In this document: piece after piece, positions 1 to 64,000 of the stretch
Layout of the letters: each line of letters starts with the position of its first letter
Position numbering within the stretch: position 1 is the stretch's first letter
Origin: Gemmatimonadaceae bacterium
GTDB taxonomy: Bacteria > Gemmatimonadota > Gemmatimonadetes > Gemmatimonadales > Gemmatimonadaceae
Assembly (NCBI GenBank): GCA_020852815.1
Contig: JADZAN010000030.1
Coordinates: forward strand, 1 to 64,000
Direction: 5' to 3'
DNA length: 64,000 nt
Program-made: the position numbers and the translations under genes
Notes under the pieces: generated by a model
The model's database searches: none
Told to the model about the DNA's origin: nothing
What the model saw: the letters and a program-made list of their open reading frames with translations, nothing else

Positions 1-114
1 AGAGTGATCAGCCGTCGCGCGCCGCGTCCCGCCGTCCACTCGCCCCGCCCCTCGCCCGTGTACGCCCCACTCCCACCCCCCGGACCACGTCGCCACTTGA
101 CAGGTCGCTTCATA

Positions 115-252
115 TCAGAGTCACCGAACCAGATTCTCGATGACTCTGACCCCGATTGGCCCGGCCCCCTAGGCCGACACTTGGGGTCAGAGTCACCGAA
201 CCAATTTCTCGGTGACTCTGACCCCGATTCTCCCGCTGACCCCGATTCTCCG
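115..252. repeat. REP-like palindromes, family A (two units)
   Basis: Two near-identical inverted repeats lie upstream of the first gene. Each has the arm GGGGTCAGAGTCACCG, a short centre with GAACC and ATTCTC, and the return arm CGGTGACTCTGACCCC. The first unit spans 115-153 and the second 183-225. A partial arm (GACCCCGATTC) follows at 238-252. The same family recurs at 6212-7040. The arms can form a stem of about 15 bp. Such units resemble REP elements moved by REP-associated tyrosine transposases, but no transposase is present in this window. Confidence 0.8.
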
Positions 253-283
253 CGAGTTTCCCCGAGTCTCTGATCTCCCCCAC

Positions 284-1198
284 ATGGATCTCGACCTCCT
301 CGTACAGCAGGCCGCGCAGGCAATCGACGCCGGCGATGACGCCGCCGCCATCCGGGCGGTGGAGGCGCTTGGCGCGAATGCCCGGGACTACGCCCCCGCG
401 GTGTGGCAGGTCGCGCGGTTCTACGCGTACAAGGAGGCCTATGGCGAAGCCGCCGAACTCTTCCGGCGCGCGGTGACGCTCGATCCGCGCCTCTCGTCGG
501 TGGCCTTTCGCCTGGGACCGCATACGATCACGCTGCGCGACGTGGAGGGCTCCACGATGCCGGCGCTGGTGCTCGACGAACTCGGCGCCGGCATGTACGG
601 GCTGCGCGAGCGCACGTTTGCACCTGGCGACGTCATCATCGACGTAGGGGCGCACATCGGCGTGGTCTCGATCCTCGTCGCCAAGCGCTTTCCCGACGCA
701 CGCATCTACGCGTACGAACCGGCCTCGAGCAACTTCGCGATGCTTCAGGCAAACCTCGAGGCCAATGGCGTGCGCAACGTAGTGGCGGTGCAGGCGGCGG
801 TGGCGGGAGCGCCGGGAACGCTGGAGCTGGCATGGTCACCGTCGCAAACAGCCGGCGCCACGGCCGCGCAGTCGGCGGAGAAGCGCGACGCGCTGATCCG
901 TGAAGGGTGGCGCACCGAGACCGTCCCCTGCGTGACGCTGGACGACGTGTTCGTCGCGCACGGCATCGAGCGCTGCGCCTTCCTCAAGCTCGACTGCGAA
1001 GGCGCCGAGTGGGAGATCGTGCGCCGCGCAGCCGCGATCGAACGCGTCACGGCAATGGCGATGGAGTTGCACATCCCGTTCTCTCGTCAGGCAGAGGGTG
1101 TGCCCGCGCTGCAGCAGGCGTTCATCGACATCCTCATGGGGCGCTCTCCACGCCCCGACACGGTGGTGTCATCCACGGTGTGGTCGCGCTTCGACTAG
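284..1198 (+). CDS. FkbM-family SAM-dependent methyltransferase
   Basis: Predicted 304-residue methyltransferase. The N-terminal ~70 residues are helical and TPR-like (a region rich in Ala, with FRRAVTLDPRL). The catalytic part begins with the SAM-binding motif VIIDVGAHIGVVS, followed by an acidic strand end AYEPASSNF, and later FLKLDCEGAEWEI, the typical FkbM LD-EGAE signature. The family O-methylates sugars or secondary metabolites. The start at 284 is chosen because translation further upstream would run through the palindromic repeats. The acceptor cannot be told from sequence. The polysaccharide genes about 8 kb away could be related but are not adjacent. Confidence 0.85.
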   Translation: MDLDLLVQQAAQAIDAGDDAAAIRAVEALGANARDYAPAVWQVARFYAYKEAYGEAAELFRRAVTLDPRLSSVAFRLGPHTITLRDVEGSTMPALVLDELGAGMYGLRERTFAPGDVIIDVGAHIGVVSILVAKRFPDARIYAYEPASSNFAMLQANLEANGVRNVVAVQAAVAGAPGTLELAWSPSQTAGATAAQSAEKRDALIREGWRTETVPCVTLDDVFVAHGIERCAFLKLDCEGAEWEIVRRAAAIERVTAMAMELHIPFSRQAEGVPALQQAFIDILMGRSPRPDTVVSSTVWSRFD

Positions 1199-1354
1199 AG
1201 ACGGGTTCACAACTGGTTGTCGCAGTCCCTCCACACAGTCACCTCCCGCCGAGCCCGTCATCCGCGTCGTGTGACCGGATTTTGCATGAGAGCGCGTCAT
1301 CAGCTGGACTTCTGTCCACCACCGCACATCTCATGCACTCCGGGGGAGGGGATC

Positions 1355-3142
1355 ATGGCACGCGCACGCACCGTGGATTTCGAGGGAGAGGTCGGGACTG
1401 GCGGCGTCATCAACCAGGACTTGCCGCAGCCTGGGCAGTACGTTGGGCGACGCATCATCCAGATCGCCGATCTCTCGACCAAGTACTGGCTCGACACCGC
1501 CTCGACGCTCGGCACGCCGTGGAGCGAGGCCCTGGGACTCGTGCGCGCCGAGTCGGGGCTGTGGGAGATCGCCAAGCCGGAGAAGCTCACCGCAACATGG
1601 TTCGCCAGGCGTCGCAAGATCCCGCGCCGCAGCTCCTCGCGAACCATGCAGCTGGCGGAGATGCGGATCAACCAGAGCGCGCGTGACGCACTGCTGCAAC
1701 AGGGTTCGCTGGCCTCGTGGGTTCGCTCTCGCGGGCGCGGTACCACCGCCGCCAAGATGTACGACTACGATTCGTCCACGGGGAACACCACGCCTGACAC
1801 GTCATCGGGAACACCCGAGAAGCCTGACGAGCCAAAAGGCGGCAACGGCGGGACGGTCGACGACGAGACCAACGACTTCCACGACAGCATCGGCGAGTTG
1901 CTCGACGGCATCGTCCAGGTCCCCGCTCCCACCTGGGGAGGCGCCGGCAGCACGGCGCCGATCGACGTCGACGAGGCGCCCGTCCCTGCCCTCTTCATCG
2001 TGCAGGTCATCGGTATCACCGCCTTCCTGGGAGAGTACGGGCTGGGCAAGACGGTGAAGACGTTCACGCTCCTCCCCGGCGAGACGACGACGATCAGCAC
2101 GCGCACCTGGCGCGCGACCGAGGAGTCGGTCGCGCTCGCATCGTCGATCATCGATTCGTACACCGAGAGCGCCGCCGATCGCTTCGCCGAAACAGTGATG
2201 ACGGAGACAACCGACACCGCCACGCAGGAGCAGACGGAGAACTGGCACGCCGAAGCCGAGGTGAAAGGCTCGTTCGGCTTTGGCTCCGCGTCGGTGTCGG
2301 GCGGCGGCGGTGGTGAGTACTCGTCGTCGACAGAGGAGTTCGCCAAGTCGGTGGATGAAGCGGTCGCCGAGCACTCGGCCGAGTCGTCGGCACAGCGCGA
2401 GAACACGGTCACCTCCAACTCCGAAAGGTCGGAGTCGACGGAAGACGAGGAGGTCATCGAACGCACCATCACCAACATCAACGTGGGGCGCGTCCTCAAC
2501 TTCACCTTCCGCGAACTCAACCAGGTGTACCTCACGCGGACACACCTGAAAGAAGTGCGCATTGCCTTCTCCAACGGCAACTCCGGAAGCTGGCGCGAGG
2601 AGCCGGTGTCCAACATGCGCAAGCTGGTGGCCGAGGTGATCGCCCCGCAGTACGTGGACAGCGTCTGTCAGGACTTGCTCCGTACCATCGCTGTTGCGTT
2701 CGACAAGGACGGACTCCCGGTCCCCGTACTCGATCAGGTCGTGCTCACCAACTGCGGCCGGACAGCCACCGTGACCGATGCCACGCCCGACTCCAAGTGC
2801 CAGTACCGTGCGCCAACGGAGGATGGAACGCTCTACTATCGCTTCAAGCGCGGGCCGCTCGGGCAACAGGCGAGCGATCCCAACCTCGTCGACGGCGTCC
2901 TGCTCAAGGAGCGATCGGTGATCATGTCCACCGACAGCGTGGTGGTGGAGTCGCTGCTGGGCGTGAACTCGTCGCTCGATGCCTACTCCACCGCGCTGCA
3001 GAACGAGGCGATCCGTGAGAAGAAGCTGGCCAACGATCGGCAGCAGCTTGCGCACGCCATCGTGTCGGCAAAGGACGCGGAGGCGGCGGCGGTGTACGCG
3101 CAGGTGTACGCCCCCGGCGCCGATGACGCGGTGACTCCATGA
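1355..3142 (+). CDS. Unknown protein, coupled to the next gene
   Basis: A 595-residue protein I do not recognise. The start ATG at 1355 follows a good ribosome binding site (GGGGGAGGGG, about 4 nt away), which favours it over upstream in-frame starts. The N-terminus (MARARTVDFEGEV) has no signal peptide. The middle holds a hydrophobic strand region (VPALFIVQVIGITAFLGEYG), then a long polar, Ser/Thr/Glu-rich stretch around residues 240-370 that includes a run of glycines (SGGGGGEYSS) and is probably extended or coiled. After this comes an ordered segment (TNINVGRVLNFTFRELNQVY). The stop overlaps the next ATG by 4 nt, so the two products are probably made together and may form a complex. Confidence 0.8.
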   Translation: MARARTVDFEGEVGTGGVINQDLPQPGQYVGRRIIQIADLSTKYWLDTASTLGTPWSEALGLVRAESGLWEIAKPEKLTATWFARRRKIPRRSSSRTMQLAEMRINQSARDALLQQGSLASWVRSRGRGTTAAKMYDYDSSTGNTTPDTSSGTPEKPDEPKGGNGGTVDDETNDFHDSIGELLDGIVQVPAPTWGGAGSTAPIDVDEAPVPALFIVQVIGITAFLGEYGLGKTVKTFTLLPGETTTISTRTWRATEESVALASSIIDSYTESAADRFAETVMTETTDTATQEQTENWHAEAEVKGSFGFGSASVSGGGGGEYSSSTEEFAKSVDEAVAEHSAESSAQRENTVTSNSERSESTEDEEVIERTITNINVGRVLNFTFRELNQVYLTRTHLKEVRIAFSNGNSGSWREEPVSNMRKLVAEVIAPQYVDSVCQDLLRTIAVAFDKDGLPVPVLDQVVLTNCGRTATVTDATPDSKCQYRAPTEDGTLYYRFKRGPLGQQASDPNLVDGVLLKERSVIMSTDSVVVESLLGVNSSLDAYSTALQNEAIREKKLANDRQQLAHAIVSAKDAEAAAVYAQVYAPGADDAVTP

Positions 3143-4083
3143 CTCCCCAACCGGCCACGCCGGACACCGCGCTCCAGGTCCCGGCCACGCCTGTCACCCC
3201 GTTGTCCAACGCAGCCACGGGGACAAACAACCAGGTGCTGGCCACCGGGGCCACGTCGCCAAAGAAGCGGAAGGGCGGTCGGGTCCTGGTCACCCAGCCA
3301 TCGCTCTCGTCGGTCGCGGAGGTGCTGTTCGAGCAGACGCAGGGAGTCCCGCCTGACGAGGTGGTCTACGTCGAGTCGGCCGAGCAGTTCCGCGATCGGC
3401 TCGCTGAGTACTCCTCGATCGACCACCTGGCCATCCTGCTGCACATGATCGAGGATGAATTGCTCTTCGCGCAGAAGCAGCGCACGCTGGCGGAAACGCA
3501 GGTGGTCATCGAGGGGAGCGTCCCACCCATCGCGCGTTGGACGTTCGACGGGTGCGGGATCGGCCGCGGGACCTCGGCGCTGTATGCGTTCGCCGAGCAC
3601 TTCGGGGTGGCGCGCATGGAAGGGTGGACGCACTACCACCATCTCGAGTCGTGGGGGAAGGTCGTCAGCGGGGTCCCGTCAGCTGCCACGATCGCCGCGC
3701 AGCACACGGAACTCGAGCGCGCGGCGAACTTCCTCCCCAAGGGAGACGCTGGCGCCACGTACTCGGCCAGCGAGATGGAGTCGTTGATGCAGCAGGGGAC
3801 CTCGTTCACGTACCTCAGCGAGTTCTTCACCTACTACGGTGAAGACTCACTCGTATTCGCCAACGTACTGACCGATCCCCGATGGACCGACAGCATCACC
3901 GGGCAGCCCGTGCTGCAGCCGTGGGCGGCGGTGCGACATCCCACGGAGGCGTGGTATCCGCGCACGGCGGCGGTCACGCGTGTGGTGTCGTCGCCGCAGG
4001 AGGCGAGTGCCTTCGAGCTGTACTTCGACAGCAACCCGCAACTCTATCGGGTGGTGATCATGCCGCCCGCGAAGGTGCCGTGA
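3139..4083 (+). CDS. Unknown protein, second gene of coupled pair
   Basis: A 314-residue protein of unknown function whose ATG overlaps the stop of the upstream gene (ATGA). The first ~45 residues are Pro/Thr-rich and low complexity, ending in a basic patch (KKRKGGR). The rest looks globular: a strand (RVLVTQPSLSSVAEVLF), an acidic helix, then a strand/helix unit (IDHLAILLHMIEDELLF), and a conserved-looking centre (WTFDGCGIGRGTSALYAF, followed by EGWTHYHHLESWG with two adjacent His). No signal peptide and no membrane segment. The tight coupling suggests a partner role with the 595-residue protein. Confidence 0.8.
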   Translation: MTPQPATPDTALQVPATPVTPLSNAATGTNNQVLATGATSPKKRKGGRVLVTQPSLSSVAEVLFEQTQGVPPDEVVYVESAEQFRDRLAEYSSIDHLAILLHMIEDELLFAQKQRTLAETQVVIEGSVPPIARWTFDGCGIGRGTSALYAFAEHFGVARMEGWTHYHHLESWGKVVSGVPSAATIAAQHTELERAANFLPKGDAGATYSASEMESLMQQGTSFTYLSEFFTYYGEDSLVFANVLTDPRWTDSITGQPVLQPWAAVRHPTEAWYPRTAAVTRVVSSPQEASAFELYFDSNPQLYRVVIMPPAKVP

Positions 4084-4103
4084 GGTGAAACGAAGGGCTC
4101 CCA

Positions 4104-6167
4104 CTACTTGCGGCACGCATTGGCCGGCTCGTATCGCGCCCACACGGGCTTTCCGTCGGCGGCGGTACGGAAGCCGGCGACCTCGTCGAAGAAGCGGTTG
4201 TAGTCCTCGAGCGCCTGCCAGCGTTCGCCTAACGTCCAGCGCGTGGTGAACTGCTGGTCGAGGCAGGTGCACCACGCGCGCATCGGCCGCGTGGCGCCGC
4301 GTTCCTGCTCGTGCTGCTCGCACTTGCCGGCGAGCGACGGGGGCCACTCGCCGAGGGCGGGGAGTGCGACGCGGGCACGCTCCGCCTGCAGAGTCGGCAG
4401 GCGCAATGCCATGCGACGCATGTTTTCCATGTGTTGCATCACCTGCGGCGACTCGCACCCGCCCTCGAACAGGAGCGCCATGTCCTCGCGCATGGCCACG
4501 GCAAAGCGGGGGAGGATGGCCATCTGGCCCATCGCCGCCCCCGGATTGGTGAGCAGGCGCCCCAGCATGTCGAGCAAGCCATCGACGGAGTTGGCCTCGA
4601 GCCCCCCGGGCGCCATCGGCAGCGCTTGCGGCGTGTTCTTCTCCCACCAGATGTAGGGATCCACGAAGGCGCGCGGGATCCACGTCGTGTCGCCTCCTGC
4701 CGGTTCCCACTCGTTCCCCAGATCGTCGCGCCGGATCGTTTTCGTCACGCGGTACGGGGAGCCAAGGGGGATGAGCCGGCGACAGCGATTGGAGTAGGCG
4801 CGGATGGTGCGCGCATACAGGTTGCCGAATTCCCAGTGTGTCGCCGCGTTAGGCCAGTCGCCATCGAAGATGGCGCGGAACTCCGGCCCGAGTGCATAGC
4901 GGTCCCACGTGGCCGGAGGGAGATAGTGCAGCCCGGCGGCGGCGAGCAGCCGGCGGCGTTCCGCGTCCCGCGTGCGCGCGCGGGCGCGTCGCCCTTCCAG
5001 CTCGGCGGACTCGCGCGCATACATCGCCGCCCGGTACGCGGCGTAGCCCTTCTGCTGGTCGGCAATTCCCTGTTGGACCTTCTGGATGGAAGCGAGCGTG
5101 TTGAGGTCGGTCGCGCTCGTGCCGCGCTCCGTCCCGGCGTTCCACTGGAACGGACCGCCCGCCGCGTTGCGCCGGCCGTCCCAGATCTCCTCGGCGGCCG
5201 GAACCTCGACCTCCTGCCCGGTGAGGAAGTGGCGCTCGTTGTTCCAGGGGAAACGCGAGTCGGGCTGGCGATCCAGCGTCACCCCCTTGGCGTAGTGATA
5301 GATCGTGACGTGCCGATAGCGCTCGCCGCGGTCGCGCAGGAGGGGAACGATGTGCGTGCGGAAGCGTTCCTGCTCGCGGGGCCCATAGCGGGCGACATCG
5401 AAGCCCATCGTCCCCTTCTCGCGCGTGTAGTCGAGCACCGGTTCGTCAGGCGCAATGGGGCGGACGATGGCGAAGTACTGATTGGAGCCGCGCTCCCCGA
5501 GCCGGTAGATGGCGAGGTCGCCAGCCACCTTCTCCAGCGTTGACCCGGGCCAGCCGCGCTCCTGCAGCGTGGCCGCGCCGCCTAACGGCGCCGCCGCCAC
5601 CGCAGATGGAGCTGTACTCCTGACGTAGAGCGGGTGCTGCGAGATGATCGGCACCGCGACCAGGTAGCGCGTCCCCGCCTGGGCCCGCACCGGAAAGACG
5701 CCCTGCGTGAGCGCCTCACGCACCACCTGCGTGGCCGAGCCCACCACTTGGTTTCCGTAGTTAGCTCGGCGCATCTGCAGGGCAACCGCCTGGGAGGAGA
5801 TCGCCGCGAAGCCCGCATCCTCGACGAACAACTCGCCCCCCTGCGTGCCGATGCGGACACTGAGCAGGATGCAGCTGTTGCCAGGGATGTCGACCGGGAG
5901 CTGGATCGGGGTGGCTGGCGATCGGGCCAGCGGCGCCATGCCGTTGTAGAGCATCGGCGTGCGCAGCGGTGCTTCGCGCTCCAGCGCCTGCTGGATGGTG
6001 GGGGCGTTGCAGGGGTGGTCGGGCGACGGCTGCGCGATGGCGGGGAGTGGGAGGAGAGCAGTGGTCGCGCCCAGGGCGATGGCGGCCGACGCGAGGGGGC
6101 GGTGCAGGGAGAGGCGGGGCGTGCGGGAGTGCTTTCGTGCGCGAGAGGGGACGCTGGGTGTCAGCAC
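4104..6167 (-). CDS. Large secreted protein of unknown function
   Basis: A 687-residue protein with a Sec-type signal peptide: a basic N-region (residues ~8-24), a hydrophobic core (AIALGATTALLPLPAIA) and probable cleavage after AIA-Q near residue 45. The mature part begins with a compact domain (residues ~50-200) with strands such as SCILLSVRIGTQGGELFVED, which could be a beta-sandwich. The middle (~330-400) is charged and helical (MYARESAELEGRRARARTRD). The C-terminal part contains several cysteines and aromatic residues. No family recognised. It faces the upstream pair tail to tail with a 20-bp gap. Two 5' ATGs are close together, so the exact start is uncertain. Confidence 0.75.
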   Translation of the reverse strand: MLTPSVPSRARKHSRTPRLSLHRPLASAAIALGATTALLPLPAIAQPSPDHPCNAPTIQQALEREAPLRTPMLYNGMAPLARSPATPIQLPVDIPGNSCILLSVRIGTQGGELFVEDAGFAAISSQAVALQMRRANYGNQVVGSATQVVREALTQGVFPVRAQAGTRYLVAVPIISQHPLYVRSTAPSAVAAAPLGGAATLQERGWPGSTLEKVAGDLAIYRLGERGSNQYFAIVRPIAPDEPVLDYTREKGTMGFDVARYGPREQERFRTHIVPLLRDRGERYRHVTIYHYAKGVTLDRQPDSRFPWNNERHFLTGQEVEVPAAEEIWDGRRNAAGGPFQWNAGTERGTSATDLNTLASIQKVQQGIADQQKGYAAYRAAMYARESAELEGRRARARTRDAERRRLLAAAGLHYLPPATWDRYALGPEFRAIFDGDWPNAATHWEFGNLYARTIRAYSNRCRRLIPLGSPYRVTKTIRRDDLGNEWEPAGGDTTWIPRAFVDPYIWWEKNTPQALPMAPGGLEANSVDGLLDMLGRLLTNPGAAMGQMAILPRFAVAMREDMALLFEGGCESPQVMQHMENMRRMALRLPTLQAERARVALPALGEWPPSLAGKCEQHEQERGATRPMRAWCTCLDQQFTTRWTLGERWQALEDYNRFFDEVAGFRTAADGKPVWARYEPANACRK

Positions 6168-6211
6168 GGTCGCCGCTCCGAGGAGGGTTCCAGAATTGGC
6201 GTCAGTAAGAT

Positions 6212-6289
6212 CGGGGTCAAATCGGGGTCAGAGTCAGCGAACCAATTTCTCGCTGACTCTGACCCCAATTTTGCTGACCCCAATTCTGG
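6212..6289. repeat. REP-like palindrome, family A
   Basis: One full inverted repeat (GGGGTCAGAGTCAGCG and its return arm CGCTGACTCTGACCCC), flanked by partial arms GATCGGGGTCAA and GCTGACCCCAATTC. It lies between the signal-peptide gene and the small membrane protein gene. The arms show compensatory changes compared with the copies at 115-225 (AGTCAGCG/CGCTGACT here, AGTCACCG/CGGTGACT there), which supports selection for the hairpin. Confidence 0.8.
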
Positions 6290-6309
6290 AGACGCTGGGG
6301 CGGGTCTGG

Positions 6310-6603
6310 CTAGGGATCCCCCCCCATCCACCCCCCCATCCCGCGTGCCGCCAGCCCCAGCAGCGCCACCACGGCACCAACCACGAAGGCGTAGGCGATG
6401 ATCCAATAGCCTTCACTCGCCAGGATCGCCCCGCCCAACTCGGCGCCCACACTCCCCGCGGAGAAGATGACGGCCACCGTCGCGACTGCTGCGCTGGCGA
6501 TGGCGGCGAGCAGGACGACGCGCCCCCGCGTCGCTCCATTCATGCGCACGCCACGGTGGTACCCCCACATAGCAGCTGCCACGATCAACACATAGGTCAC
6601 CAT
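6310..6603 (-). CDS. Small three-helix membrane protein
   Basis: A 97-residue hydrophobic protein with three predicted membrane helices: TYVLIVAAAMWGY at the N-terminus, VVLLAAIASAAVATVAVIFS in the middle, and WIIAYAFVVGAVVALLGLAA near the C-terminus. The ending is glycine-rich (RGMGGWMGGDP). There is no recognisable family. It stands alone between repeat copies. Coding is supported by the consistent hydrophobic pattern and codon bias, but it is short, so confidence is moderate. Confidence 0.55.
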   Translation of the reverse strand: MVTYVLIVAAAMWGYHRGVRMNGATRGRVVLLAAIASAAVATVAVIFSAGSVGAELGGAILASEGYWIIAYAFVVGAVVALLGLAARGMGGWMGGDP

Positions 6604-6773
6604 GGTTCGCTCCGTTCGACTGTGGCGTGAATATGGGGCAACCTCTCCATGTCACACCATCTGGCACCGCCTCGGCCGGTGCGCTCATCTCGTGCGCCGA
6701 GAGTGCTGCGAGTGGAGGAGGTGGCGCGCGGAGGGGGGCGGATAAGCTTGTGGTTCAGCCCCGAGATCCAATT

Positions 6774-7040
6774 GGGGTCAGAGTCAGCGAACCAGATTCT
6801 CGGTGACTCTGACCCCAGTTCCGCGGACCACGATTCTGCTCCGCAGGAACGGGGGGAAACTGGTGCCTGGAGAATCGGGCTGATGAACTGAAGTGATTGT
6901 GGTTCAAGCCGTTACCTCTACCGCGCAATTGGGGTCAGAGTCACCGAACCAGATTCTCGCTGACTCTGACCCCGATTCTGCTCGCTGACTCTGACCCCGA
7001 TTCTGACCCGCTGACTCTGACCCCGATTCCGACCCCGATT
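6774..7040. repeat. REP-like palindromes, family A (two clusters)
   Basis: One unit at 6774-6816 and a second at 6931-7040. The latter is followed by a run of partial return arms (GCTGACTCTGACCCCGATTC, repeated three times with small changes), so the array has grown by tandem copying of one arm. The cluster lies just upstream of the esterase gene at 7122. Confidence 0.8.
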
Positions 7041-7121
7041 CCGCACCGCCCTCCCCCACCCCGCCACCATCGCGGCGTCGACCCGGCCACGCTACCTTCG
7101 CGGCTTCCCTCCCCCCCGCCC

Positions 7122-8282
7122 ATGCGCACCCGCTGCCTCGTCCGCTCCACCCTCCTCCCGCTCGCCCTCGCGCTCGGCGCTGCCCTCAGCGCCGCACTCG
7201 GCACTCCCCTCCCCGCCCAAACCCCGGCCACCGTCTCCGGCACCGACCGCTTCCACCTCACGGCAAAGAGCACCGGGGTCACCTATCGCATCGATGTCTC
7301 GCTCCCTCCGGGACTCGACGATATGAAGATCCGCCCGCCGCTCTTCGTCATCACCGATGCGAACCTGGCGTTCAATACGGTGCACGAGGCGGTGACGATG
7401 CTCGGCATCAGCGGGGAGATCGCGCCGGTGATCGTCGTGGGGGTGGGATACCCGGAGACGGATGGACGCGGCTACACGCCGGCCTACGCCGCCAGCCGCA
7501 CGCGTGACTACACGCCGAGTGACGTGAAGGCGATGCCGGGGGGCGGTGGGAGCGCGGCCTTCTTCTCATTCCTCGAGCATGAGCTGGTGCCGATGCTGGA
7601 ATCGAAGTATCGCGCCGACACCACGCGGCGCGGGCTGGGGGGGCATTCGTTAGGCGGGCTGTTCGCCACCTATGCGCTGCTGCAGCATCCGGGATTCTTC
7701 ACGCGCTACTGGATCGGTTCGCCCTCGCTCTGGTGGGACAACCTGCTCCCGTTCACCTGGCTCCCCACCACGAAGCAGGGGGCGACGCAGCCGAACGGGC
7801 GCGCCTATGTCACCGTGGGCGCGAAGGAAAGCGCGGTGATGGTCCCACCCGCGCGGCGGCTGGCGGCGGAGCTCAAGCGTAGCTTCCCGGCGCTCCGCGT
7901 GGGGTCGCAGGTGTACCCCGACGAGAGTCACGGCTCGGTGGTGGGCGGGGCGATCAGCCGGGCGCTCCGCTTCCTCTATGGCGACTTCGGACGCCCCACG
8001 GTGCTACTTTCGCCAGCTGCAAGAGCGGAGTATACGGGGGATTGGTCGTCGCCAAACGTCACGATCCGCCTCCGCCCCGCGGCGACAGGGGTGCAGATGT
8101 CGCTGACCTACACGGGTCAAACGATCACCGACACGCTCTACGCCGCATCGCGCGACACGCTCTTCTCCGCCGGTGGTACCGCGTCGCAGTTTGTCGCCCT
8201 GCGCGGCGCGAAGGGACGGATCACCGCACTCAAGGGAACATTGCTCGGCGCAACGATGGAGTACGTGCGGGGGAAGAAGTGA
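7122..8282 (+). CDS. Secreted alpha/beta-hydrolase, putative esterase family
   Basis: 386 residues. A signal peptide (LPLALALGAALSAALGTPLPA) precedes an alpha/beta-hydrolase of the putative-esterase type (siderophore esterase/esterase D-like). The nucleophile elbow is GGHSLGGLFA (Ser near residue 178), and an aromatic segment IGSPSLWWDN follows, as in this family. The likely catalytic His is in YPDESHGSV. The last ~90 residues form a small beta-domain after an alanine linker, similar to tails on other secreted hydrolases. The start at 7122 gives a proper signal peptide; longer in-frame readings run into the repeats. Substrate unknown. Confidence 0.85.
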   Translation: MRTRCLVRSTLLPLALALGAALSAALGTPLPAQTPATVSGTDRFHLTAKSTGVTYRIDVSLPPGLDDMKIRPPLFVITDANLAFNTVHEAVTMLGISGEIAPVIVVGVGYPETDGRGYTPAYAASRTRDYTPSDVKAMPGGGGSAAFFSFLEHELVPMLESKYRADTTRRGLGGHSLGGLFATYALLQHPGFFTRYWIGSPSLWWDNLLPFTWLPTTKQGATQPNGRAYVTVGAKESAVMVPPARRLAAELKRSFPALRVGSQVYPDESHGSVVGGAISRALRFLYGDFGRPTVLLSPAARAEYTGDWSSPNVTIRLRPAATGVQMSLTYTGQTITDTLYAASRDTLFSAGGTASQFVALRGAKGRITALKGTLLGATMEYVRGKK

Positions 8283-8323
8283 GGCGTGCCGCCATCCAGG
8301 GTTGGCGCGACTGAGGCCGCTGC

Positions 8324-9313
8324 ATGCGAGCACTGCTCCTTCATCATCCCTACACATACCCCCGCTTCGAACAGGACTTCGTCGATCGCGTCGCCGAGCT
8401 GGACGAGTTCGATGTCGTTGCGGCTGACGTGCAGGCGCTGGAGGCGGGGACCCTGGCGGGGGGCGATCGGTCGATCGCACTCTCACACTACGACGCGGTC
8501 ATCGTCTTCGTCGCCTTCCGGCGGCTGCGCACCGCGCCCACGCTGGACTGGGGGGACTTCCTCGGGCTCCGCGTGCTCATGGATCACGACATCATCCAGA
8601 ACTACAGCGACATCTTCGACGCGACGCTGGGCGGAGCATGGCCACCTGTCTTTCATCGGCACCGCTTCGACACCATGGTGACCTCCGGGCTCACGATCCG
8701 CTCGCGCCTTGCAGGTGACGGCATTGCCGCCGACTGGGTGCCCAAGGGGTTCGAGCCGGCGCGCTTTCCCTTGCACACGGGACGGCGTTCCGGCATCGCG
8801 ACATATGGCAGCGCCTACGCCTGCCGACAGGTGGCGGAACGCGCGCTGCGCGACGCGCGCATCCCGCTCAAGCGCCTCGATACCACGCCGTACTTGCAGC
8901 TGGGAGCGAAGCTGAACCGCTTCCTGGGATGCCTGGCGATCTCCTCGGACCTCGAGGTGCCGCCGGAGCAGCGCGCGACGCTGGCGCGCGCCGTGGCGCG
9001 CGACGTCCCAATGCGCCCGGGACTGGAACCGATGGCCAAGCTCTTCGAAGCCGCCGGCGCCGGCTGCTGCCCCATCGCCGATGCGATGGACGACCTGGAG
9101 GCGCTCGGCTTTCGCGACGGCGAGACGTGCCTCACGTTTCGTTCGCACGCCGAACTCGTCGAGAAGGTGCGGGGCGCGGTTGCTGACCCGCGCTCGCTGG
9201 CGGCGATGGGAGCGGCGGCGGCAGCGCTCGCGCGCGCCGAGCACACGTGGTCGCACCGCGCCCGCACGTTGCGCGACGTGATCGCTCGCCGACTGCAACA
9301 CTCCTCGCTGTAG
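8324..9313 (+). CDS. Glycosyltransferase, CgeB-like/GT-B type
   Basis: 329 residues. The N-terminus (MRALLLHHPYTYPRFE) is a first Rossmann strand, followed by helices and YDAVIVFVAFRRLR. The C-terminal half holds PMRPGLEPMAKLFEAAGAGC, the region that in GT-B enzymes of the group-1/CgeB kind binds the sugar nucleotide, then DGETCLTFRSHAELVEKVRG, a typical end of such proteins. It lies 20 bp upstream of an ABC exporter and near other glycosyltransferases, so a role in surface polysaccharide or glycolipid assembly is likely. Confidence 0.75.
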   Translation: MRALLLHHPYTYPRFEQDFVDRVAELDEFDVVAADVQALEAGTLAGGDRSIALSHYDAVIVFVAFRRLRTAPTLDWGDFLGLRVLMDHDIIQNYSDIFDATLGGAWPPVFHRHRFDTMVTSGLTIRSRLAGDGIAADWVPKGFEPARFPLHTGRRSGIATYGSAYACRQVAERALRDARIPLKRLDTTPYLQLGAKLNRFLGCLAISSDLEVPPEQRATLARAVARDVPMRPGLEPMAKLFEAAGAGCCPIADAMDDLEALGFRDGETCLTFRSHAELVEKVRGAVADPRSLAAMGAAAAALARAEHTWSHRARTLRDVIARRLQHSSL

Positions 9314-9333
9314 ACTGACCGTCGTCCTGATAG

Positions 9334-11115
9334 ATGTTCGACTTCGTTCGACACCGGCTCCTCCCCATCTGGCGACTCTCCGAGCGCCAGCTTGCGCTCG
9401 TCCCCGTGGTCGTGGTCCTCGGCCTCACCGCCGCGGCCCTCGAGGGATTGGGCATCGGGCTCGTGATTCCGTTGCTCGCAGTCGTGACGGGGACGCAGAC
9501 CATCGGCGGGTCGGGAGTGGCCACGTGGCTCCGCAACTTCGCGGGGACGATGGAACCGTCGGCGCGCATCGCGATCATCGCGCTGGTGATGTTCGCGCTC
9601 ATCCTCCTCAAGAACCTTCTCGCCGCGCTCAACGCCGCACTCACAGCCCACATCTGCGGACAAGCTGGGCATCGCATCCGCACCGCCCTCGCGCAACGCC
9701 TGCTCACCGCCGACTACCCGTTCATCCGCGACCAGGAGCCGGGGGCGCTGATGAACGTCTTCTCGAACGAGTCGTGGCGCGCCGCCGACGCCGTGAACGC
9801 GACGCTCACCGTCCTCGTGAACGCCTGCGCGGCCGTGATCCTCTACGGCTTCCTGCTGGCGCTGTCGTGGAGGCTGGCGCTGATCATCACGGTGGCGCTG
9901 GCCTTCATGCTCCTGGTACACGGCGCACTGGCCAAACGACTGCGTGCGCCCAGCCGGCGGGTGAGCGCCGAGAGCGGAAAGCTCACGGCCCGCATGCTCG
10001 ACATCATTCATGCCGCGCAGCTCATTCGCCTGTTCCATTCGGAGTCGCGCGAGCAGTCACGTTTCACTGCGGCGTCGGACACGTTGCGCGCCGGCGTGCT
10101 GCGCCTGCAGGTGCGCTCCGCCATGCTGGTGCCGCTGAGCGAGATCCTCTTTGCGGGGGTCTTCCTCGTCATCGTCGTGTTGGCGTGGCGCTGGGGGTTC
10201 AGCTTTCCCCTTGTAGCCACCTTCATGGTGCTGCTGCATCGCCTGCAACCCTACGTGCGGAACCTCCAGGCAAGCTGGGGGCAACTGTGGGGGTGGAGCG
10301 GCGCGCTGGAGTCGGTAGCGCGCCTGCTCGACGTCACGGGGAAGCCGTCGGCGCCGACAGGGAGCGTGACGCAGGCGCCGCTCACGCGGGCAATCGCCTT
10401 CGATCGGGTGACCTTCTCCTATGACAGCATGGCGCGTACCGCCGAGGTGCTGCGCGAGGCGAGCTTCGAGATTCCCGCGCGCCAAGCCACCGGCTTCATC
10501 GGGCGCTCGGGCGCGGGAAAGACAACCATCGTGCAGCTGCTGACCCGCCTCGTGGAGCCGGGCGACGGGAAGATCCTCGTCGACGACATTCCGCTGAGCG
10601 ACATCGATCCGGCGAGCTGGCGCGCGCGCATCGCCGTGGCAAGTCAGGACCTGGAGCTGGTGAGTGCGACCGTGTTCGAGAATATCAGTTACGGAATGCC
10701 GGACGCGTCGCCATCGGCGGTCGAGCGCGCGGCGCGGCTGGCGGAGGCGCATGACTTCATCGCCGCACTCCCGCAGGGTTACGATACGGTGATTGGTGCT
10801 GGCGGGACGCGCCTCTCGGCCGGGCAGCGACAACGCATTGCGCTGGCGCGGGCGATTCTCTGCGAGCCGGAGGTCCTGGTGCTCGACGAGGCGACGAACG
10901 CGGTGGATGGTGTTTCGGAGACGGCGATCCTGGAGACGATCAAGGCGCGCTCGGGGCGCTCGACGACGCTCCTCATCAGCCATCATCATCGTACCATCTC
11001 CGTCTGCGACCGCGTAGTGGTGCTCACCGACGGGCGCGTGGCGGCGCAGGCGTCCTGGGCGTCGGTGCAGCACCTCCCCATGGAGGAGTTGTACGAGATG
11101 GGTTCGGGCGCGTGA
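9334..11115 (+). CDS. ABC exporter, fused permease and ATPase (MsbA-like)
   Basis: 593 residues: about six membrane helices in residues 1-320 (for example LALVPVVVVLGLTAAALEG and AVILYGFLLALSWRLALIIT) followed by an ATPase domain. Walker A is GRSGAGKTT, the signature motif is LSAGQRQR, Walker B is VLVLDEATNAVD, and the switch His is in LLISHHHRT. Half-transporters of this type work as dimers and flip lipids or lipid-linked glycans. Position between two glycosyltransferase genes (20 and 13 bp gaps, same strand) points to export of a glycolipid or polysaccharide intermediate. Confidence 0.9.
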   Translation: MFDFVRHRLLPIWRLSERQLALVPVVVVLGLTAAALEGLGIGLVIPLLAVVTGTQTIGGSGVATWLRNFAGTMEPSARIAIIALVMFALILLKNLLAALNAALTAHICGQAGHRIRTALAQRLLTADYPFIRDQEPGALMNVFSNESWRAADAVNATLTVLVNACAAVILYGFLLALSWRLALIITVALAFMLLVHGALAKRLRAPSRRVSAESGKLTARMLDIIHAAQLIRLFHSESREQSRFTAASDTLRAGVLRLQVRSAMLVPLSEILFAGVFLVIVVLAWRWGFSFPLVATFMVLLHRLQPYVRNLQASWGQLWGWSGALESVARLLDVTGKPSAPTGSVTQAPLTRAIAFDRVTFSYDSMARTAEVLREASFEIPARQATGFIGRSGAGKTTIVQLLTRLVEPGDGKILVDDIPLSDIDPASWRARIAVASQDLELVSATVFENISYGMPDASPSAVERAARLAEAHDFIAALPQGYDTVIGAGGTRLSAGQRQRIALARAILCEPEVLVLDEATNAVDGVSETAILETIKARSGRSTTLLISHHHRTISVCDRVVVLTDGRVAAQASWASVQHLPMEELYEMGSGA

Positions 11116-11128
11116 GGGAGCGGCTCGG

Positions 11129-11878
11129 GTGCTAGTCCCGTCGTGGGGTCTGGGCCGACCGGCACGACGCCATCGCATCGTGGCCCTGATCGCCGTACGC
11201 AACGGGATGCGCTACCTCCCCGGCTTCCTGCGCAACGTGTCGTCGCAGGTAGACGGGATCGTCGCGCTGGACGATGGCTCCACCGATGGATCTGCCGAGC
11301 TTTTGTCCGGCCACGAGAGCGTTCTCGAGCTTCTGCGCAACCCGACCGATCGCCCGGCGTGGGATGAAGTTGGCAACCACCGGGCGCTCATTGCAGCTGC
11401 GCTGCGCCATGGCGCCGACTGGGTCATCTGCGTAGATGCCGACGAACGCCTCGAGGAGGACTTTCGCGCGCGCGCGGAGCGTGTGATCGTGCGCGGGAGG
11501 CTCCTCGGGTACTCGGCGTATGCGGTACGACTGCGCGAGCTGTGGGATGATCGCGGGCAGTACCGTGCGGATGGGATCTGGGGTCGCAAGATGGTGGCGC
11601 GCTTCTTTCGCCTGCGCCCCGATCACGAGTTCGACCCCCGCGAGCTGCACGCACACAAGGCACCCATGCAGGGGCTGCGCAACGGGCGCTTTCCCAAAGC
11701 CGACCTCACGATCTATCACCTGGCAATGCTGGACGCCGACGATCGCGCGGCGCGCCGTGCGCGATATGAAGAGGCCGATCCCGACAACCGGTGGCAGCGC
11801 ATCGGCTACTCCTATCTCACCGACCCGACCGGGCTGACGCTACGCGCCCTCCCGCGCTGGCGCGGCTTCGTCGACTGA
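11129..11878 (+). CDS. Family-2 glycosyltransferase
   Basis: 249 residues from a GTG start 13 bp after the ABC exporter. GT-A signs: first strand RIVALIAVRNGMRYLPGFL, then VDGIVALDDGSTDGSAELL (the DDGSTD nucleotide-binding motif), and the metal-binding DxD-like segment WVICVDADERL. Short for the family and without membrane segments. The last gene of the plus-strand polysaccharide block; the next block converges from the other strand 60 bp further on. Confidence 0.85.
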   Translation: MLVPSWGLGRPARRHRIVALIAVRNGMRYLPGFLRNVSSQVDGIVALDDGSTDGSAELLSGHESVLELLRNPTDRPAWDEVGNHRALIAAALRHGADWVICVDADERLEEDFRARAERVIVRGRLLGYSAYAVRLRELWDDRGQYRADGIWGRKMVARFFRLRPDHEFDPRELHAHKAPMQGLRNGRFPKADLTIYHLAMLDADDRAARRARYEEADPDNRWQRIGYSYLTDPTGLTLRALPRWRGFVD

Positions 11879-11940
11879 GAGCGGCGTCGAGGCCACGATC
11901 GTTCGCGGCGCTCTCACCTGCGCCGCTCTCACCTGCGCCG

Positions 11941-13038
11941 CTATCGCTTGCGGCGCAGCCAGCTCCAGCGCGCGCGTGCTGGTGCACCCGTTGTGGGTGA
12001 CGGTGGCGCCGCGTCGGACGCGTTGTCAACGACCGGGGGAAGTTCGCCGAACAGCGGCTGTTCCCCGCTCTCCGCCAGAAAGGTCTCAAGCAGCGTGCGC
12101 CCCACGGGGTCGGCGGCGAGCCGGTGGATGCGCTGCTCCATCCGCCAATCGGCGTACTTCAGTTCGACCAGTAGCGACTTGAAGCGATCGATGCTTGCCG
12201 ACGTGTGGTCCCGTCCGGTCAACGCTCGGATGTAGACAGTCTTGGCGAGTATCCGGTGGTCGGCGATGTCGGGCATGGGCCGGTCGATGACAAACTGCGC
12301 GAGGATGAAGTTGGTATCGAACAGGAAGTAGGCGAGGCGCGTGAGGAAGGAGTCGTTAGGCCCCGCGATGTGCGCCGTGTGGAAGTCCTTGCGCACGAAG
12401 TCGTCGCCCAGTCGCACCATTCCGCTCAGGAGCATGAAGACCTCGTGCCGCGCGAGCCAGCGCTGCGTGTCGCCGAACGCCTGGGCGATCCGCTCGACCG
12501 AATCGCGCTCCCGCGTGTTCCTCCACCAGTCGCTCGTACCGCCGAACGGCCAGTCGAGCAGGGTGAACCAGCTGGTGAAGCCGTCGCGCGACAGCGATCC
12601 ATAGGCGATGCCCGGGAAGGTGCGCATCCCCTGCTGGAGCACGTGGCGGGAAACGATGAACTCGTGCCGCGCCTGCTGGTACGACATCGCGCCGACGTAC
12701 GCACGCGCATGATCCTTGGCGGCGTCCAGCGTTGCGGCTCCCTCTGCGTCGTAGCGCGGCAGGGGATACGGCTTGGCGTGGTGCTGCCCCAGGCGGACGC
12801 TGCTCCCCTGCAGCCCCGCCCCCTTGATCTTGATCCCGCCATGGACAGACGAGCCCGATGCGGGAATCACGAGCGAACGGTCGCCATCTCGAAGATGCCG
12901 CCGCGGCTTGCGACCGAGCAGGCACTCGAACACCTGCTCGGCGTCGGTCTCGCCGAGCGCGGGATCGGCAAGCAGGTTGATTCGCGTTCCGCGATCGTGC
13001 CGCGAGAAGGTAAGCAGGTTGCGTTCGGGCACGTTCAC
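11941..13038 (-). CDS. Unknown protein coupled to glycosyltransferases
   Basis: 365 residues, no family recognised. The GTG start at 13038 follows a strong ribosome binding site (GGAGGTG) and overlaps the stop of the upstream glycosyltransferase gene as GTGA, which decides the start. Basic and aromatic-rich globular protein. Notable stretches are SGSSVHGGIKIKGAGL, LLDWPFGGTSDWW and VRKDFHTAHIAGP. The His/Asp content loosely recalls kinase-like folds, but I see no clear catalytic motif. The tail (PPSPTTGAPARARWSWLRRKR) is a basic, proline-rich extension. Context suggests a role in polysaccharide modification or regulation. Confidence 0.75.
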   Translation of the reverse strand: MNVPERNLLTFSRHDRGTRINLLADPALGETDAEQVFECLLGRKPRRHLRDGDRSLVIPASGSSVHGGIKIKGAGLQGSSVRLGQHHAKPYPLPRYDAEGAATLDAAKDHARAYVGAMSYQQARHEFIVSRHVLQQGMRTFPGIAYGSLSRDGFTSWFTLLDWPFGGTSDWWRNTRERDSVERIAQAFGDTQRWLARHEVFMLLSGMVRLGDDFVRKDFHTAHIAGPNDSFLTRLAYFLFDTNFILAQFVIDRPMPDIADHRILAKTVYIRALTGRDHTSASIDRFKSLLVELKYADWRMEQRIHRLAADPVGRTLLETFLAESGEQPLFGELPPVVDNASDAAPPSPTTGAPARARWSWLRRKR

Positions 13039-13892
13039 TCTCGCACCTCCGTTCCCTTTGTCGTTAGGGCGCCCGCCGCGTAGACCACGCTCCCCGCGAC
13101 CACGTACGGGAGCGCGCGGACCAGGTGACCGCGCTGCGGCGGCGTGCTGCGCGCCGCAAGAACGACCGAACGCCCCACGTTCCACGGGGCGCGCAGCATG
13201 ACGCGCAGCCGTTGCGGCCCACGGTTCTCGAGGGATCCCTGCGTGGCCGCGTGCAGCTGCCCGCGCCTGAAGGCATCGCGCAGCATCGCGCCGGCGGTGA
13301 CCGGATAGCGGTGCGCGGTGAGGGCATCGACGGCGAAGACCACACGCTCGGTAGCCGGGATGCGCGCGTTGAACTCGGTGTCCTCACCGGCGCGCAGGTC
13401 CTCGCGGAACACGCCCAGCGCATCGAAGAGCCGCCGGTCGTAGGAGAGTGAGTAGAAGAGGCGCTGGCTCGGGCGCGTAACGCCGAGCCGCCGATTGTGC
13501 AGGAGGAGGAGCGCCGCCCACGCAGCGGCAGACTCCGTGTAGGCGTTGGTCATCGCGCTGGCCACGGCGGCGGCCCCCGCGCGATGCTCGCGAAGGCGGG
13601 CCGCCGCCCATCCGGGAGCGGCCATGCAATCGGCGGCGAGAAAGGCCACATACGGCGCGCGCGTCAGGGCGATGCCGACGTTGCGCGCCGCCCCCGGATA
13701 CAGTCGCTCGCTCACGCTGTGCACCGGGACGTCGATCTCCTCGGCGCGCAGGCGCGCAGCCGGGTCACCCCCGCCGGAGTTGACCACGACGACCTCCACC
13801 GGCAGCTCCTGCTGCAGCACCGACCGCACCGCGTCGGCAATGAAGGGCTCGTCGCGATACGACATCACCACACAGGCGAGCTGCGCGGTCAC
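13035..13892 (-). CDS. Family-2 glycosyltransferase, middle gene of three
   Basis: 285 residues. The GTG start at 13892 overlaps the upstream stop (GTGA). The GT-A domain begins [18 protein letters not shown], with [17 protein letters not shown] in the nucleotide-binding place and [17 protein letters not shown] holding the DxD-like site. A helix rich in Ala/Leu ([14 protein letters not shown]) and a C-terminal hydrophobic helix ([16 protein letters not shown]) suggest membrane association. The tight overlaps on both sides imply one transcript and coordinated translation. Confidence 0.85.
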
Positions 13893-15094
13893 GGCGACCC
13901 TGCCTGACGAGGGTGATGCCAGCGCGCCGGCTGCCGCGTCCACTGCGACGCGATCCCCACCACCGATGCCCCCAGATCGACCACGAAGAAGGCGAACGTG
14001 GCGGGGAGGTAGTGGTGCGCGCGCTGCAGCACGCCCGCCTTGTACAGCGCCGCCACGATCCCGAGCCCGGGGATCGCGAGATAGAGAAGCGGCGCCCACA
14101 ACGGAATGAAGCCGAGCGCCGCCCCGACAGCCGCAACGGCGAAAACGAGGCGGTCGGCGTAGCCCAGCGAGGCGAACGCCGCCTCGAGACGCTGCGACAA
14201 CGGCAGCGGAGTCGCCGCGCTCATCGCTGACGTCACGGGCGTCGGGGCTTGCTCCTGCAGGCGAATCTGGAAGGCGCCGCGCGACCAGCGCACGTGCTGC
14301 CGCCAGTACTGGCGCAGGTTGGCTACAAGCGTGTTGCCGGCAACCGCCGAGCGCACGAAGCGCGTGCGCCACGCCCGCTGCGTGATCCGCGCACTCGTCG
14401 CCACGTCGACACCGACCGGGACCTTGGGGAAACCGCCGATCGAGTCGAGCGCGATACGGCGGTACGCCGAGGCGCCGAGCGTGGGCGGGTTGAGCCCCAG
14501 GCGATCGGTCCCCGCAGAGGTGACCAACTGGTGGACCCAGGTGGTGACGGCGGCGTAGCGGGTCACGACGTTCTCGTCGTGATTGAGCGGTAGCAGATAG
14601 GCGGCAGCGCCGCCCACGGTGGCGTCGGCGAAGGGGCGCACCAATTCGCGCAGGAAGTCGTCCGCCGGCTGCAGATCGGCATCGACGACGGCAATGACCT
14701 CGCCAGTCGCCACGTGCAATCCCGCGTTCAGTGCCGCCGCCTTCCCTTGCGCGATGGCGAGGACGACGACCCTGGCGTCGTTGCGCCTGGCCGCCCACCC
14801 CTCGAAGAGCGCGGCGGTGTTGTCGGTGCAGCCGTCGGCGATGAGCACGATCGACAGGCGCTCGGCGGGATAGTCGAGGCGCGCCAGGGCCTCGAGGACG
14901 CGGTGCGCGACCGGCGACTCGTTGCGCGCCGGGACGAGGACGGTGACCGTGGGATACTCGGCCAGCACGGGTTGCGGACGCGGCGAGCGCAGCGCTGCGA
15001 TGAGGTAGGCGCCCCGGCGAACGGTGAGCGCCAGGATGGCCACGATGACCAGCGTCTGCAGGACGGCGATCATGGCTTCGGGGCGGGATTGCAC
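13889..15094 (-). CDS. Membrane family-2 glycosyltransferase
   Basis: Up to 401 residues; a start at 15073 ([20 protein letters not shown]) would give 394 and begin directly with a membrane helix. GT-A motifs: [40 protein letters not shown] (the DxD motif), and [16 protein letters not shown], which is the QxxRW motif of processive enzymes such as hyaluronan or cellulose synthases. Two or more C-terminal helices follow ([20 protein letters not shown] and others). A processive polysaccharide synthase is therefore plausible. First gene of the coupled three-gene set. Confidence 0.88.
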
Positions 15095-15326
15095 GCTCCG
15101 CGCACGCCGCGCGCTCCGTTCACCGGCAGAAACCGGTAAACAAGCACGGGGTTTCCTTCAAGCGAGAGCGGTGCGGGCGCGGGGCGTGTGCCAAGGTGCA
15201 GGTAGAATATCCGGGGCCGGGCGAGTTGGGGACTCCCACAAGAGGATTGTCGGAGTGGCCGCGGCGTCACGAGGTCGATGCGACGCCTCACACGAGTGAC
15301 GCCGGCCCTCCCCCGGTCGCGCGCGC
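15095..15326. other. Intergenic region, no gene seen
   Basis: About 230 bp between the first glycosyltransferase gene (reading leftwards) and the end of fdhD. It is expected to hold the end of the formate dehydrogenase transcript and the promoter of the glycosyltransferase genes. I see no convincing hairpin terminator, promoter pair or conserved small gene. Confidence 0.5.
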
Positions 15327-16175
15327 CTAACGCACGATGCGGTGCCCCCCCGCATACACGGTTGCGCTGGTATCGCGCACGAGCGCCACCAGCGTCAACC
15401 CCGAAGCCTCCGCCATGCGGATGGCAAGCCCGGTGGGGCGCGAGACGGCTGCCAGGAGCGGCACGCCGCAGGCCGCCGCCTTCTGCACCAGCTCGAAGCT
15501 CGCTCGGCTGGTGACGATAGCGAAGCCGGTGGTCGCGTCGATGGCGCCGCGCGCCAGCGCGCCGAGCACCTTGTCGAGGGCGTTGTGCCGCCCCACGTCC
15601 TCGCGCACCAGCTGCAACGTCCCGTCGGCTTGCGCCCAGGCGGCGCCGTGCACGGTGCGCGTGGCCTGGTTCAGGAGCTGCGCCTCCTGTAGCGCCGCCG
15701 CCGCACGCCAGAGCGCGTCGGGGGCAATGCTGAGCGAGGCGGTCACGGCGACCGCCGGGCGCACCGCGTCGTCGATCGCCTCCACGCCGCACAGCCCGCA
15801 CCCGGTGCGCCCGCTGATGGCGCGCGCGCGGCCCGCCAGCCGCTCCGAGACCGCCACGGGGACGTCGAGCAGAACCTCGACGCCGCGCCGGTGTCGCACC
15901 ACCTCGAGGTGGGAGATCTCCTCGGCGCGGGCAATCCCTTCGCTCACGGTGAAGCCGACGGCGAAGTCCTCCAGGTCGGAGGGAGTGCACATCATCACGA
16001 CGTGCGCTCTCCTGTTGTAGGCCAGGGCGACCGGGACCTCCTCGGCGACCACGGCCTCGCCCGCGGTGGCCCGATCGCCGTCGAGAAAGGTGACCGGAAA
16101 GCGCGTCTGCGGCGCGAGGAAGCCCGAGGCTCGCACCTCCCCCGGATCAGTCACGCCCCTCACCTGCGGCGGCAT
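15327..16175 (-). CDS. fdhD: Formate dehydrogenase maturation sulfurtransferase FdhD
   Basis: 282 residues from the ATG at 16175, or 275 from a GTG at 16154. The GTG has the better ribosome binding site (AGGTGAGG) and overlaps the upstream stop by only 8 bp, so it may be the true start. FdhD signature: EEVPVALAYNRRAHVVMMC, PSDLEDFAVGFTVSEGI and the sulfur-carrying loop GRTGCGLCGVEAI, whose Cys pair transfers sulfur from IscS to the molybdenum cofactor of formate dehydrogenase. Last gene of the formate dehydrogenase operon, which fits its role exactly. Confidence 0.95.
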   Translation of the reverse strand: MPPQVRGVTDPGEVRASGFLAPQTRFPVTFLDGDRATAGEAVVAEEVPVALAYNRRAHVVMMCTPSDLEDFAVGFTVSEGIARAEEISHLEVVRHRRGVEVLLDVPVAVSERLAGRARAISGRTGCGLCGVEAIDDAVRPAVAVTASLSIAPDALWRAAAALQEAQLLNQATRTVHGAAWAQADGTLQLVREDVGRHNALDKVLGALARGAIDATTGFAIVTSRASFELVQKAAACGVPLLAAVSRPTGLAIRMAEASGLTLVALVRDTSATVYAGGHRIVR

Positions 16176-17124
16176 CCTTCGGTTGAACGAACTGCCACCC
16201 GAAGCGCCCCTTCACGCAGAGGTTGCCCAGGGTGATGTCGTTCTCCAGCGGCGAGGTGGCCTTCACGATGACGTTGTCCTGCACGTGCAACGAGAGCGTA
16301 CAGCCCACGCCGCAGTACGGGCAGATGGTATCGGTCGTTTGCTGCACCTCGGGCTTCCACGCGCCGGCGGCGCGCAGCTCGTGCTCCGACGTGGCCATCA
16401 ACGCACCAGTGGGGCAGACGGCGATGCAGTTGCCGCAGTACACGCACGCCGAGCCGGGGAGCGGGACGGCAAACTCGGTGGATATGCGCGCGTCGAAGCC
16501 GCGGCCAGCGACGGCGATGGCGAAGGTGTTCTGGTGATCGGGACCGCACGCCTCCACGCACTTGTAGCAGAGGATGCACTTGGCGTAGTCGCGTACGTAC
16601 AGCTCGTTGTCGACCTTGACCGGTTGCGCGACGGTGGCCGCCGTGCCTGGCGCGGCGACCACATGGTGTCCTGGGATGCTGGCGTCCCGCACACCATCGT
16701 TTGACGGCGGGGCGCTCTCTCCAAAACGCGCGGGCTGTGCGCCGTACTCGTCGATGAGTTCCGCGAGCCCCGGCGCCGTCGACAGGTCGACCGACGAGGC
16801 GAGGAGTTCGAGCACCAGGCGACGTGAATGCCTCACCCGCGCGCTGGCGGTGAGGACCTTCATCCCCCCCTCCACCGCGCGGGAACAGGCGGGAGCGAGG
16901 ACGCGCGCCCCCTCGATCTCCACCACGCAGAGACGGCAGGCGTTGACCGGCTCCAGCGTCTCGAGGTAGCAGAGCGTGGGGATCTCCTTCCCTAACGAGC
17001 GCGCCGCCTGCAGGATCGTCGTCCCCTCCTCCACCGTGCACGACTGTCCGTCGATGGTGAGCGCAACGGGGGGGCGCGCAGGGCGCGACGGGCGCGCGAG
17101 TTGGACCAGCGGGGTAGCAGTCAT
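16147..17124 (-). CDS. Formate dehydrogenase alpha: separate Fe-S module
   Basis: 325 residues. In order: a [2Fe-2S] ferredoxin-like domain (residues ~15-100; Cys in TLCYLETLEPVNACRLCVVE and further on at APACSRAV), a His-Cys region as in NuoG (RHSRRLVLELLAS), two 4Fe-4S motifs (AKCILCYKCVEACGP and SACVYCGNCIAVCPTGAL), then the molybdopterin-oxidoreductase Fe4S4 domain (TICPYCGVGCTL, GNLCVKGRFGW). In FdsA/FdhF-type subunits this would run on into the catalytic domain, but the protein stops ~10 residues after GRFGW. The catalytic part is encoded by the gene at 18996-20957. The ATG overlaps the stop of the flavin-subunit gene (ATGA). Confidence 0.92.
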   Translation of the reverse strand: MTATPLVQLARPSRPARPPVALTIDGQSCTVEEGTTILQAARSLGKEIPTLCYLETLEPVNACRLCVVEIEGARVLAPACSRAVEGGMKVLTASARVRHSRRLVLELLASSVDLSTAPGLAELIDEYGAQPARFGESAPPSNDGVRDASIPGHHVVAAPGTAATVAQPVKVDNELYVRDYAKCILCYKCVEACGPDHQNTFAIAVAGRGFDARISTEFAVPLPGSACVYCGNCIAVCPTGALMATSEHELRAAGAWKPEVQQTTDTICPYCGVGCTLSLHVQDNVIVKATSPLENDITLGNLCVKGRFGWQFVQPKDAAAGEGRD

Positions 17125-18974
17125 CGTCCGACCTCCTCGTACAGCCGCAAGCGCTTGATGGCCGACTCCACGGCGGAGTATGCCGTCTGCCCCAGCCCGC
17201 AGATGGAGGCGTCGCGCATGGCGACGCCGACGTCGTCCAGCAATGCCAGCTCGGCGGCCACGCCGCCTAACGTCTTGCCGGCGGCAATGCGGTGCAGCGC
17301 CTCTTCCTGCCGCACCGTCCCCACGCGGCAGGGGACGCACTGCCCGCACGACTCGTCGCGGAAGAAGCCGGCAATGCGGCGCACCATGTCGTGCAGGTCG
17401 TCGCCCGGGCCACAGACCATGACGACGCCGGAGCCTAACGTGGTGCCGGCAGCGCGCGCGTCCTCGAGCGTGAGCGGGAGGTCGATCTCGTCGCCGCGCA
17501 CGAAGGTCCCGGCGGCGCCGCCCAGCAGGATGGCCGTCGGCTCGGTGGCCCCGGCCATCGCCAGGAGGTCGCGCAGCATCGTCCCGAAGGGGACTTCATA
17601 GACGCCGGGGCGCGACACTGCCCCGCTGAGGCAGAAGAGGCGCGTCCCCGTGGAGCCCTGCGACCCGGTGGCCGCGTACGCCGCGCCACCGAGCCGCACG
17701 ATGGGGAGAACGTTGGCGAGCGTCTCCACATTGTTCACGACCGTTGGCTTGCCAAAGAGCCCCACGTGCACGGGGAACGGCGGCTTGCTGCGCGGCTCGC
17801 CGCGCTTACCCTCGATCGACTCGAAGAGGGCGGTCTCCTCGCCGCAGATGTAGGCGCCGGCGCCGCGGCGAATCTCGATGCGGAAGTCGCCTAACAACTG
17901 CGCCGCCGTGCACGCGTCGATGGCGTTCTGCACGCGCACGGCGGCAAGCGGATACTCGGCGCGCACGTACAGGAAGCCCACGTTGCACCCGGTGGCGAAG
18001 CCGGCAATCGTCATCGCCTCCACAATCGCGAACGGATCCTGCGTGAGGAGCACACGATCCTTGAACGTGCCAGGCTCCGACTCGTCGGCGTTGCAGACCA
18101 GGTAGTGCGGCGTCTCCGGGCGGGCGCGCACGGCCTCCCACTTGCGTCCGGTGGGAAAGGCGGCGCCGCCGCGCCCCACCAGACGGGCGTCGTTGAGCTG
18201 GGCAATCACCCACTCCGCCCCCTTCGCGCGCGCCCTGGCCAACGCCTCGAAGCCACCGGCGGTGCGATACGCATCGAGTGACGTCGGGTCCACCGTTCCG
18301 CAGCGCGCGAGCAGGACGAGCGCGGGATCGCCACGCTGCGGGAGCACCGCGGTGCCTGACGAGTCGAGCCCCGGATCGTGCCGCGTGAGGGCGTGTACCG
18401 CCGACGACGGCGTGACGTTGCCCAGGAGGACTTCGCGCGGCGACTCCCCCGCCTCGGTGTAGAGCGCGGCCGGGGCGTGGTCACACATCCCGAGGCAGGG
18501 GGAGTGCATCCACGCCACGTCGCCCTCGCCTAACGCCACACGCTCGCCGCGCGGCTCGGCGGCAATCGCGGCGCCACAGGTACGCTCGAGCTCGTGTTCG
18601 ATGGCGTGCGCGCCGCGGTTGCGGCAGGCGATGTCGTCGCACACGTGGAGGACGCGCTTCGCTCGCGGCGCGGTAGCCAGCAGCGCATAGAACGTTGCCA
18701 CCCCCCAGGCTTCGGCTGGCGGGACGGAGAGGCGGCGACAGACGTAGCCCATCCCTCCTTCGCTGATCCAACCGATGCGTTGCTGCAGCGCCTGCAGCGC
18801 GGGGACGAGGAGGTGGCGCTGCTCGCGCGCGGCGGCGCCACCAACGGCGGTGTGCGCATCGCGCTCCGAGCCGCGTTCTCCTCCATCCCACGACGACGCG
18901 GGGGGGCCGAGGAGCGCGTCGATCGCGTCTCGTTCGGCGGCCGTCGGTTCCGCGTCGATATGGCGAATGTCCAT
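17121..18974 (-). CDS. NAD-linked formate dehydrogenase beta (NuoE-NuoF fusion)
   Basis: 617 residues fusing two modules. Residues ~30-200 are a NuoE-like thioredoxin-fold [2Fe-2S] domain (HVCDDIACRNRGAHAIE ... HSPCLGMCDHAPAAL). The rest is NuoF-like: FMN/NADH site GRGGAAFPTGRKWEAV, CNADESEPGTFKDR, GAGAYICGEETAL, and the 4Fe-4S motif ESCGQCVPCRVGT. This is the diaphorase subunit of soluble NAD+-dependent formate dehydrogenases and takes electrons from the Fe-S chain to reduce NAD+. It sits between the catalytic gene (22-bp gap) and the Fe-S module gene (4-nt overlap), so the three proteins probably form one complex. Confidence 0.92.
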   Translation of the reverse strand: MDIRHIDAEPTAAERDAIDALLGPPASSWDGGERGSERDAHTAVGGAAAREQRHLLVPALQALQQRIGWISEGGMGYVCRRLSVPPAEAWGVATFYALLATAPRAKRVLHVCDDIACRNRGAHAIEHELERTCGAAIAAEPRGERVALGEGDVAWMHSPCLGMCDHAPAALYTEAGESPREVLLGNVTPSSAVHALTRHDPGLDSSGTAVLPQRGDPALVLLARCGTVDPTSLDAYRTAGGFEALARARAKGAEWVIAQLNDARLVGRGGAAFPTGRKWEAVRARPETPHYLVCNADESEPGTFKDRVLLTQDPFAIVEAMTIAGFATGCNVGFLYVRAEYPLAAVRVQNAIDACTAAQLLGDFRIEIRRGAGAYICGEETALFESIEGKRGEPRSKPPFPVHVGLFGKPTVVNNVETLANVLPIVRLGGAAYAATGSQGSTGTRLFCLSGAVSRPGVYEVPFGTMLRDLLAMAGATEPTAILLGGAAGTFVRGDEIDLPLTLEDARAAGTTLGSGVVMVCGPGDDLHDMVRRIAGFFRDESCGQCVPCRVGTVRQEEALHRIAAGKTLGGVAAELALLDDVGVAMRDASICGLGQTAYSAVESAIKRLRLYEEVGR

Positions 18975-18995
18975 TACTTGGTCGGTCTCGTCAGG

Positions 18996-20957
18996 TCAGG
19001 TCGTGGAGGTCGCGAGCGGCGCGTCGTGCAACGCCGCGGCAGCGACCTTCTCGACGCGTACGGCGCACGCCTTGAACTCCGCCGTCCCCGACCGCGGGTC
19101 GGAGGCGTCGATAGTGAGGGCGTTGGTGAGCACGTCGTCGGGAAAGTGGAACGTCATGAAGACCAGGTGTTCGCGCAGCCCTTCATCGATACGCGCCGGC
19201 GCCACCACGCTCCCGCGCCGCGACGTCACGCGCACCATGTCGCCGGTGGCGATCCCGAGGAGAGCGGCATCTTCCGGGGAGAGGTCGAGCGTCTCGCCGG
19301 TGTGCAGCGGCGAGTCGTAGGCCGTGGTCTGCACGCCGGTGTTGTACGATTCCAGACGCCGCCCAGTCGTCAGGAGCAACGGATAGTCGGCGTCGCGCTC
19401 TTCGAACGGCGGGGAGTGGTGCACCACGCTGAACGGGGCCGCGCGCCCCACGCGCGGGACCTGCCACAGGCGCCCATGCAGGAAGGTCGCTCCCGGATCC
19501 GATTCGTCCACGCACGGCCAGCGGATCCCACCTAACGACTCGAGGCGCTCGTACGTCATCCCGCCCACGAAGGCCGGGGCGAGCCGCCGGACCTCGTCCC
19601 ACACTTCATTCGCCGTCGGCGTCGCCCAGTCGTGCCCCATGCGGCGCGCCAGCTCGGAGAGGATCCACAGCTCGTCGCGCGCCCCCTCGGGCGCCTGAGC
19701 CGCCTTGCGCACGCGTTGCACCCGGCGCTCGGAGTTGGTCACCGTCCCCTCTCCCTCGCACCAGGTGGCGGCCGCCGGGAGGACCACGTCGGCCAACTGC
19801 GCCGTGCGGGTGAGGACAATCTCCTGCACCACGAGGTGATCGAGCGAGCGCAGTGCCTGCTCCACGTGATTGGCGTCGGCGTCGGACTGCATCGGGTTCT
19901 CCCCAATGCAGAGCAGCGCCTTCATTTCACCCGCGGCCATCGCGTGCAGCATCTGCGTGAGGTTCTTCCCGTAGCGCGGGGTGATCTTCGTCCCCCACGC
20001 CGCCTCGAAGCGCGCGCGCGCCTCGTGGTCCTGCTCGATGTCCTGGAAGCCGGCGAGCTTGTTGGGAATCGCCCCCATGTCGCCCCCGCCCTGCACGTTG
20101 TTCTGTCCGCGCAGCGGGTTGCAGCCGGAGCCCCACCGCCCCATGTGCCCCGTGAGGAGGGCGAGGTTGATGAGGGCAAGGACGTTGTCGACCGCGTTGT
20201 GGTGCTCCGTGATGCCAAGCGTCCAGCAGATCATCGCGCGTTCCGCCCTGGCAAAGGCGTGCGCCGCCTCGCGAATCACGTCGCCGGGGATGCCGGTGAT
20301 GGGCTCCGCGTATTCCAGCGTGTACTGCTCCACTGCCGCCTTGTAGGCCTCGAAGCCTTCCGTGGCGTTGGCAATGAAGGCTTCATGGTGCAGCCCCGCA
20401 TGGATGATTTCGCGCGCCATCGCATTGGCGAGCGCGATATCGCTCCCCACGCGCAGCCCGCACCAGACGTCGGCCCACTGTGCGCTGGCCGTACGCCGAG
20501 GATCCATGACATAGAGGCGCGTGCCGTGATGGCGAATGCCCTTGAGGAGATGATGGAACCAGATCGGGTGCGCCGCACGGGCGTTCGATCCCCAGAGGAG
20601 CACCACATCGGCGTCCTCCACCTCACGGTAGGAATTCGTCCCCCCACCCGCCCCGAACACCGTCGCCAGACCGACGACGCTGGGGGCGTGTCAAGTCCGA
20701 TTGCAGCTGTCGACGTTGTTGGTGCCGAAGACGGCGCGCGTGAGCTTGGCGGCGAGGAAGTTCACCTCGTTCGTGCTCTTGGAGCAGGAAAAGGTCCCGA
20801 TCGCGTCGGGGCCGCGCGTGTCACGAACGCGAAGGAAGCCGGCGGCGGCTCGGTCCAGCGCCTCGTCCCACGAGGCGGGGCGCAACTCGCCCTGGTCGCG
20901 GACGAGCGGTTCCGTGAGCCGTGCATAGGGGCGCGGGGCGTAGCGACGACGGGTCAT
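18996..20957 (-). CDS. Formate dehydrogenase catalytic subunit, selenocysteine-containing
   Basis: 653 codons including an in-frame TGA at 20691-20693 (codon 89) that I read as selenocysteine. The residues around it are DSCNRT-U-HAPSVVGLATVF, matching the active-site U/C-H-A/G-P-S motif of formate dehydrogenases. The frame stays open on both sides, and both halves show family sequence: before it, PASWDEALDRAAAGFLRVR; after it, VVLLWGSNARAAHPIWF, YVMDPRRTASAQWADVW, GRWGSGCNPLRGQNNVQGGG and LFMTFHF-type C-terminal molybdopterin-binding sequence. A naive reading would give an 88-residue fragment and a separate 554-residue gene. ATG at 20957 is preceded by GGAGA. It lacks the usual N-terminal Fe4S4 domain, which is encoded at 16147-17124. 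Confidence 0.9.
20649..20693 (-). promoter_or_regulatory. SECIS-like hairpin at the UGA codon
   Basis: Directly after the TGA (minus strand) an imperfect hairpin can form. The lower stem is CGCCCC with GGGGCG. The upper stem is CGTCGTC with GGCGACG (7 bp, one G-U pair). The apical loop is GGTCT. From my memory of E. coli fdhF, the GGUCU sequence begins 18 nt after the UGA; here it also begins 18 nt after the UGA. This is the SelB-binding type of bacterial SECIS. Folding was done by eye. Confidence 0.85.
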
Positions 20958-21112
20958 GCGGGGTCTCCGGTGTGCGTGCGAAGCGGATGTGAGGATGTTG
21001 GAAGGAGGGCGGTGGGGATGCAAGGCTTGACGCGCACGGGAGGGGCGACGCTGGGCGCGCCGGGGGTGTTCACGCCCCCGGAAAGGGTGAGGCGCTGGGC
21101 GCCGAATGCTCG
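20958..21112. other. Upstream region of formate dehydrogenase operon
   Basis: 155 bp between the metalloprotease stop and the fdhA start; both genes are on the minus strand. It must contain the operon's leader unless it is co-transcribed with the upstream gene. I see a ribosome binding site (GGAGA) about 9 nt from the ATG but no clear sigma-54 or sigma-70 promoter pair. Confidence 0.4.
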
Positions 21113-21805
21113 TTAGGGCCAGCGCCGCGTCAGGCGCTGCTCGTCGGAGCGCGTGAGGGGGAAGAAGCGCGCGCTGTCCGAGGCAAAGTCCGCCGGGCGG
21201 CACGAGGCGGGGCGGCCGCACATCAGTTTCGTGACATCACCGTTGTGGGCAAGGCCGAACACGTGCCCCAGTTCGTGCGCCACCACGTTGCGTACCGTGT
21301 TGGGGAGCGACAGCGGGAGGATGTCGGCGCGACGCAGCCCGACCATCCCGCGACCGCCCTCGCGCCAGGGGACGCTGAACGAGATCAGGTCGGTGCGCGA
21401 GAACGCGATGACGATATCGGTGGGTCGCTCGGCCAGGCGGGCACGAAGGCGGAAGGTGGCGGGGCCGATGCCGATGGGGGCCTCGCGACTGGCCGCGCGA
21501 AGGAGGTCATCCGAGAGCGAGTCGTCGATGATGACAAGTCCGGTGAGACGCGTTCGCCGCTGGAGGCGCCCGAACTCGGAGTTCCAGTGGTTGAGGGCCT
21601 CGAGGGTGGGGCGAAGGCGCGGATCGGTCGGGGAAGAGAGGATGGTGACACGGAGCAACGGGCCGCCGACATCGTGTACGAGCGCCGTCTCGCGCACGGG
21701 ACCGTGTGCGCGGAACCAGATCCAGGTTGCAGCTGCGAGCGCGACGCCGACGCCGGCGATGCCGGCCACTCGGCGGCGCGCTCGGGACTGTTGTTTCGCG
21801 GGCAT
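21113..21805 (-). CDS. Membrane-anchored or secreted matrixin-like metalloprotease
   Basis: 230 residues. The N-terminus has a basic patch and a hydrophobic helix (VAGIAGVGVALAAATWIWF) that is a signal anchor or uncleaved signal. The zinc site is VVAHELGHVFGLAHN, the HExxHxxGxxH motif of metzincins, followed by KLMCGRP in place of the usual Met-turn. The rest resembles matrixin-like small proteases. The start at 21805 places the hydrophobic helix at residues ~13-31. Probably acts in the periplasm or outside the cell. Substrate unknown. Confidence 0.85.
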   Translation of the reverse strand: MPAKQQSRARRRVAGIAGVGVALAAATWIWFRAHGPVRETALVHDVGGPLLRVTILSSPTDPRLRPTLEALNHWNSEFGRLQRRTRLTGLVIIDDSLSDDLLRAASREAPIGIGPATFRLRARLAERPTDIVIAFSRTDLISFSVPWREGGRGMVGLRRADILPLSLPNTVRNVVAHELGHVFGLAHNGDVTKLMCGRPASCRPADFASDSARFFPLTRSDEQRLTRRWP

Positions 21806-21843
21806 ATGTGGCGTGTGGTTGGACGAGATTTCCTCTCGGCCGC

Positions 21844-22461
21844 TCACCTCGCAACCCGCCTCGCCTCCATCGTCCAGAAGTCGCGCATCCAGGTCTTGCC
21901 GCGATCGAACGTCGCGTCGGCACGCCAGAGGAAGCTGTCGGGGCGGATGGCAAAGTATCGAAAGCGCACGAGCATGTCGCCGTACCACTCCGTGAGCACG
22001 CGCGAGTCGCCGTCGCTCCACATCAGGCCGGGCTGCCACGCGCCGCGCCGAGTGTCGATGCCTTGCATCTCCCAGATTCTCCGCGCCGGGTTGAACGCCC
22101 GGTACGTCCAGGTCCCCGCGTCCCACGTCAGGGTTGGGTCATCCGGGCGCCAGTGATCCTCGAGGAGGACACCCTTGCCGTCGGTGGCCTTCTTCGAGAA
22201 GACCCAGTGCCCCTTGAACGGGGGCGCGAAGCTCCCGTCGTCGTTCCGGTTCTGGAAGGTGAACTCCCACGTCCCGATGAGGAAGTCGAAGTCGGTCGCG
22301 GCGCTCTGACCCGTTAGGGTGTCGCCGACCGCGACGTTGGCGCCTAACGTGTCCGGCAGTGCAATGGCCCGCGGTGCTCGGCGCGCGTCCTGGGCCTGGA
22401 GCGTCGTGCTGAGGGCGATGACTGCGCAGGCGAGGGTAAGGGCGTGAATGGCGTGGCGCAT
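21844..22461 (-). CDS. Secreted DUF1579-like protein
   Basis: 205 residues with a signal peptide (HALTLACAVIALSTTLQAQ, cleavage after LQA). The mature part has the pattern of lipocalin-like DUF1579/SnoaL-neighbour proteins: FDFLIGTWEFTFQNRNDDG, GHWVFSKKATDGKGVL, and repeated Trp-rich strands (WTYRAFNPARRIWEMQGID, ADATFDRGKTWMRDFW). These families are usually measured as beta-barrels of unknown function. Located 38 bp upstream of the protease gene on the same strand, so possibly co-transcribed. Confidence 0.75.
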   Translation of the reverse strand: MRHAIHALTLACAVIALSTTLQAQDARRAPRAIALPDTLGANVAVGDTLTGQSAATDFDFLIGTWEFTFQNRNDDGSFAPPFKGHWVFSKKATDGKGVLLEDHWRPDDPTLTWDAGTWTYRAFNPARRIWEMQGIDTRRGAWQPGLMWSDGDSRVLTEWYGDMLVRFRYFAIRPDSFLWRADATFDRGKTWMRDFWTMEARRVAR

Positions 22462-22628
22462 GGCGAGGACGGTGAAAGAAGCACGTGGGCGACGAGCAGA
22501 GCATGCGCTGCGGATGTCGTCACCGTTCACGGTGTGTGGCTGTGACGAACCGCAACGAGCTCGAACAGAACAAGCTTGCGTGCGCGCGCTCGCGCACGCT
22601 ATGGTTAGCCCCCGTTTTGACGCGACCC

Positions 22629-24116
22629 ATGCTCCTCGCGCTCCAACTCCCATTTGCCGACCTGCGCCCGTTCTCTCCCGACGAGACGGGGCGACTCACG
22701 GTGCCCGCCTGGCCACTCGCCGAGCCTGACAAGGAGTTCGTGCGCGGCTTCGGCGTGGTCACCGAGCGCGCGCGCGGCGGGGTGGATAGCTGGGCCGGCG
22801 AGGAAGTCTATTGCCGCGCCTCACGCGCCGTGAAGTTCGCCCCCCGCGATGCCGCGCACGCGTCCCAGGAGAACGGGTCGTCGCGCATCTCGGCCAAGTG
22901 CGCCTTTCGTCGCCTTCTCTACGATGGCTCGGCGGTGGGGCGACTCGAGGTGGGGCTCGCGTTCGGTGCGTCAGGATCGCCGAGCAACACACAGGGGCGC
23001 GCGATTGGCGTCGTCGAGATGGTCGAGCAGCTGGCGACAGCGCCGGTGCGCATCAAGAGCGTGCACGGCCACGAGGTGCAACTCCCCCTCGTCGATGTCG
23101 GCGCGACATTCATCGAGCGTTATGCGCGTGCGACCACGCGCGCCGACTGGGTGCCGCGCGCTCGCCATGGCCCGTCGCTCGTTCGCGCCGGCGCGCCGCT
23201 CGCCATCCTCGAGTATCGTGCAAAGCAGCTGCGCCAACTCCCGACCAACCGTCGTGTGCTGGCCACGGGCGACGCCAGCATCGCGCTCAGCTTCTGTCGC
23301 GTGGTGCGCGGCAAGGGGCGCGACGGCTTCGGGGTGTGGCTCATCGGGCACGGCGACGGCGTCGATCGGGATCGGCTGCGGCAGCTCCGCATTCACCTGT
23401 TGCGGCTGCACGCCGAGAAGGAGGCGTTGCGCTTGACGTTGCGGGCGATGATTGATCGCAGCATTGCCATCACCCCGGGCTCCAGCGCCACCGACGACCT
23501 GGCCGATTACCTCGAGGAGCTGTTCAAGCTGCTCACCAAGCACACGCGCTTCGGCCTCGCGCAGTCGCCGCTCCTTGGCGTGGCGCAGCAGTTCGACGAT
23601 CAGATCTCCATGGGCGAGCGCGACACGCTCCTCTCACAGCTCTCCAGGCTCAAGGGGCGGCTCGACCGCACCATGCAACGATTCTCCGATGCCAGCGGTC
23701 GCATCGTGATTTCACAGGGAGCCAACGCCACCGCGTACGTCTTTCCAGGAGGGAGCATGAGCGGCAACACATACAATGTATCGGGCGGCCAGGTCGGCGC
23801 CGTCGGCGACAACGCCACGGCCAGCAACAACACGTTCGTACAGAACAACGCGCTCGCGCCGGGCGTGGATCTCGCGGTGCTGGCCACGGAACTGGAGCAG
23901 CTGCGGACCCGTATGCGTGAGGAGGCCAGGACGCCGGCCGAAGACCGCGCCCTGGCCGCCGTGGGGGAGGCACAGGAGGCGGCGAAGAAGAACGATCGTG
24001 CCGGGGTCGTGAAGCATCTCAAGGCCGCCGGCGCGTGGGCGCTCGACGCGGCCACCAAGATTGGCGTCGCCCTGGCGACGGCGGTGCTGAAGGAGACGCT
24101 GACCGGGCGTCCGTAG
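22629..24116 (+). CDS. Unknown protein with Gly/Asn-rich linker
   Basis: 495 residues. The start at 22629 (MLLALQLPFADLRPF) is chosen because upstream in-frame codons read through a region without coding character. The N-terminal ~280 residues are globular with no recognised fold. A helical segment follows (residues ~260-370, HLLRLHAEKEALRLTLRAM and after). Then comes a short strand-turn repeat (GNTYNVSGGQVGAVGDNATA), a pattern found in bacterial multi-domain proteins with NTPase or effector partners. The C-terminus is a coiled helix pair (EEARTPAEDRALAAVGEAQE and ALDAATKIGVALATAVLK). No signal peptide, so probably cytoplasmic. A defence-type role is only a guess. Confidence 0.75.
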   Translation: MLLALQLPFADLRPFSPDETGRLTVPAWPLAEPDKEFVRGFGVVTERARGGVDSWAGEEVYCRASRAVKFAPRDAAHASQENGSSRISAKCAFRRLLYDGSAVGRLEVGLAFGASGSPSNTQGRAIGVVEMVEQLATAPVRIKSVHGHEVQLPLVDVGATFIERYARATTRADWVPRARHGPSLVRAGAPLAILEYRAKQLRQLPTNRRVLATGDASIALSFCRVVRGKGRDGFGVWLIGHGDGVDRDRLRQLRIHLLRLHAEKEALRLTLRAMIDRSIAITPGSSATDDLADYLEELFKLLTKHTRFGLAQSPLLGVAQQFDDQISMGERDTLLSQLSRLKGRLDRTMQRFSDASGRIVISQGANATAYVFPGGSMSGNTYNVSGGQVGAVGDNATASNNTFVQNNALAPGVDLAVLATELEQLRTRMREEARTPAEDRALAAVGEAQEAAKKNDRAGVVKHLKAAGAWALDAATKIGVALATAVLKETLTGRP

Positions 24117-24240
24117 ATGGCGTCGCGCGGGGCGCTCCGCCGGTCAGCGCCCTTCCCTGTGCGACGCGGTGGTTGACGCGACACGATGCATTTCGTATTG
24201 GTAGTGACGCATGGGCGAGGCGCGACAGTTGTTCGTGGCC

Positions 24241-24475
24241 TGGTCCATCACCCACAGCAATGTGGGCAGGCGCTCGTTGCCAGCACCATCGACGGTGACT
24301 TGCACGAGAGAGCAGATGTGGGTTCGATTCCCACCGGGGCCATCGTTAGGTAGCAGCGGTTCCCATGCCCCGTAGCTCAACGGTAGAGCGACTTGATCGA
24401 GCGCAAGCTGGGTAGCCCCCAGTGGCTCGGGACGAAGATGTGGCCGCAAGGCCGAGCATAGAGACTTCGTTCAGA
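24241..24475 (+). ncRNA. Structured RNA with permuted tRNA-like halves
   Basis: A canonical T-arm (GTGGG, loop TTCGATT, CCCAC; 24318-24334) is followed by a 3' acceptor strand CGGGGC (24335-24340). Only 26 nt later comes a 5' acceptor strand GCCCCG (24367-24372), then TA and a canonical D-arm (GCTC, AACGGTA, GAGC; 24375-24389). The order is thus 3' half before 5' half, and the two acceptor strands are complementary. Further hairpins flank them: CCCACA-GCAA-TGTGGG at ~24250, CACC-ATCGAC-GGTG at ~24285, CTTG-CAAG at ~24392, CTGGG-CCCAG at ~24408, and GGCC-GCAA-GGCC at ~24442. No normal anticodon stem can be made from the two halves, and no tmRNA tag or G-U identity pair is seen. The strand is inferred from the arms. 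Confidence 0.5.
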
Positions 24476-24527
24476 AAAGGACAAGCGCAGCCCCTCCAAC
24501 GCTCGACGGCGGAGGGGCTTGTCCTTT
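24476..24527. terminator. Strong hairpin terminator
   Basis: Arms AAAGGACAA + GCCCCTCC and GGAGGGGC + TTGTCCTTT pair over about 17 bp with a 5-nt bulge (GCGCA) in the left arm. An A-run on one side and a T-run on the other allow it to work in both directions. It lies just after the structured RNA and 30 bp before the end of the convergent lipoprotein gene. Confidence 0.8.
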
Positions 24528-24556
24528 AGGTATGGGCGCACCGCACGATCACGCGC

Positions 24557-26038
24557 CTAACGCCAGCTCGGCTCATCGAGACCGCGGAGCGCGGCGATTG
24601 GTATCGCGGTCCCCGTCTGCGCGTCCACCAGCGTCAATCTTTCTCCCCGCTTGTAGAGGATCCATGCGCCATCGGGCGACCAGGTGAACGAGCGCCCGTA
24701 GATTGCGCCCGCACCCTCGACGAGTCGTCGATAGCCCGAGCCGTCCAGGTTCACCAGCGCCAACGATCCGTCGCCCTCGATGTAGGCGATCGTGTTTCCC
24801 TTCGGGGACCATTGCGGATAGGCGCCGGGAACATCGATGGGGAGAAAGGCGTCGGTCGCGAGATCGATCACCCGAAGCCGCTCGTAGCCAGAACTCACCG
24901 TGTTCAGCGCGACGCGCCTCCCATCGGGCGAGAGCGAAGGGAACATCGTCTGGTCTCCGCGCAACGCCGCGGCGCCGATGACCATGACGCCCGTGCCGTC
25001 CGGATGCACGCGATGCAGGCAGTACTCGTCTGTCGCGCACTTCGCGTCGTAGCCAGCGAAGTAGACCCACTGCCCATCCGGGCTCGGCGCGACGCCAACC
25101 ATGTGCGAGAGCGACGGCGGGAGCGTCGCGAAGAGATGCCGCGGGGCGCTCAACGAATCGACGAGAAGTATCGTGTAGAAGGGATTCACGTACCCGCTGT
25201 AGATGACCGTGGAGCTGCCGGGGAGCCAGCGCGGCCGCAAGCCGAGTCCACCATCGCTTGCAATCGCCAGCACACGCCGGTTGGAGCCGTCGAGCGAGAT
25301 AGTGATGATCTCCCCACGACTCGTGTTGTGCGCGACGATGGTCGCTTCGGGGATGGTCGCGAACTGCAGCGTATCGTTTACGCCCCCGACGCTCGCCACC
25401 ACGCGATAGAGCCCCACCGTCGAGGAGGCGACGACCCCCGCGGCCGACACGCTCGCACCGGCCGGCGCCCCGACGAGCGCGAAGGCCGGGGGATTGGTCA
25501 GGACATTCGAATGACGGTCGCGAATCGTCGCACGGATCGTGAAGCTTTTCGTGGGGAGGATGGCCGTGTCGCGAGGCGCCAGCTCGATCGATGCGACGCC
25601 ACCGGGGACGGCGGTGAAACGGGCCGTGTCGACGAGGCCAATCGTCGGGACGCGCACCACCAGCCGCAACTGGCCAGGGATCGTCGGCAGCATGACGAAG
25701 GCGCCCTTGCGCCCCGACGCATCGGTGAGTCCGCTCGCGAAGTTCGCGTAGATCGTCGAGGTAAGCGGCGCCACCCAAGCGGCGAGCTGCGTGCCGGGAA
25801 GAGTGATCGACTCGAATCGCACGACGGTCCCTGACGGTGCGACGTTCCCGGACGAGTCGCGCACTTCGACGATCGACGGCGCGGAGAGTTGCGTGCCGAC
25901 GGAGTCGGTCACCTGGTTGCCCGACACGAATTGAATTCCGCGGCGTATCGTCGGCGTCGGGCCTGCGCCATCGTCGGAGCTGCAAGCGGCCGTGAGCAGC
26001 AACGTGACGACGAGCACGTACGGTGTGGAGCGCATCAT
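24557..26038 (-). CDS. Beta-propeller lipoprotein with Ig-like domain
   Basis: 493 residues. Lipoprotein signal peptide with lipobox LLLTAACSSD (Cys ~19). Residues ~30-250 look like Ig-like sheets (SAPSIVEVRDSSGNVAPSGT, SIELAPRDTAILPTKSFTIR). Residues ~230-490 carry WD40/TolB-like PD40 repeats: SHMVGVAPSPDGQWVYFAG, FPSLSPDGRRVALNTV, YPQWSPKGNTIAYIEGD and FTWSPDGAWILYKRG. Such proteins sit in the outer membrane or periplasm and act in binding or envelope assembly. A common architecture in bacteria with many TolB-like lipoproteins. Confidence 0.88.
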   Translation of the reverse strand: MMRSTPYVLVVTLLLTAACSSDDGAGPTPTIRRGIQFVSGNQVTDSVGTQLSAPSIVEVRDSSGNVAPSGTVVRFESITLPGTQLAAWVAPLTSTIYANFASGLTDASGRKGAFVMLPTIPGQLRLVVRVPTIGLVDTARFTAVPGGVASIELAPRDTAILPTKSFTIRATIRDRHSNVLTNPPAFALVGAPAGASVSAAGVVASSTVGLYRVVASVGGVNDTLQFATIPEATIVAHNTSRGEIITISLDGSNRRVLAIASDGGLGLRPRWLPGSSTVIYSGYVNPFYTILLVDSLSAPRHLFATLPPSLSHMVGVAPSPDGQWVYFAGYDAKCATDEYCLHRVHPDGTGVMVIGAAALRGDQTMFPSLSPDGRRVALNTVSSGYERLRVIDLATDAFLPIDVPGAYPQWSPKGNTIAYIEGDGSLALVNLDGSGYRRLVEGAGAIYGRSFTWSPDGAWILYKRGERLTLVDAQTGTAIPIAALRGLDEPSWR

Positions 26039-26145
26039 CCCCTCCCCCTGGTTGCGCCGTGCGAGTGGTCACGGCAATGGAAGAGTAGGGGGAGGGGGAG
26101 GCGGGGGCAATCGTGTGCGGCTGTCGGGGGCTCCCTTACGCCCTC

Positions 26146-27228
26146 TTACCGCGTCACCTTCACCACAAACGACGCAGAGAGCCCCTCGCCGCTCCCGTCC
26201 ACTACGCCAGAGCCCACGAACGAGCGCTGAAGCGGCCGCACCCTCGCCCGCGTGACGCCCACCGCGACGCCACGCAGTCCGCTGCTCCCCATCGCGGCAA
26301 TCGACATGTCGTCGACGCTGTAGAGCGGGACGAATCCGAGCACGATCTCCCCATCCGCGTCGAGCGCGGTGAGGCGCAGCACCTGCTCGGGGTTCACCGC
26401 TTCGCCCACGCGCAGGTGCACGGTGTCAACGGCCACGACGAGCCTGGCGACGCGTTGGTTGCGCTCGCTCGCGCGGTCGAGGGCGCTCGAGGCGCCGCGC
26501 GCGTAGTCGAACGCCGGCGCACGCTTCTGGACCACATCGCCATTGGACGGCATCGCTCGCGCGAGTGGCGCAGGAGACGCCTGTGTCCGCCCGCCCGGGC
26601 ATCGTGCACGCGTCGCGTTGCTGAGGGCGTGGCGCAGCGTCCAGCCGACGCGCGTCGCGTCGGCAACGCCGCCACCGCGCGACGACGAGAAGGTCTTCTG
26701 CGTGATGAATTGCCTCCCATCCTCCATGGTCGCGCGGCAGTTCAGTTTGGCGTCGAGCCTGAAGCCGCCGTACGGCCAGACATCCATCTCGATGGAGATC
26801 CAGGGGATCTTGTCCCCAGGGGCAATCAGGGTGTTCAGGGCATTTCCGGACATGCGCGAGAGCTGCGCCCCATTGCGGCTGGCGGCCCAGCTCTCGATGG
26901 CCCGCATGATGGCCCGCTCGCTCACGGCCGGCGCCTCGCCGTCGTACCAGACCGACACGCGGATGGGATACAGGATCGAATCACCCTCCGCCGGCTGCAC
27001 GACGAGCGAGCTGTCCCTGAAGAAGTCGGTGCGCGGGTCTGTCGCCTGGAGCATGACGCCCTTGGGGAGCAAGACAAGCTTGCGCGGATCGCGCCGGAAC
27101 CAGAGCACGCCCATCACCACAGCAGCGGCAACCACGAGCAGGGCAACGATCGCTCGGCGCCACTCGCGCCACACGGAGGGTCCATCACCGGTCCAACGCG
27201 ATGACGACGAAGATGAAGTCGCGGGCAT
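26146..27228 (-). CDS. Membrane-anchored protein of unknown function
   Basis: 360 residues with a serine-rich N-terminus, one membrane helix (AIVALLVVAAAVVMGVLWF, residues ~26-45) and a large external part. The C-terminal ~100 residues form an Ig/BIG-like sheet (ARLVVAVDTVHLRVGEAVNP, VLRLTALDADGEIVLGFVPL). The middle contains many basic residues and one repeated Ser/Gly patch (FSSSRGGGVADATRVGW). No family assigned. It is separate from the sigma operon (60-bp gap) but reads in the same direction. Confidence 0.75.
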   Translation of the reverse strand: MPATSSSSSSRWTGDGPSVWREWRRAIVALLVVAAAVVMGVLWFRRDPRKLVLLPKGVMLQATDPRTDFFRDSSLVVQPAEGDSILYPIRVSVWYDGEAPAVSERAIMRAIESWAASRNGAQLSRMSGNALNTLIAPGDKIPWISIEMDVWPYGGFRLDAKLNCRATMEDGRQFITQKTFSSSRGGGVADATRVGWTLRHALSNATRARCPGGRTQASPAPLARAMPSNGDVVQKRAPAFDYARGASSALDRASERNQRVARLVVAVDTVHLRVGEAVNPEQVLRLTALDADGEIVLGFVPLYSVDDMSIAAMGSSGLRGVAVGVTRARVRPLQRSFVGSGVVDGSGEGLSASFVVKVTR

Positions 27229-27288
27229 GATGTCAACCTCGGAGGTGTGACCGCAGAAGTGCCGTTCTCGTTTGTCGCGCGCGCGCGC

Positions 27289-27804
27289 TCACGCCGCGCA
27301 CTCGATGTCGTCCGTGGTGGCGTACCAGCGAATGGCCACGTCGCGCTCGCGGGTGTCGCACCACCGCAGGCAGGTCTCGACCTGCATCCCGCCGTCCTCG
27401 TGCTCGCGGGCGATGGCAATCAGGCACTCGCTCACCCCTTCGGTGGTCTCGTGCATGCGATCGTAGACCTCGAGGACGACGCCAACCTCCTCACGCGGGC
27501 AGGCCGCGGCCGACGACAGCTCCGCCACGGGGGCGTTGCGCATCAGCATGATGTCGCCTGCCCTCACCTGCAGCCGGTTCCAAAGCCGCCGCGCGCTCAT
27601 GCTGCGCAGGTCGTCGAAGGTGGCAAGGGGGAGGATGGGCCAGGTGGAGATGCCGATCTCGAGATCGAGGTGTGAGGTGCTCCCGACCGACCAGACAAAC
27701 TCCAGCGAGCAAGGGAGCTCCGGGTATTCGCGGTGCAGGCGCACGGCGTGACGCGCCAGCGTATACGCGGCGCCGACCAGCAGGAGCGGAGTGTGCGGTA
27801 TCAT
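27289..27804 (-). CDS. Unknown protein, third gene of sigma operon
   Basis: 171 residues. Its ATG overlaps the stop of the FecR-like gene (ATGA), so it is co-translated. The N-terminus (HTPLLLVGAAYTLARHAVRL) is partly hydrophobic but lacks a clear signal cleavage site. The rest is globular with strands such as HLDLEIGISTWPILPL, and four Cys near the end (CLIAIAREHEDGG, CLRWCDTRERD, DIECAA). No family recognised. Location after a sigma factor and its putative regulator suggests an accessory role in that circuit. Confidence 0.75.
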   Translation of the reverse strand: MIPHTPLLLVGAAYTLARHAVRLHREYPELPCSLEFVWSVGSTSHLDLEIGISTWPILPLATFDDLRSMSARRLWNRLQVRAGDIMLMRNAPVAELSSAAACPREEVGVVLEVYDRMHETTEGVSECLIAIAREHEDGGMQVETCLRWCDTRERDVAIRWYATTDDIECAA

Positions 27805-28712
27805 CGGATGGTCCTCGGTTCCTGGTTGTAGATCGCCATTCCCTGTTCGCCCGCGCCGAGCGACAGGAGCGGGAAGTTGTTACGACCGCGGCTCGCCACG
27901 ACGACCGATCCCTCGACGACCTCGATGCGCGTCATGGCGGGATCGGTCGCGTCGACATGCATCAGGGCGCGATCGAGAATGAGACGCGCCGACGGCGTGA
28001 CGACGACGAACCGCCCGACCGGCGCCGATTGGGCGTAGACGCTGGCGGCGCCGTCGATGAAGAGCTCCTGCGCATTGTTGGGACCGGGCGCCTCGCTCCA
28101 CGTAAGGCGCGTACCCGCCTCGAGCGAGACGCTCACGCCGGACGCGACCTGCACGACCTTCGACTCGCGCGCCGGCGCTTCGACGCTGTAGGTCCTGGGA
28201 GCTTGCAGGCGCTGCGACGCGGTATAGCCCATCCAGGCGCCGCCGGTCACTCCCCCCATGCTGAGCACGGCGAGGATTCCGGCCGCCAGCTGCCAGCGCC
28301 GGAGTTGGCGCATGTAGGCGTGCGCAGGGTCTGCCGCGCTCGCACCGCTGTCGTCGCGCGTCCCTTCCTCTCCCTCACCCACACTCGGCGACTCGCCACT
28401 CCCGCGCGCGTCCCACTTCTCGAGGAAGCGCTGATACGACGCCTCGCGCTCGGCGTCGGAGATCTGGAAGTCGCGAGCGCGCGGCCAGGCGTTCCACGCC
28501 GTGCGGATCGTCTCCACGCGGGCCAGAAAGTCCTCATCGTTGCCCAGGCGTCGCTCGACGTTGGCGAGATCACCCGCCGTGAGCGATTGCGTGAGGTAGT
28601 CGGCAATGAGGACGCCATCGGCGTCGGCGGCAATCGCCTGTTGGACCTCGGCGGCGCCGGGTTCGCGCTCGTCGGCGCCCTCGCCGCGCACGAGCCATTC
28701 CTTGATGTTCAT
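27801..28712 (-). CDS. FecR-like anti-sigma regulator
   Basis: 303 residues. The cytoplasmic part (~160 residues) is acidic. One membrane helix follows (WQLAAGILAVLSMGGVTGGAWM, residues ~170-192). The periplasmic part has the FecR-domain pattern: TYSVEAPARESKVVQVASGV, SVSLEAGTRLTW, RLILDRALMHVDATDP, VEGSVVVASRGRN. FecR-type proteins hold or activate ECF sigma factors in answer to outer-membrane signals. The ATG at 28712 overlaps the sigma gene's stop (ATGA), which fixes the start and ties the two functions. Confidence 0.85.
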   Translation of the reverse strand: MNIKEWLVRGEGADEREPGAAEVQQAIAADADGVLIADYLTQSLTAGDLANVERRLGNDEDFLARVETIRTAWNAWPRARDFQISDAEREASYQRFLEKWDARGSGESPSVGEGEEGTRDDSGASAADPAHAYMRQLRRWQLAAGILAVLSMGGVTGGAWMGYTASQRLQAPRTYSVEAPARESKVVQVASGVSVSLEAGTRLTWSEAPGPNNAQELFIDGAASVYAQSAPVGRFVVVTPSARLILDRALMHVDATDPAMTRIEVVEGSVVVASRGRNNFPLLSLGAGEQGMAIYNQEPRTIR

Positions 28713-29407
28713 TCGACCTCCCGTCCACGCAACGACTTCGGGGTGAGTTCGATCTCGGTGAGTCGGCGCTCCAGCCGCTGGTTGGCGCGCGACAGGTACA
28801 CGCGACAGGACGCCACGGGAGCGCCGAGGTGCTCGGCGAGTTCGTCGATGTCGAGGTCGTGCTCGCGCGCCAGGAGCCACGCTTCGCGCAGGTAGGGCGG
28901 GAGAGTGGCGAGCACGTTCATGATCGTCTGGCGGATATCGCCGTCATTCGTGCGGAGCGACGTCTTGGTCCACTGCCGCTGGGCGAGCCGGGAGTCGGAG
29001 ACCAGTTGCAACATCCGCTCGTGCCGCTCCATGTCGCGCCGGCGATCGATGGCCTCGTCGTGCACCATCTTGAGCAGCCGAAGACGCGCGTCGCGCCCCA
29101 GCGGGCCCTCGTGCGCGTCGTCGCTCCTGCGGGCGCGGTCGGCACCGGTCGTACGAGGCAACCGGGCGAGATGGCGTTCGCGCTGCGCAAAGAACTTGAC
29201 GAAGGCGTCGCCCACGACGTCGGACGCCTCATCGCTGCCAACGATGTGCGCGGCGTAGCGCAGCATCTCGACCTGCACTTCGTGATAGAAGCGCGTCTCG
29301 TCGTCGCGAGGGGTGCTCCCTTCTGCGCGACGCACCAGCGGCCCTCGCTGCTCTCCTCGTGACACGTTCGTCTTCCTCCTCGCGACCAGCAGCGGCGACC
29401 CAATCAT
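28709..29407 (-). CDS. ECF-type RNA polymerase sigma factor
   Basis: 232 residues. Region 2 is seen at FYHEVQVEMLRYAAHIVGSD and VVGDAFVKFFAQRERHLARL; region 4 at LATLPPYLREAWLLAREHD and LAEHLGAPVASCRVYLSRA, the recognition helix-turn-helix. Long basic inserts lie between the two regions. The first ~30 residues are poorly supported and a later start (GTG near 29361) is possible. First gene of a three-gene, 4-nt overlapping operon with a FecR-like partner. Upstream, a TATAAA-like stretch is seen at ~29565-29572 (minus strand), but no good -35 at the right distance. Confidence 0.88.
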   Translation of the reverse strand: MIGSPLLVARRKTNVSRGEQRGPLVRRAEGSTPRDDETRFYHEVQVEMLRYAAHIVGSDEASDVVGDAFVKFFAQRERHLARLPRTTGADRARRSDDAHEGPLGRDARLRLLKMVHDEAIDRRRDMERHERMLQLVSDSRLAQRQWTKTSLRTNDGDIRQTIMNVLATLPPYLREAWLLAREHDLDIDELAEHLGAPVASCRVYLSRANQRLERRLTEIELTPKSLRGREVE

Positions 29408-29624
29408 GTGGACGTCGCCCTGCCTGGCGAGCGCTGACGGTTAGCCAGATACCTCCGGACCGTTTGGGGAGCACGCGAATCGCGAGTGCCGAGCGCCCGG
29501 TCGAGCGCGTGCGGACGTCGAGACGCGTCCTCCTACCATACACACCGAACGAGAGGGGCGATTTATAACGTCGATCTTGAAGAACTCTTCGATCTGCGGT
29601 CAAGAGGGACGGCAGAGGGGGTGT

Positions 29625-30540
29625 TGTGCGCCTGGCGGCGCGGGGGGGGTTGACAAAAGGGAGGGGGTCGGGGGTTTGGGTGAGGGGGTTGGTGAACTCA
29701 GTCCGGTTTGGCGGGGGTGAAGGAGGGATGGTTGGGCTGTCTTGCGGATCGGGGGGGCAAGAAAGGGGCTGTGTGGAGTGGCGAGGGGACTGTGCGGGAT
29801 GGCGAGGGGGCTGTGTGGGATGGCGAGGGGGCTGTGTGCGGTGGTGAGGGAGGTGTGCGGGCTGGTGAGACCACCGCGGGCTCACGCGAAGGCGCGAAGG
29901 GGGATGGTGAGGGGGCTGTGCGGCGGGGTGAGGGGGCGGCGCTGAGGGGCGAGGGTGCAAAGTGGCGCGGTGAGGAGGCGATGCGGAGTGGTAAGGAGGC
30001 GTTGTTCGCTTGTTAGGCGACTGGGGGGCGTGGTGAGGGAGCTGTGCGGAGTTGCGAGGTGATGATGCGGAGCGGTTAGGCGGCTCTGCGGGATGGTGAG
30101 GGGGCTGAGTGGGGTTGCGAGGGAGCTGCGAGGCGTGGTGAGGAGGCTGTGCGGCGCGGTGAGGGGGCTGTGCGGCGCGGTGAGGGGACTGCGTGGCGTG
30201 GTTCGGGAGCTGCGGGCTTTCGCGAAGGAGCACAGTGAGTTGGCGAGGAGACGATGTGGGTTGGCGAGGGGGCAATGCGGGGTGGTGAGGGGGCGGTGTT
30301 GAATGGTTAGGCGGCAGAGGGGAGTGGCAAGGAAGCGTTGTGGGACTGCGAGGTGATGATGCGGCGTGGTGAGGAGGTGATGCCGACCGGCGAGGGGGGA
30401 CGGTGGTGTGGTGAAGGGGGAGAGTCGGTTTGTCAGTGCGCAGTGCGCGGTTGCAAGGCGGCGATGTGCGGCGGCATGGGAGCGTTGCGCGCTGGCAAGG
30501 CGACGATGCGGAGCGGCGAAGGGTGGTAATGGTGGAGTGC
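29625..30540. repeat. Degenerate ~21-bp G-rich minisatellite
   Basis: The plus strand is a tandem array of units like GATGGCGAGGGGGCTGTGTGG, with periods of 21 or close to it. It is clearest at 29770-29860 and 30080-30200 and decays outwards. The units are read in all frames without a real gene: the long open frames here come only from the composition (few T, no stops). The strand is very G-rich and poor in C, so G-quadruplex formation is possible. It fills the gap between the sigma operon and the gene at 30616. Confidence 0.8.
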
Positions 30541-30615
30541 GGGGGCACGTGGGGGCGCACGCGTGCTCGTCGGGAGGGATGGCGCCCGCAACCATAGAGA
30601 GAGGAGACACGGCGT

Positions 30616-31434
30616 ATGCAGGCACGGACCAAGCACGGATTGCAGACGATGCGCGCGGCGCACGCGTTCCTGTCGGCGCGCACCTTCACGGCGGCGATGG
30701 GCGACCTCAAGCCGCAGGTGGAGGTGCTGGCGGCGATCGTGGCGCGCATCGGCGATCAGGCGACCACGCAGGACGCGAGTGCGAGTGCGGCGCAGGCGGC
30801 GACGGCGCTCAAGCGGTCGCTCGCATCCACGTTGCGGCTGGAGTACGTGCGCCCCATCGCACGAATCGCCGGCAAGCTGTTCCCGGAGGACGTCGAGCTG
30901 CGGCGGTCGTTCGTGAAGGAGCCGCCGCGCGACGACGAAGGGCTCATCCAGCTCGCGAGCGCGTTCGCCGAGCGTGCCGAGCAGTACAAGGAGCTGTTTG
31001 TGGCGCGCGGGCTGGCGCCCGACTTCGTGGAGCGACTCGAGAAGGCCATCGACGACTTCCGGGACGTCCTCGTGGTGCGTGCGCTGGAGCAGGCGCGCCG
31101 GGCATCGGCCAGCGTCGCCCTGCTGGAGGAGCTGTCGCGGGGGCGGGACCAGGTGCGGCTGGTGGACGCCATGCTCGCCCCCCGGCTGGCGAGTCGCCCC
31201 GAGCAGCTGGCGGAGTGGCGCCGGATCACGCGCTTCGCGCGAGCGCGCGCCGCGGATGAGGGATCGCCCGCGCCGGGTGCGTCAGCGGGAGCGGGGGCGG
31301 CGCCGGTGTCCCCTTCTCTCCCCTCGCAGCCGGTCGCATCAGGAGCGGGAACGGCGGCCGTTTCGGGTGTGCAGCCGGCGGGTGAGACGTCGAGCACGAC
31401 GCCGAACGTGACGCCCGAGGCGAAGGCGGCCTAA
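30616..31434 (+). CDS. Helical protein of unknown function
   Basis: 272 residues after a purine-rich ribosome binding site (AGAGAGGAGA). Mostly helical and Ala/Arg/Glu-rich in residues 1-210 (FTAAMGDLKPQVEVLAAIVA, LIQLASAFAERAEQYKELF, FVERLEKAIDDFRDVLVVRA). The last ~60 residues are a low-complexity Ala/Pro/Ser tail (GASAGAGAAPVSPSLPSQP). No signal peptide and no family recognised. Codon use and the lack of stops in an otherwise non-repetitive region support a real gene. Confidence 0.7.
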   Translation: MQARTKHGLQTMRAAHAFLSARTFTAAMGDLKPQVEVLAAIVARIGDQATTQDASASAAQAATALKRSLASTLRLEYVRPIARIAGKLFPEDVELRRSFVKEPPRDDEGLIQLASAFAERAEQYKELFVARGLAPDFVERLEKAIDDFRDVLVVRALEQARRASASVALLEELSRGRDQVRLVDAMLAPRLASRPEQLAEWRRITRFARARAADEGSPAPGASAGAGAAPVSPSLPSQPVASGAGTAAVSGVQPAGETSSTTPNVTPEAKAA

Positions 31435-31544
31435 GGGGCGGGAGCTGTCGGCAGGTGCAAGCAGGACGGCCGGGGTTCCCTGGGTGGGGGGCCCGGCCGT
31501 TCTTCTTTGGGCTTTCGGGCCGCGCGTTCGGCGCCGCCGGGCGG

Positions 31545-32111
31545 CTATGCCAGCGCCTCTCCAAAGAGGAGAGGCAGCTCGATGATCAGGGCCTCCTCAG
31601 CTCCGTCAGGCCGCCAAGTGAGCCGCTCCAGCACGATCTCCGGGCGATCGTCACCGCGCCGCCACCGCTCGATGCACCAGGCGTCGGCGTCGACGATCCA
31701 GTACTCGTCGACCTGCTCCTCCAGATAGATGCGGCGCTTGATGCCCCGGTCGCGTCGGGCGGTCGAGGGCGAGAGGATCTCGATGGCCAGGAGGAGTCGC
31801 TCCGCTTCGGCGAAGGAGCGCGGTCGGCGACCGTCGGCGGCGCGGGGGACGACGAAGACGTCGGGCGCGAGGAGCCGGCGGTGCGAGAACTCGACGTCGG
31901 CAGGGGCGACGATCGCTTCGCCGAGTTCGTTCTGGCGGAGGAAGGTGGAGATCGCCTGCCAGAGCGCCAGCGCCGCGCGCTGGTGATTCCAGGACGGGGA
32001 CGGCACGATCACGAGCTCCCCGTCGAGCACCTCGTAGCGCGTGCCATCGTCCGGCAATGCCGCAGCCATCGCGGCGGTCCACTGGGTCGCCATGCGTAGA
32101 GGGTACGGCAT
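31545..32111 (-). CDS. Uma2-family endonuclease-like protein (DUF820)
   Basis: 188 residues of the Uma2/DUF820 type in the PD-(D/E)xK superfamily. Signature: YEVLDGELVIVPSPSWNHQ at the start, LLAPDVFVVPRAADG (the catalytic Asp), LLAIEILSPSTARRDRG (the ExxS-type motif), IKRRIYLEEQVDEYWIVDAD. Uma2 proteins are common in multicellular and GC-rich bacteria, often in many copies. Function is usually unknown; a mobile or defence nature is assumed. It stands alone at the left edge of the restriction locus. Confidence 0.88.
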   Translation of the reverse strand: MPYPLRMATQWTAAMAAALPDDGTRYEVLDGELVIVPSPSWNHQRAALALWQAISTFLRQNELGEAIVAPADVEFSHRRLLAPDVFVVPRAADGRRPRSFAEAERLLLAIEILSPSTARRDRGIKRRIYLEEQVDEYWIVDADAWCIERWRRGDDRPEIVLERLTWRPDGAEEALIIELPLLFGEALA

Positions 32112-32427
32112 TCATGTTCGCTCGCGCAAGAGTTCATGCGCGGAGCCTAACGCTCGGCGGGAAGCTGGCGTCATCATTTCGATGCGGATTGGTGCATGGT
32201 GTTGCGGTGGGGGCTGACGCGGGCGCGTGGTGCGGGGAGGGCGGACGAGTGTCTCACGCGAAGGCGCGAAGACGCGAAGGGGGCGAAGGGGGCGAGATGT
32301 CGGGTGATCTGAGGTAGCCAAAGAGCGGCACTTTTGCTTCGAAGGAGGGCCGCGCGTGCACGACACGGACGTGCGTTGCCGCACGGGCATCCGCGTGCGT
32401 ACTGGCGATCGCCTCCGGTTCTTCGCG
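32112..32427. other. Intergenic region with GCGAAG-type repeat
   Basis: No gene seen. Around 32250-32300 it contains TCTCACGCGAAGGCGCGAAG and GACGCGAAGG, one copy of the family-C repeat found also at 54120-54310, 55410-55520, 58750-58780 and 61340-61630. The heptamer CCTAACG occurs at ~32146. Confidence 0.6.
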
Positions 32428-33996
32428 TCAGGAACCGGGTACGACTGAACCGCGGCGTGCTTGTGCGCGCGCCCCCCTCAACCCCCCCTCCAACCCCTCA
32501 AACGCCTCCAACGCCGAGCGCAAATCCTCCACAATCTCCGCGGCAATCACATGCGGCGCCGGGAGATTCGCCGACGCCTCCAACGCCTCGTCCTTGAGCC
32601 AAAAGATATCCAGCGACGCCTTGTCCCTGGCGAGGAGCTCCTCGACGCCATACGGACGCCAGCGGCCGGAGGGATTCTTCCTCTCGCTCCACGTCGCCTT
32701 CCGCTCGTGGCGATTGGCGGGGTGGTAGCAGGCTACGAACTCGTCCAGATCCTTGCGCGCCAGCGGGTTGGTCTTGAGGGTGAAGTGCTGGTTGGTGCGC
32801 AAGTCGTACATCCAGAGCTTCTTCGTCGCCGCCTTGTCGCTGGCGGCGCGGCGGTCGAAGAAGAGGACGTTGGCCTTGACTCCCTGGGCGTAGAAGATCC
32901 CCGTGGGCAGCCGCAGCAGGGTGTGGACGTCGCACTCGTGAAGCAGCTTGCGCCTCACGGTCTCCCCCGCCCCGCCTTCGAACAGGACGTTGTCGGGGAC
33001 CACCACGGCGGCGCGGCCGTTGATGCGGAGCAGCGTCTTCACGTGCTGAACAAAGGCCAACTGCTTGTTGCTGGTAGTCACCCAGAAGTCGTCGCGGACG
33101 ATGGTGAGTTCCTCGCGCTCCTCGTCTCCCTCGGCGTTGACCATGCGGACGCTCGACTTGCGCCCGAACGGAGGGTTGGTGAGGACGAGGTCGAAGCGTT
33201 CGCCGGGGTCGGCGCGGAGCGCGTCGTCGACCTTCACGGCAGGGTCGACCTGCTCACCAGCGGTAGGGCCAATGCCGTGCAGCAGGAGGTTCATCCCACA
33301 CAGGCGGGCGACGCTGTCGACCAGCTCCACGCCGCGCAGCGCCTCGAGCTTGAGGTGCTTCTTGGCCTTCTTCTCGAGGGTGTGATGGTGGTGGACGATG
33401 TAGTCGTGCGCCGCCAGGAGAAAACCGCCCGTCCCGCAGGCCGGGTCGCAGATGGTCTCCCCGGGTTGGGGGGCCATGCACTCGACGATCGCCTGGATGA
33501 GGGGGCGCGGCGTGAAGTACTGGCCGGCGCCCCCCTTGGTGTCCTGGGCGTTCTTCTCCAGCAGCCCCTCATACGCATCGCCCTTCACGTCGGCGTCGAG
33601 GGAGAGCCATTGCTCCCGGTCGATCAGGTCGGCGATGAGTCGGCGCAGCTTGGCGGGATCCTGGATCTTGTTCTGTGCCTTGCGGAAGATGAGCCCCAGC
33701 ATCCCCTGCTCCTTCCCCAGCCGCTCCAACGTCTTCCGGTACTGTCCCTCCAGCGCGTCGCCGTCCTTGGACAGGAGGGCGGGCCAGTCGAGCCCCTTGG
33801 GGATGATGGACGGCTGGCTCCACGGCGCCTGGGTGCGCTCGTGGGCCATCTTGAGAAACAGCAGGTATGTGAGCTGCTCGACGTAGTCCCCGTAGGAGAG
33901 GCCGTCATCGCGCAGGACGTTGCAGTAGTTCCAGAGCTTCTGGACGATTTGCTGGGGGTTCATTCGCGTCAGCGCAGTGTCTACAGATGTTGACAA
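32428..33996 (-). CDS. hsdM: Type I restriction-modification methyltransferase HsdM
   Basis: 522 residues. The N-terminal helical domain (NPQQIVQKLWNYCNVLRDDG, YVEQLTYLLFLKMAHE) is followed by the N6-adenine methylase domain: SAM-binding ICDPACGTGGFLLAAHDY, catalytic motif LVLTNPPFGRKS. HsdM methylates adenines in the target that HsdS recognises and is needed for cleavage by HsdR. A start at 33963 (MNPQQ) is equally likely, because the homologous remnant at 35181 begins there. Unusually, hsdM is separated from hsdS by about 2.6 kb of other genes. Confidence 0.92.
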   Translation of the reverse strand: MSTSVDTALTRMNPQQIVQKLWNYCNVLRDDGLSYGDYVEQLTYLLFLKMAHERTQAPWSQPSIIPKGLDWPALLSKDGDALEGQYRKTLERLGKEQGMLGLIFRKAQNKIQDPAKLRRLIADLIDREQWLSLDADVKGDAYEGLLEKNAQDTKGGAGQYFTPRPLIQAIVECMAPQPGETICDPACGTGGFLLAAHDYIVHHHHTLEKKAKKHLKLEALRGVELVDSVARLCGMNLLLHGIGPTAGEQVDPAVKVDDALRADPGERFDLVLTNPPFGRKSSVRMVNAEGDEEREELTIVRDDFWVTTSNKQLAFVQHVKTLLRINGRAAVVVPDNVLFEGGAGETVRRKLLHECDVHTLLRLPTGIFYAQGVKANVLFFDRRAASDKAATKKLWMYDLRTNQHFTLKTNPLARKDLDEFVACYHPANRHERKATWSERKNPSGRWRPYGVEELLARDKASLDIFWLKDEALEASANLPAPHVIAAEIVEDLRSALEAFEGLEGGLRGARAQARRGSVVPGS

Positions 33997-34099
33997 ATGT
34001 CAACCACCGTATAGCATTACCAGTACAAATGGACTGGGGAATCCTGGTCGGCGCCGGGTCTCGGGGGAATCCTCGTGGCCCGGCGCTTCCGTTTGGAAC

Positions 34100-34843
34100 C
34101 TACGGGAAGATCTTCAGCCCGTAGCCGTCTATGCGGCCATTCGAGGAACGCCGCAGCTTCGACTCGATGATCGACCAGGTTCGATTGTGTTGATCCGGCC
34201 GTAGGACGTGAAGCCCAATCGGACGCGCCACCAGGTCGGCGATCTGAAGCCCCGTGGACACTGCTTTCTTGTCGGTCAACACGATCTCGAGAGGTACACG
34301 ACTGCAGATGGAATTCGCGCCGCCCGTGAGACGACGGAACTCGAGTTCGAGCTCACTATCCTCCTTGCCGCCGCGACGCTCGAAGACCACATGTGTCAAG
34401 CGCCCACCCTGCCCTTTCTCCTGTAGAAACGCGCAGATCCGCTCCAAGCCGTACTCCATCGCGAGTGCATAGGGATTCGTGGGTTCGCGATAGCGGTCCT
34501 TGAGCGCCTCCTTTCGAATCACGACTGCCACCAGCGTGACGGGGAGTCGCGCGATCAGATCGCTGAGGTCCTGGAAAAACTCGTCTCGTACCTGCTTGTT
34601 CACGAGAACTCGGAAGTCGCCCTTGGCCTTCTTGATGTGGTGCTCGTGCAGGATCACCTGGTCGTGGCCGAAGTAGCGAAACTTGAAACCGAGCATTCCG
34701 GGAACCGCGATCTCTGCATACTCGCGCTTCGAGAAGATCGAGAACGCGAGTACGAACGCCGGATACTCGGGATCGATGGACTGGAGACCGTGATCGCCAC
34801 TCTCGTCGACGAACACGATGTAGTCGCTGAAGTGCGCAGTCAC
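34100..34843 (-). CDS. DUF3800 protein
   Basis: 247 residues from a GTG at 34843 with the ribosome binding site GGAGGGG upstream. The N-terminal sequence SDYIVFVDESGDHGLQSID has the conserved DESGD of DUF3800, a family with an RNase H-like fold whose members are often next to restriction or phage genes. Further conserved-looking segments: ALAMEYGLERICAFLQEKG, VFERRGGKEDSELELEF and GLQIADLVARPIGLHVL. Activity is not established. It lies inside the restriction locus, directly after the chimeric scar and before hsdM. Confidence 0.85.
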   Translation of the reverse strand: MTAHFSDYIVFVDESGDHGLQSIDPEYPAFVLAFSIFSKREYAEIAVPGMLGFKFRYFGHDQVILHEHHIKKAKGDFRVLVNKQVRDEFFQDLSDLIARLPVTLVAVVIRKEALKDRYREPTNPYALAMEYGLERICAFLQEKGQGGRLTHVVFERRGGKEDSELELEFRRLTGGANSICSRVPLEIVLTDKKAVSTGLQIADLVARPIGLHVLRPDQHNRTWSIIESKLRRSSNGRIDGYGLKIFP

Positions 34844-34848
34844 CGTTC

Positions 34849-35181
34849 TCACCCCTCCGGAGCCAGGAAGTACACTGGCTGCAGCGGCAACCGCCGCCTC
34901 GCGCCTTCCTCCAGCTTGGCGTAGTGCTCCGTCCAGAGGCGCACGAGCCGCTCCAGGTCCACCAGCGTCACCCGGCACGTGGTCTGCGACCGCGCTTCAT
35001 CCGTGGCATCGCGGGTGAAGCCGCCGGTGTTCACGAAGATCCCCACATTGTCGGTGCCGAGAAGGGCCACGGAGGAACAGCACGTATGGGATCTGCCCGA
35101 CGTCACCCCCATGAGAGAGACCATCGTCGCGCAGGACGTTGCGGCAGTTCCAGAGCTTTTGGACGTTTGCTGGGGGTTCAT
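34849..35181 (-). pseudogene. Chimeric remnant: hsdM 5' end joined to mrr 3' end
   Basis: Reading leftwards, 35181-~35075 matches the first ~35 codons of hsdM (the reading that gives VQKLWNCRNVLRDDG, then GDVGQIPYVLFL), while ~35065-34849 matches the end of the Mrr-like protein (LLGTDNVGIFVNTGGFTRDA, VDLERLVRLWTEHYAKLEEG, PVYFLAPEG). The two parts are in different frames. At the join, both parents share a short ATGGC-like segment, which suggests a microhomology deletion. Both full-length relatives are still in the window (hsdM at 32428-33996, mrr at 35915-36582). Confidence 0.85.
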
Positions 35182-35348
35182 GCGAGGGGTGCGGATGCGG
35201 AGGGCAGTTCGCCGAGCAGTTCGTTAAGTCGCGCGGCCGACTGCACGAGTCCACCGGCACGAAGCGGACGGTGCGCGATCCGCATGAGCAGGTCGCGCAG
35301 CGGCGCGGGATGGAGCACACACGCGTCGTAGACCACCGAGAAGGGCAC
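35178..35348 (-). pseudogene. Truncated PIN-domain toxin
   Basis: A 56-codon frame starting with GTG one base after the antitoxin stop. The first residues (PFSVVYDACVLHPAPLRDLL) are the start of a VapC-like PIN nuclease, with the first catalytic Asp in YDAC. After ~30 residues similarity to PIN proteins ends, and it stops at a TGA that overlaps the hsdM remnant's ATG. Full PIN toxins are ~130-190 residues, so the nuclease is broken and most likely inactive. Confidence 0.7.
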
Positions 35349-35349
35349 T

Positions 35350-35799
35350 TCAGTACCCGAGCCCCAGCTCCCGGGCTTGTCGAGTCAACTCATCCAGGGC
35401 CTCCCGAGACCGCTGATCCTGCGCGCGCTTGTATTCCGCCAGGTCAGCGTACAGGACCCGACGGTGCGTGCCGACCTTGCGGTGCGGCAGCTCGCCCTTC
35501 TCCAGGAGCGAGACGAGGAACGGCCGCGACACGTTGAGGAGATCCGCCGCCTGCTGGGTCGTCAGTTCCGCGTGTATCGGAACGATGGTCACGGCGTTGC
35601 CGTTGGCCATCTGCCCCAGGATCTCCAGGAACAGGTCGAAGGCGGCGCGAGGGACGACCACCGACGCGCCGTTCTCGCCGTCCGCGCGAAGGCGGACGTG
35701 CCGGCGCGCGCGACGGCTCGCCAGCGGCGATAACTCGCGCAGCGCTTCCTGCGCCTCGTGGGCGGTCTCGGGGGTCGGAAGTTCGAGGGTTGCGGTCAT
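35350..35799 (-). CDS. Antitoxin with excisionase-type HTH
   Basis: 149 residues. Residues ~78-125 hold a MerR/excisionase-type winged helix (LTTQQAADLLNVSRPFLVSL followed by KGELPHRKVGTHRRVLYADL), typical of antitoxins paired with PIN toxins of the PFSVVYDACVL kind. The basic centre (RRARRHVRLRADG) and hydrophobic segment (AVTIVPIHAEL) complete the family picture. Its toxin partner immediately downstream is truncated, so the antitoxin may persist as an orphan DNA-binding protein. Confidence 0.85.
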   Translation of the reverse strand: MTATLELPTPETAHEAQEALRELSPLASRRARRHVRLRADGENGASVVVPRAAFDLFLEILGQMANGNAVTIVPIHAELTTQQAADLLNVSRPFLVSLLEKGELPHRKVGTHRRVLYADLAEYKRAQDQRSREALDELTRQARELGLGY

Positions 35800-35914
35800 G
35801 GCTTCACCTTACCTGCTGGACGCTCTCACCGCAACATACGAAACAAACGAAACGAAAGTTCCTTGGGACCATCCACCGCCTTCCGACACGACAGGCGGGT
35901 GCTGTCCCCCGCCC

Positions 35915-36582
35915 TCACCCCTCCGGCGCGAGGAAATACACCGGCTGCAACGGAAAGCGCCGCCGCGCCCCTTCCTCGACCTTGGCGTAGTGCTCCGTCC
36001 ACAGCTTCACGAGCCGCTCCAGGTCCACCGGCGTCACCCGTCGCGTCGTCTGCGACCGCGCCTCGTCGATCGCGTCGCGGGTGAAGCCGCCGGCATTCAC
36101 GAAGATCCCCACATCGTCGGTGCCGAGGAGCGCCATGAAGGCGCGGAGGCCGTCGACTGCAACCTTCTGCTGCTGGCGCTTGACCTGGACCTTGATGCGC
36201 GGGAGCGTGGTGCCCAACGGGTCGTTGAAGGCGAGGATGTCGACGCCGCCATCCTTGCCGGGTTGGGCGATCCATCCCACGTGATACCCCATGGCGCCGA
36301 GGAGGGCGGCGACGAGGTGACCAGCCATCGCCCCGCATCCTTCACCAGCCAGCCGGCCTTCACGAAGGGGATCGAGGTGAAGCGCACGACCTTCTCGTAG
36401 CGCTGCGCCCCGGAGGCGTACTCGCCCGACTCGTAGTCGGTGGGCGGAAATCGCCGCGCGAGGCGTTCGATGACGTCGGAGGCGCGAAGTCCTTCGCTCT
36501 CGTTCCGCAGGACATCGAACACTCCGCGCATGAGCGCAGCGCGGCGCTGGAAGCTGACATGAGCGGTCGACTTGGGGGTCAT
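35915..36582 (-). pseudogene. Mrr-type restriction endonuclease, frameshifted
   Basis: The N-terminal part (36582 to ~36330; FQRRAALMRGVFDVLRNESE, LARRFPPTDYESGEYASG, GWLVKDAGRWLV) is a winged-helix domain. The C-terminal part (~36328 to 35915; MGYHVGWIAQPGKDGGVDIL, IKVQVKRQQQKVAVDGL, VGIFVNAGGFTRDAIDEA) is the Mrr catalytic domain with the D and QVK motifs. The parts lie in different frames, with the change near 36310-36330, close to a GGGG run. It might be a real inactivation, a phase-variable site, or a sequence error. ATG overlaps the hsdS stop (ATGA), so it belongs to the restriction operon. Confidence 0.8.
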
Positions 36583-37937
36583 CGGCGGCGAGGGCGTGCG
36601 GGGGACTTGGACTTGGCTCGCGTTCGAGGCGCGCGCGATTCGGATGCCTCGCGCTCGGCGCGGATGCGTTCGAGGAGGGCGGAGGCCGGTTCGTCGTTAG
36701 GGTTCTGGGGGACGAGTTTGCCTTCGAAGGCGTGCTTGAGGATGGATTGGCGGAGACGGGAGGCGCGGAGGAGTTGAACGTCTATGTCCGCTATGCACCT
36801 CCGGCTTGCCTCCACCCTCTCATCTACAATCAACGCAACGCGCTGTTGTTCCTCGATGCTCAATGGCGCTGGCAGCTCGATTCGCTCGATGTCCTGCTGA
36901 TTGATCTTGTAAATGCCCGCAGTAGTTCGTGCCGCTTCCTCGATCTGTCGCCGAACGAGGAGTGAATCCCACGCGATTCGCAGATACTCGGGCAGCAGCT
37001 TCGACGTGTCCGGTCGCGCCCGAATCAGCGTATCGGGATAAGCAACGTCCGTACTCAGATCTCCAACGAGTCCGCCTCGCCCGACGAGAGTGCGCGAGCC
37101 GTTCCCTCGGGAAATGAGAAAGTCCCCTGATCGAATGAGGAACGGACGCGCTGCCTGCGCATCCCAAGCTCCGATCTTGCACTCGGACTGATCGACGATC
37201 CCTGACTTAAGGCAGGTGAGTCGAAGAACACGGAATCCCCGTTCGGCGGTCGGAACGGACCTGCCGTTCGCGAGCGGCGCCGCGAGCATGGTGCCAAAAC
37301 GGAGAGATGGATACTGCGAGAGAGCGTTGTCGCGGATCGCCTCAACAAGTCGGATCGCATTCGCCCGCGCCCGCTCCAACCCCGCCACTGCCGCATCCAG
37401 CTCCGACAGGTGCTCCTCGAGCGCGGCAACGATGCGGCGCTGCTCGGCGAAAGGTGGGATGGGGATCGGAATCTCGGCAGCCCGCCTACCGGATACCTCC
37501 ATGAATGTCGTTCCACTCGCGAACTCCCGAATCAGATCGGTATTGCCTGACAGGTACCAGTACACATAGTCAGATATGAGTCCGTCGCGGAGCACGAAGC
37601 TCTTGAAGCCCTGATTCGTTGATACTGGACAGGCGGCGATTGCGACGTATCCAACCGGGGCGCGCGAGGACAGCAACACCGCGCCCGCCGGCATTAGGCG
37701 AGCGCCCGAGTGCTGAAGCCCGACCGGTGTGATCGAACGGCTCCCAGTTGTGATCGACTTCGAACGATAGCCCGACAGATCGGCAGGGGTGATCCAGGGT
37801 ATCGTTCCACCCCAGTACTGAGGCGACTTCGTATCAGGAGTACCACCGCCCACGACCTCTGCGACGTCCGTCATGGTCTTCCATGACCATGAGTCCGGGA
37901 TGCTCCACCTGTGGCCGTTCTTGCGTTGTTCACTCAC
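36579..37937 (-). CDS. hsdS: Type I restriction-modification specificity subunit HsdS
   Basis: 452 residues from a GTG overlapping the hsdR stop (GTGA). Two target-recognition domains: the first starts IPDSWSWKTMTDVAEVVGGG and PWITPADLSGYRSKS, the second covers ~230-340. Each is followed by a conserved helical repeat, PPFAEQRRIVAALEEHLSEL and IEEQQRVALIVDERVEASRR, which act as spacers and bind HsdM. The C-terminal tail is basic (RTRAKSKSPARPRRR). It sets the DNA sequence recognised by the complex. The target cannot be predicted by eye. Confidence 0.92.
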   Translation of the reverse strand: MSEQRKNGHRWSIPDSWSWKTMTDVAEVVGGGTPDTKSPQYWGGTIPWITPADLSGYRSKSITTGSRSITPVGLQHSGARLMPAGAVLLSSRAPVGYVAIAACPVSTNQGFKSFVLRDGLISDYVYWYLSGNTDLIREFASGTTFMEVSGRRAAEIPIPIPPFAEQRRIVAALEEHLSELDAAVAGLERARANAIRLVEAIRDNALSQYPSLRFGTMLAAPLANGRSVPTAERGFRVLRLTCLKSGIVDQSECKIGAWDAQAARPFLIRSGDFLISRGNGSRTLVGRGGLVGDLSTDVAYPDTLIRARPDTSKLLPEYLRIAWDSLLVRRQIEEAARTTAGIYKINQQDIERIELPAPLSIEEQQRVALIVDERVEASRRCIADIDVQLLRASRLRQSILKHAFEGKLVPQNPNDEPASALLERIRAEREASESRAPRTRAKSKSPARPRRR

Positions 37938-40849
37938 GCCGCCACCACCCCCGTCACCTCGTCAATCACTTCCTTCAACTCCTCCCCAAACACCCGATGC
38001 GCCGCCCCCAGCCCACCGCGCTGCGCGAACGGCGCATACTCGAAGTCATCCACGTCGATCTCCACGTTGGCCGCCAGGTGGTCGACGATCTCCGCCAACC
38101 ACGCCTTCTGTTCCGTACTGAACCGACGACCGCCCGACTCCATCTTCGCGAGCCACGCCGCGAAGCGGGCGCGAGCCACCTCCGGGAACGGAGCGAGCGC
38201 GTCATCGCGATGCGTCGCGAATCGCACGAGCGAGACGACGTCGGTGAGCACGCGCGCCGGCCGGCCGCGCACCCGTGAGCGGTCGAGCAGCTCGTAGGCG
38301 CGCCATACCTCCTCCAGCGCGAGCGGCGGCTTCTGCCGCGCCAGCGTCTCGGTCAGCTCCTGCAGAGCGTCACGCGTGAGGCGACGCCCCTTGGCGCGTC
38401 CATACAGCAGCTGCAAGGCCACGAACTCGTCGCGGTGCGTCGCGATGAACTGCTCGAAGCTCGTGGTGAGCGACTTGGCGCGCGCTCTCGCCTCCGCCGA
38501 GATCCCGGCGTCGACCAGCTCGTCCTTGGAGGCGATGTCGATGACCTGCTCCTTGGAGCGCTTGAGGTCGAGGATGCGCTGGCGGAGCTGCGGATTGGTG
38601 GCGAGCGGGGCGACCGCGTCGCGAATGAGCTGCGCGCGCGCCGCGTCGAAGGCCTGCGCACTCGGCTCCGCCTTGCCACGCAGCCCCTCGTTGCGGCGCG
38701 CCTGCGACTGCGCGAAGTCGGGATCGAGCGCGTGCACGATCGCGTGCGCAAGGTCGCCGAGCGAGCAGCCGTCGGCGGCGTCCTTCACGCTCTCCCGTTC
38801 CGACCTGCCGAGCTGCCTATCGAGTCGCGCCAGGCGACTGGCCACCGACGAGGCGACGTCCGGATCGGTGTTCCCCATCGCGATGGCCTGCAGGAGCTTG
38901 TCGAGCGACACGGTCGGCTCGCGGTCGAGCGGGCGGGAATCGGAGAGATCCTCCTCGCTCACCCCCACGCAGTCGATCATGACAAAGCGCGTCTTGCTGC
39001 TGGCGTCCGGGGTGACGGCCCTGAGGTCGTCGGACCGTATCACGCGCACCCCGCGCCCCTTCATCTGCTCGAAGAGGGTGCGGCTCTTCACCGTGCGCAT
39101 GAACCAGAGGACTTCGAGCGGCTTGACGTCGGTCCCGGTGGCAATCATGTCGACCGTGACGGCGATGCGCGGGTTGAACGAGTTGCGGAAGCTCTGCAGC
39201 AGGTCCTCCGGCTTCACGCCACTCGACTTCCACGTCACGCGCTCGAACTCGGTCCCATCGTCGTTGCGCACCACCTCGACCAAGCGCGCGGTCGAGGTGC
39301 GATAGGTGATCTTCTGCACCGCATCGTTCCCCAGCCCCAGCTCGTCGCGGATGATCTGCACCAGGTCGTCGGCGTGCGAGTCGTCCTTGGCGAAGACGAG
39401 CGTCTTGGGGACGTGCGTTCGCTCAGGGAATACGTCAGGGAGGAATCGATCGCGGAAGGCGCGGACGACGGTGCGGATCTGGTCGGGTGCCACGACATCC
39501 CGGTCGAGCGCCGCGCCATCGTAGGAGAGTTCCTCGTCCAGCTTCTCCCACCGCTTGGCGCGCGTCTCGCGATCGCGCTTGTCGACCCACTGCCCCGCCT
39601 CCACCGTCGATCCCTGCTCGGTGATCTTCGTGCGGATGCGATAGACATCGAAGTCGACGTTGACCCCATCGGCCACCGCCTCCTCGTGCCCGTACTCGGC
39701 GACCACGTTCCCGTTGAAGAAGCCGTAGGTGAGCTTGGACGGCGTGGCGGTGAGCCCGATGAGGAAGGCGTCCCAGTACTCGACGACCTGCCGCCAGAGC
39801 GTGTAGATGCTGCGGTGCGCCTCGTCGACGAAGACGACGTCGAAGGTCTCGATGGGGATGGCGGGATTGTAAACAACGGGGAGCGGCTCCTTGCGCAGGG
39901 CGTCCAGTCCGCCTAACGCTACGGCGACTTCGCCCGCACCGGCTTCGTCGCCTTCCTCCGAAAGATCCTCTTCCCCTTTCAGCATGGAGTAGAGGCGCTG
40001 CACCGTCCCGATCACGACCTTGGCGACCGGGTCGATCTTGTTGTGTGTGAGGCGCTGGACGTTGTAGAGCTCCGTGAACAACCGACCGTCATCCGGCGTG
40101 CGGTAGCTCTGGAACTCCTTGAGCGCTTGCTTGGCCAGGTTAGCGCGATCGACGAGAAAGAGGACGCGCTTCGCCCCGCCGAACTTGATGAGGCGGTAGA
40201 TCGACGAGACCGCGGTGTAGGTCTTCCCGCTCCCCGTGGCCATCTGCACCAAGGCGCGCGGGCGGTTCTTCGCGAGTGAGACCTCCAGGTTGCGCACTGC
40301 CGTCAGCTGCGCCGGCCACATCCCGCGTTCGTCGACCGGAGGGAGCACGGTCAGTCGACCGCGCAGCGACGATGGGTGCAGCGAGAGCGGGTGCGGCTTG
40401 CCACCCTTCTCCGGGAGCCAGAGCGGCTCCGCCGAGAGCCACTCGGCGATGGTCTCCGGGCGGTGGAAGGTGAAGACCTCGCGGCTCTTGGGGACGGGGT
40501 CGAGGCGGTTCGTGAAGCGGGTCTCGACGCCGGTGCTCTGGTAGAGGAAGGGGAGCGGGCGGATGGGGGCCGGGACGCCGCTGGGGACGCCGTTGCCGTA
40601 CTTCTCGCTCTGGAGCTCGAACTCCGTGAGTGGCGTCCCCGAGCGCTTTGCTTCCACCACACCGACGGCCTGACCATCGACATAGAGCAGGTAGTCGGCG
40701 AAGCCGTGGCCCGAACGGAGCGGATACTCGCGGATGGCGACTCCGCGGGCGGCCTGCAGGTTGAGGGCGGACATGTCCTGCATCACCCAACCGGCGGCGG
40801 CCAGCTGGGCGTCGATGTTCAGGCGTGCGCGGGTTTCGGGGGTGGTCAC
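37934..40849 (-). CDS. hsdR: Type I restriction enzyme subunit HsdR
   Basis: 971 residues, EcoEI/type IB-like. The N-terminal nuclease domain shows HGFADYLLYVDGQAVGVVEA then KRSG (the D...ExK core). The helicase part has QMATGSGKTYTAVSSIYRLI (Walker A), VVFVDEAHRSIY (DEAH), LIGLTATPSK (motif III), and motif VI-like FEQMKGRGVRVIRSDD. HsdR cuts unmodified DNA far from the site after ATP-driven translocation. First gene of the operon hsdR-hsdS-mrr, with 4-nt overlaps between genes. Confidence 0.93.
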   Translation of the reverse strand: MTTPETRARLNIDAQLAAAGWVMQDMSALNLQAARGVAIREYPLRSGHGFADYLLYVDGQAVGVVEAKRSGTPLTEFELQSEKYGNGVPSGVPAPIRPLPFLYQSTGVETRFTNRLDPVPKSREVFTFHRPETIAEWLSAEPLWLPEKGGKPHPLSLHPSSLRGRLTVLPPVDERGMWPAQLTAVRNLEVSLAKNRPRALVQMATGSGKTYTAVSSIYRLIKFGGAKRVLFLVDRANLAKQALKEFQSYRTPDDGRLFTELYNVQRLTHNKIDPVAKVVIGTVQRLYSMLKGEEDLSEEGDEAGAGEVAVALGGLDALRKEPLPVVYNPAIPIETFDVVFVDEAHRSIYTLWRQVVEYWDAFLIGLTATPSKLTYGFFNGNVVAEYGHEEAVADGVNVDFDVYRIRTKITEQGSTVEAGQWVDKRDRETRAKRWEKLDEELSYDGAALDRDVVAPDQIRTVVRAFRDRFLPDVFPERTHVPKTLVFAKDDSHADDLVQIIRDELGLGNDAVQKITYRTSTARLVEVVRNDDGTEFERVTWKSSGVKPEDLLQSFRNSFNPRIAVTVDMIATGTDVKPLEVLWFMRTVKSRTLFEQMKGRGVRVIRSDDLRAVTPDASSKTRFVMIDCVGVSEEDLSDSRPLDREPTVSLDKLLQAIAMGNTDPDVASSVASRLARLDRQLGRSERESVKDAADGCSLGDLAHAIVHALDPDFAQSQARRNEGLRGKAEPSAQAFDAARAQLIRDAVAPLATNPQLRQRILDLKRSKEQVIDIASKDELVDAGISAEARARAKSLTTSFEQFIATHRDEFVALQLLYGRAKGRRLTRDALQELTETLARQKPPLALEEVWRAYELLDRSRVRGRPARVLTDVVSLVRFATHRDDALAPFPEVARARFAAWLAKMESGGRRFSTEQKAWLAEIVDHLAANVEIDVDDFEYAPFAQRGGLGAAHRVFGEELKEVIDEVTGVVAA

Positions 40850-41117
40850 GCTTGCTTGGCGTGGAGGCTCGGTGTGTGGAGCGACGGGGACGGCCTCGCG
40901 GAGGGGTGAGCGAAGCGCGAGTGCCCGATCCCATCCCGAGGTGACCCGGCGGGAATCTGCAGAGGGGGGAGGCTGTTGGGGAGGGTAAGGTCGTGCTCGT
41001 CTGCGCGGGGGCAGTTGATCAGCGACCGCCGTCAGCTCTCTGCCGATATCTGGCGCAATTCATAGCGAGGCCTCCAAGAAAGCTCGCTTGGCGGCGAGGC
41101 TCCGCTTCAGACCGATT
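40850..41117. other. Intergenic region upstream of hsdR
   Basis: About 270 bp with the expected promoter of the restriction operon (minus strand) and the end of the small membrane gene. No clear promoter, operator or hairpin seen. Confidence 0.4.
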
Positions 41118-41516
41118 CTATTCGTTTGCGGGCAGCTGTGAACTCGACTGCATCGCAACACGACGCTGGTGCCCTCGGACGCCCCACATGACACTGGCGT
41201 ATAGAATGGAGCTTCCGATGAGCCACCCGATGAATGCGGCGGCAATCAAGAGTCCTCCTTCGATCGAGGAAGCTCCGGCGAGATCGGACGCGAATGGTAG
41301 CAGCATCAGAGTCGTCAGCGCGATCGTGAGACCGACCGCCCTTTGCCCTACCGCGCGCGTTTGGGCGACGCGCCCCCCAACATAGCCGGCGATGACCCCG
41401 CCGAGGATTGGAAGCTTGGAGAGGCAGAGGCCCAGCAACATGATGGTGGCCATGGAGCCGGCAACTCGCTTACCTGAAACCTCCGCCTGATGCTGCTGAT
41501 ACGCGGTCGTCGCCAT
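41118..41516 (-). CDS. Small membrane protein, paralogue of next gene
   Basis: 132 residues. Three hydrophobic segments: ATIMLLGLCLSKLPILGGVI with GYVGGRVAQTRA after it, GLTIALTTLMLLPFASDLA, and GGLLIAAAFIGWLIGSSILY. The motif LPILGGVIAGYVGGRVA matches LPILGPLLAGLVGGKRA in the neighbour at 41636-41983, so the two are paralogues of a small membrane family (DUF5518-like). The tail is basic and polar. Function unknown. Confidence 0.7.
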   Translation of the reverse strand: MATTAYQQHQAEVSGKRVAGSMATIMLLGLCLSKLPILGGVIAGYVGGRVAQTRAVGQRAVGLTIALTTLMLLPFASDLAGASSIEGGLLIAAAFIGWLIGSSILYASVMWGVRGHQRRVAMQSSSQLPANE

Positions 41517-41635
41517 GCGAATACTCGCTGTAGAAAGTTTGCCGTCGACGCTTGAGCACCAGCATGGGCGCTGGTGCAGGACCCGAAGTCGCCGGGCTCG
41601 CGAGTCGGACGTCACGCGAGCCCGGCAGTGCCTCA

Positions 41636-41983
41636 CTAGGCCAGCACACCGCCGATGATCGCACCAATCAGCAGTGGTGTGATGTGTACCAGCGAAAGGG
41701 CTATTCCTCCTGCACCCGCGACGGCCCCGATCAGTGGAAGGCCAGACAACGACGTCGCGAGCATGAACAAGGCAGCTCCGAAGACGATGCCCGGAATGAA
41801 GACCGCCACGATGGCGCTTCCGACCGAGCCCGCGCGTTTTCCTCCGACGAGCCCAGCGAGCAAGGGACCGAGTATCGGAAGCCAGAACAGGAGCATCGAT
41901 AGGAGAAACATCCATGCGATGGCACTGCCGATGCTTCCCTGGGGCTTCACGATGGTGACTGGGACTGTCGACGGCTGTGTCAT
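41636..41983 (-). CDS. Small membrane protein with glycine motif
   Basis: 115 residues, mostly membrane: IAWMFLLSMLLFWLPILGPL, AIVAVFIPGIVFGAALFML and SLVHITPLLIGAIIGGVLA. A conserved-looking LAGLVGGKRAGS lies between the first two helices. Upstream gene of a pair of paralogues on the same strand, with a 119-bp gap. Small membrane proteins with such Gly motifs often have stress-related roles; nothing firm can be said here. Confidence 0.7.
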   Translation of the reverse strand: MTQPSTVPVTIVKPQGSIGSAIAWMFLLSMLLFWLPILGPLLAGLVGGKRAGSVGSAIVAVFIPGIVFGAALFMLATSLSGLPLIGAVAGAGGIALSLVHITPLLIGAIIGGVLA

Positions 41984-42397
41984 TGGCGGGCTCCGTGGTG
42001 TTGGTTGAAGACGTGCGGGACGGCGCGCGACCCGGGGGCGAGCCGTGGGCTCCTTGAGAACGCAGTGGGGCGTCTTCCTGCGAGGAGGTCGCATTCGCCG
42101 CCACTGACGATTGTCTCTGGAACGTTCGCTCGCCCCGTCAGACAAGCGTCACACAGCAGCACCCGGGCGTCCGCGAATCGGCTTTTCTTACCGACGTACG
42201 GTGGCGACTCGCCGCTTCCGCGTACGTCTTGCGCGGCCGACGCAGCCGTCCTGCACCTGGCGGAAGGGTGCCACCGGTCGTTAGTGGTCCGGAGTGCGCT
42301 GGCGGTGGCACCCAGCGGTCGCTTCCCGCCGACTGACGTTCGAATGACGAGTCGCGACTTACTCTGCTGGCCCCAACCCTCCACGAGGCCCGCGATT

Positions 42398-43030
42398 ATG
42401 CCGACCCTGATCCCTCTCCGTCATCCAGCTGTCCGTTGCCTCGGCTCCGGACGCAGGCTCGTTCACACAGCATTCTTCGCGATGCTGCTCGCGCTTCCCA
42501 CCGTGGCGGGCGCGCAGCTCCCCAGGTACGGCGCGATCTCGGCACGCGGATCCGCGTACGCCCGCGCTACGGCCGACTCGTCGTCACCAACCGCCGTGTA
42601 CACCGCAGCGTTCGGGGCAGGAGTCTCATCACCCCCGTCCTCGGGCTACCGCCAGGGATTCGCCGTCGTCGGCAACGTCGATCTCTACCCTTCCAACCTC
42701 CCCATCGGCTTCCGACTGGATGGCTCATGGAGCACCATGTCGGCGAAGGAAGGAACCGCGACCGGCCAACTCAGTGCGCTGTCGCTGGGAGGAATACTGG
42801 GTCTGGCAGGAGAGAAGACCGATCCCGCCATCTGGATCTTCGGCGGTGTTTCTTACGCCAGGGCGGAGCTCTACGACTACGACACACAGGCCGAGTCCAC
42901 TTCAGGGTACTCCGCGGGACATACCGTTGGTGCGGGGATTCGCTTGTCGGCGATGTTCTCCGTGGAGGTGCGTGCTCATACGGTCAATGGAACAACGTGG
43001 ATCCCCGTCACCCTTTCGCTTCGCCCATGA
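42398..43030 (+). CDS. Outer-membrane beta-barrel-like protein
   Basis: 210 residues with a signal peptide (VHTAFFAMLLALPTVAGAQ) after a basic N-region. The mature part is a series of alternating strands with Gly and aromatic residues (VYTAAFGAGVSSPP, FAVVGNVDLYPSNLPIGFRL, SLGGILGLAGEKTDPAIWIF, GHTVGAGIRLSAMFSVEVRA), fitting a small 8-10 stranded barrel in the outer membrane. It is ~170 residues after cleavage, the size of OmpX/OmpA-type barrels. No family assigned. Confidence 0.75.
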   Translation: MPTLIPLRHPAVRCLGSGRRLVHTAFFAMLLALPTVAGAQLPRYGAISARGSAYARATADSSSPTAVYTAAFGAGVSSPPSSGYRQGFAVVGNVDLYPSNLPIGFRLDGSWSTMSAKEGTATGQLSALSLGGILGLAGEKTDPAIWIFGGVSYARAELYDYDTQAESTSGYSAGHTVGAGIRLSAMFSVEVRAHTVNGTTWIPVTLSLRP

Positions 43031-43079
43031 CCGGCCCCCGCACGCTGGTCCCGCGCTTCGGTCGATGAGCCTTCGTGAG

Positions 43080-43585
43080 ACATCGTAGTTCCTCGCCCGC
43101 TCGCCACCGCTCGTGCCGCACGCCAGGACAAATGGGTCCCAGCTTTCGCTGGGAAGGTGGGCGTGGGGGCGGGCGGAGTGCGCGACATCCATCGAGGTCG
43201 ACAACAACCAGTAAGCCGCTGCAACACGGTCGCCGAGCCCGAAACCCGTGCTTCGTGCCTTTGTGCCTTCGTGTGACATCGTGGCTCCTCGCCCGATCGC
43301 CACCGCTCGTGCCGCACGCCAGGACAAATGGGTCCCAGCTTTCGCTGGGAAGGTGGGCGTGGGGGCGGGCGGAGTGCGCGAGATCCATCGAGGTCGACAA
43401 CAACCAGTAAGCCGCTGCAACACGGTCGCCGAGCCCGAAACCCGTGCTTCGTGCCTTCGTGCCTGCGTGCCTTCGTGTGACATCGTGGCTCCTCGCCCGA
43501 TCGCCACCGCTCGTGCCGCACGCCAGTACAAATGGGTCCCAGCTTTCGCTGGGAAGGTGGGCATGGGGGAAGGTGGGCGTGGGGG
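43080..43585. repeat. Tandem ~180-bp repeat with family-B palindrome
   Basis: Nearly three copies of a unit of roughly 180-190 bp. Each contains CTCGCCCGATCGCCACCGCT, then the family-B palindrome GGGTCCCAGCTTTCGCTGGGA, then GGCGGAGTGCGCGA and a tail ending in CGTGCCTTCGTG. Copies start near 43085, 43280 and 43485; the last is shortened. The same palindrome forms arrays at 58.7-59.2 kb and 62.3-63.1 kb. Confidence 0.85.
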
Positions 43586-43631
43586 CGGGCGGGGGGTGCG
43601 TTCCGTTCCTCGCTGCCCCCCAGACACAGCA

Positions 43632-43657
43632 GGGCCCCCAGCTCTCACCGGGGGCCC
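43632..43657 (-). terminator. Probable terminator of the lipoprotein gene
   Basis: A hairpin with an 8-bp stem of GGGCCCCC and GGGGGCCC and a 10-nt loop, about 50 nt after the stop of the minus-strand lipoprotein gene. There is no T-run behind it, so Rho-independent action is likely weak. Confidence 0.5.
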
Positions 43658-43708
43658 CGCGCTCGGAACGTCTCCTCAGCCACAAACGACTCGCAGCGTT
43701 CCCCGCTG

Positions 43709-44170
43709 CTACCGCTTCACCTCAAAATCGCGGCTCCCCTTCGACACCCCATCGAGCCAGACCTCCACCTTGTACTTCCCCACCGGCCAGCCACTCGGCT
43801 TGGCCACGTGGAACTCGGTGACCGAGACCGTGTTGGCCGAGTCGGGGGCGGCGACGGCTTGCGACGTGGAGTCCACCGTCTGGCCGGTCTGGAACGACCA
43901 CTTGGCCACCAGCGTCGCGCTCGGCGCGGTGTTCTCCGTGACGACGGCGAGATAGAACGTGTCGCGGCGTCCGAAGACGCTGGTCGTGTCCGTCACTCGC
44001 TTGTTAGGGCCGAGCTTCTTGCCGAGCTCGATGGTGCTGACCGTGGCTGGCGGCGGCGCGGGGGCGGCGACCGGCGTCGTGTCGATGGGGAGGGCCGGCT
44101 CCTTCTTCTTGCACGCCGTCCCGGCCACGACCACAAACAGGGAAAGCGCCAAGGCTGTGTGCGAACGCAT
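43709..44170 (-). CDS. Small lipoprotein of unknown function
   Basis: 153 residues with signal ALALSLFVVVAGTACKKKEP (lipobox GTAC, Cys ~20). After a Pro/Ala linker (PAPPPATVSTIELGKKLG), the domain contains strands TFYLAVVTENTAPSATLVAK and WPVGKYKVEVWLDG, a sandwich-like fold. Third gene of the dodecin-LysM-lipoprotein run (9-bp gaps). Probably periplasmic or anchored to a membrane. Confidence 0.8.
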   Translation of the reverse strand: MRSHTALALSLFVVVAGTACKKKEPALPIDTTPVAAPAPPPATVSTIELGKKLGPNKRVTDTTSVFGRRDTFYLAVVTENTAPSATLVAKWSFQTGQTVDSTSQAVAAPDSANTVSVTEFHVAKPSGWPVGKYKVEVWLDGVSKGSRDFEVKR

Positions 44171-44178
44171 GGCGGGCC

Positions 44179-44430
44179 TCACAGTGGTGGGAGCTTCAGG
44201 ACCCATCCGATCTGGATGCGGTCGGGGTTCTTGATGACATCACGATTGGCCTCGAAGATCTCCTTCCACTTCGACGCGTCGCCGTAGTGATGCTTGGCGA
44301 TTCCCGAGAGCGTGTCGCCCTTGACGACCGTGTACGTAGGGACTGCGGCTTCCTCCTGGCTCATGGCCTCGGAGGAGCTGCCGGACGTGACGTCGGAGAA
44401 GTCCGGCAGCGGTTCGTTAGGATTGGTCAT
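44179..44430 (-). CDS. LysM-domain protein
   Basis: 83 residues. The C-terminal half is one LysM unit of the YgaU/BON-LysM type: YTVVKGDTLSGIAKHHYGDA, KWKEIFEANRDVIKNPDRIQ, IGWVLKLPPL. No signal peptide is seen (N-terminus polar, acidic), so it is likely cytoplasmic like E. coli YgaU, which binds K+; a peptidoglycan role is also possible. It lies between dodecin and a lipoprotein gene. Confidence 0.9.
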   Translation of the reverse strand: MTNPNEPLPDFSDVTSGSSSEAMSQEEAAVPTYTVVKGDTLSGIAKHHYGDASKWKEIFEANRDVIKNPDRIQIGWVLKLPPL

Positions 44431-44439
44431 TCCGTCACC

Positions 44440-44643
44440 TCAGTCGGCGAGGACGAATGTGACACGGAGCGTGACGCGATACTCGGTGATCTTGCCCTTC
44501 TCCACCTCGACCTTCTGCCCCGCGACCCACGCGCCTTTGACGTTCCGGAGCGTCTTGTTGGCCCGCTTGATGCCGGACGCAATGGCATCGTCGAACGACT
44601 TGGGCGACGAGGCAATGATCTCGGTGACTTTTGCAACAGACAT
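44440..44643 (-). CDS. Dodecin (flavin-storage protein)
   Basis: 67 residues, the full length of dodecins. Sequence features: SVAKVTEIIASSPKSFDDAI, IKRANKTLRNVKGAWVAGQK and YRVTLRVTFVLAD. Trp in GAWV is the flavin-stacking residue. Dodecins form hollow dodecamers that bind riboflavin, FMN or FAD. First gene of a same-strand run with the LysM and lipoprotein genes. Confidence 0.93.
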   Translation of the reverse strand: MSVAKVTEIIASSPKSFDDAIASGIKRANKTLRNVKGAWVAGQKVEVEKGKITEYRVTLRVTFVLAD

Positions 44644-44955
44644 AGCGGGCTCCGTGGAAGTGGTGGGTCGCGCGCCGGGGAGGCGCGCGGGAGGGGTTAC
44701 TGCAAGTAGGGGGGGATTGGGGGTGGGCGCAAGGCGGGGGGGTGAGGGCGGTGAAGGAGGGGGCGCGGAGTTGCTGAGGGGCTTGGACCCGGCGCGTCGG
44801 TTAAGCTCGGCGCCCTGCAACGCCTTCGCGAGCGCGAAGCGCGCGACGTGTTCTGGGCGTGCACGTGCGGACTGTACCGCAGGTGTCCTTACGCGACCAA
44901 GGGGGCAACCTTCTGCAGAGCATTGCCTCCACGAACCGCGGCGCGGTTCAGTTGA
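44644..44955. other. Intergenic region, no gene seen
   Basis: About 310 bp between dodecin and the toxin gene, including G-rich low-complexity sequence near 44700-44760. It must hold the promoter of the dodecin run. No clear promoter or hairpin seen. Confidence 0.5.
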
Positions 44956-45225
44956 CTAGAACAAGTCTGCGTGCGTCCCCGTTCGCACGAACACGATCTC
45001 GTTGTTCGGTGCGTAGTGCCAAATGAGCAAGAAGTCGGGCTCGATGTGGCACTCCCAGTGTGTCTTGTACTGTCCACTCAGCGTGTGGGGCCGATAGCTG
45101 GCATCGAGAGGCTTTCCGTCAATCAGGATTCCCATTACGCGATCCAGATGCTCGATATCCCACCCGCGCTTCCGCGCCCGCTTGCGGTCTTGCTTGAATT
45201 GGCCGGTATAGCTCGGCGTGTACAC
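44956..45225 (-). CDS. YafQ-family toxin (mRNA interferase)
   Basis: 89 residues of the RelE/ParE superfamily, YafQ type. Family positions can be seen: FKQDRKRARKRGWDIEHL at the start, LSGQYKTHWECHIEPDFLLI (His and Asp) and VFVRTGTHADLF (GTHxxLF end, with catalytic His). YafQ cleaves mRNA on the ribosome. Its gene directly follows the DinJ-like antitoxin gene (3-bp gap), the usual order. Confidence 0.93.
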   Translation of the reverse strand: MYTPSYTGQFKQDRKRARKRGWDIEHLDRVMGILIDGKPLDASYRPHTLSGQYKTHWECHIEPDFLLIWHYAPNNEIVFVRTGTHADLF

Positions 45226-45228
45226 GGG

Positions 45229-45492
45229 CTAATCGTCGACGTCGAGCTGCGCAATCAGCGACTTCGCATCCATGGCACGAGTGACGCGGCCCGCCTCAGC
45301 GTCCGCCATCGCCGCCTGGGTCGTCAGGTTCGGCAGTGCCACGTCAAAGGGCAACGCGTGCCGCAACGTGATCTGCTCATAGAACATGCTGATCGCGGTC
45401 GTCGGGGACATCCCGAGCTGTTCCAGAACGTCCTCCGCCTCTTGCTTGAGCGCCGGCTCGACTCGAGCACGTACAGTCGCCGTCTTGGCCAT
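45229..45492 (-). CDS. DinJ/RelB-family antitoxin
   Basis: 87 residues. The N-terminus TATVRARVEPALKQEAEDVL is the ribbon-helix-helix domain, followed by LGMSPTTAISMFYEQITLRH and PFDVALPN, all typical of DinJ. The C-terminal part (SLIAQLDVDD) is the flexible toxin-binding tail. It represses its own operon in relatives. Start ATG at 45492 is chosen for this conserved N-terminus. Confidence 0.93.
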   Translation of the reverse strand: MAKTATVRARVEPALKQEAEDVLEQLGMSPTTAISMFYEQITLRHALPFDVALPNLTTQAAMADAEAGRVTRAMDAKSLIAQLDVDD

Positions 45493-45773
45493 GCGGAACT
45501 CCTGAGATGGGGATGACCACGCGGATACAACAATATGTAGCCCAAATGGGCCACACGCAAGAGCGGGGGGGACAGCAAGGCGCGACATACCCCGCGCGCC
45601 GGCAAGGGCGTTGTCTGGAGCGGCGGCGTATCTCATCGCGAATCGGCAGCTCGATGGCTCCCAAGACAAGACCGCCGGCCTTAAGAAGGCCGGCGGTGCT
45701 GCTTCTGCTGAGGACGTCAACAGGCTTTCGCTGTCAACTCACTTCACCTTCACGACACCCATCACCCTCCCCC
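45493..45773. other. Intergenic region between antitoxin and nrdJ
   Basis: About 280 bp holding the promoter side of the toxin-antitoxin operon and the end of nrdJ. The only clear element is the hairpin at 45671-45697. A pair of half-sites for DinJ is not obvious. Confidence 0.5.
45671..45697 (-). terminator. Hairpin terminator after nrdJ
   Basis: A perfect 12-bp stem (ACCGCCGGCCTT with AAGGCCGGCGGT) and a 3-nt AAG loop, 76 nt after the nrdJ stop. On the minus strand it is followed by CTTGTCTTGG, so the T-run is weak. Position fits the end of the nrdJ transcript. Confidence 0.7.
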
Positions 45774-48281
45774 TCACCCACACTCCGAAAACCCACACAC
45801 ATGACACTTCACACACCCCTCCGCAAACTCGAGCTGCGACCCGCAATCCGGACACGTCCCAATGAAGCTCTGCGCAATCTCATCGTTGATCGATGAGAAT
45901 TGCAGCTGCTCCCCTGACACAGCCACCGGAGCCGGCGCCTTCACGACAATCTGCTCGATGGCCGGCGCCCCCCCAACTGGCGTCTGCTTGATGAGCTCCT
46001 GCTGCACTCCCTGCTGCGCCTGGAACCACTCGTGCAACGCGATGCCGATGGCGTCGGGGACGGAGAGGATCTTGTTCGGACCCAGGCCAACGGCGCGATC
46101 GGACGAGATGCCGCGCAGCTGGCGGTGTACTTCCATGAGCGGCACACCGGAGCGGAGGGCGAGAGAGATGAGCCGACCCATGGCCTCGGCGTCGGCCATG
46201 GCGCTGCCGCCGGCCTTGCCTAACGTGATGAAGACCTCGAACGGCTGACCCTTCTCGTCCTCGGTGATGTGGACGTACATGGTCCCCAGCGGCGTTTCCT
46301 TGCGGATGGACGTCGACTTGAGGCGGTCGGGGCGCGAGCGCTTCATGCGGCGCTGCAGGTTCTCGCTCTCGACCTCGAACAGCGTCTTCTTGAGGCGATC
46401 GATGTCGGCGTGCAGCTCGGCGATGGTCCCTTGCAGCTCGCCGACCTGGCGCTTCTCGGCGGGCGTCTCCTTCCCGTCGCGCGCGGCCTTGGCGGTATCA
46501 GTCGCGCCGGTGCTGAGCACCTGGTTATCGCGCGAACCGTCGCGGTACACGGTCACACCCTTGCAATGCATGTCGTACGCCAACTCATAGATGGCGCGGA
46601 CGTCGTCCTGGGTGGCCGCGTGCGAGAAGTTGGTGGTCTTGGAGATGGCCGAGTCGGTGTGCAACTGGAAGGCGGCCTGCATGCGCACGTGCATCTCGGG
46701 CGCAATCTCGTTGGCGGTGACAAAGACGCGCTGCCAGTGCGCCGGGACTTCGGGCTGCTTGACGCTCCCCGACTTGGCGATGCGCTCCATCAGTTCTTCC
46801 GTATACCACCCCTCGCCCTTGGCGACCTTCACGAAGTCCTCGTTGACGTCGGGCATCATGACGCCGGCCTGGTTGCGCATGAAGGCAACGGCAAAGAGCG
46901 GCTCGAGGCCCGACGAGCAACCGGCGATGATGGAGATGGTCCCCGTGGGGGCAACGGTGGTGACGTTGCAGTTGCGGAGGAGCTGCATGGGACGGATGCG
47001 GTTCCCCTGGGCGTCGCGGGCGCAGGTGGCATCGGGGCCCCAGATGGAGCGCGCCCACTCGGGGAAGGCGCCACGCTCGGCGGCCAGGCGCTCGCTTTCC
47101 TTCTTTGATTCGACGTCGACGAACTCCATGACGGTGCGGCCGAACTCGACGCCTTCGGGGGTGTCGTAGGGGATGCCGAGCCTAACGAGCGCGTCGGCGA
47201 AGCCCATGACGCCAAGGCCGATGCGGCGGATGCGCTTGGAGAGCGCGTCGATTTCCGGCAGCGGGTACTTGTTGACGTCGATGATGTTGTCGAGGAAGTG
47301 CGTCGAGAGGCGCACGTCCTTGCCGAACGACTCCCAGTCCATGGCGCCGTCGTGCACGTAGTAGCCGATGTTGATCGACCCCAGGTTGCAGACGTCGTAC
47401 GGGAGGAGCGGCTGCTCGCCGCACGGGTTGGTGGCCTCGTACAGGCCGAGGTGCGGGACTGGGTTGTAGCGGTTGGCTTCGTCGATGAAGAAGACGCCAG
47501 GCTCGCCGGTGCGCCACGCCCCCTCGATCATCCGGTCCCACACCATGCGGGCGTCGAGCTGCCCGGCGACCTCGCCATTGGACGGGTCGATGAGGTCATA
47601 GGAGGCGTTGGCCTTGAGCGCCTCCATGAACTTGGTGGTGACGCCGACGGAGATGTTGAAGTTGGTGATCTGCGTGAGGTCTTCCTTGCAGGTGACAAAC
47701 TCCATGATGTCGGGGTGGTCGACGCGAAGGATCCCCATGTTGGCGCCACGGCGCGTCCCGCCCTGCTTCACGGCGTCGGTGGACGCGTCGTAGAGCTTCA
47801 TGAAGGAGACGGGACCCGAGGCGACGCCGGTCGTGGAGCGAACCATCGACCCCTTGCCGCGCAGGCGCGAGAAGGAGAAGCCGGTGCCGCCACCGCTCTG
47901 GTGGATCAAGGCCATGGAGCGGAGCGTGTCGTAGATGCCGTTGTTGCCGTTGGAGAGCGCGTCTTCGACGGGGAGGACGAAGCACGCCGAGAGCTGGCCT
48001 AACGGGCGGCCCGCGTTCATCAGCGTTGGGGAGTTAGGCTCGAAGCGCGACTCCGTCATGAGACGGTAGAAGGCATCGGCGACCTCGTTCACGGCCCCCT
48101 CGCTGGCGCCATATCGGCGATCCGCCTCGGCGACGACCGTGGCGACGCGCCAGAAGAGCGCTTCGGCGGTCTCGGTCGGCTTACCGGTCGCGTCCTTGAT
48201 GAGGTAGCGCTTCTCGAGAACGGTGATGGCGTTCTTGGTGAGCTTGACGGGACCGGCGGGCGGCTTGGAGGGGAGTGGCAT
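45774..48281 (-). CDS. nrdJ: Adenosylcobalamin-dependent ribonucleotide reductase
   Basis: 835 residues, class II RNR. Features: N-terminal ATP-cone-free start ([20 protein letters not shown]), [57 protein letters not shown], the active-site [39 protein letters not shown] and the C-terminal zinc-ribbon-like tail [20 protein letters not shown]. Reduces ribonucleotides to deoxyribonucleotides with a B12 radical, in presence or absence of oxygen. No second RNR in this window. The 5' region shows no B12 riboswitch. Confidence 0.95.
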
Positions 48282-48861
48282 GATGGGGTGGAGCCTCCAC
48301 AGATGTATGAACGCAGACGAAACGCAGACGAGACGCAGGCGAAGCGCTGAGCGAAGCCGGGCGAGCGTAACCAGGGGTCAGTTCAGGGCGGGCGGGCAGT
48401 TTAGTTCTGCTCGTGAGAGCGCGCCAGTGCCCTTGGAAGTGCTCGTACACCAACAAGTTAGCTTATCAACATCACGAATCAGTCACCCGTGCCGATTGTC
48501 CACTTTCAAGCGGCCCGGGCCGTTGAAAAACGGACTGGAATCTGGACGAGCACTCGACGCGTTGTGACGGCTGCGTTACAAGCCATTGCCGAACAGGAAG
48601 TTAGGAGGCGTCTGGATGTGGGATATCGTTTGGCAAACAGATGTGGGGAGGCGATTTGGGGGGAGGTAACCCTTGACGTTCGGGGGGAAGACGCTACGGG
48701 GTTGCTTGGAAACGCGTGCCTGGGGCGCGCGGGGATGGCTTTGGCTGCCTAACTGCTAAGGGTGGCGTGCGGGGGCTGGGTGCGGCGCGCGCCTTGTGCC
48801 GTTCTTCCCTCGTAGATTCGTGTCTTCGTGTGCTCTCTCCAGCGTGGACGCGAATGCCCGT
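48282..48861. other. Intergenic region upstream of nrdJ
   Basis: About 580 bp between nrdJ and the amidase gene's stop. Searched by eye for a cobalamin riboswitch and an NrdR box on the minus strand: none found. A short A/T-richer stretch at 48465-48490 (TTGATAAGCTAACTTGTTGG on the minus strand) could be a promoter, but the spacing of -35/-10 elements is not convincing. No gene seen. Confidence 0.5.
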
Positions 48862-50751
48862 CTACGGCTTGCGCAGCCCCGCGAAGAAGTGCTCCACCCC
48901 CTCCGCCACACCCAGCGCATAGGCGTGCTGGAACTCGGGCGTGCGCAGGAGCGCCTCCTGTTCCGGGAACATGACGAAGGCGCCCTCACACAGGATGGCG
49001 GGCATCCAGGTGGGCCTCAGTACGGCGAGGTTGTCGTAGTTGATGCCGAGGTCGCGGAGCCCCATGTGGCGGACCATGGCGCGTTGCACCTCGCGGGCGA
49101 GGGGCTCGGCGCGGGGGTTGAAGTAGTAGGTGCCGGTGCCGTGGGCGGTGAAGGGGTTCACGCCGTCGGGGAGGGCGTTGAGGTGGATGGAAACGAAGGC
49201 GTGGGCGTTGGCGCGACGGGCGAGTTCGGGGCGGTCGGAAAGGCCGAGTGCGGTGGAGGTGGTGCGCGTCATGAGGACCGTGGCGCCGCGCGATTCGAGG
49301 AGGGGCTTGAGGCGCTGGGCGATCTCGAGGGTGGCGACGGCCTCGTACAGGCCAGTGGGGCCGGTGCTCCCCGCGGGCGGATGACCGGCGTCGACGGCGA
49401 TGGTGAGGCCCTGCAGCGGGCGGTTAGGGTTGGCGATGCGTGGGGCGCGCCGCAGGCGCAGCACGAGGGCGCCGCGTTCCCATCGCACGAGGTAGCCGTA
49501 CGGGGGCTCGCGGAGCGTGATCACGAAGCGCGCCCTCCCCTCCCCCACCGCTTCCCACGTCACTCGGCGCACGAGCGAGTCGGCAGAAGCGAGGTTGATG
49601 ATGTCGGTGTTGGCGGTGGTGCCGAACAGCTCCAGCGTGAGCGATTCCGTTCCCTCGTGCACGATATAGGGCGGCCGCTCGGCCATGGGGATGACCAGGT
49701 CGCTCACCTCCGGCGAACGCGAGACTACACGGGCGTTGCCGGCCACGCGAACCGGCGCGGCGGTGCCCAGCGGGAGTTCGCGCACCTCGGCGGCGTCGAC
49801 CCACACCGAGAGGTCGCGGTCGAGGCGGAGGCGGACCTGTTCTCCCGAGCGGCCGGTGACTTCGGCGACGGTGCCGGGGAGGAAGAACCACTTGTAGGTG
49901 CCGCCGCTGGGGGTCGGCTTGCCGATGACGACGCGGTCGGAGTCGGGCTCGGTTGCGGCTGGCGGCTTGGAACGCTCGCCGAGTATGGCGTAACGGGGGC
50001 CGGCCGAGTCGAGGAGAGTGACGCGGGGGGTGACTAAACGGATGGTGTCGGCGCCGCCGGTGACTTCGATGCGCCCCGGTTGTGCGAGAAGGCGCGCTTC
50101 GATGTCGGTGGACCAGAGCGTGGAGTCGGTGCCGTTGGGTGGCTGTCGCAGGGGGCGCTGGGTGCCGTCAGGGGCAAGCCATTTGACCGCGGAAAACGCG
50201 GAGGTACGCAGGGAGACTCGGACGAGGTCCGTGGAGAGGCGGGCTTCGCGTGCGGTGGGGCGGAGCGAGGAGGTGTCGACGGTGAGAGGGCCGGTCGCGG
50301 GGATTGGCTTTCTGGGGGTGGGGAAGGCCAGGCGGCGGGTGACTTTCACGGTGTCGCCGCCGCGGGCCGCCACCAGGTTCCATTGCGGCTGCTCGCGCGG
50401 GGGGAGCGGGAGCCAGGCGAGCCAGGCGCCATTGGGGAGGACGGGGACCTGGTGACCGTTGATGGTCAGGCGCGCGTCGCCGCTCCCGGTGGAGCCAAAG
50501 AGGAAGGTCGAGTCGCGGGCAGCGATCGTGGCGCCGTCGGGAGGGTAGACGACGCGGAGGTCGAGCTTGCCGTTGACGGTGGGGATGGGGGGAAAGGTCG
50601 GGGCAGAGAGCGCGGCGGTCGCGGCGACGGGGAGCGGCGCCGTTGCAGGGGGCGGTTGCATCGCGCAGGCTGCGAGCGTGACGCTGGCGAGGAGCGAGGC
50701 GAGGCGGGCGGGCTTCGCGCGATGTATCGCCGAGGGGATGGAGTGGCGCAT
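48862..50751 (-). CDS. N-acetylmuramoyl-L-alanine amidase, lipoprotein
   Basis: 629 residues. Signal peptide with lipobox SVTLAACAMQ (Cys ~30). Residues ~50-390 are beta-rich sheets with an SH3-like strand set. The C-terminal ~210 residues are an Amidase_3 zinc enzyme: IAVDAGHPPAGSTGPTGLYE (His and Glu ligands), FVSIHLNALPDGVNPF (His), and AILCEGAFVMFPEQE (catalytic Glu). It cleaves the amide bond between MurNAc and the stem peptide in the periplasm. Attached to a membrane by the lipid. The start at 50751 gives a good lipoprotein signal. Confidence 0.9.
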   Translation of the reverse strand: MRHSIPSAIHRAKPARLASLLASVTLAACAMQPPPATAPLPVAATAALSAPTFPPIPTVNGKLDLRVVYPPDGATIAARDSTFLFGSTGSGDARLTINGHQVPVLPNGAWLAWLPLPPREQPQWNLVAARGGDTVKVTRRLAFPTPRKPIPATGPLTVDTSSLRPTAREARLSTDLVRVSLRTSAFSAVKWLAPDGTQRPLRQPPNGTDSTLWSTDIEARLLAQPGRIEVTGGADTIRLVTPRVTLLDSAGPRYAILGERSKPPAATEPDSDRVVIGKPTPSGGTYKWFFLPGTVAEVTGRSGEQVRLRLDRDLSVWVDAAEVRELPLGTAAPVRVAGNARVVSRSPEVSDLVIPMAERPPYIVHEGTESLTLELFGTTANTDIINLASADSLVRRVTWEAVGEGRARFVITLREPPYGYLVRWERGALVLRLRRAPRIANPNRPLQGLTIAVDAGHPPAGSTGPTGLYEAVATLEIAQRLKPLLESRGATVLMTRTTSTALGLSDRPELARRANAHAFVSIHLNALPDGVNPFTAHGTGTYYFNPRAEPLAREVQRAMVRHMGLRDLGINYDNLAVLRPTWMPAILCEGAFVMFPEQEALLRTPEFQHAYALGVAEGVEHFFAGLRKP

Positions 50752-51005
50752 GGGCGAATCATACCCCCGACGCGTGAGGGGGGCGAATCCACGGCTGTGG
50801 TTGCCCCGTACGGAGCGCTGTGGCATCTTCGCGCGACGTCCTTGCACCCTGGCTCGTACGCGCGTGGACGCGTGCGGGCGCGTGGGTGCGCGCGACACTG
50901 CCCTCAATCGCTTTCGACCACGCCGCTTCGAGTGACGCCCATCTCGCCCCGCCCTTTTCGGTCGTGACACCTCGGCGATGACGACACGGCCATGACATTC
51001 CGGAG

Positions 51006-52148
51006 ATGAAGACGCCGATCGAGACGCGCGCGGCTCGCATGCCGACTCCCCCCAAGGGGACGGATGCGCCGGTGATGGTGGAGGCGTTCGCGGTGTCGGA
51101 CGTGGGGCGCACGCGCGACCATAACGAGGACGCGTTCGTGGTAGCCGACCTGTCGAACGGTGCGCCGATCCAGTTCGACCGCGTAATTCGGCAGCCGGCG
51201 GGCGCGGTGGGGCACCTCTTCATGGTGGCCGACGGGATGGGAGGGGCGGCCGCGGGGGAGCTGGCGAGCGAGACGGCGATCGACGTGGTCCTTCGCTACA
51301 TGAGGGAGCAGTGGGCGCCGCGGCGCAGCGCCGATGCGCCGTCGTTTGTCCTGGCGCTGGAGACGGCGACCGACATCGCCAACACGTCGATCTTCCGGCA
51401 TGCCGCGGAGCATCCGGAGCTGCGCGGGATGGGGACGACGGCGACGATTGCCGGGCTGCTGGGCGATGCGCTGTATCTGGCGCAGGTGGGCGATTCGCGC
51501 GCCTATCTCGTGCGCGACGGCGTGGCGCGGCAGATCACGAAGGACCAGTCGTTGATGCAGAAGCTGATCGAGGCGGGGGAGATCACGGAGGAAGAGGCGG
51601 AGATCAGCGAGCGGCGGAACATCATCCTGCAGGCGCTGGGGCCGGAAGCGATCATCCGGATCGACCTCACGCACCAGCGCGTGCGTCGCGGCGACATCCT
51701 GGTGTTGTGCTCGGACGGGCTGTCGGGGATCGTGCGCGCCGACGAGATCGGACGCGCCTTCGCGGAGGAGCCCGACCTACAGATGGCGTGCCGGCGGCTG
51801 GTGGCCACGGCGAACGCGCTCGGCGGTCCGGACAACATCACGGTGGTATCGGCGCGCTTCGACGGCACTGGGCTCGGGCAACCTAACGACGACGACCAGG
51901 TGGGGCACCGGATCTTTGCGATTCCGGGGCGGGAGGTGGGGCCGGGGGAGTCGGTGGAGGAGCTGCTGCAGGCGAAGACGGCGCAGATGGAGGCGGTGTT
52001 CCAGAAGACGCCCCTGGAGTTGCCGCCGGCGGTGCGGCTGGCGCGGCAGGAGAAGTCGCTGGTGTATCGCGGTGTGCTCGCGGCGGCGGCGGTGGTGCTT
52101 GGCGGGTATCTCGTCTGGCGTCTCGTGCAGTTGCTCGCGCTGGGGTGA
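51006..52148 (+). CDS. PP2C-type serine/threonine phosphatase
   Basis: 380 residues. PPM/PP2C motifs in order: VSDVGRTRDHNEDAFVV, GHLFMVADGMGGAAAGELAS, GMGTTATIAGLLGDALYLAQ, VGDSRAYLVRDG, GDILVLCSDGLSGIV and GGPDNITVVSARFD, with the metal-binding Asp residues present. After ~270 residues comes a linker and a C-terminal membrane helix (VLAAAAVVLGGYLVWRLVQL). Similar phosphatases reverse Hanks-type kinases. Several 5' ATGs lie close together (51006, 51042, 51075); the exact start is uncertain. Confidence 0.88.
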   Translation: MKTPIETRAARMPTPPKGTDAPVMVEAFAVSDVGRTRDHNEDAFVVADLSNGAPIQFDRVIRQPAGAVGHLFMVADGMGGAAAGELASETAIDVVLRYMREQWAPRRSADAPSFVLALETATDIANTSIFRHAAEHPELRGMGTTATIAGLLGDALYLAQVGDSRAYLVRDGVARQITKDQSLMQKLIEAGEITEEEAEISERRNIILQALGPEAIIRIDLTHQRVRRGDILVLCSDGLSGIVRADEIGRAFAEEPDLQMACRRLVATANALGGPDNITVVSARFDGTGLGQPNDDDQVGHRIFAIPGREVGPGESVEELLQAKTAQMEAVFQKTPLELPPAVRLARQEKSLVYRGVLAAAAVVLGGYLVWRLVQLLALG

Positions 52149-52149
52149 C

Positions 52150-52370
52150 CGCTCGCGAGAGGGGTGTGTGGGGGGCGAACCACGACTCCCTCTCCAACGC
52201 CTCTCGCTTAGACGTTCGCGAGAGGGGGTGTGCGGGGGGCGAACCACGACTCCCTCTCCAACGCCTCTCGCTTATACGCTCGCGAGGGGGGTGTGCGGGG
52301 GGCTCACCACGACTCCCTCTCCAACGCCTCTCGCTTATACGCTCGCGAGGAGGGTGTGCGGGGGGCGCGG
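52150..52370. repeat. Tandem ~71-bp repeat after the phosphatase gene
   Basis: Three full copies and a part of a fourth of a unit with CGCTCGCGAGAGGGG, then GTGTGGGGGGCGAACCACGA, CTCCCTCTCCAACGCC and TCTCGCTTATA. Copies differ by few bases, mostly in the G-run length. Within the unit, CGAGAGG and CCTCTCG are inverted. The rest of the gap up to 52576 has no gene, except a short ACTCCGTGACTCCGTGTGTC-like stretch near 52490. Confidence 0.85.
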
Positions 52371-52576
52371 ACTTGGGGACGGCTCTGGAGAGGGAAAGGC
52401 GCTGCGCGCTTTCCCCTTCCGAAGCGATGGGGAGGCGCGGACTGTTTGTGGGGGAGAGGGGGGTGTTGCCCCACGTTTTTCCCCGTGTGACTCCGTGACT
52501 CCGTGTGTCCTCTGTGTTGAAAAAGCACCCGCGCACGACACTTGGCGCACGCGGACTCTGCAGGGATAGCGACCTG

Positions 52577-54028
52577 TTAACGCGCGGCGAGGCGGCGGGC
52601 GGCGGCTTCCTGCATGGGGCGTTCGCCGCCCCAGGCGCAGAGGGTGGGGATGTCGGGGGGGAGTTGGGCGGCGAGGCGGGGGTGGCTGAACTGGGCGATG
52701 TAGACGTCTCGCCGGTTGGCCCTGGCGGTGGCGTGCAGCTGGCGGAGGCGGTCGAGCGACGCCGGCGAGTAGCCGGGGCGTCCTTTCCAGGCGCGGATGT
52801 CGCCAAAGAGGGCGATGACGAGGGGCTTGGCGCTGCCGCCGGGGATAGGCTCGAGTTCGACGTCGACGCCGAGGGTGCCTAACGTGTCGATGAGGGGCTG
52901 GCGGCTGGGGGGCGGGTAGGGGCCGCCCAGGTCGTCGTCGATGATGGCGAGGCCGATGCGGGGGCCGAGTGGGGGGATGGGGGCGTGGAGGATCTGGAGG
53001 GCGCGGTCGGCGAAGTGGCGCCCCTCGGTGAGGTCGGCGTCGCTGACTGGGCGGACGGACTCCGGGGTGAAGGCCCAGCGGGCCCAGTGGTCGCGGCGGG
53101 CGAGCGAGGCGTCGAGCTGCTTGCGGCTGACGGAGCGGCCGGCGGCGTTCTCGATCGCGAGGAGGGTCGCAGCGGGGTCGTGCGGATAGAGCAGAAGGTC
53201 GCACCCGGCGACGAGCGCGCGAAGCGCGGCGTGCCCTTCCCCGCCCTCGCCCTGCACGCCGGCCATGATCATCGCGTCGGTGACGACGAGGCCGTCGAAG
53301 CCCAGCTCGTCGCGGAGGAGGGCGTGGACGATGGCCGGGGAGCAGGTGGCCGGGGCGCCACTGGGGTCGAGGGCGGGGTAGGCGACGTGCGCCGTCATGA
53401 TGGACGCCACGCCGGCGTCGATGGCGGCGAGGAAGGGGGCGAGGTCGAGCTGCAGCTCCTCGCGCGTGGCGGTGACGACGGGGAGGACGGCGTGCGAGTC
53501 GGTGGTGGTGCGCCCGTGTCCGGGGAAGTGTTTGGCGCAGGCCAGCATCCCCTCCCCCTGGATGGCGTCGATGAGCTCGATGACGCCCGCGCTGACTAAC
53601 TCGGTGCTGCTTCCTAACGAGCGCGTCCCGACGATGGGGTTGTTTGGCTCCAGGTCGAGGTCGGCGACGGGGGCATAGGTCCAGTTGACGCCGATGGCCA
53701 GCGCCTCGCGCGCGGTGAGGCGGCCGGCGACGCGGAGGGCGAGCGGATCGCCTAACGAGGCGAGCGCGGCGAGCGGGGGGAGCGCGGTGCAGCCGGCGAA
53801 CTGCTGCCCCGCCCCCCGCTCGAGATCGGCGGCGATGAGGAGCGGATGCCGCGAGGCGGCGCGGAGCTGTGCGGTGAGCGCGGCGACGGCGCCCTGCGTT
53901 CCGCCAAAGACGATGAAGCCGCCGACACCCAGGGCGAGGGCGCGCTCGATCTCCGGCGCGGCGTGCTCGAAGCCGCGGTCGGGGTCCCAGCGGATGGAGG
54001 GGAGGAGAAGCTGGGCGAGGTCGCTCAT
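52577..54028 (-). CDS. nagZ: Glycoside hydrolase family 3 (NagZ-like)
   Basis: 483 residues of GH3. Catalytic segments: KHFPGHGRTTTDSHAVLPVV (His-Asp pair unique to NagZ-type enzymes) and FDGLVVTDAMIMAG (nucleophile Asp). No signal peptide, so likely cytoplasmic, where NagZ removes N-acetylglucosamine from GlcNAc-anhydroMurNAc peptides. It also has a C-terminal extension of ~150 residues (LGPRIGLAIIDDDLGGPYPP and on) like longer GH3 enzymes. It is close to anmK and murQ, which supports the recycling role. Confidence 0.88.
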   Translation of the reverse strand: MSDLAQLLLPSIRWDPDRGFEHAAPEIERALALGVGGFIVFGGTQGAVAALTAQLRAASRHPLLIAADLERGAGQQFAGCTALPPLAALASLGDPLALRVAGRLTAREALAIGVNWTYAPVADLDLEPNNPIVGTRSLGSSTELVSAGVIELIDAIQGEGMLACAKHFPGHGRTTTDSHAVLPVVTATREELQLDLAPFLAAIDAGVASIMTAHVAYPALDPSGAPATCSPAIVHALLRDELGFDGLVVTDAMIMAGVQGEGGEGHAALRALVAGCDLLLYPHDPAATLLAIENAAGRSVSRKQLDASLARRDHWARWAFTPESVRPVSDADLTEGRHFADRALQILHAPIPPLGPRIGLAIIDDDLGGPYPPPSRQPLIDTLGTLGVDVELEPIPGGSAKPLVIALFGDIRAWKGRPGYSPASLDRLRQLHATARANRRDVYIAQFSHPRLAAQLPPDIPTLCAWGGERPMQEAAARRLAAR

Positions 54029-54504
54029 GGCTCGTGGGTGAGGGCGGGTGGGTGAATGGTAGGGGGATGGGGGGGGCGGGGGGAGGCTTTGCTTGGGTGC
54101 TTGGGTGAGGGAGGGTAACTGCGGTCTCACGCGAAGGCGCGAGGGGGGTCGGGGGGAAGGGCTGGGGTGGTGGCCCGGGAGATCATGGGCAACTGCGGGT
54201 GTCACGCGAAGGAGCGAAAGGGGGCGCGCGCGCGAGAGAGCATCGCGCGCCGCCGCATTCGCGTCTTCGCGTCCTCGCGTCTTCGCGTCTTCGCGTCTTC
54301 GCGTGACACCGCTCTTCCCCACGCCAACGCGCCCGCCCGGCGACAGCGCCCGGTGACAGCGCCCGCCGCCTGCGCGCCCTGATTGTCCGTCCGCACAATC
54401 CCGCAGCGCTCGGAGGGCAACTGCGGGGAAACGTCAGGCAAGCTCCTGATGATTGACGGGTCGCCGTCGGCGCATCGTGGGCTTTATCTGTGCAGAGGGT
54501 TTTC
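54029..54504. repeat. Intergenic with family-C repeats
   Basis: No gene. Contains GTCTCACGCGAAGGCGCGAG at ~54123, GTGTCACGCGAAGGAGCGAA at ~54199, and a run of TTCGCGTCTTCGCGT units at ~54260-54305 in the opposite sense, making an imperfect inverted pair. This is the same family as at 32250, 55410, 58750 and 61340. Upstream of 54505 lies AGAGGG, the ribosome binding site of the next gene. Confidence 0.7.
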
Positions 54505-55389
54505 ATGAGTCGGCGGATGACGAGCACCGCGATCGTGGTGGGGGCCATTCTCGTGGCCTCGGTGATCGCGGTCTGGTTCGGGGAGCGCACTTGGCGGCGC
54601 GCCTCAGATGCGGCGTTCGCGCAAGTGGCCTCGCGCGCGGATTCGGCGGCGCGGGGCGATTCTGCAACGCGGAGCGGGCGGGCCAGGTCGTTCGCGCCGC
54701 AGTCGCTCGACGGACTCCCGGCGCCGGTGGCGCGCTACTTCCGACTGGTGCTGATCCCCGGCATGCGCATGGTGCGCCTGGCCTACATCGATCATGCCGG
54801 AGACTTCGCCCTGGAGCCAAACGACTGGAAGCCGTTCACGTCGCGACAGCTCTACTCCACGGCGCCGCGCGCCTTCGTGTGGGACGCGGCGATCCGCATG
54901 TTCCCCCTCGTCCCGGTGCGCGTGCGCGATGCCTATCGCGATGGGCGCGGGAGCACCCTGGGGGCGATTGGCGGGACGGTGACGATGGTCGATCAGGCGG
55001 GGACGCCAGCGTTGGCGCGCGCGGCGTTGCTGCGATATCTCGCCGAATCGGCATGGCTGCCGACGGCGCTCCTCCCGTCAGAGGGGGTGCAGTGGACGGC
55101 GATCGATGATTCGACGGCCCAGGCAACGGTCGCCGACGCGAAAGTCGAGGTCTCGATGGACGTCCACTTCGCGCCCACGGGCGAAATCGCGCGCATCACG
55201 GCGCTGCGGGAGCGAGACGTGAACGGGACGCCGGTGCTGACGCCGTGGGTGGGCGAGTTCTCGCACGAGCTGCTCTCGGTGGGCGGGATGAAGATTCCCG
55301 TGTCGGCGGCGGTGAAGTGGGTGCTGCCGGAGGGGGAGCACGTGTACTGGCGGGGGAAGGTGAGGGGGGTAAGGTATGACTTCCGGTAG
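54505..55389 (+). CDS. DUF6544-like membrane-anchored protein
   Basis: 294 residues from ATG 54505 (ribosome binding site AGAGGG). One N-terminal membrane helix (TAIVVGAILVASVIAVWFG), then an external domain: LPAPVARYFRLVLIPGMRM, RQLYSTAPRAFVWDAAIRMF, RDAYRDGRGSTLGAIGG, AKVEVSMDVHFAPTGEIARI, GMKIPVSAAVKWVLPEGEHV. This pattern matches the DUF6544/DUF6920 group of uncharacterised proteins. It sits between nagZ and anmK but on the opposite strand. Confidence 0.75.
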   Translation: MSRRMTSTAIVVGAILVASVIAVWFGERTWRRASDAAFAQVASRADSAARGDSATRSGRARSFAPQSLDGLPAPVARYFRLVLIPGMRMVRLAYIDHAGDFALEPNDWKPFTSRQLYSTAPRAFVWDAAIRMFPLVPVRVRDAYRDGRGSTLGAIGGTVTMVDQAGTPALARAALLRYLAESAWLPTALLPSEGVQWTAIDDSTAQATVADAKVEVSMDVHFAPTGEIARITALRERDVNGTPVLTPWVGEFSHELLSVGGMKIPVSAAVKWVLPEGEHVYWRGKVRGVRYDFR

Positions 55390-55542
55390 GGGAGCCTGGG
55401 AAAGGCAAAGGCAACTGCTTGTCACACGAAGACACGAAGGCACGAAGGGGGCGGCGATGGAGCGGGCGATGGGCGCTGAGCTCTTGGCTTCCTCGTGTCT
55501 TCGTGCTTTGTGTGAGACCGAACTTTCCTGGCGCCCCCTGCC
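55390..55542. repeat. Short intergenic with inverted family-C copies
   Basis: Contains GTCACACGAAGACACGAAGG at ~55421 and the inverted GTGTCTTCGTGCTTTGTGTG at ~55496, separated by about 50 bp, so a long imperfect hairpin is possible between the two convergent genes. It may act as a terminator for both. Confidence 0.65.
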
Positions 55543-56664
55543 CTACGCCGGCGTGAGCTTTCCCAGTACCCGCCCCCCCGCCGCACCGGTCGCCGCCGGG
55601 ACATTGCCGGGCGCCCCCGTCAGGTGCAGGTAGCCTAACAAGGCAAAGGCGACGGCTTCCTTGGCCTCCCCATCATAGAAGACGTCATCGAAGCGCACGA
55701 CCTTGCGCCCGGGAATGAGCGCCTCGAGTGCGTCGATGAGGGCGGGGTTCCTCGCGCCGCCGCCGGAGACGACGACGTCCTCGATGGGCTCGGGGAGGAA
55801 GCGGCGATAGGCGTCGGCGATGGAGCGCGCGGTGAAGGCGACGGCGGTGGCGATGATGTCGGCGGGGGTCGCCCCGGCGCGCACGGCGCGGCACTGGGCG
55901 ATGAAGTTGGCGATGTAGCCGGGGGTGAACAGCTCGCGCCCCGTGCTCTTGGGCGGGGGGGCGCTGAAGTAGGGGTCGCGCAGGGCGGCCTCGACGACGT
56001 CGTCGATGGGGATACCCTGGCGGGCAAGCTGTCCGTCGACATCGTAGCGCATGCCGGAGACTAGGGCGCGCGTCACGCCGTCGATGACGACGACGCCGGG
56101 GCCGGTGTCGAAGGCGCGGACGCCGCCTGTTCCCCCGTTAGGCGGGACGACACTCACGTTGCCGATCCCTCCGATGTTCTGCAGCGCTCGCCAGTGCGTG
56201 GCGCTGAAGAGGAGGCAGTCGGCCATGGGAACGAGCGGGGCCCCCTGCCCTCCCGCCGCCATGTCGCGCACGCGGAAATCCGAGATGACGGGGACACCCA
56301 CACGCTCGGCGATCACCGAGCTCTCGCCTATCTGCCACGTGCTGTGGCCGGGGACGTGCCAGACGGTCTGCCCGTGCGAGGCGATGGCCGCGATCTCGCG
56401 GCGCGGGACGCCCGAGGCGGCGATCACCTGGATGGCGGCGCGGGCGAGGCGTTCTCCCAGGTCGAAGTTGAGGCGGCAGTATTCCTCCGGCGTCCCCTCG
56501 CGCAAGGCGCGCGCGAGGCGGTCGCGCTCTTCCTCGTCATAGGCGAGGACGTCGTAGGCGAGGAGCTCGGACGAGACGCGCGCCCCGTCACGTGCAAAGC
56601 GCACGACGGCGGCGGAGATTCCGTCGAGCGAGGTTCCGGACATCAGGCCGACGACGACGGTCAT
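55543..56664 (-). CDS. anmK: Anhydro-N-acetylmuramic acid kinase
   Basis: 373 residues, full length. Signature: VVGLMSGTSLDGISAAVVRF (phosphate-binding start), ASHGQTVWHVPGHSTWQIGE, SDFRVRDMAAGGQGAPLVPM, RALQNIGGIGNVSVVP, FDTGPGVVVIDG and DVVVSGGGARNPALIDAL. It phosphorylates anhydroMurNAc to MurNAc-6-phosphate, the MurQ substrate. Same strand as murQ, with a 94-bp gap. Confidence 0.95.
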   Translation of the reverse strand: MTVVVGLMSGTSLDGISAAVVRFARDGARVSSELLAYDVLAYDEEERDRLARALREGTPEEYCRLNFDLGERLARAAIQVIAASGVPRREIAAIASHGQTVWHVPGHSTWQIGESSVIAERVGVPVISDFRVRDMAAGGQGAPLVPMADCLLFSATHWRALQNIGGIGNVSVVPPNGGTGGVRAFDTGPGVVVIDGVTRALVSGMRYDVDGQLARQGIPIDDVVEAALRDPYFSAPPPKSTGRELFTPGYIANFIAQCRAVRAGATPADIIATAVAFTARSIADAYRRFLPEPIEDVVVSGGGARNPALIDALEALIPGRKVVRFDDVFYDGEAKEAVAFALLGYLHLTGAPGNVPAATGAAGGRVLGKLTPA

Positions 56665-56758
56665 GGGGTGCAGTTCATGGTTAGCATACCGGGTTCGTGC
56701 TCGGCGTCAGTGCGCGGGTAGAGTGTACGGGTGCAGTGCACGACGTCAGGATACGACG

Positions 56759-57856
56759 TCAGTGTACGGGCGGAGGATCGCCCCCCACCACGCGGCGGAT
56801 GACGCCATTCCCCTGCGCCAGCGCCGCCTCGGCACCATCGCGATCGACGCCGAGCAGGTGCATGACGATCGCCAGCTTGACGTGGCCGCCGGCGCGGAGG
56901 AGGAGTTCGCGCGCCTCGTCGCGCGTGACGTCGCACGTCTCCATGATGATGCGCTGCGAGCGATCGATGAGCTTGAGGTTGGTCGCGCGCAGGTCGACCA
57001 TCAGGTTGCCGAAGGTCTTCCCGATGCGGATCATCGCCCCCGTTGTCAGCATGTTGAGCACGAGCTTGGTCGCCGTCCCCGCCTTGAGGCGCGTGGAGCC
57101 GGTGACGACCTCGGGGCCGGTGACGGGGACGATGAGATGGTCGAGCGTCGAGGCGAACGACTCGTCGATGGGGGTGCAGGCGACCAGTCCCGTGAAGGCA
57201 TGCAGCTGGCGGGCGCGCACGAGGGCACCGCGGACAAACGGCGTCGTGCCGGAGGCGGCGATCCCGATCACCACGTCCCCCTCGCGCACCCCATGCTCAT
57301 CGATCGCCCTGGCCCCGTTCTCCGGGAGATCCTCGGCTCCTTCCTGCGCCTGGAAGACGGCGGCCGTGCCACCGGCAATGATCCCCTGCACGAGTTCGGG
57401 ATCGCTGCCGAAGGTGGGCGGGCACTCGCTGGCGTCGAGAATCCCCAGTCGCCCCGAGGTCCCGGCGCCGGCGTAGAAGAGGCGGCCGCCGGTGCGGAAG
57501 GCGTGCTCGATGCGCGCGATCGCGCTGGCGATCTGTTCGCGCTGCGTGGCGACGGCGTCAGGGACGCGCCGGTCCTCGGCGGTCATGATATCGACGATCT
57601 CGAGCGGCGTGGCGAGGTCGATGTTGGCCGATCGCGGATTGCGCTGCTCGGTGATGCGCGGATCGAGCGCTCGAGGCGGGTGGGAGGGCACGAGGAGCGG
57701 GGGCGGAGGTATCGAGGGGAACGGAGTACCGCGAGGAGCGAGACGCACCGTCAGCGTCACAGGCGACGCGACGCGCGACGCGACTCGTGTCGTCACGCGC
57801 GGCGTCACAGTAGACGTCACAGTCGACATCACGCGCAACGTCGCGTGCAACGTCAT
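56759..57856 (-). CDS. murQ: N-acetylmuramic acid 6-phosphate etherase
   Basis: The homologous part begins at DPRITEQRNPRSANIDLATP and includes the SIS-domain sugar site LFYAGAGTSGRLGILDASEC (catalytic Glu in ASEC), GIIAGGTAAVFQAQEGAED, VVIGIAASGTTPFVRGALV and TGSTRLKAGTATKLVLNMLT. The MurQ core is ~300 residues. The start is uncertain: ATGs at 57856 and 57829 both leave an N-terminal extension of ~60 residues of Thr/Val/Arg-rich repeats (TVTPRVTTRVASRVASPVT) that is not family sequence. MurQ splits MurNAc-6P into GlcNAc-6P and lactate. Confidence 0.9.
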   Translation of the reverse strand: MTLHATLRVMSTVTSTVTPRVTTRVASRVASPVTLTVRLAPRGTPFPSIPPPPLLVPSHPPRALDPRITEQRNPRSANIDLATPLEIVDIMTAEDRRVPDAVATQREQIASAIARIEHAFRTGGRLFYAGAGTSGRLGILDASECPPTFGSDPELVQGIIAGGTAAVFQAQEGAEDLPENGARAIDEHGVREGDVVIGIAASGTTPFVRGALVRARQLHAFTGLVACTPIDESFASTLDHLIVPVTGPEVVTGSTRLKAGTATKLVLNMLTTGAMIRIGKTFGNLMVDLRATNLKLIDRSQRIIMETCDVTRDEARELLLRAGGHVKLAIVMHLLGVDRDGAEAALAQGNGVIRRVVGGDPPPVH

Positions 57857-57924
57857 GCGCGGCGCGTACGGCGGCGATCGGGGTAACTTACCTTCGCGCG
57901 AAGAGCGGTCACAACGGAGCAACC

Positions 57925-58641
57925 ATGCGTGGACCAATGAGGCAAGCGGTCGGTCGAGGCGTCACCAGGCGCGCGACGTTCCTGCTGGCGGCGGCGACAC
58001 TCCTGCTGCTCGCCCCACGGCGCGCCGAGTCGCAGGAAGGGGGCGAGGCGCGCCGCCGGGGGGGCTTTGGCAACTCGCCGACGTGGTGGCTGTCGACGTC
58101 GGCGGGGTGGCAGTGGAGCGACCAGGTGGGCGACCCGAAGACGAACTCGGTGTGGGACTTCGACTCCAACTGGTCGGCGCGCTTTTCCGCCGAGCGTGAG
58201 GTAGCGCCGCGCACGACCCTGGGGCTCCTGTTCAACTATGCGCGCATTCCGCTACGCATCGTGTCGGGCGGCGGGAGCGCGGGGTGTTCGATTCCCTGCC
58301 TGGGCGACGCGACGCTGGCGACCTATGGGCTGATGGCGCGCTCGGGTGGCGGGCCGGGATTCCAGTTCGCGTACGAGGGATTCATCGGCGCCACGCGCTA
58401 TTCGAACTTCACCATCCACCCTTCGTCGTCGAGCGTTCCGGTGAGCGAGTTCAGCGGGATGACGAACACCGACTTTGCGTGGGCGCTGTCGACGGGGTTC
58501 GGGTATGCGCTGGCGCGCGACTACGAGTTGACGGCGATGTTCGACTACGGGACGTCGGTGCATGAGAAGTCGGGCGATCTCTTCCAGCGTCGGACGACGC
58601 GGCACTATGCGACGCGACTGGGGTTGCGGGTGGGGTTGTAG
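57925..58641 (+). CDS. Outer-membrane beta-barrel-like protein
   Basis: 238 residues with a signal peptide (FLLAAATLLLLAPRRAES). The mature part shows alternating strands rich in Ser/Thr/Gly and aromatic residues: PTWWLSTSAGWQWSDQVGD, TTLGLLFNYARIPLRIVSGG, FQFAYEGFIGATRYSNF, ALSTGFGYALARDYELTAMF and HYATRLGLRVGL, ending in a C-terminal hydrophobic residue as barrels do. Divergent from murQ, so the ~70-bp gap must hold both promoters. Function unknown. Confidence 0.75.
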   Translation: MRGPMRQAVGRGVTRRATFLLAAATLLLLAPRRAESQEGGEARRRGGFGNSPTWWLSTSAGWQWSDQVGDPKTNSVWDFDSNWSARFSAEREVAPRTTLGLLFNYARIPLRIVSGGGSAGCSIPCLGDATLATYGLMARSGGGPGFQFAYEGFIGATRYSNFTIHPSSSSVPVSEFSGMTNTDFAWALSTGFGYALARDYELTAMFDYGTSVHEKSGDLFQRRTTRHYATRLGLRVGL

Positions 58642-58650
58642 CCCAGCGTT

Positions 58651-59192
58651 GCAGCGAGGGCTGGGAGCAGCTGCCGCCCACCGTTCCAGCGAAGGCTGGG
58701 AGCCAGTTGACGGTGCGTTGGACGCTGGCGGGCGCTCGCGGGGGAGAAAGATCGGTCTCACACGAAGCCACGAAGGCACAAAGACGGCCTCACGCCCACC
58801 GTCCCAGCGAAAGTTGGGACCCAGTTGTCGCCCACCGTCCCAGCGAAAGCTGGGACCTATTCGTCGCCCACCGTCCCAGCGAAAGCTGGGACCCAGTTGT
58901 CGCCCACCGTCCCAGCGAAGGCTGCGACCCATTTGTCGCCCACCGTCCCAGCAAAGGCTGGGACCCATCTATCGCCCACCGTCCCAGCAAAGGCTGGGAC
59001 CGATTTGTCGCCCACCGTCCCAGCAAAGGCTGGGACCCATCTATCGCCCACCGTCCCAGCAAAGGCTGGGACCCATTTGTCGCCCACCGTCCCAGCGAAG
59101 GCTGGGACCCATCTATCGCCCACCGTCCCGGCGAAAGCTGGGACCGATTTGTCGCCCACCGTCCCAGCGAAGGCTGGGACCCATTTGTCATG
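58651..59192. repeat. Array of 36-bp palindrome units, family B
   Basis: From about 58793 to 59190 lie 11 direct copies of a 36-bp unit: CCGTCCCAGCGAAAGCTGGG followed by ACCCATTTGTCGCCCA. The palindrome core is CCCAGC-GAAA-GCTGGG. Variation is confined to a few positions (GCGAAA/GCAAAG/GCGAAG in the loop, CCATCTA/CCATTTG in the spacer), with alternating types along the array, a sign of unit-pair duplication. Two more diverged palindromes lie at 58651-58700. Open frames that seem to encode PPSQRKLG or PAKAGTH repeats are only by-products. Confidence 0.9.
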
Positions 59193-59362
59193 GCGTTGTT
59201 CGCGGCAGCTCGCCCCATCTCACACAAGCGCGACCACGGCGCGGAAGACACGGCGCCGGTTCCACGCGCTCGGCGTCGCTCGCGCGTGCGGCGGTGGGAG
59301 GGCAGATTGCGCTCGCGTAGGTTGATCCTGCTCCCCGCCCTTCCGCCATCTCCGATCCCGCG

Positions 59363-61165
59363 ATGACGATGTCTTCTGCTTCTCTGCGCGCCGCGCGCAT
59401 GCTTGCTTCTTCCTGCGCCGCCGTGGGGGTGCTCGCTGCGCTTGCGGCGTGCCGCGCCCCGTCGACGCCGTCGGGGCTCCGGTCGACGGAGCCGGCGGTC
59501 CCGCCTCGTGAGGCGGTGACGTTCCCGGCTGGGTGGCGCTTCAAGGCGGGGGAGCGCGCCGCGTTCGGCGAGCATTTCATGATCGCCTCCAACCAGGTGC
59601 TGGCCTCCGACGCGGGGAACGAGATCATTGCGGCTGGCGGCAACGCGGTGGACGCGGCCGTGGCGGTGGGGTTCGCGCTGACGGTGACGTATCCCGTGGC
59701 GGGGAACATCGGCGGCGGGGGCTTCATGGTGATCCGGATGGCCGACGGGCGCACGGCGAGCATCGACTACCGCGAGGTGGCGCCGTTGGCCGCCAGCCGC
59801 AACATGTACCTCGACGCGAGCGGCAACCCAACGAACGAGAGCATCATCGGCTACAAGGCGTCGGGGGTCCCGGGATCGGTCGCGGGGATGGCGGAGGCGC
59901 TGCGGAAGTACGGGACGCGGACGCTGGCGCAGGTGATGGCGCCGGCCATCCGCCTGGCGCGCGACGGCTTCGTGGTCGACTCGCAGTTCCACAACAGCCT
60001 CAAGGGGAGCAAGGGTTACATCGGGCGCTTTGACGCGAAGGAGGTCTTCTACGGGGCGAACGGCGAGCCACCGGCGATCGGCACGGTCTTCCGGCAGCCG
60101 GCGCTCGCCCGCACGTTGCAGCTGATCGCCGACAAGGGGGCCAATGTCTTCTATCGCGGCGAGGTGGGCGACTCGATCGTCGCCGCCATGCAGCGCGGCG
60201 GCGGGATCATCACGACGCAGGACCTGATGCAGTACAAGGCGCTGTGGCGCACGCCGATCACGAGCACGTATCGCGGCTACACGATGTATTCCATGCCGCC
60301 GGCGTCGTCGGGAGGGATCGTCGTGACGGAGGCGCTCAACATCCTCGAGGCCAAGGTGGCGGCCGCACCACCTTGGGGAACGGCGGCCTATGCCCACTTG
60401 TTAGGCTCGGCGTACCAGCGCGCCTTCATCGACCGCAACAGCAAGCTGGGCGACCCGGCCTTCGTGAGCGTCCCGCTGGCGCAGCTGACGGACAAGGAGT
60501 ACGCCAGGGCGCTGGCGGCGACCATCGACCCCGCGCGGGCGACGCCGACGCCGCCTAACGGGGGGCAGATCGCGGACGGCACGAACACGACGCACTACTC
60601 GGTGGTCGACGACAAGGGGAACGCGGTCGCCACGACGACGACGCTGAACAACGGCTACGGCTCCGCGGTCTACCTCAAGAATGTCGGCTTCTTCATGAAC
60701 GACGAGATGGACGACTTCGCCGCGGCGCCGGGGAAGCCGAACATGTTCGGCCTGGTCCAGGGCGAGGCGAACGCAATCGCACCGGGGAAGCGGATGCTGA
60801 GCGCGATGTCGCCGACCATCGTGCTCGACCCCAGGGGCGAGCTGTACCTCGTCGTTGGGGCCGCGGGCGGCCCGCGCATCATCACGGCGACGTCGCAGGT
60901 GATCCTCAACGTGATCGACCATCGCATGTCGCTCGCGGACGCGATGCGCGCGCCGAGGCTGCATCACCAGGCGTTGCCCGACACGCTGATGATGGAAAGC
61001 AACGGCTTCGCGCCGGAGGTCGAGGCAGCGCTCAAGCGGATGGGGCACGGGATCAAGTACACGCCCGGGCTGGCGAACGTGAACGCGGTGATGCGGGTGA
61101 AGGGCGGGTGGGAGGGGGTGACGGAGCCGCGCATGAGCGGGACGGGGGGGACGAGCGCGCGTTAG
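59363..61165 (+). CDS. ggt: Gamma-glutamyltransferase, lipoprotein
   Basis: 600 residues. Signal with lipobox AALAACRAPS (Cys ~30). Family motifs: ASNQVLASDAGNEIIAAGGN, VDAAVAVGFALTVTYPVAGN, IGGGGFMVIRMADGRTASID, PPASSGGIVVTEALNIL, the autocleavage and catalytic threonine in DGTNTTHYSVVDDKGNAVA, GKRMLSAMSPTIVLDPRGEL and VVGAAGGPRIITATSQVILN. The enzyme self-cleaves before the Thr to a heterodimer and hydrolyses or transfers gamma-glutamyl groups, e.g. of glutathione, outside the cytoplasm. Confidence 0.94.
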   Translation: MTMSSASLRAARMLASSCAAVGVLAALAACRAPSTPSGLRSTEPAVPPREAVTFPAGWRFKAGERAAFGEHFMIASNQVLASDAGNEIIAAGGNAVDAAVAVGFALTVTYPVAGNIGGGGFMVIRMADGRTASIDYREVAPLAASRNMYLDASGNPTNESIIGYKASGVPGSVAGMAEALRKYGTRTLAQVMAPAIRLARDGFVVDSQFHNSLKGSKGYIGRFDAKEVFYGANGEPPAIGTVFRQPALARTLQLIADKGANVFYRGEVGDSIVAAMQRGGGIITTQDLMQYKALWRTPITSTYRGYTMYSMPPASSGGIVVTEALNILEAKVAAAPPWGTAAYAHLLGSAYQRAFIDRNSKLGDPAFVSVPLAQLTDKEYARALAATIDPARATPTPPNGGQIADGTNTTHYSVVDDKGNAVATTTTLNNGYGSAVYLKNVGFFMNDEMDDFAAAPGKPNMFGLVQGEANAIAPGKRMLSAMSPTIVLDPRGELYLVVGAAGGPRIITATSQVILNVIDHRMSLADAMRAPRLHHQALPDTLMMESNGFAPEVEAALKRMGHGIKYTPGLANVNAVMRVKGGWEGVTEPRMSGTGGTSAR

Positions 61166-61937
61166 GCGGTCGGCCGGGGAGGCGAACGGCGGGTGAGCCG
61201 GGGGGAGTAGAAGGCGGACGGACTCGTGAGCGCGCGGGCGGACGCGCGTCACCCGGAATCCCCCACGACTACCTTCGCAGCGCAAGCTGGGATCCATTTG
61301 TCGGCGCATTGCGCGCGGGCGGTGGCGAGCGGGCGAGGAAGAGCGGTGTCACACGAAGATCGGTCTCACGCGACGACGCGAAGACGCGAAGGTGTGAGGC
61401 CGAGAAGCTGCGAGGCCGCGAAGCTGCGGGGACGTGAAGGCGTGGGGACGCGAAGCCGAGGGGATGCGACGCCGAGGGGATGCGAAGCTGCTCGCACCCG
61501 GCGCCCCCACGCCCACCTTCCCGGCGAACGCTGGGATCCAGTTGTCGGCGCATAGCGCGCGGGCGGTGGCGAGCGGGCGACCAAGAGCGGTCTCACACGA
61601 AGACACGAAGTCACGAAGGTGTGAGGCCGCGAGGCTGCGGGGATGCGAAGGCGTGGGGACGCCTGCTCGCGCCGCCGACCAACTCGTAAGCACGCCTAAC
61701 GCTCGCACCCGGCGCCCCCAAGCCCACCTTCCCAGCGAAAGCTGGGATCCATTTGTCGGCGCATTGCGCGCGGGCGGTGGCAACCGGGCGCCCAAGATCG
61801 GTCTCACGCGAAGACACGAAGTCGGAAGGGAGCGTGGTCGCCCACCGGTGCATTCTCGAGGACACTCCGCGCTCTTTTGGACCTGACTGCAACGAAATGA
61901 TGACGCTTCGCGAGGGGGGCGAGATGAGGTTGCCGGC
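61166..61937. repeat. Intergenic with mixed families B and C
   Basis: No gene. Three blocks (starting near 61270, 61520 and 61730) share a layout: half palindrome (AAGCTGGGATCCATTTGTCG), then GCGCATTGCGCGCGGGCGGT, GGCGAGCGGGCG, and finally a family-C stretch (CGGTCTCACGCGAAGACACG). A degenerate run of GCGAAGCYG-like units with GAGGCTGCGGGGATGCGAAG lies at 61375-61500 and 61620-61665. Confidence 0.75.
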
Positions 61938-62231
61938 ATGGCGCGCGACTCATTCGTCTACATCCTGGCCAGTCGGCGGCACGGGACGCTGAACGTGGGA
62001 TCGACGACTGGACTGTCGTCGCGACTCGCGCAGCATCGGTCGATGGCGGTTGAGTCGTTCACACGTCGGTACGGCGTGCACGTACTGGTGCATGTGGAGC
62101 GGTATCCGACACTGCGCGAGGCGCGCGCGCGCGAGCGTCAGATGAAGGCGTGGAAACGGGCGTGGAAAGTGGCGTTGATCGAGCATGGCAATCCGGCGTG
62201 GAGGGACTTGTCAGCGGTTATTTCGCTGTAG
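61938..62231 (+). CDS. GIY-YIG nuclease-family protein
   Basis: 97 residues of the YhbQ/UPF0213-like GIY-YIG group: FVYILASRRHGTLNVGSTTG (the motif pair is VYI...NVG instead of GIY...YIG), SSRLAQHRSMAVESFTRRYG, HVERYPTLREARARERQMKA, WKRAWKVALIEHGNPAWRDL. The catalytic Arg (RLAQH) and Glu (RARERQ) positions are present. The Tyr in the second motif is replaced by Asn (NVG), which might weaken activity. Function of the group is unknown. Confidence 0.9.
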   Translation: MARDSFVYILASRRHGTLNVGSTTGLSSRLAQHRSMAVESFTRRYGVHVLVHVERYPTLREARARERQMKAWKRAWKVALIEHGNPAWRDLSAVISL

Positions 62232-62299
62232 GGTGACTCACGTCGGGGCTACGAGGGGGGGGGCAGGTGGTGCGCGGGCGGCCTAACGTGGCTGATGCG

Positions 62300-63070
62300 A
62301 CGACCAATGGGTCCCAGCTTTCGCTGGGCAGGTGGGCGGGGGCGCCGGGTTGACCGGGCGCCGCTGTCACCATCGAGGACGACTCGTTTGGCGTCTTGGC
62401 GTGCGGCCGAGTTCTCTCTACCTGTAGCCCCCGCCCGCGCACGACGCATCGACAAATGGGTCCCAGCTTTCGCTGGGAAGGTGGGCGGGGGCGCCGGGTT
62501 GTGGGTCCCAGCTTTCGCTGGGAAGGTGGGCGGGGGCGCCGGGTTGACCGCGCGCCGCTGTCACCATCGGGGACGACTCGCTTGGCGTCTTGGCGTGCGG
62601 CCGAGTTCTCTCTACCTGTAGCTCCCGCCCGCGCACGACGCAGCGACAAATGGGTCCCAGCTTTCGCTGGGAAGGTGGGCGGGGGCGCCGGGTTGTGGAT
62701 CCCAGCTTTCGCTGGGAAGGTGGGCGGGGGCGCCGGGTTGTGGGTCCCAGCTTTCGCCGGGAAGGTGGGCAGGGGCGCCGGGTTGACCGGGCGCCGCTGT
62801 CACCATCGAGGACGACTCGTTTGGCGTCTTGGTGTGCGGCCGAGTTCTCTCTACCTGTAGCTCCCGCCCGCGCACGACGCATCGACAAATGGGTCCCAGC
62901 TTTCGCTGGGAAGGTGGGCGGGGGCGCCGAGTTGTGGGTCCCAGCTTTCGCTGGGAAGGTGGGCGGGGGCGCCGGGTTGTGGATTCCAGCTTTCGCTGGG
63001 AAGGTGGGCGGGGGCGCCGGGTTGTGGATCCCAGCTTTCGCTGGGAAGGTGGGCGGGGGCGCCGAGTTGA
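62300..63070. repeat. Composite array of family-B palindrome and longer unit
   Basis: A long unit of about 180-240 bp is repeated four times. It contains ATGGGTCCCAGCTTTCGCTG, GGCGGGGGCGCCGGGTTG, CCGCTGTCACCATCGAGGAC, CGTTTGGCGTCTTGGCG and TTCTCTCTACCTGTAGCTCC. Within it the short part (palindrome + GGGCGGGGGCGCCGGGTTGTG) is itself repeated 1-4 times, most at the right end. So there are two nested repeat levels. No gene is supported here. Confidence 0.9.
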
Positions 63071-63087
63071 TCGCCCCCGCAAGAAAC

Positions 63088-63115
63088 GCGAGCGGCGCCT
63101 CACGGCGCCGCTCGC
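63088..63115 (-). terminator. Hairpin terminator after glycine-zipper gene
   Basis: A perfect 12-bp stem (GCGAGCGGCGCC with GGCGCCGCTCGC) and TCAC loop, followed on the minus strand by GTTTCTTGC. It lies about 95 nt after the stop of the last gene and separates it from the repeat array. Confidence 0.75.
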
Positions 63116-63210
63116 ACTCCCGTCTCCCGGACCCCCCAAGCTTTCGCTGGGGCAAGCTTCCCGTCTCCCGTCCCCCGTCCCCCGTCTCCCGTCCCGGGTC
63201 CGCAGTGTCC

Positions 63211-64000
63211 CTACTTCACCGCCACCGTCACCGGCGCGTTGAGCTTGACCGCGATGCGACCGCCGGCGTTCACGCACCCCTCGTAGTTCGCGGTGGCCGC
63301 GGCGGCGGCGCCGCCAGCTGCAGCACCTGCGGCGGCGCCGATGATGGTGGACTTGCTCTTCTTCCCGAGGATCTGCCCGATGACGGCGCCGGCGACGGCA
63401 CCACCGATGACCTTCTTCGCATCGTTGCCGCCGGTCGAGGCGCGCACACGCGTGATGTCGGCGGTCTGGACGTCACCGTCGAGAGCGTAGGTGCGCCCAT
63501 CGAAGGAGATGTTCACGACGCGAAAGCCCATCTGGATCTGGTCGTTGGCATTCTCGCTGCGCTTGAGCGTCGTCAGCTCGATGGTGACCGCGGCGCCGGC
63601 GGGGATCACGGCTCCATCAGAACCGCTCACCGACTCGTTGAGCGTGGCGATGAAGCGATCACCGACCTTGTTGGTGTTGGTGCAGACCTTGTCGGCGGCG
63701 CCAAGGTTGAGCATGGTGCCCGCCGCCACGCTCCCCATCTTCTCGGCGGCACCGCTCCCCTTCTCCTCCGTGTTGCCGCCCGGCGTCGTGGTCGGGGCCG
63801 GCGTGGTCGGTGTGGGAGTGGTGGTCGTGGGCTTGGGCGGCTTCGCGGCGGGGGGCTTGGCCTTCGGGCGCGGCGTCGGCGCGGGCGGCGTCACGACCGG
63901 CGCGGGCTCCGGCGTCGGTTCCACTGCCGGGACGTCTTGCAGCTGCGGCTGGACGGCGGTGTCGCCCCCCACGCGGGCAAGGTCGCGGGCGAGGGTCGTG
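63211..64000 (-). CDS. Glycine-zipper protein, 5' end beyond window
   Basis: At least 263 residues. The frame is open to the right edge (codons for TTLARDLARVGGDTAVQP before an internal GTG), so the real N-terminus is outside. The visible part has a long Pro/Thr/Ala-rich linker (TPAPTTTPGGNTEEKGSGAA), then a beta-rich domain (DRFIATLNESVSGSDGAVIP, VTIELTTLKRSENANDQIQM), and a glycine-zipper membrane-type hairpin (KKVIGGAVAGAVIGQILGKK, IIGAAAGAAAGGAAAAAT). The end is INVNAGGRIAVKL-like sequence. Probably exported to the envelope; function unknown. Confidence 0.8.
   Translation of the reverse strand, partial: TTLARDLARVGGDTAVQPQLQDVPAVEPTPEPAPVVTPPAPTPRPKAKPPAAKPPKPTTTTPTPTTPAPTTTPGGNTEEKGSGAAEKMGSVAAGTMLNLGAADKVCTNTNKVGDRFIATLNESVSGSDGAVIPAGAAVTIELTTLKRSENANDQIQMGFRVVNISFDGRTYALDGDVQTADITRVRASTGGNDAKKVIGGAVAGAVIGQILGKKSKSTIIGAAAGAAAGGAAAAATANYEGCVNAGGRIAVKLNAPVTVAVK

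Follow-up and report, generated by a model that had tools for sequence, protein, structure and literature searches.

Four adjacent genes on the minus strand of the window (the 64,000-nucleotide stretch of contig JADZAN010000030.1, from a Gemmatimonadaceae bacterium, analyzed here) very probably specify a three-chain Mo/W formate dehydrogenase, cytosolic, linked to NAD, and containing selenocysteine, together with the maturation factor FdhD. In this enzyme, electrons would pass from a catalytic chain (CAT) to an iron-sulfur chain (NTER), then to a fusion of NuoE and NuoF (NuoEF), and finally to NAD+. Gene order, domain content, conservation of ligands, signals for the decoding of selenocysteine, and joint inheritance of the chains are all supported directly. 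The split layout is no oddity but a real and common variant of many bacteria that has been overlooked.

The genes lie along the minus strand in the order CAT, NuoEF, NTER, FdhD. The gene for CAT (18996..20957) starts with the ATG at 20957, giving the N-terminus MTRRRYAPRPYARLTEPLVRDQ, and runs to 653 residues with a UGA at codon 89 read as selenocysteine; the protein has a predicted bis-MGD Mo/W center and no iron-sulfur domain. The fusion that follows (17121..18974; 617 aa) is like FdsG joined to FdsB and has [2Fe-2S], FMN/NAD, and [4Fe-4S] domains. Its stop codon overlaps the start codon of NTER (16147..17124; 325 aa) as ATGA. A domain search found in NTER Fer2_4 (residues 19-93), a 4Fe-4S dicluster domain (182-241), and Molybdop_Fe4S4 (262-314, encoded by 16183..16341), the last with Cys268, Cys271, Cys275, and Cys303 plus Lys305; overall, the chain has ligand sets for one [2Fe-2S] and three [4Fe-4S] clusters. 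The gene for the sulfurtransferase FdhD (15327..16175; 282 aa) shares 29 bases with the 3' end of NTER. The first-pass annotation placed two pieces of an alpha subunit in reversed order around a NuoEF-like gene, and that is the arrangement found, with the 617-aa fusion between CAT and NTER. It also described the N-terminal piece as a separate protein ending just after GRFGW; the size, 325 aa, was right, but the end lies 15 residues beyond that motif.

Together, NTER and CAT tile one FdsA chain. Aligned with FdsA of R. capsulatus (6tg9_A), NTER covers residues 17-307 and CAT residues 307-932, with neither gap nor overlap and with the joint at residue 307. The Fdh-alpha equivalog TIGR01591 is similarly divided, positions 1-52 being covered by NTER and 52-672 by CAT. 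CAT scores 649.8 bits against this family, below the curated cut-off of 666.25, a figure to be viewed beside the presence of positions 1-52 on NTER. The catalytic chain thus begins where the N-terminal piece would continue, as had been claimed. CAT carries the Molybdopterin and Molydop_binding domains and the active-site C/U-H and R-G-Q residues; the motif of class I formate dehydrogenases has been defined as UH...RGQ (PMC8808070). The structures that match an AlphaFold model of CAT (pLDDT 83.5) are formate dehydrogenases; the model of NTER (pLDDT 54) was too poor for a structure search. CAT bears no iron-sulfur ligand, and with Molybdop_Fe4S4 present in NTER and absent from CAT, the Fe4S4 domain that would lie beside the Mo site indeed belongs to another polypeptide. 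No other source of the domain for CAT is evident, since the genome encodes just three other Molybdop_Fe4S4 proteins: NuoG of complex I, a 1019-aa QrcB/ActB-like chain, and a 697-aa oxidoreductase. A full-length alpha subunit elsewhere in the genome might have paired with the beta subunit, but no FdhA in this genome exceeded the TIGR01591 cut-off.

The split-type chain is carried by 43 of 395 Gemmatimonadota genomes, and split loci occur as well in Actinomycetota, Acidobacteriota, Planctomycetota, Sulfobacillus, and others. Wherever a locus had room to display it, the order was CAT-NuoEF-NTER (68 loci out of 68, on 65 distinct contigs, the duplicates being L106/L079, L107/L092, and L108/L099), an agreement that rules out chance. 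FdhD lies on the same strand, at most 1.5 kb downstream, in 41 of the 68. One further locus, L199, lacks a catalytic chain and was left unclassified, and a plasmid search returned only relatives below 60% identity. The genome at hand is a draft of 47 contigs, and one might suppose that the layout is an artifact of assembly, but 65 distinct contigs, drawn from many assemblies, show the identical order, and this is practically out of the question. The same counts contradict the earlier opinion that a split at this joint is unusual, as genomes evidently hold many homologs with the same split. So does at least one published set of subunits of matching sizes, detected at the level of protein (PMC7176365). 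A search of open-licence papers found, in the text available, no comment on a split of this type; an account of methylotrophy in Gemmatimonadetes names formate dehydrogenase once and, in the portions available, does not name its subunits (PMC5103831). In the passages covered, it appears to have gone unremarked that CAT is free of iron-sulfur ligands and that its closest kin are short FdhF proteins with an Fe4S4 domain of their own.

By the standard code, the CAT frame is interrupted by the UGA at 20693-20691 (minus strand) and is open only if that codon is taken as a residue. It lies within NRT-U-HAPSVVGL, at the position of the Mo/W ligand, and had gone unmentioned in the first-pass annotation. 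Among the 77 split-type or unassigned loci, less four without the NRT-x-HAP stretch (L103, L139, L157, and L176), the position of codon 89 is occupied by UGA in 63 and by Cys in 10. A Cys form, which does without selenocysteine, exists in Streptomyces. A bSECIS-like hairpin (20662..20678, minus strand) with a 6-bp stem and a GGUCU loop is found 15 nt from the U of the UGA. All six pairs and the GGUCU are kept in 62 of the 63 selenocysteine loci, and the six-pair hairpin is kept in none of the 10 cysteine loci. It is this conservation that supports the hairpin, since the folding of the single sequence 3' of the UGA is not striking (z of -1.58) and a scan of the whole window by Rfam at gathering thresholds gave no matches, hairpin included. 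The genome also encodes SelA (532 bits), SelB (304 bits), and a tRNA-Sec with anticodon UCA. With the hairpin and this machinery, the in-frame UGA of CAT encodes selenocysteine. There is next to no chance that it terminates translation and leaves the catalytic gene broken: the standard-code frame does end there, but UGA recurs at the same codon or gives way to Cys, the hairpin is conserved only alongside UGA, and the genome has the means of decoding it.

The 16 cluster cysteines of NTER (ligands of A1, A2, A3, and A5) and Lys305 are invariant in all 68 split loci. The His-Cys3 motif of the off-path cluster A4 is absent from all 68 split chains, and its strict form is present in 19 of 41 fused chains. 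One of the alignments omits L112 and L116, whose matched range extended beyond the NTER stop. In RcFDH, A4 sits at the dimer interface (PMC7171172), and the quaternary structure of the split enzyme may therefore differ. Formate would be oxidized on CAT, which would hold only the bis-MGD metal site, with Sec89, His90, and Arg283. Electrons would then leave CAT, across the interface between subunits, for the Fe4S4 cluster of NTER, the counterpart of A1 in RcFDH, pass through two further [4Fe-4S] clusters (A2 and A3) and the [2Fe-2S] cluster (A5) of the same chain, and proceed by way of the NuoF cluster and FMN to reduce NAD+. We infer a single complex, with the Fe4S4 domain docked as usual, working in this direction with Mo or W. 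NTER and NuoEF are homologous to modules of hydrogenases and complex I, and in one Sulfobacillus MAG, a second CAT is adjoined by neither NuoEF nor NTER. Perhaps, then, the two serve another enzyme (a hydrogenase or a complex I-like diaphorase), and CAT acts alone or with unknown ferredoxins. This is very unlikely, however, as the three genes are together in 68 of 68 loci from several phyla and the Molybdop_Fe4S4 domain of NTER has intact ligands.

In trees made from 29 of the 68 split loci, CAT forms one clade and NTER forms one clade, implying that the two have travelled together. Another tree set CAT beside short FdhF, using 20 split sequences (18 from the 68, together with L204 and L209). 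Two successive lineages of short FdhF, possessing their own Fe4S4 domain and lacking the ferredoxin part, adjoin the split clade, and the closest relatives are those of Bacillaceae and Actinomycetota (L132, L138, L140, L200-L203, and L211). By mean identity of the Fe4S4 domain to the split clade, fused chains take the top rank, and the short FdhF sisters rank 19, 28, 29, 40, 54, and 58 of 58. These ranks hinted at a foreign origin of the domain, but an AU test on the Fe4S4 tree (54 columns) did not reject a grouping of the split domain with the Bacillaceae sisters of CAT (p-AU of 0.81), and a further AU test, made on CAT, gave no information either way (p of 0.61). No origin of the domain is therefore claimed.

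The alpha subunit had been described as split and shuffled, which is sound as layout but doubtful as history, the closest kin of CAT being short FdhF rather than FdsA chains. Fission would have cut an FdsA-type alpha chain after the Fe4S4 domain and moved the catalytic half ahead of NuoEF, leaving the mechanism unchanged. In keeping with this, NTER matches FdsA collinearly over its N-terminal 290 residues, Fe4S4 domain included, and the tree of that domain is compatible with a place beside the Bacillaceae sisters of CAT. Furthermore, FdsA-type operons, named fdsGBACD in publications, have the order fdsGBAC, to which NuoEF-NTER-FdhD, CAT aside, is equal. However, the placement of two successive short FdhF lineages next to the split clade means that fission needs extra losses in those lineages, and we regard it as a serious possibility that falls distinctly short of probable. 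Trans assembly is at least as good a fit, because CAT is ligand-free and stands closest to short FdhF with Fe4S4. Tentatively, and at not quite an even chance, a short FdhF-type chain lost its own Fe4S4 domain and came to rely, for the proximal cluster, on an iron-sulfur subunit of FdsA/NuoG type that belonged to a NuoEF module. If assembly in trans is true, there exists a multi-phylum group of enzymes with a ligand-free catalytic polypeptide, in which electrons make their first hop across a protein interface and the wire module could in principle serve more than one catalytic chain.

Mo/W formate dehydrogenases are wanted for the reduction of CO2. With the metal chain separate from the iron-sulfur wire, each could be expressed, loaded, and swapped independently, and a natural split form would test whether the proximal cluster needs to share a chain with the active site. 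With A4 absent, a comparison could also test the exchange of electrons that has been proposed to take place between protomers (PMC7171172).

Several known systems resemble the split enzyme in part. FDH3 of Actinomycetospora chiangmaiensis DSM 45062 (FdhA3-FdhB3-FdhC3), cytoplasmic and selenocysteine-containing, has chains of 640, 614, and 316 residues (PMC7176365) and is likened to the split enzyme by these published sizes. A congeneric Actinomycetospora locus (L125) lies in the split clade and has the same order, its chains measuring about 642, 637, and 310 residues. The subunits of FDH3 were detected as proteins, and formate removal depended on selenium, a dependence that does not prove activity of FDH3, as it is common to the membrane-bound FDH1; the available text is silent on the location of the Fe4S4 domain (PMC7176365). 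A cytoplasmic selenocysteine formate dehydrogenase of Sulfobacillus adjoins NuoEFG homologs, and its description, in the part available, does not comment on the lack of an Fe4S4 domain in the catalytic chain (PMC4378227); the Sulfobacillus locus L133 (MAG AMDSBA1) branches at the base of the split clade. In FDH-H and the FdhF of HDCR, the Fe4S4 domain is on the catalytic chain, unlike CAT, which has no such domain. The short FdhF of Bacillaceae and Actinomycetota likewise carry the domain on the catalytic chain; some of them (L132 and L200-L203) adjoin fdhD, and in the stretches examined they have no split-type NuoEF or NTER alongside. R. capsulatus FdsABG (6TG9/6TGA, PMC7171172) has in common with the split enzyme, by conservation of domains and ligands, the catalytic domain, the NuoE- and NuoF-like parts, and clusters A1, A2, A3, A5, and B6, but it holds A1-A5 and the Mo site in one chain rather than two. 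The split enzyme differs from it also in the fusion of NuoE with NuoF, in Sec for Cys, and in missing the ligands of A4. Finally, MeFDH1 of Methylorubrum extorquens (7VW6, 8J83) is the top fold match of the CAT model, and the NuoEF fusion matches its 572-residue beta chain, but its alpha chain, 989-995 residues in one piece, holds both of the halves that the split enzyme carries as two.

Four minus-strand genes follow one another in the window. The catalytic chain is first in transcription order (20957-18996, 653 residues; Pfam domains Molybdopterin and Molydop_binding), and after it come a NuoE-NuoF fusion (NuoEF; 18974-17121; 2Fe-2S_thioredx, Complex1_51K, SLBB, NADH_4Fe-4S), the iron-sulfur chain NTER (17124-16147, 325 residues; Fer2_4, 4Fe-4S dicluster, Molybdop_Fe4S4), and the sulfurtransferase FdhD (16175-15327; FdhD-NarQ). 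The stop of NuoEF is shared with the start of NTER in an ATGA overlap, and the NTER and FdhD genes have 29 bases in common, an arrangement that looks like a single four-gene operon. At another split locus, L118, FdhD (5249-5920) lies upstream of the catalytic chain, whereas every other split locus with an identified FdhD has it downstream.

The first-pass annotation held that the formate dehydrogenase alpha subunit is split at a domain joint around NuoEF, and the alignments bear this out. On the TIGR01591 (Fdh-alpha) profile, NTER covers positions 1-52 and the catalytic chain 52-672; on FdsA of Rhodobacter capsulatus they correspond to 17-307 and 307-932. Together they amount to one FdsA chain with no gap or duplication at the joint, the sole exception to the equivalence being that NTER lacks the His-Cys3 ligands. 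Nor did a full-length alpha subunit turn up as an alternative partner: the Fdh-alpha profile finds in the organism's own genome the window locus and weaker places, none of them above the cut-off. Three other proteins of the genome carry Molybdop_Fe4S4, namely NuoG of the complex I operon (L054 4260-5828; just 523 residues), a QrcB/ActB-like chain (1019 residues), and an oxidoreductase of the DMSO reductase family (697 residues). NTER is thus the only evident source of an Fe4S4 domain for the catalytic chain.

By the standard code, the frame of the catalytic chain is interrupted by a UGA (20693-20691). It sits within NRT-U-HAPSVVGL, at the Sec/Cys metal-ligand position of formate dehydrogenases. 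Among 73 split-type or unassigned loci with the NRT-x-HAP stretch, 63 have UGA and 10 have Cys, the latter all from Actinomycetota genomes. In 62 of the 63 loci with UGA, a 6-bp stem with a GGUCU loop stands downstream at constant spacing. The Cys forms have lost the hairpin (six pairs in 0/10, versus 62/63 Sec forms); at most 4 of the 6 pairs survive in any of them, and GGUCU survives in one. Because the hairpin is clade-wide and the genome encodes SelA, SelB, and tRNA-Sec (anticodon UCA), the UGA is taken as selenocysteine.

How widespread is this layout? Within the phylum, the catalytic chain matches 252 of 395 genomes scanned at E <= 1e-80; in 43 of the 395, one of them the organism's own, the match has 64% identity or more, below which identity falls to 46%. 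Loci were compared from 40 of those 43; the order catalytic chain-NuoEF-NTER is present in 37, and the remaining three are truncated by contig ends. A named genome collection gave the split order in 30 of 80 loci (5 further loci end at contig ends, and the rest are of other kinds). The 30 include Gemmatimonadota, Acidobacteriota, Planctomycetota, Armatimonadota, Sulfobacillus, one deltaproteobacterial MAG, and, from Actinomycetota, Streptomyces, Amycolatopsis, Nonomuraea, Nocardiopsis, and Acidimicrobiia. Actinomycetota have a match at E <= 1e-190 in 44 of 396 genomes; ten of the 44 were examined, six with the split order and four with a short FdhF, that is, a catalytic chain with its own Fe4S4 domain. 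A further one of the 44, G401, has a split locus (L123). NuoEF lies between the two halves in all 68 loci with room for it, window included (65 distinct loci, three contigs having been counted twice), and these span several phyla, so the description of the split as unusual does not stand. The layout is real, conserved, and functional-looking.

Other arrangements exist. Of 136 places classified, 68 are split as in the window, 41 encode one full chain, 11 have a short catalytic chain that includes the Fe4S4 domain, and 7 (L187-L190 and L198 of the same phylum, L141, and L156) are split one domain earlier, the Fe4S4 domain staying with the catalytic chain; 9 were left without class (8 truncated by contig ends, and L176). 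In L187-L190 and L198 a chain of its own carries the ferredoxin part, and the order is collinear. A cut before the Fe4S4 domain thus also occurs; a cut behind it is the mark of one clade. A second split-type Sec catalytic chain in the Sulfobacillus MAG G404 (L210 4377-6266, reverse strand) has no NuoEF or NTER beside it, and a single NTER was found in that genome. This chain would draw its Fe4S4 cluster from the other G404 locus, or the MAG is incomplete.

In a 62-row tree of catalytic chains, the 20 split chains form one clade (100/99; 100% of 200 bootstrap trees), and in a 77-row NTER tree, the Fe4S4 domain removed, 29 split chains do likewise (SH-aLRT 100). Each half thus has a single origin, and the two have moved jointly between phyla. 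The first outgroup of the split catalytic chains is short FdhF from Mesobacillus and Actinomycetota (100/97), followed by short FdhF of Bacillaceae (100/100), and only then by fused chains, which points to short FdhF as nearest kin. Those nearest relatives (L132 of Mesobacillus, L200-L203 of Actinomycetota) are encoded directly behind fdhD, and NRT-x-HAP has no match in the metal-ligand stretch of L200-L203.

Perhaps the split enzyme was assembled, a short FdhF losing its own Fe4S4 domain on joining a NuoEF-NTER module; or perhaps a fused FdsA chain was cut in two. The tree favors assembly, because one event suffices, whereas a cut chain would require both short lineages adjoining the split clade to have each lost the ferredoxin part. 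The Fe4S4 domain, with its 54 columns, cannot decide: in the split clade its mean identity is higher with fused chains than with the short FdhF neighbors, but placing it with the Bacillaceae sisters is not rejected by an AU test (p 0.81). On balance, assembly is slightly the more probable.

In FDH-H, the Lys of C-x-K-G lies between pterin and cluster. That Lys and the 16 Cys for clusters A1, A2, A3, and A5 are invariant in all 68 split loci. The R. capsulatus enzyme passes electrons along Mo, A1, A2, A3, A5, B6, and FMN, while A4 (His117, Cys121, Cys124, Cys130) sits outside this route, at the dimer interface, and may link protomers (PMC7171172). Compared with that enzyme, the split clade keeps the ligands of the first four clusters but has lost those of A4, whose motif is absent from 68/68. 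Split enzymes are not alone in this loss, because part of the fused chains also lack the motif (19/41 have it in strict form, and 6 more, read by eye, have a shorter His-Cys spacing). What is peculiar is a catalytic chain devoid of a cluster ligand domain, and an NTER that carries every direct-chain cluster before NuoF. The catalytic chain, modelled alone with confidence (pLDDT 83.5), matches MeFDH1 of Methylorubrum extorquens, FDH-H, and the R. capsulatus enzyme (query-normalised TM 0.89, 0.91, and 0.89), so the prediction is that its pocket domains adopt their normal fold even though the Fe4S4 domain is not part of the chain; the NTER model is poor (pLDDT 54).

The split layout is no oddity but a widespread, partly published subfamily. 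Sulfobacillus genomes are reported to have a cytoplasmic Sec formate dehydrogenase adjoining NuoEFG homologues (PMC4378227). The available portions of that paper, of PMC7176365, and of open-licence reviews and classifications of formate dehydrogenases do not remark on an Fe4S4 domain residing on a separate chain. As far as the open-licence papers searched show, four points are new: an iron-sulfur domain is lacking in the catalytic chain, the window locus is read with Sec on the strength of a hairpin conserved across the clade, A4 is missing, and the tree points to short FdhF as nearest kin. By subunit sizes, a described counterpart is FDH3 of Actinomycetospora chiangmaiensis, whose FdhA3, FdhB3, and FdhC3 (640, 614, and 316 residues) are all in the proteome, two- to threefold up on 2-hydroxyisobutyrate; formate removal there requires selenite and is credited to both FDH1 and FDH3 (PMC7176365). 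A congeneric locus compared here (L125) has the split order, with chains of about 642, 637, and 310 residues.

Follow-up and report, generated by a model that had tools for sequence, protein, structure and literature searches.

Closest described systems

In the formate dehydrogenases (FDHs) of solved structure that best match the enzyme described here, one polypeptide bears both the metal site and the first iron-sulfur cluster. Methylorubrum extorquens MeFDH1 has a fused diaphorase chain, a one-chain alpha subunit and a cysteine (Cys) at the active site. In the FDH of R. capsulatus, the direct electron wire runs through clusters A1-A2-A3-A5-B6, while the His-ligated cluster A4 lies off this path at the dimer interface (PMC7171172). 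The conserved FDH residues near the metal are a His and an Arg (PMC8808070). Division of a chain of this superfamily between genes is known from formylmethanofuran dehydrogenase FwdB/FwdD, in which another subunit takes the place of the C-terminal part (PMC7171172).

The locus analysed here lies in a window (the whole stretch of DNA that was analysed) of 64,000 nucleotides and very probably encodes a soluble, cytoplasmic, NAD+-linked Mo/W formate dehydrogenase with selenocysteine (Sec) and a split, rearranged alpha chain. The Sec part of this reading is well supported, and it is the predicted split and rearrangement of alpha that is new.

Organization of the locus

The genes and elements assigned to the locus are as follows:

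15327-16175, minus strand: fdhD, FDH sulfurtransferase/chaperone (PF02634, 2.3e-69)
16147-17124, minus strand: Fe-S subunit, 325 aa, with predicted [2Fe-2S], two [4Fe-4S] and a C-terminal Mo-proximal [4Fe-4S]
16183-16341, minus strand: Molybdop_Fe4S4 domain of the Fe-S subunit, residues 262-314, CPYCGVGC...CVKG (PF04879, 7.5e-17)
17121-18974, minus strand: NuoE-NuoF fusion (diaphorase: [2Fe-2S], FMN, NAD, [4Fe-4S]), 617 aa
18996-20957, minus strand: predicted Sec catalytic subunit (bis-MGD, domains II-IV), 653 aa, lacking the N-terminal [4Fe-4S] domain (TIGR01591, PF00384 and PF01568)
20649-20688, minus strand: predicted bacterial SECIS hairpin, core 20662-20678, apical GGTCT 20668-20672 (folding and comparison)
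20691-20693, minus strand: TGA as putative Sec codon (residue 89, ahead of His90); all readable Gemmatimonadota copies have TGA here
20964-20968, minus strand: Shine-Dalgarno-like GGAGA ahead of the ATG at 20957, favouring the short N-terminus

The order of genes in the operon is catalytic (Sec), NuoE-NuoF fusion, Fe-S chain and fdhD, with an overlap of 4 bases (ATGA) between the NuoE-NuoF and Fe-S genes and of 29 bases between the Fe-S gene and fdhD. The gene upstream of the operon (21113-22126, minus strand) encodes a zinc-protease-like motif, VAHELGHVFGLAH; its Pfam matches (matrixin, reprolysin) are all below threshold.

Putative selenocysteine codon and predicted SECIS hairpin

Apart from one TGA, the reading frame is open from the ATG at 20957 as far as its stop codon, which ends at 18996. 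This TGA (20693-20691, minus strand; codon 89) falls on the site at which formate dehydrogenases carry Sec or Cys (NRT-U-HAPSV), and its reading as Sec gives a 653-residue protein with Sec89 in the context CNRT-U-HAPSVVGLATVFG. Without recoding, a mechanical ORF caller yields two ORFs, 20691-21221 and 18996-20660, which is the splitting that the original prediction expected of standard annotation. Both halves match TIGR01591 (formate dehydrogenase alpha) in one frame, in agreement with the claim that family sequence flanks the TGA on both sides. The GGTCT was likewise found where it had been placed, starting 18 nt downstream of the TGA and lying within the apical loop of the hairpin; the GGUCU hairpin of E. 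coli fdhF lies at the same distance from its UGA. The span originally named, 20649-20957, does hold the part of the gene ahead of the TGA together with the hairpin, but the gene and the operon run on to 15327.

Folded as a 47-nt RNA, the hairpin reaches -27 kcal/mol, whereas shuffled sequences average -19.5 (z = -2.7) and 3 of 200 of them fold equally well; the one weak Rfam match in the stretch, SECIS_3 (18 bits, with gathering set at 63), is uninformative. The folding of a single sequence is modest evidence; the comparative test, for which 103 unique relatives (72 TGA copies and 31 Cys copies) were available, is strong. The sequence GGTCT is kept in 72/72 TGA copies and in 0/31 Cys copies. 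The Gly codon of the loop is GGT in all 72 of the former and in none of the 31 latter, every one of which has GGC, GGG or GGA (Fisher 5e-27, a value that overstates independence because the counted sequences are kin); the Sec/Cys label switches once on the tree. Among all Gly codons, GGT makes up 11% in TGA genes and 5% in Cys genes. Pairing of the 6-bp stem is complete (100%) in TGA copies, as against 62% in Cys copies; five TGA copies show a compensatory change from C-G to G-C, and another stem pair varies among TGA copies as U-G, U-A or C-G. The hairpin thus appears to be conserved beyond coding need in TGA copies, and UGA at codon 89 is probably read as Sec, as the original prediction of a Sec formate dehydrogenase with an fdhF-like SECIS had proposed on the strength of the TGA and hairpin to which the 72/72 conservation and the Sec machinery are now added.

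Selenocysteine machinery in the genome and the phylum

The genome of 5.38 Mb (completeness estimate 100%) encodes SelA (1.5e-138), SelB (2.6e-90, above the cut-off) and SelD (3.6e-115), as well as a tRNA-Sec of 68.5 bits adjoining selD; all the genes on which the original prediction had made its case depend (selA, selB, selC, selD) are therefore present. The selD gene has an in-frame TGA of its own at the expected active-site position (RCAG-U-AAKLGPGDL). The selD match and the tRNA-Sec occupy L010:1501-2415 and 2568-2660 (G000:C10, about 314600-315760), the tRNA-Sec lying ~150 bases past the matched part of selD.

SelA is present in 190 of the 249 Gemmatimonadota genomes sampled, and Sec is therefore common in the phylum. 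A strong tRNA-Sec match was obtained in 184 of the 249, counting only matches at E<1e-11; weaker ones were left out because they occur everywhere, even in control genomes without SelA. Sec use is a phylum-wide trait of Gemmatimonadota, and the earlier impression that it is out of place in such genomes does not hold. A transferred operon, offered as a possible reason for Sec here, was rejected as the cause, the machinery being phylum-wide. No description of Sec use in Gemmatimonadota was found in the open-access literature. Sec is carried by more than one FDH type in the phylum. A second, unsplit Sec formate dehydrogenase type with the same GGTCT occurs there (L146, L147, L148), and other unsplit types use Cys. 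Among genomes with TGA copies of the catalytic gene, SelA was matched in 32 of 36, the four others presumably reflecting draft gaps, as compared with a full SelA in 16 of the 31 genomes with Cys copies (p = 0.001).

The split alpha subunit

The catalytic chain corresponds to TIGR01591 positions 52-672 with 649.8 bits, which is below the NCBI cut-off of 666.25 bits for this family. Positions 1-52 score 48.1 bits in the third operon gene, and a whole-genome search also placed them there, at the C-terminal end of its product. Aligned with R. capsulatus FdsA (6TG9), the Fe-S chain covers residues 17-307 and the catalytic chain residues 307-932. The alpha subunit is thus apparently split into two complementary pieces: the catalytic chain is without the N-terminal [4Fe-4S] domain of an FDH alpha subunit, and alpha is not the single chain of the FdsA type. 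Alignment of the read-through protein with FdhF/FdsA, as originally suggested, confirmed the family, but placed the N-terminal [4Fe-4S] domain in another gene of the operon.

The split was examined in 109 relatives of the catalytic gene, most of them at 61-83% identity, and is no peculiarity of a single assembly. The Fe4S4 motif CxxCxxGC is found in the catalytic frame of none of the 109, as opposed to 18/18 other FDHs of the phylum that were sampled, and CxxCxxGC...CxKG is present in 66/66 Fe-S chains with a readable C-terminus, mostly less than 30 aa from the stop. The order catalytic, NuoE-NuoF, Fe-S was seen in every locus long enough to show it. A wrongly assigned start as the reason for the missing N-terminus was rejected, since no Fe4S4 motif occurs in the frame upstream, which in many relatives is open for less than 30 aa. 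In unsplit FDHs of Gemmatimonadota the Fe-S part is fused ahead of the catalytic part, usually behind the diaphorase gene, and the split therefore seems to be a rearrangement as well. Four unsplit FDHs (L139, L140, L150, L154) share an insert immediately ahead of the catalytic match (PKGPLS..V.GERR..PGGLVDYDEV). The open-access literature yielded no account of the split alpha arrangement.

Distribution and phylogeny

The split arrangement is common to many soil and water bacteria. Relatives were found in MAGs of Gemmatimonadota, Actinomycetota, Planctomycetota, Chloroflexota, Acidobacteriota, Armatimonadota and Eisenbacteria, and in cultured Amycolatopsis, Nonomuraea, Kutzneria, Saccharopolyspora and Nocardiopsis. 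In Gemmatimonadota the distribution is patchy (30 of 249 genomes, with TGA in all readable copies), and about two dozen of the 198 sampled Actinomycetota genomes have copies at >=59% identity.

In a tree of FDHs (53 rows, mixture model) the split copies form one clade (100/100), the sister of which (100/100) consists of Actinomycetota FdhF-type Sec enzymes with a fused Fe4S4 domain and the same GGTCT; the remaining unsplit FDHs fall outside both. Since unsplit enzymes flank the split clade on either side, the best reading is that the division of alpha is derived and that Sec predates it. Cys arose once, within the actinomycete part of the split clade, with loss of the SECIS loop there. The cultured Allonocardiopsis opalescens DSM 45601 (L078:8001-9890) has kept the TGA, the hairpin loop and SelA, and its closest relatives have Cys. 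Planctomycetota MAG copies (L065, L066, L067, L069; ~74% identity to the window) nest among those of Gemmatimonadota; because of this and of the patchy distribution, some transfer or misbinning is likely.

Active site and proposed electron transfer

Sec89-His90 and Arg283 (in RGQNNVQGGGDMG) are invariant. The model predicted for the catalytic chain (pLDDT 73.8) has FDHs as its top Foldseek matches, with TMq of about 0.8; that of the Fe-S chain (pLDDT 49.9) is unusable. Motifs for the proximal [4Fe-4S], two further [4Fe-4S] and a [2Fe-2S] are present in the Fe-S chain, as is the [4Fe-4S] domain of NuoF in the fusion chain. The cysteines of the proximal cluster and the lysine of CxKG, the residue that stands between cluster and pterin in FdhF, are invariant. 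The motif of the His-ligated A4 cluster is absent from all 66 split-clade copies; its loss was rejected as a mark of this clade, many unsplit FDHs of the phylum being without A4 too. As the motifs of the direct wire are kept and A4 is off the path, a complete wire is possible provided that the chains dock. The dimer contact is likely to differ from that of the R. capsulatus enzyme.

We infer Sec insertion, docking, the metal, NAD+ use and the direction of the reaction as follows. SelB and tRNA-Sec would decode the UGA at codon 89 as Sec, guided by the hairpin directly downstream, and Sec89 would ligate Mo or W, the metal site being sulfurated by FdhD. Alpha would be made as two polypeptides, a catalytic and an Fe-S chain, which would have to dock in order to rebuild the subunit, the C-terminal domain of the latter bearing the metal-proximal [4Fe-4S] and the conserved CxKG lysine. 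Electrons would then pass from the metal to the proximal [4Fe-4S], on to the two [4Fe-4S] and the [2Fe-2S] of the Fe-S chain, and through the [4Fe-4S] and FMN of the NuoE-NuoF chain to NAD+. The locus does have the NuoE/NuoF-like diaphorase of NAD+-dependent FDHs, and it is this similarity that suggests NAD+ as the acceptor.

Alternative explanations

The fact that ORF callers split the gene would agree with the TGA being an ordinary stop, whether in a pseudogene, through a sequencing error or between two separate genes. However, the same TGA and hairpin are shared by 72 unique sequences of several phyla, whose flanks are conserved at 61-83%, the Sec machinery is present, and Cys stands at the TGA site in a single nested clade, the copies of which have lost the hairpin loop; such a stop has next to no chance of being the right explanation and is already refuted by the comparison. 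As for the split, it would be only apparent if the Fe-S chain belonged to another enzyme (e.g. a hydrogenase) and the catalytic chain worked without a proximal cluster or with some other partner. The Fe-S chain indeed also resembles the N-termini of HydA, HoxU and NuoG, and docking is a deduction, yet its Molybdop_Fe4S4 domain complements the missing part of the catalytic chain and belongs to this operon in all relatives that extend far enough, with invariant cysteines and CxKG, all of which makes an unrelated Fe-S chain very improbable.

It is extremely unlikely that the enzyme is a Sec molybdoenzyme acting on another substrate, as a nitrate-reductase-like or other activity: NasC, NasA and NapA models match as well, but FDH alpha is the best match by far, the nearest structures are FDHs, and Sec-His, RGQNNVQG and FdhD are hallmarks of FDHs. 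An FDH working mainly as a CO2 reductase, or feeding an acceptor other than NAD+, is unlikely; FDHs of such build are reversible, and RcFDH reduces CO2 with NADH (PMC7171172), while the NuoE-NuoF chain is like the NAD+-linked FdsB/FdsG partners.

Significance

With an NAD+-linked Sec formate dehydrogenase of divided alpha as the preferred reading, it seems rather probable that the split enzymes make up a widespread, undescribed FDH class, whose catalytic selenoprotein is a cluster-free docking module and receives the metal-proximal [4Fe-4S] in trans, from a distinct electron-transfer subunit. With the cluster provided in this way, the two parts could mature separately and possibly exchange partners. 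Stable separation of cluster and metal site in Gemmatimonadota, Actinomycetota, Planctomycetota, Chloroflexota and Acidobacteriota would amount to a two-part FDH made by nature, in which the metal site could be investigated both in the presence and in the absence of the first electron acceptor. In cultured actinomycetes the clade also has a natural replacement of Sec by Cys, accompanied by loss of the SECIS loop; with cultured Cys members and one cultured Sec member, A. opalescens, at hand, a direct comparison is practical. The enzyme is hidden twice from standard annotation, by its putative Sec codon and by the divided domain.

Comparison with known formate dehydrogenases

R. capsulatus FdsGBACD (PDB 6TG9/6TGA) has the same modules and, judged by motif equivalents of A1, A2, A3, A5 and B6, the same metal-to-FMN wire, and an FdhD-type maturation factor is shared. 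FdsA, however, is one chain with Cys, whereas the operon described here encodes a two-chain alpha with predicted Sec, in the order catalytic, NuoE-NuoF, Fe-S, with NuoE and NuoF fused and A4 absent. The top structural match of the catalytic model is M. extorquens FDH1 (7VW6, 8J83). Escherichia coli FdhF (FDH-H, 1AA6/1FDO) resembles the catalytic chain in Sec, GGUCU hairpin and catalytic fold, but has an N-terminal [4Fe-4S] domain of its own, and its partners are those of formate hydrogenlyase, not NuoEF. The fused FdhF-type enzymes of Actinomycetota (L161-L167), which form the sister group, share Sec and GGTCT with the split clade, yet carry Fe4S4 at the N-terminus of the same chain and have fdhD in front. 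FwdB/FwdD is divided at the opposite end, and the cluster remains on the catalytic chain, whereas in the enzyme described here it would be contributed by the Fe-S chain.

Follow-up and report, generated by a model that had tools for sequence, protein, structure and literature searches.

The closest described systems to the repeat reported here are the CGTC-tagged REPs. In the account of Di Nocera et al. 2013 (PMC3733652), these elements combine an 8- to 9-bp stem, with AT in its first two positions, with a 4- to 5-nt loop, a CCA tail, and a CGTC, TGTC, or CCTC tag outside the stem. They occur mainly as inverted (HH) dimers; HT dimers are negligible and clusters are rare. The same account describes CGTC REPs as lacking a dedicated transposase and leaves open both their mobilization and the ongoing formation of families. 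Its main text has no word beginning “Gemmatimon,” and we found no literature on palindromic tandem repeats in Gemmatimonadetes or on REPs in Gemmatimonas. Also described are the GTAG REPs and REPINs with RAYTs, and in large GTAG clusters the elements form tandem repeats together with flanking DNA whose length varies (PMC3733652).

We analyzed a 64,000-nucleotide stretch (here, the window) of a Gemmatimonadaceae genome, which contains an array of 36-bp units at 58793 to 59189. We conclude that the array is probably a locally amplified, noncoding, hairpin-forming REP-like repeat, akin to the CGTC-tagged REPs found in Proteobacteria and Planctomycetes, that spread in this species and was tandemly duplicated.

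Structure of the array

Tandem Repeats Finder (TRF) delimited the array to 58793 to 59189, with a period of 36 bp, 11.0 copies, and 90% matches. The unit list gives 11 head-to-tail units on the forward strand, with the consensus CGCCCACCGTCCCAGCGAAGGCTGGGACCCATTTGT and variants. The count of eleven direct 36-bp units in the first-pass annotation was therefore correct, but its start at 58651 was not, as it took in two separate features upstream. One is a degenerate lone hairpin copy with two mismatches (58685 to 58700, forward strand, from the hairpin scan). The other, read directly from the letters, is a palindrome of the form CCCAGC ... GCTGGG with an enlarged loop (58642 to 58665, forward strand), which immediately follows the upstream gene's stop codon and appears to be a decayed hairpin copy. 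The upstream gene (57925 to 58641, forward strand) encodes a predicted 238-amino-acid protein with no Pfam match. The downstream gene, also on the forward strand (59363 to 61165), encodes a gamma-glutamyltranspeptidase (ggt; PF01019, E = 1.4e-160), and its start lies 721 bp from the upstream stop codon in this genome. Searching Rfam at gathering thresholds returned 0 matches.

An array unit folds into an 8-bp stem with a 4-nt loop. DNA folding of two units gave z = -3.6 to -3.95, and RNA folding of 58793 to 59189 predicted strong tandem hairpins (z = -8.9). Every unit had been said to carry CCCAGC-GAAA-GCTGGG; CCCAGCGAAAGCTGGG is exact in 2 of the 11 units, and the other 9 are off by 1 to 2 bases, chiefly in the loop. 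The alternation of CCATTTG and CCATCTA that had been described for neighboring units is seen in units 4 to 10, but it is absent from units 1 to 3 and from the 10/11 junction. This alternation had been taken as a sign of growth by the copying of pairs. Units 5 and 7 are the same across all 36 bp, but over the whole array the excess of lag-2 over lag-1 identity (0.97 bases) was not significant (permutation p = 0.07), and we regard pairwise copying of the units as no more than possible.

Copies in the window and across the genome

Allowing up to two mismatches, we found 29 copies of the hairpin in the window versus 0.08 expected, and 0 of 100 shuffles reached 29. All of the window copies are intergenic, with genes called by a simple codon-usage script. 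The scan recovered the further copies listed in the first-pass annotation, at 43.1 to 43.6 kb (3 copies), at 62.3 to 63.05 kb (10 copies), and singly at 61.28, 61.52, and 61.73 kb. Both groups are on the reverse strand and were defined by TRF and the hairpin scan: 43069 to 43569 comprises 2.5 units of 196 bp with three hairpins, and 62308 to 63069 is a nested array with periods of 45, 194, and 239 bp and ten hairpins. The single copies from the hairpin scan are on the forward strand, at 61276 to 61291 and 61520 to 61535 (two mismatches each) and at 61731 to 61746 (exact). An additional copy at 63136 to 63151 (reverse strand), beside GACGGGA-type heptads, was assigned to class C (see below) based on the hairpin scan and its flanks.

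The genome-wide copy map that had been suggested as a check revealed 215 exact copies of CCCAGCRAARGCTGGG in the assembly, divided 99 to 116 between the two strands, the assembly being a 47-contig draft in which copy number may be misassembled. Read in stretches fetched around listed copies, one core is common to several flank classes, which we term A to D. With class borders that differ between two classing scripts and with unclassed matches left out of the counts (29 of 265 in the first script and 56 of 323 in the second), class A, the window type, is CGCCCACCTT-core-ATCCATTTGTC plus a loose tail (124 matches in 34 stretches); class B, found within octads, reads AAGCCTGC-core-GACGAGA (99 matches in 59 stretches); class C, which adjoins GACGGGG heptads, reads AAGCTTGC-core-GGG (26 matches in 21 stretches); and class D is a 28- to 29-bp tandem (18 matches in 3 stretches). 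The basic class A element can be written as CGCCCACCKT-CCCAGCGAAAGCTGGG-AYCCATTTGTC followed by a loosely conserved tail. Many class A copies are adjoined by a stretch of TCACACGAAGGCACGAAGG-type octads (in the window, 58745 to 58790 and 43069 to 43520), which may be a further repeat of its own.

The stem is kept over 47 class A copies, and slid controls scored far lower. Covariation support for the stem is thin, with 2 cells changed on both sides, a value that the shuffle control reached in 7 of 500 cases. The consensus fold, for which 47 of the 54 listed class A copies were aligned, yielded a 7-bp hairpin only and no larger structure in those copies.

Relationship to known REP families

We scanned one genome per species (84,980 species) with CCCAGCGAARGCTGGGAYCCATTT and obtained at least 120 stretches with matches. 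The 80 stretches listed lie in Xanthomonadaceae/Lysobacteraceae, Devosia, Undibacterium, two other Gammaproteobacteria MAGs, and one Planctomycetota MAG. Among these listed matches, identity to the elements in Xanthomonadaceae, Devosia, Undibacterium, and the Planctomycetota MAG extends over 24 bp and includes the nonpalindromic tail AYCCATTT. The consensus of the listed related elements, cGTCAT-CCCAGCGAAAGCTGGGAtCCATTT, has the layout of a CGTC-tagged REP (Di Nocera et al. 2013, PMC3733652). Within the same listed set, GTC occupies positions -5 to -3 in 184 of 190 distinct copies, and 93 of 104 neighboring pairs are inverted. A 21-bp version is present in 1 to 194 copies in 23 of the listed related genomes.

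Set against the description of CGTC REPs in PMC3733652, the window element shares the core CCCAGCGAAAGCTGGG (in the fetched copies), a 4-nt loop, here of the GAAA type, and a CCA tail, here AYCCA. Like those elements, it is mostly intergenic, is enriched between convergent genes, and has occasional intragenic units. As to the dedicated transposase that CGTC REPs are described as lacking, the gene checked here was the sole RAYT-type gene in this genome, which carries another palindrome. In the broader sense of a REP as a high-copy palindrome of 20 to 40 bp that is mostly extragenic and biased toward gene 3′ ends, the element is a REP, with a 16-bp hairpin core in a 36-bp unit, 215 copies, the convergent enrichment, and a minority of matches within genes (25 of 290).

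There are also differences from the same description. Positions -6 to -1 of class A read CACCTT or CACCGT where CGTC REPs have CGTCAT, so that none of the tags CGTC, TGTC, or CCTC stands outside the stem; the CGTC string in the array overlaps the stem. The class A stem is 7 to 8 bp, and that of the array has GTCCCAGC where CGTC REPs begin with AT. Adjacent class A copies are arranged head to tail, 76 of 77 being on the same strand and 1 on the opposite strand, in contrast to the mainly inverted dimers of CGTC REPs. Unlike CGTC REPs, the element is confined to one species in our phylum sample, plus one lone core match elsewhere. Because the core, loop, and tail are common to both but the tag, the stem start, and the orientation of neighbors differ, we describe the window element as CGTC-like rather than as a CGTC REP. 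Its core and tail nevertheless suggest descent from CGTC REPs.

The element also resembles GTAG REPs and REPINs in being a high-copy extragenic palindrome (PMC3733652, PMC3116915, and PMC2817692), and its tandem units with variable flanking DNA recall the large GTAG clusters described in PMC3733652. It differs from GTAG REPs and REPINs with RAYTs, as described in these sources, in that the GTAG tag and inverted pairs are absent and the RAYT-type gene has another palindrome.

Comparison with congeners

Both sequenced congeners (G001 and G002) have 0 copies of the hairpin core, and among the 394 other phylum genomes just one contains CCCAGCRAARGCTGGG, a lone copy that lacks the class A tail. The upstream gene is likewise next to ggt in both congeners, across a short gap with neither the palindrome nor the array; the congeners are about 65 to 85% identical to this genome at the locus, a divergence at which the ends of the insertion are not mappable to the base. 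Target-site duplications are likewise beyond resolution, since the intergenic DNA is too diverged from that of the congeners. The distance from ggt to the next gene is 2.05 kb here versus about 0.1 kb in G001, and an interval on L124 with seven copies measures about 1.76 kb here versus 0.16 kb in G001.

Each of the three genomes from the genus has class B-type octads (296, 313, and 189 matches), as against 0 in 38 others; these octads are a genus feature. From nine orthologous octad or class C sites, we counted as evidence the three that align cleanly (L294/L032, L302/L105, and L303/L080), each with octads alone in the congener and octads plus the hairpin here. The uncounted sites had poor alignments or longer indels or belonged to class C (L305/L050). 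We rejected a class B candidate for an orthologous empty site, L093:9274/9304, because this genome has ~3.5 kb of other DNA there. Taken together, the sites lead us to read the insertions as probable gains in this species. Since the element is absent across the wider sample, its loss from both congeners is less likely.

Genus-specific octad arrays of the form (GACGAGAR)n were seen at L093:9325-9362 and at many places in G000, G001, and G002, and several of them begin directly at a stop codon or immediately ahead of a start codon. At L093:10312-11003, two class C hairpins, each just 5′ of an ATG, bracket an extra gene of ~0.6 kb that is missing between the same neighbors in G001 and G002.

Gene context and alternative explanations

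Convergent genes flank 10 of 22 class A sites, versus 31 of 375 intervals without a copy (Fisher p = 1.2e-5); for class B, the figure is 17 of 67 sites versus the same 31 of 375. The first-pass statement that the repeat is always between genes describes the window well but not the genome, where 25 of 290 matches fall inside called genes (18 of these 25 are loosely matching and unclassed) and two units are in frame in a gene for an FAD-linked oxidase. The convergent enrichment of both classes and the strong tandem RNA hairpins are what would be expected of a functional terminator or 3′-end stabilizer maintained by selection, in which case the array would be a reinforced form. We consider such a role unlikely, given that the region from 58500 to 59500 has 0 sites resembling an intrinsic terminator (a hairpin plus a T tract) where shuffles expect 0.9, that the congeners manage without the hairpin, and that orientation relative to codirectional genes is even (22 same and 23 opposite for class B; 4 same, 3 opposite, and 1 mixed for class A). 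The placement is consistent with insertions that are tolerated near gene 3′ ends and whose hairpins act, at most, in a general way in the RNA; changes in expression, if any, are probably a side effect of hairpins being transcribed there. It is highly improbable that the 36-bp unit, at 12 codons, instead encodes a translated repeat protein (the SPTVPAKAGTHL repeat peptide). Several frames are open through the array, and the oxidase carries its two units in frame, but open frames are expected of any unit that contains no stop codon and spans a whole number of codons. Further, variation among units is not limited to one codon position in any frame, and many other arrays have periods that are not multiples of three (28, 29, 31, 38, 79, 83, 152, 194, and 196). 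The first-pass annotation had named a translated repeat protein as evidence against its own reading; the array does not bear this out, although one unit pair elsewhere lies inside an ORF. The 36-bp periodicity and palindromic core are reminiscent of a CRISPR array, an identification that we rejected and hold to be exceedingly improbable, as the full 36-bp period repeats and there are no unique spacers.

A different kind of explanation concerns movement: the genome's REP-associated tyrosine transposase (RAYT) might copy the palindrome in trans, as for a RAYT-mobilized REP or REPIN. The genome does encode one RAYT-type protein (PF01797; its NF047646 score of 77.8 bits is just below the cutoff of 80), and the sole point for a link is that both congeners lack a RAYT match as well as the hairpin. 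However, we detected no copy of the hairpin core in the 17 kb around the gene, which is bracketed by a different palindrome, GGGGTCAGAGTCASCGA (short form, GGGGTCAG). Homologs are present in 11 other genomes of the 79 family genomes examined, and none of the 11 has the hairpin; the GTAG tag and inverted pairs expected of such a system are absent as well. Based on the palindrome found at the gene flanks, we set aside mobilization by this protein as quite unlikely.

The palindrome of the RAYT-type gene forms a family of its own, with 32 matches to GGGGTCAGAGTCASCGA in the 790 kb of genome examined. Repeats of the form GGGGTCAGAGTCASCGA...TCGSTGACTCTGACCCC flank the gene at L125:8323-8401 and 9228-9280 and recur in the window at 140 to 225, 6224 to 6266, 6774 to 6816, and 6931 to 7024 (11 window matches versus 0.05 expected). 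This family fits the GGGGWSAS ends given for RAYT relatives in PMC3733652.

The FAD-linked oxidase (PF01565 and PF02913; L036:2230-4122, reverse strand) has its two class A units 99 bp apart, in a stretch of ~80 residues that is missing from both congeners. Such an in-frame insertion in a conserved gene is similar to those of Rickettsia palindromic elements and intragenic REPs, as presented in PMC3733652. Unlike the Rickettsia elements as presented there, comparison with congeners identified one clear in-frame insertion here, and most copies are intergenic. Separately, one ORF at L038:3966-5807 (forward strand) links AHSA1 and glyoxalase domains to an alpha/beta hydrolase via two class B units, and is possibly two genes fused by insertion.

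Origin and growth of the arrays

Hairpin arrays in this genome have periods of 22, 28, 29, 30, 31, 36, 38, 45, 79, 83, 105, 136, 152, and 179 to 239 bp, among others. In the window, the period is 36 bp at the array, 45 and 194 to 239 bp at 62.3 to 63.1 kb, and 196 bp at 43.1 kb. An array that moved whole would carry one unit with it; because unit length varies by site, we infer that the arrays grew in place. Under our preferred reading of a CGTC-like repeat that was amplified locally, class A would have arisen and spread in this species after its split from the two sequenced congeners. Once inserted, the hairpin would have undergone rounds of tandem duplication together with more or less of the adjacent DNA; the simplest route would be replication slippage or unequal exchange at the strong hairpin (8-bp stem and 4-nt loop). 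Such duplication would produce head-to-tail arrays with a unit length set locally, and slippage would be the amplifying step. The suggestion that the array belongs to an expanding REP element is largely borne out by the >200 copies, their mostly intergenic location, the convergent enrichment, and the array-free orthologous sites; it needs qualification in that a CGTC-type tag and inverted pairs are absent and insertions are not strictly extragenic.

More tentatively, a CGTC-type hairpin could have entered one species, possibly from Proteobacteria, and could be spreading there without a RAYT. In this scenario, which is possible but rather doubtful, the hairpin would prefer to nest in heptad or octad microsatellites that were already there and that repeat CGTC on the complementary strand, would gain new flanks around its one core (classes A to D), and would seed tandem duplication on landing. 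If true, the genome would represent a recent natural experiment on the movement of transposase-less REPs. With 215 copies in one species and 0 in both congeners, array-free orthologous sites open to comparison between strains, a single core in four kinds of flank, and array units that are locally set, the case bears on the questions of mobilization and continuing family formation raised for CGTC REPs in PMC3733652.

The window also includes imperfect 21-bp tandem repeats at 29765 to 30510 (5, 14, and more copies), which are without the hairpin. In practical terms, the hairpin repeat bears on contig ends and gene calls in this genome: several copies are close to a contig end, at distances of no more than a few hundred bases, and the genome has spurious ORFs that bear the repeat.
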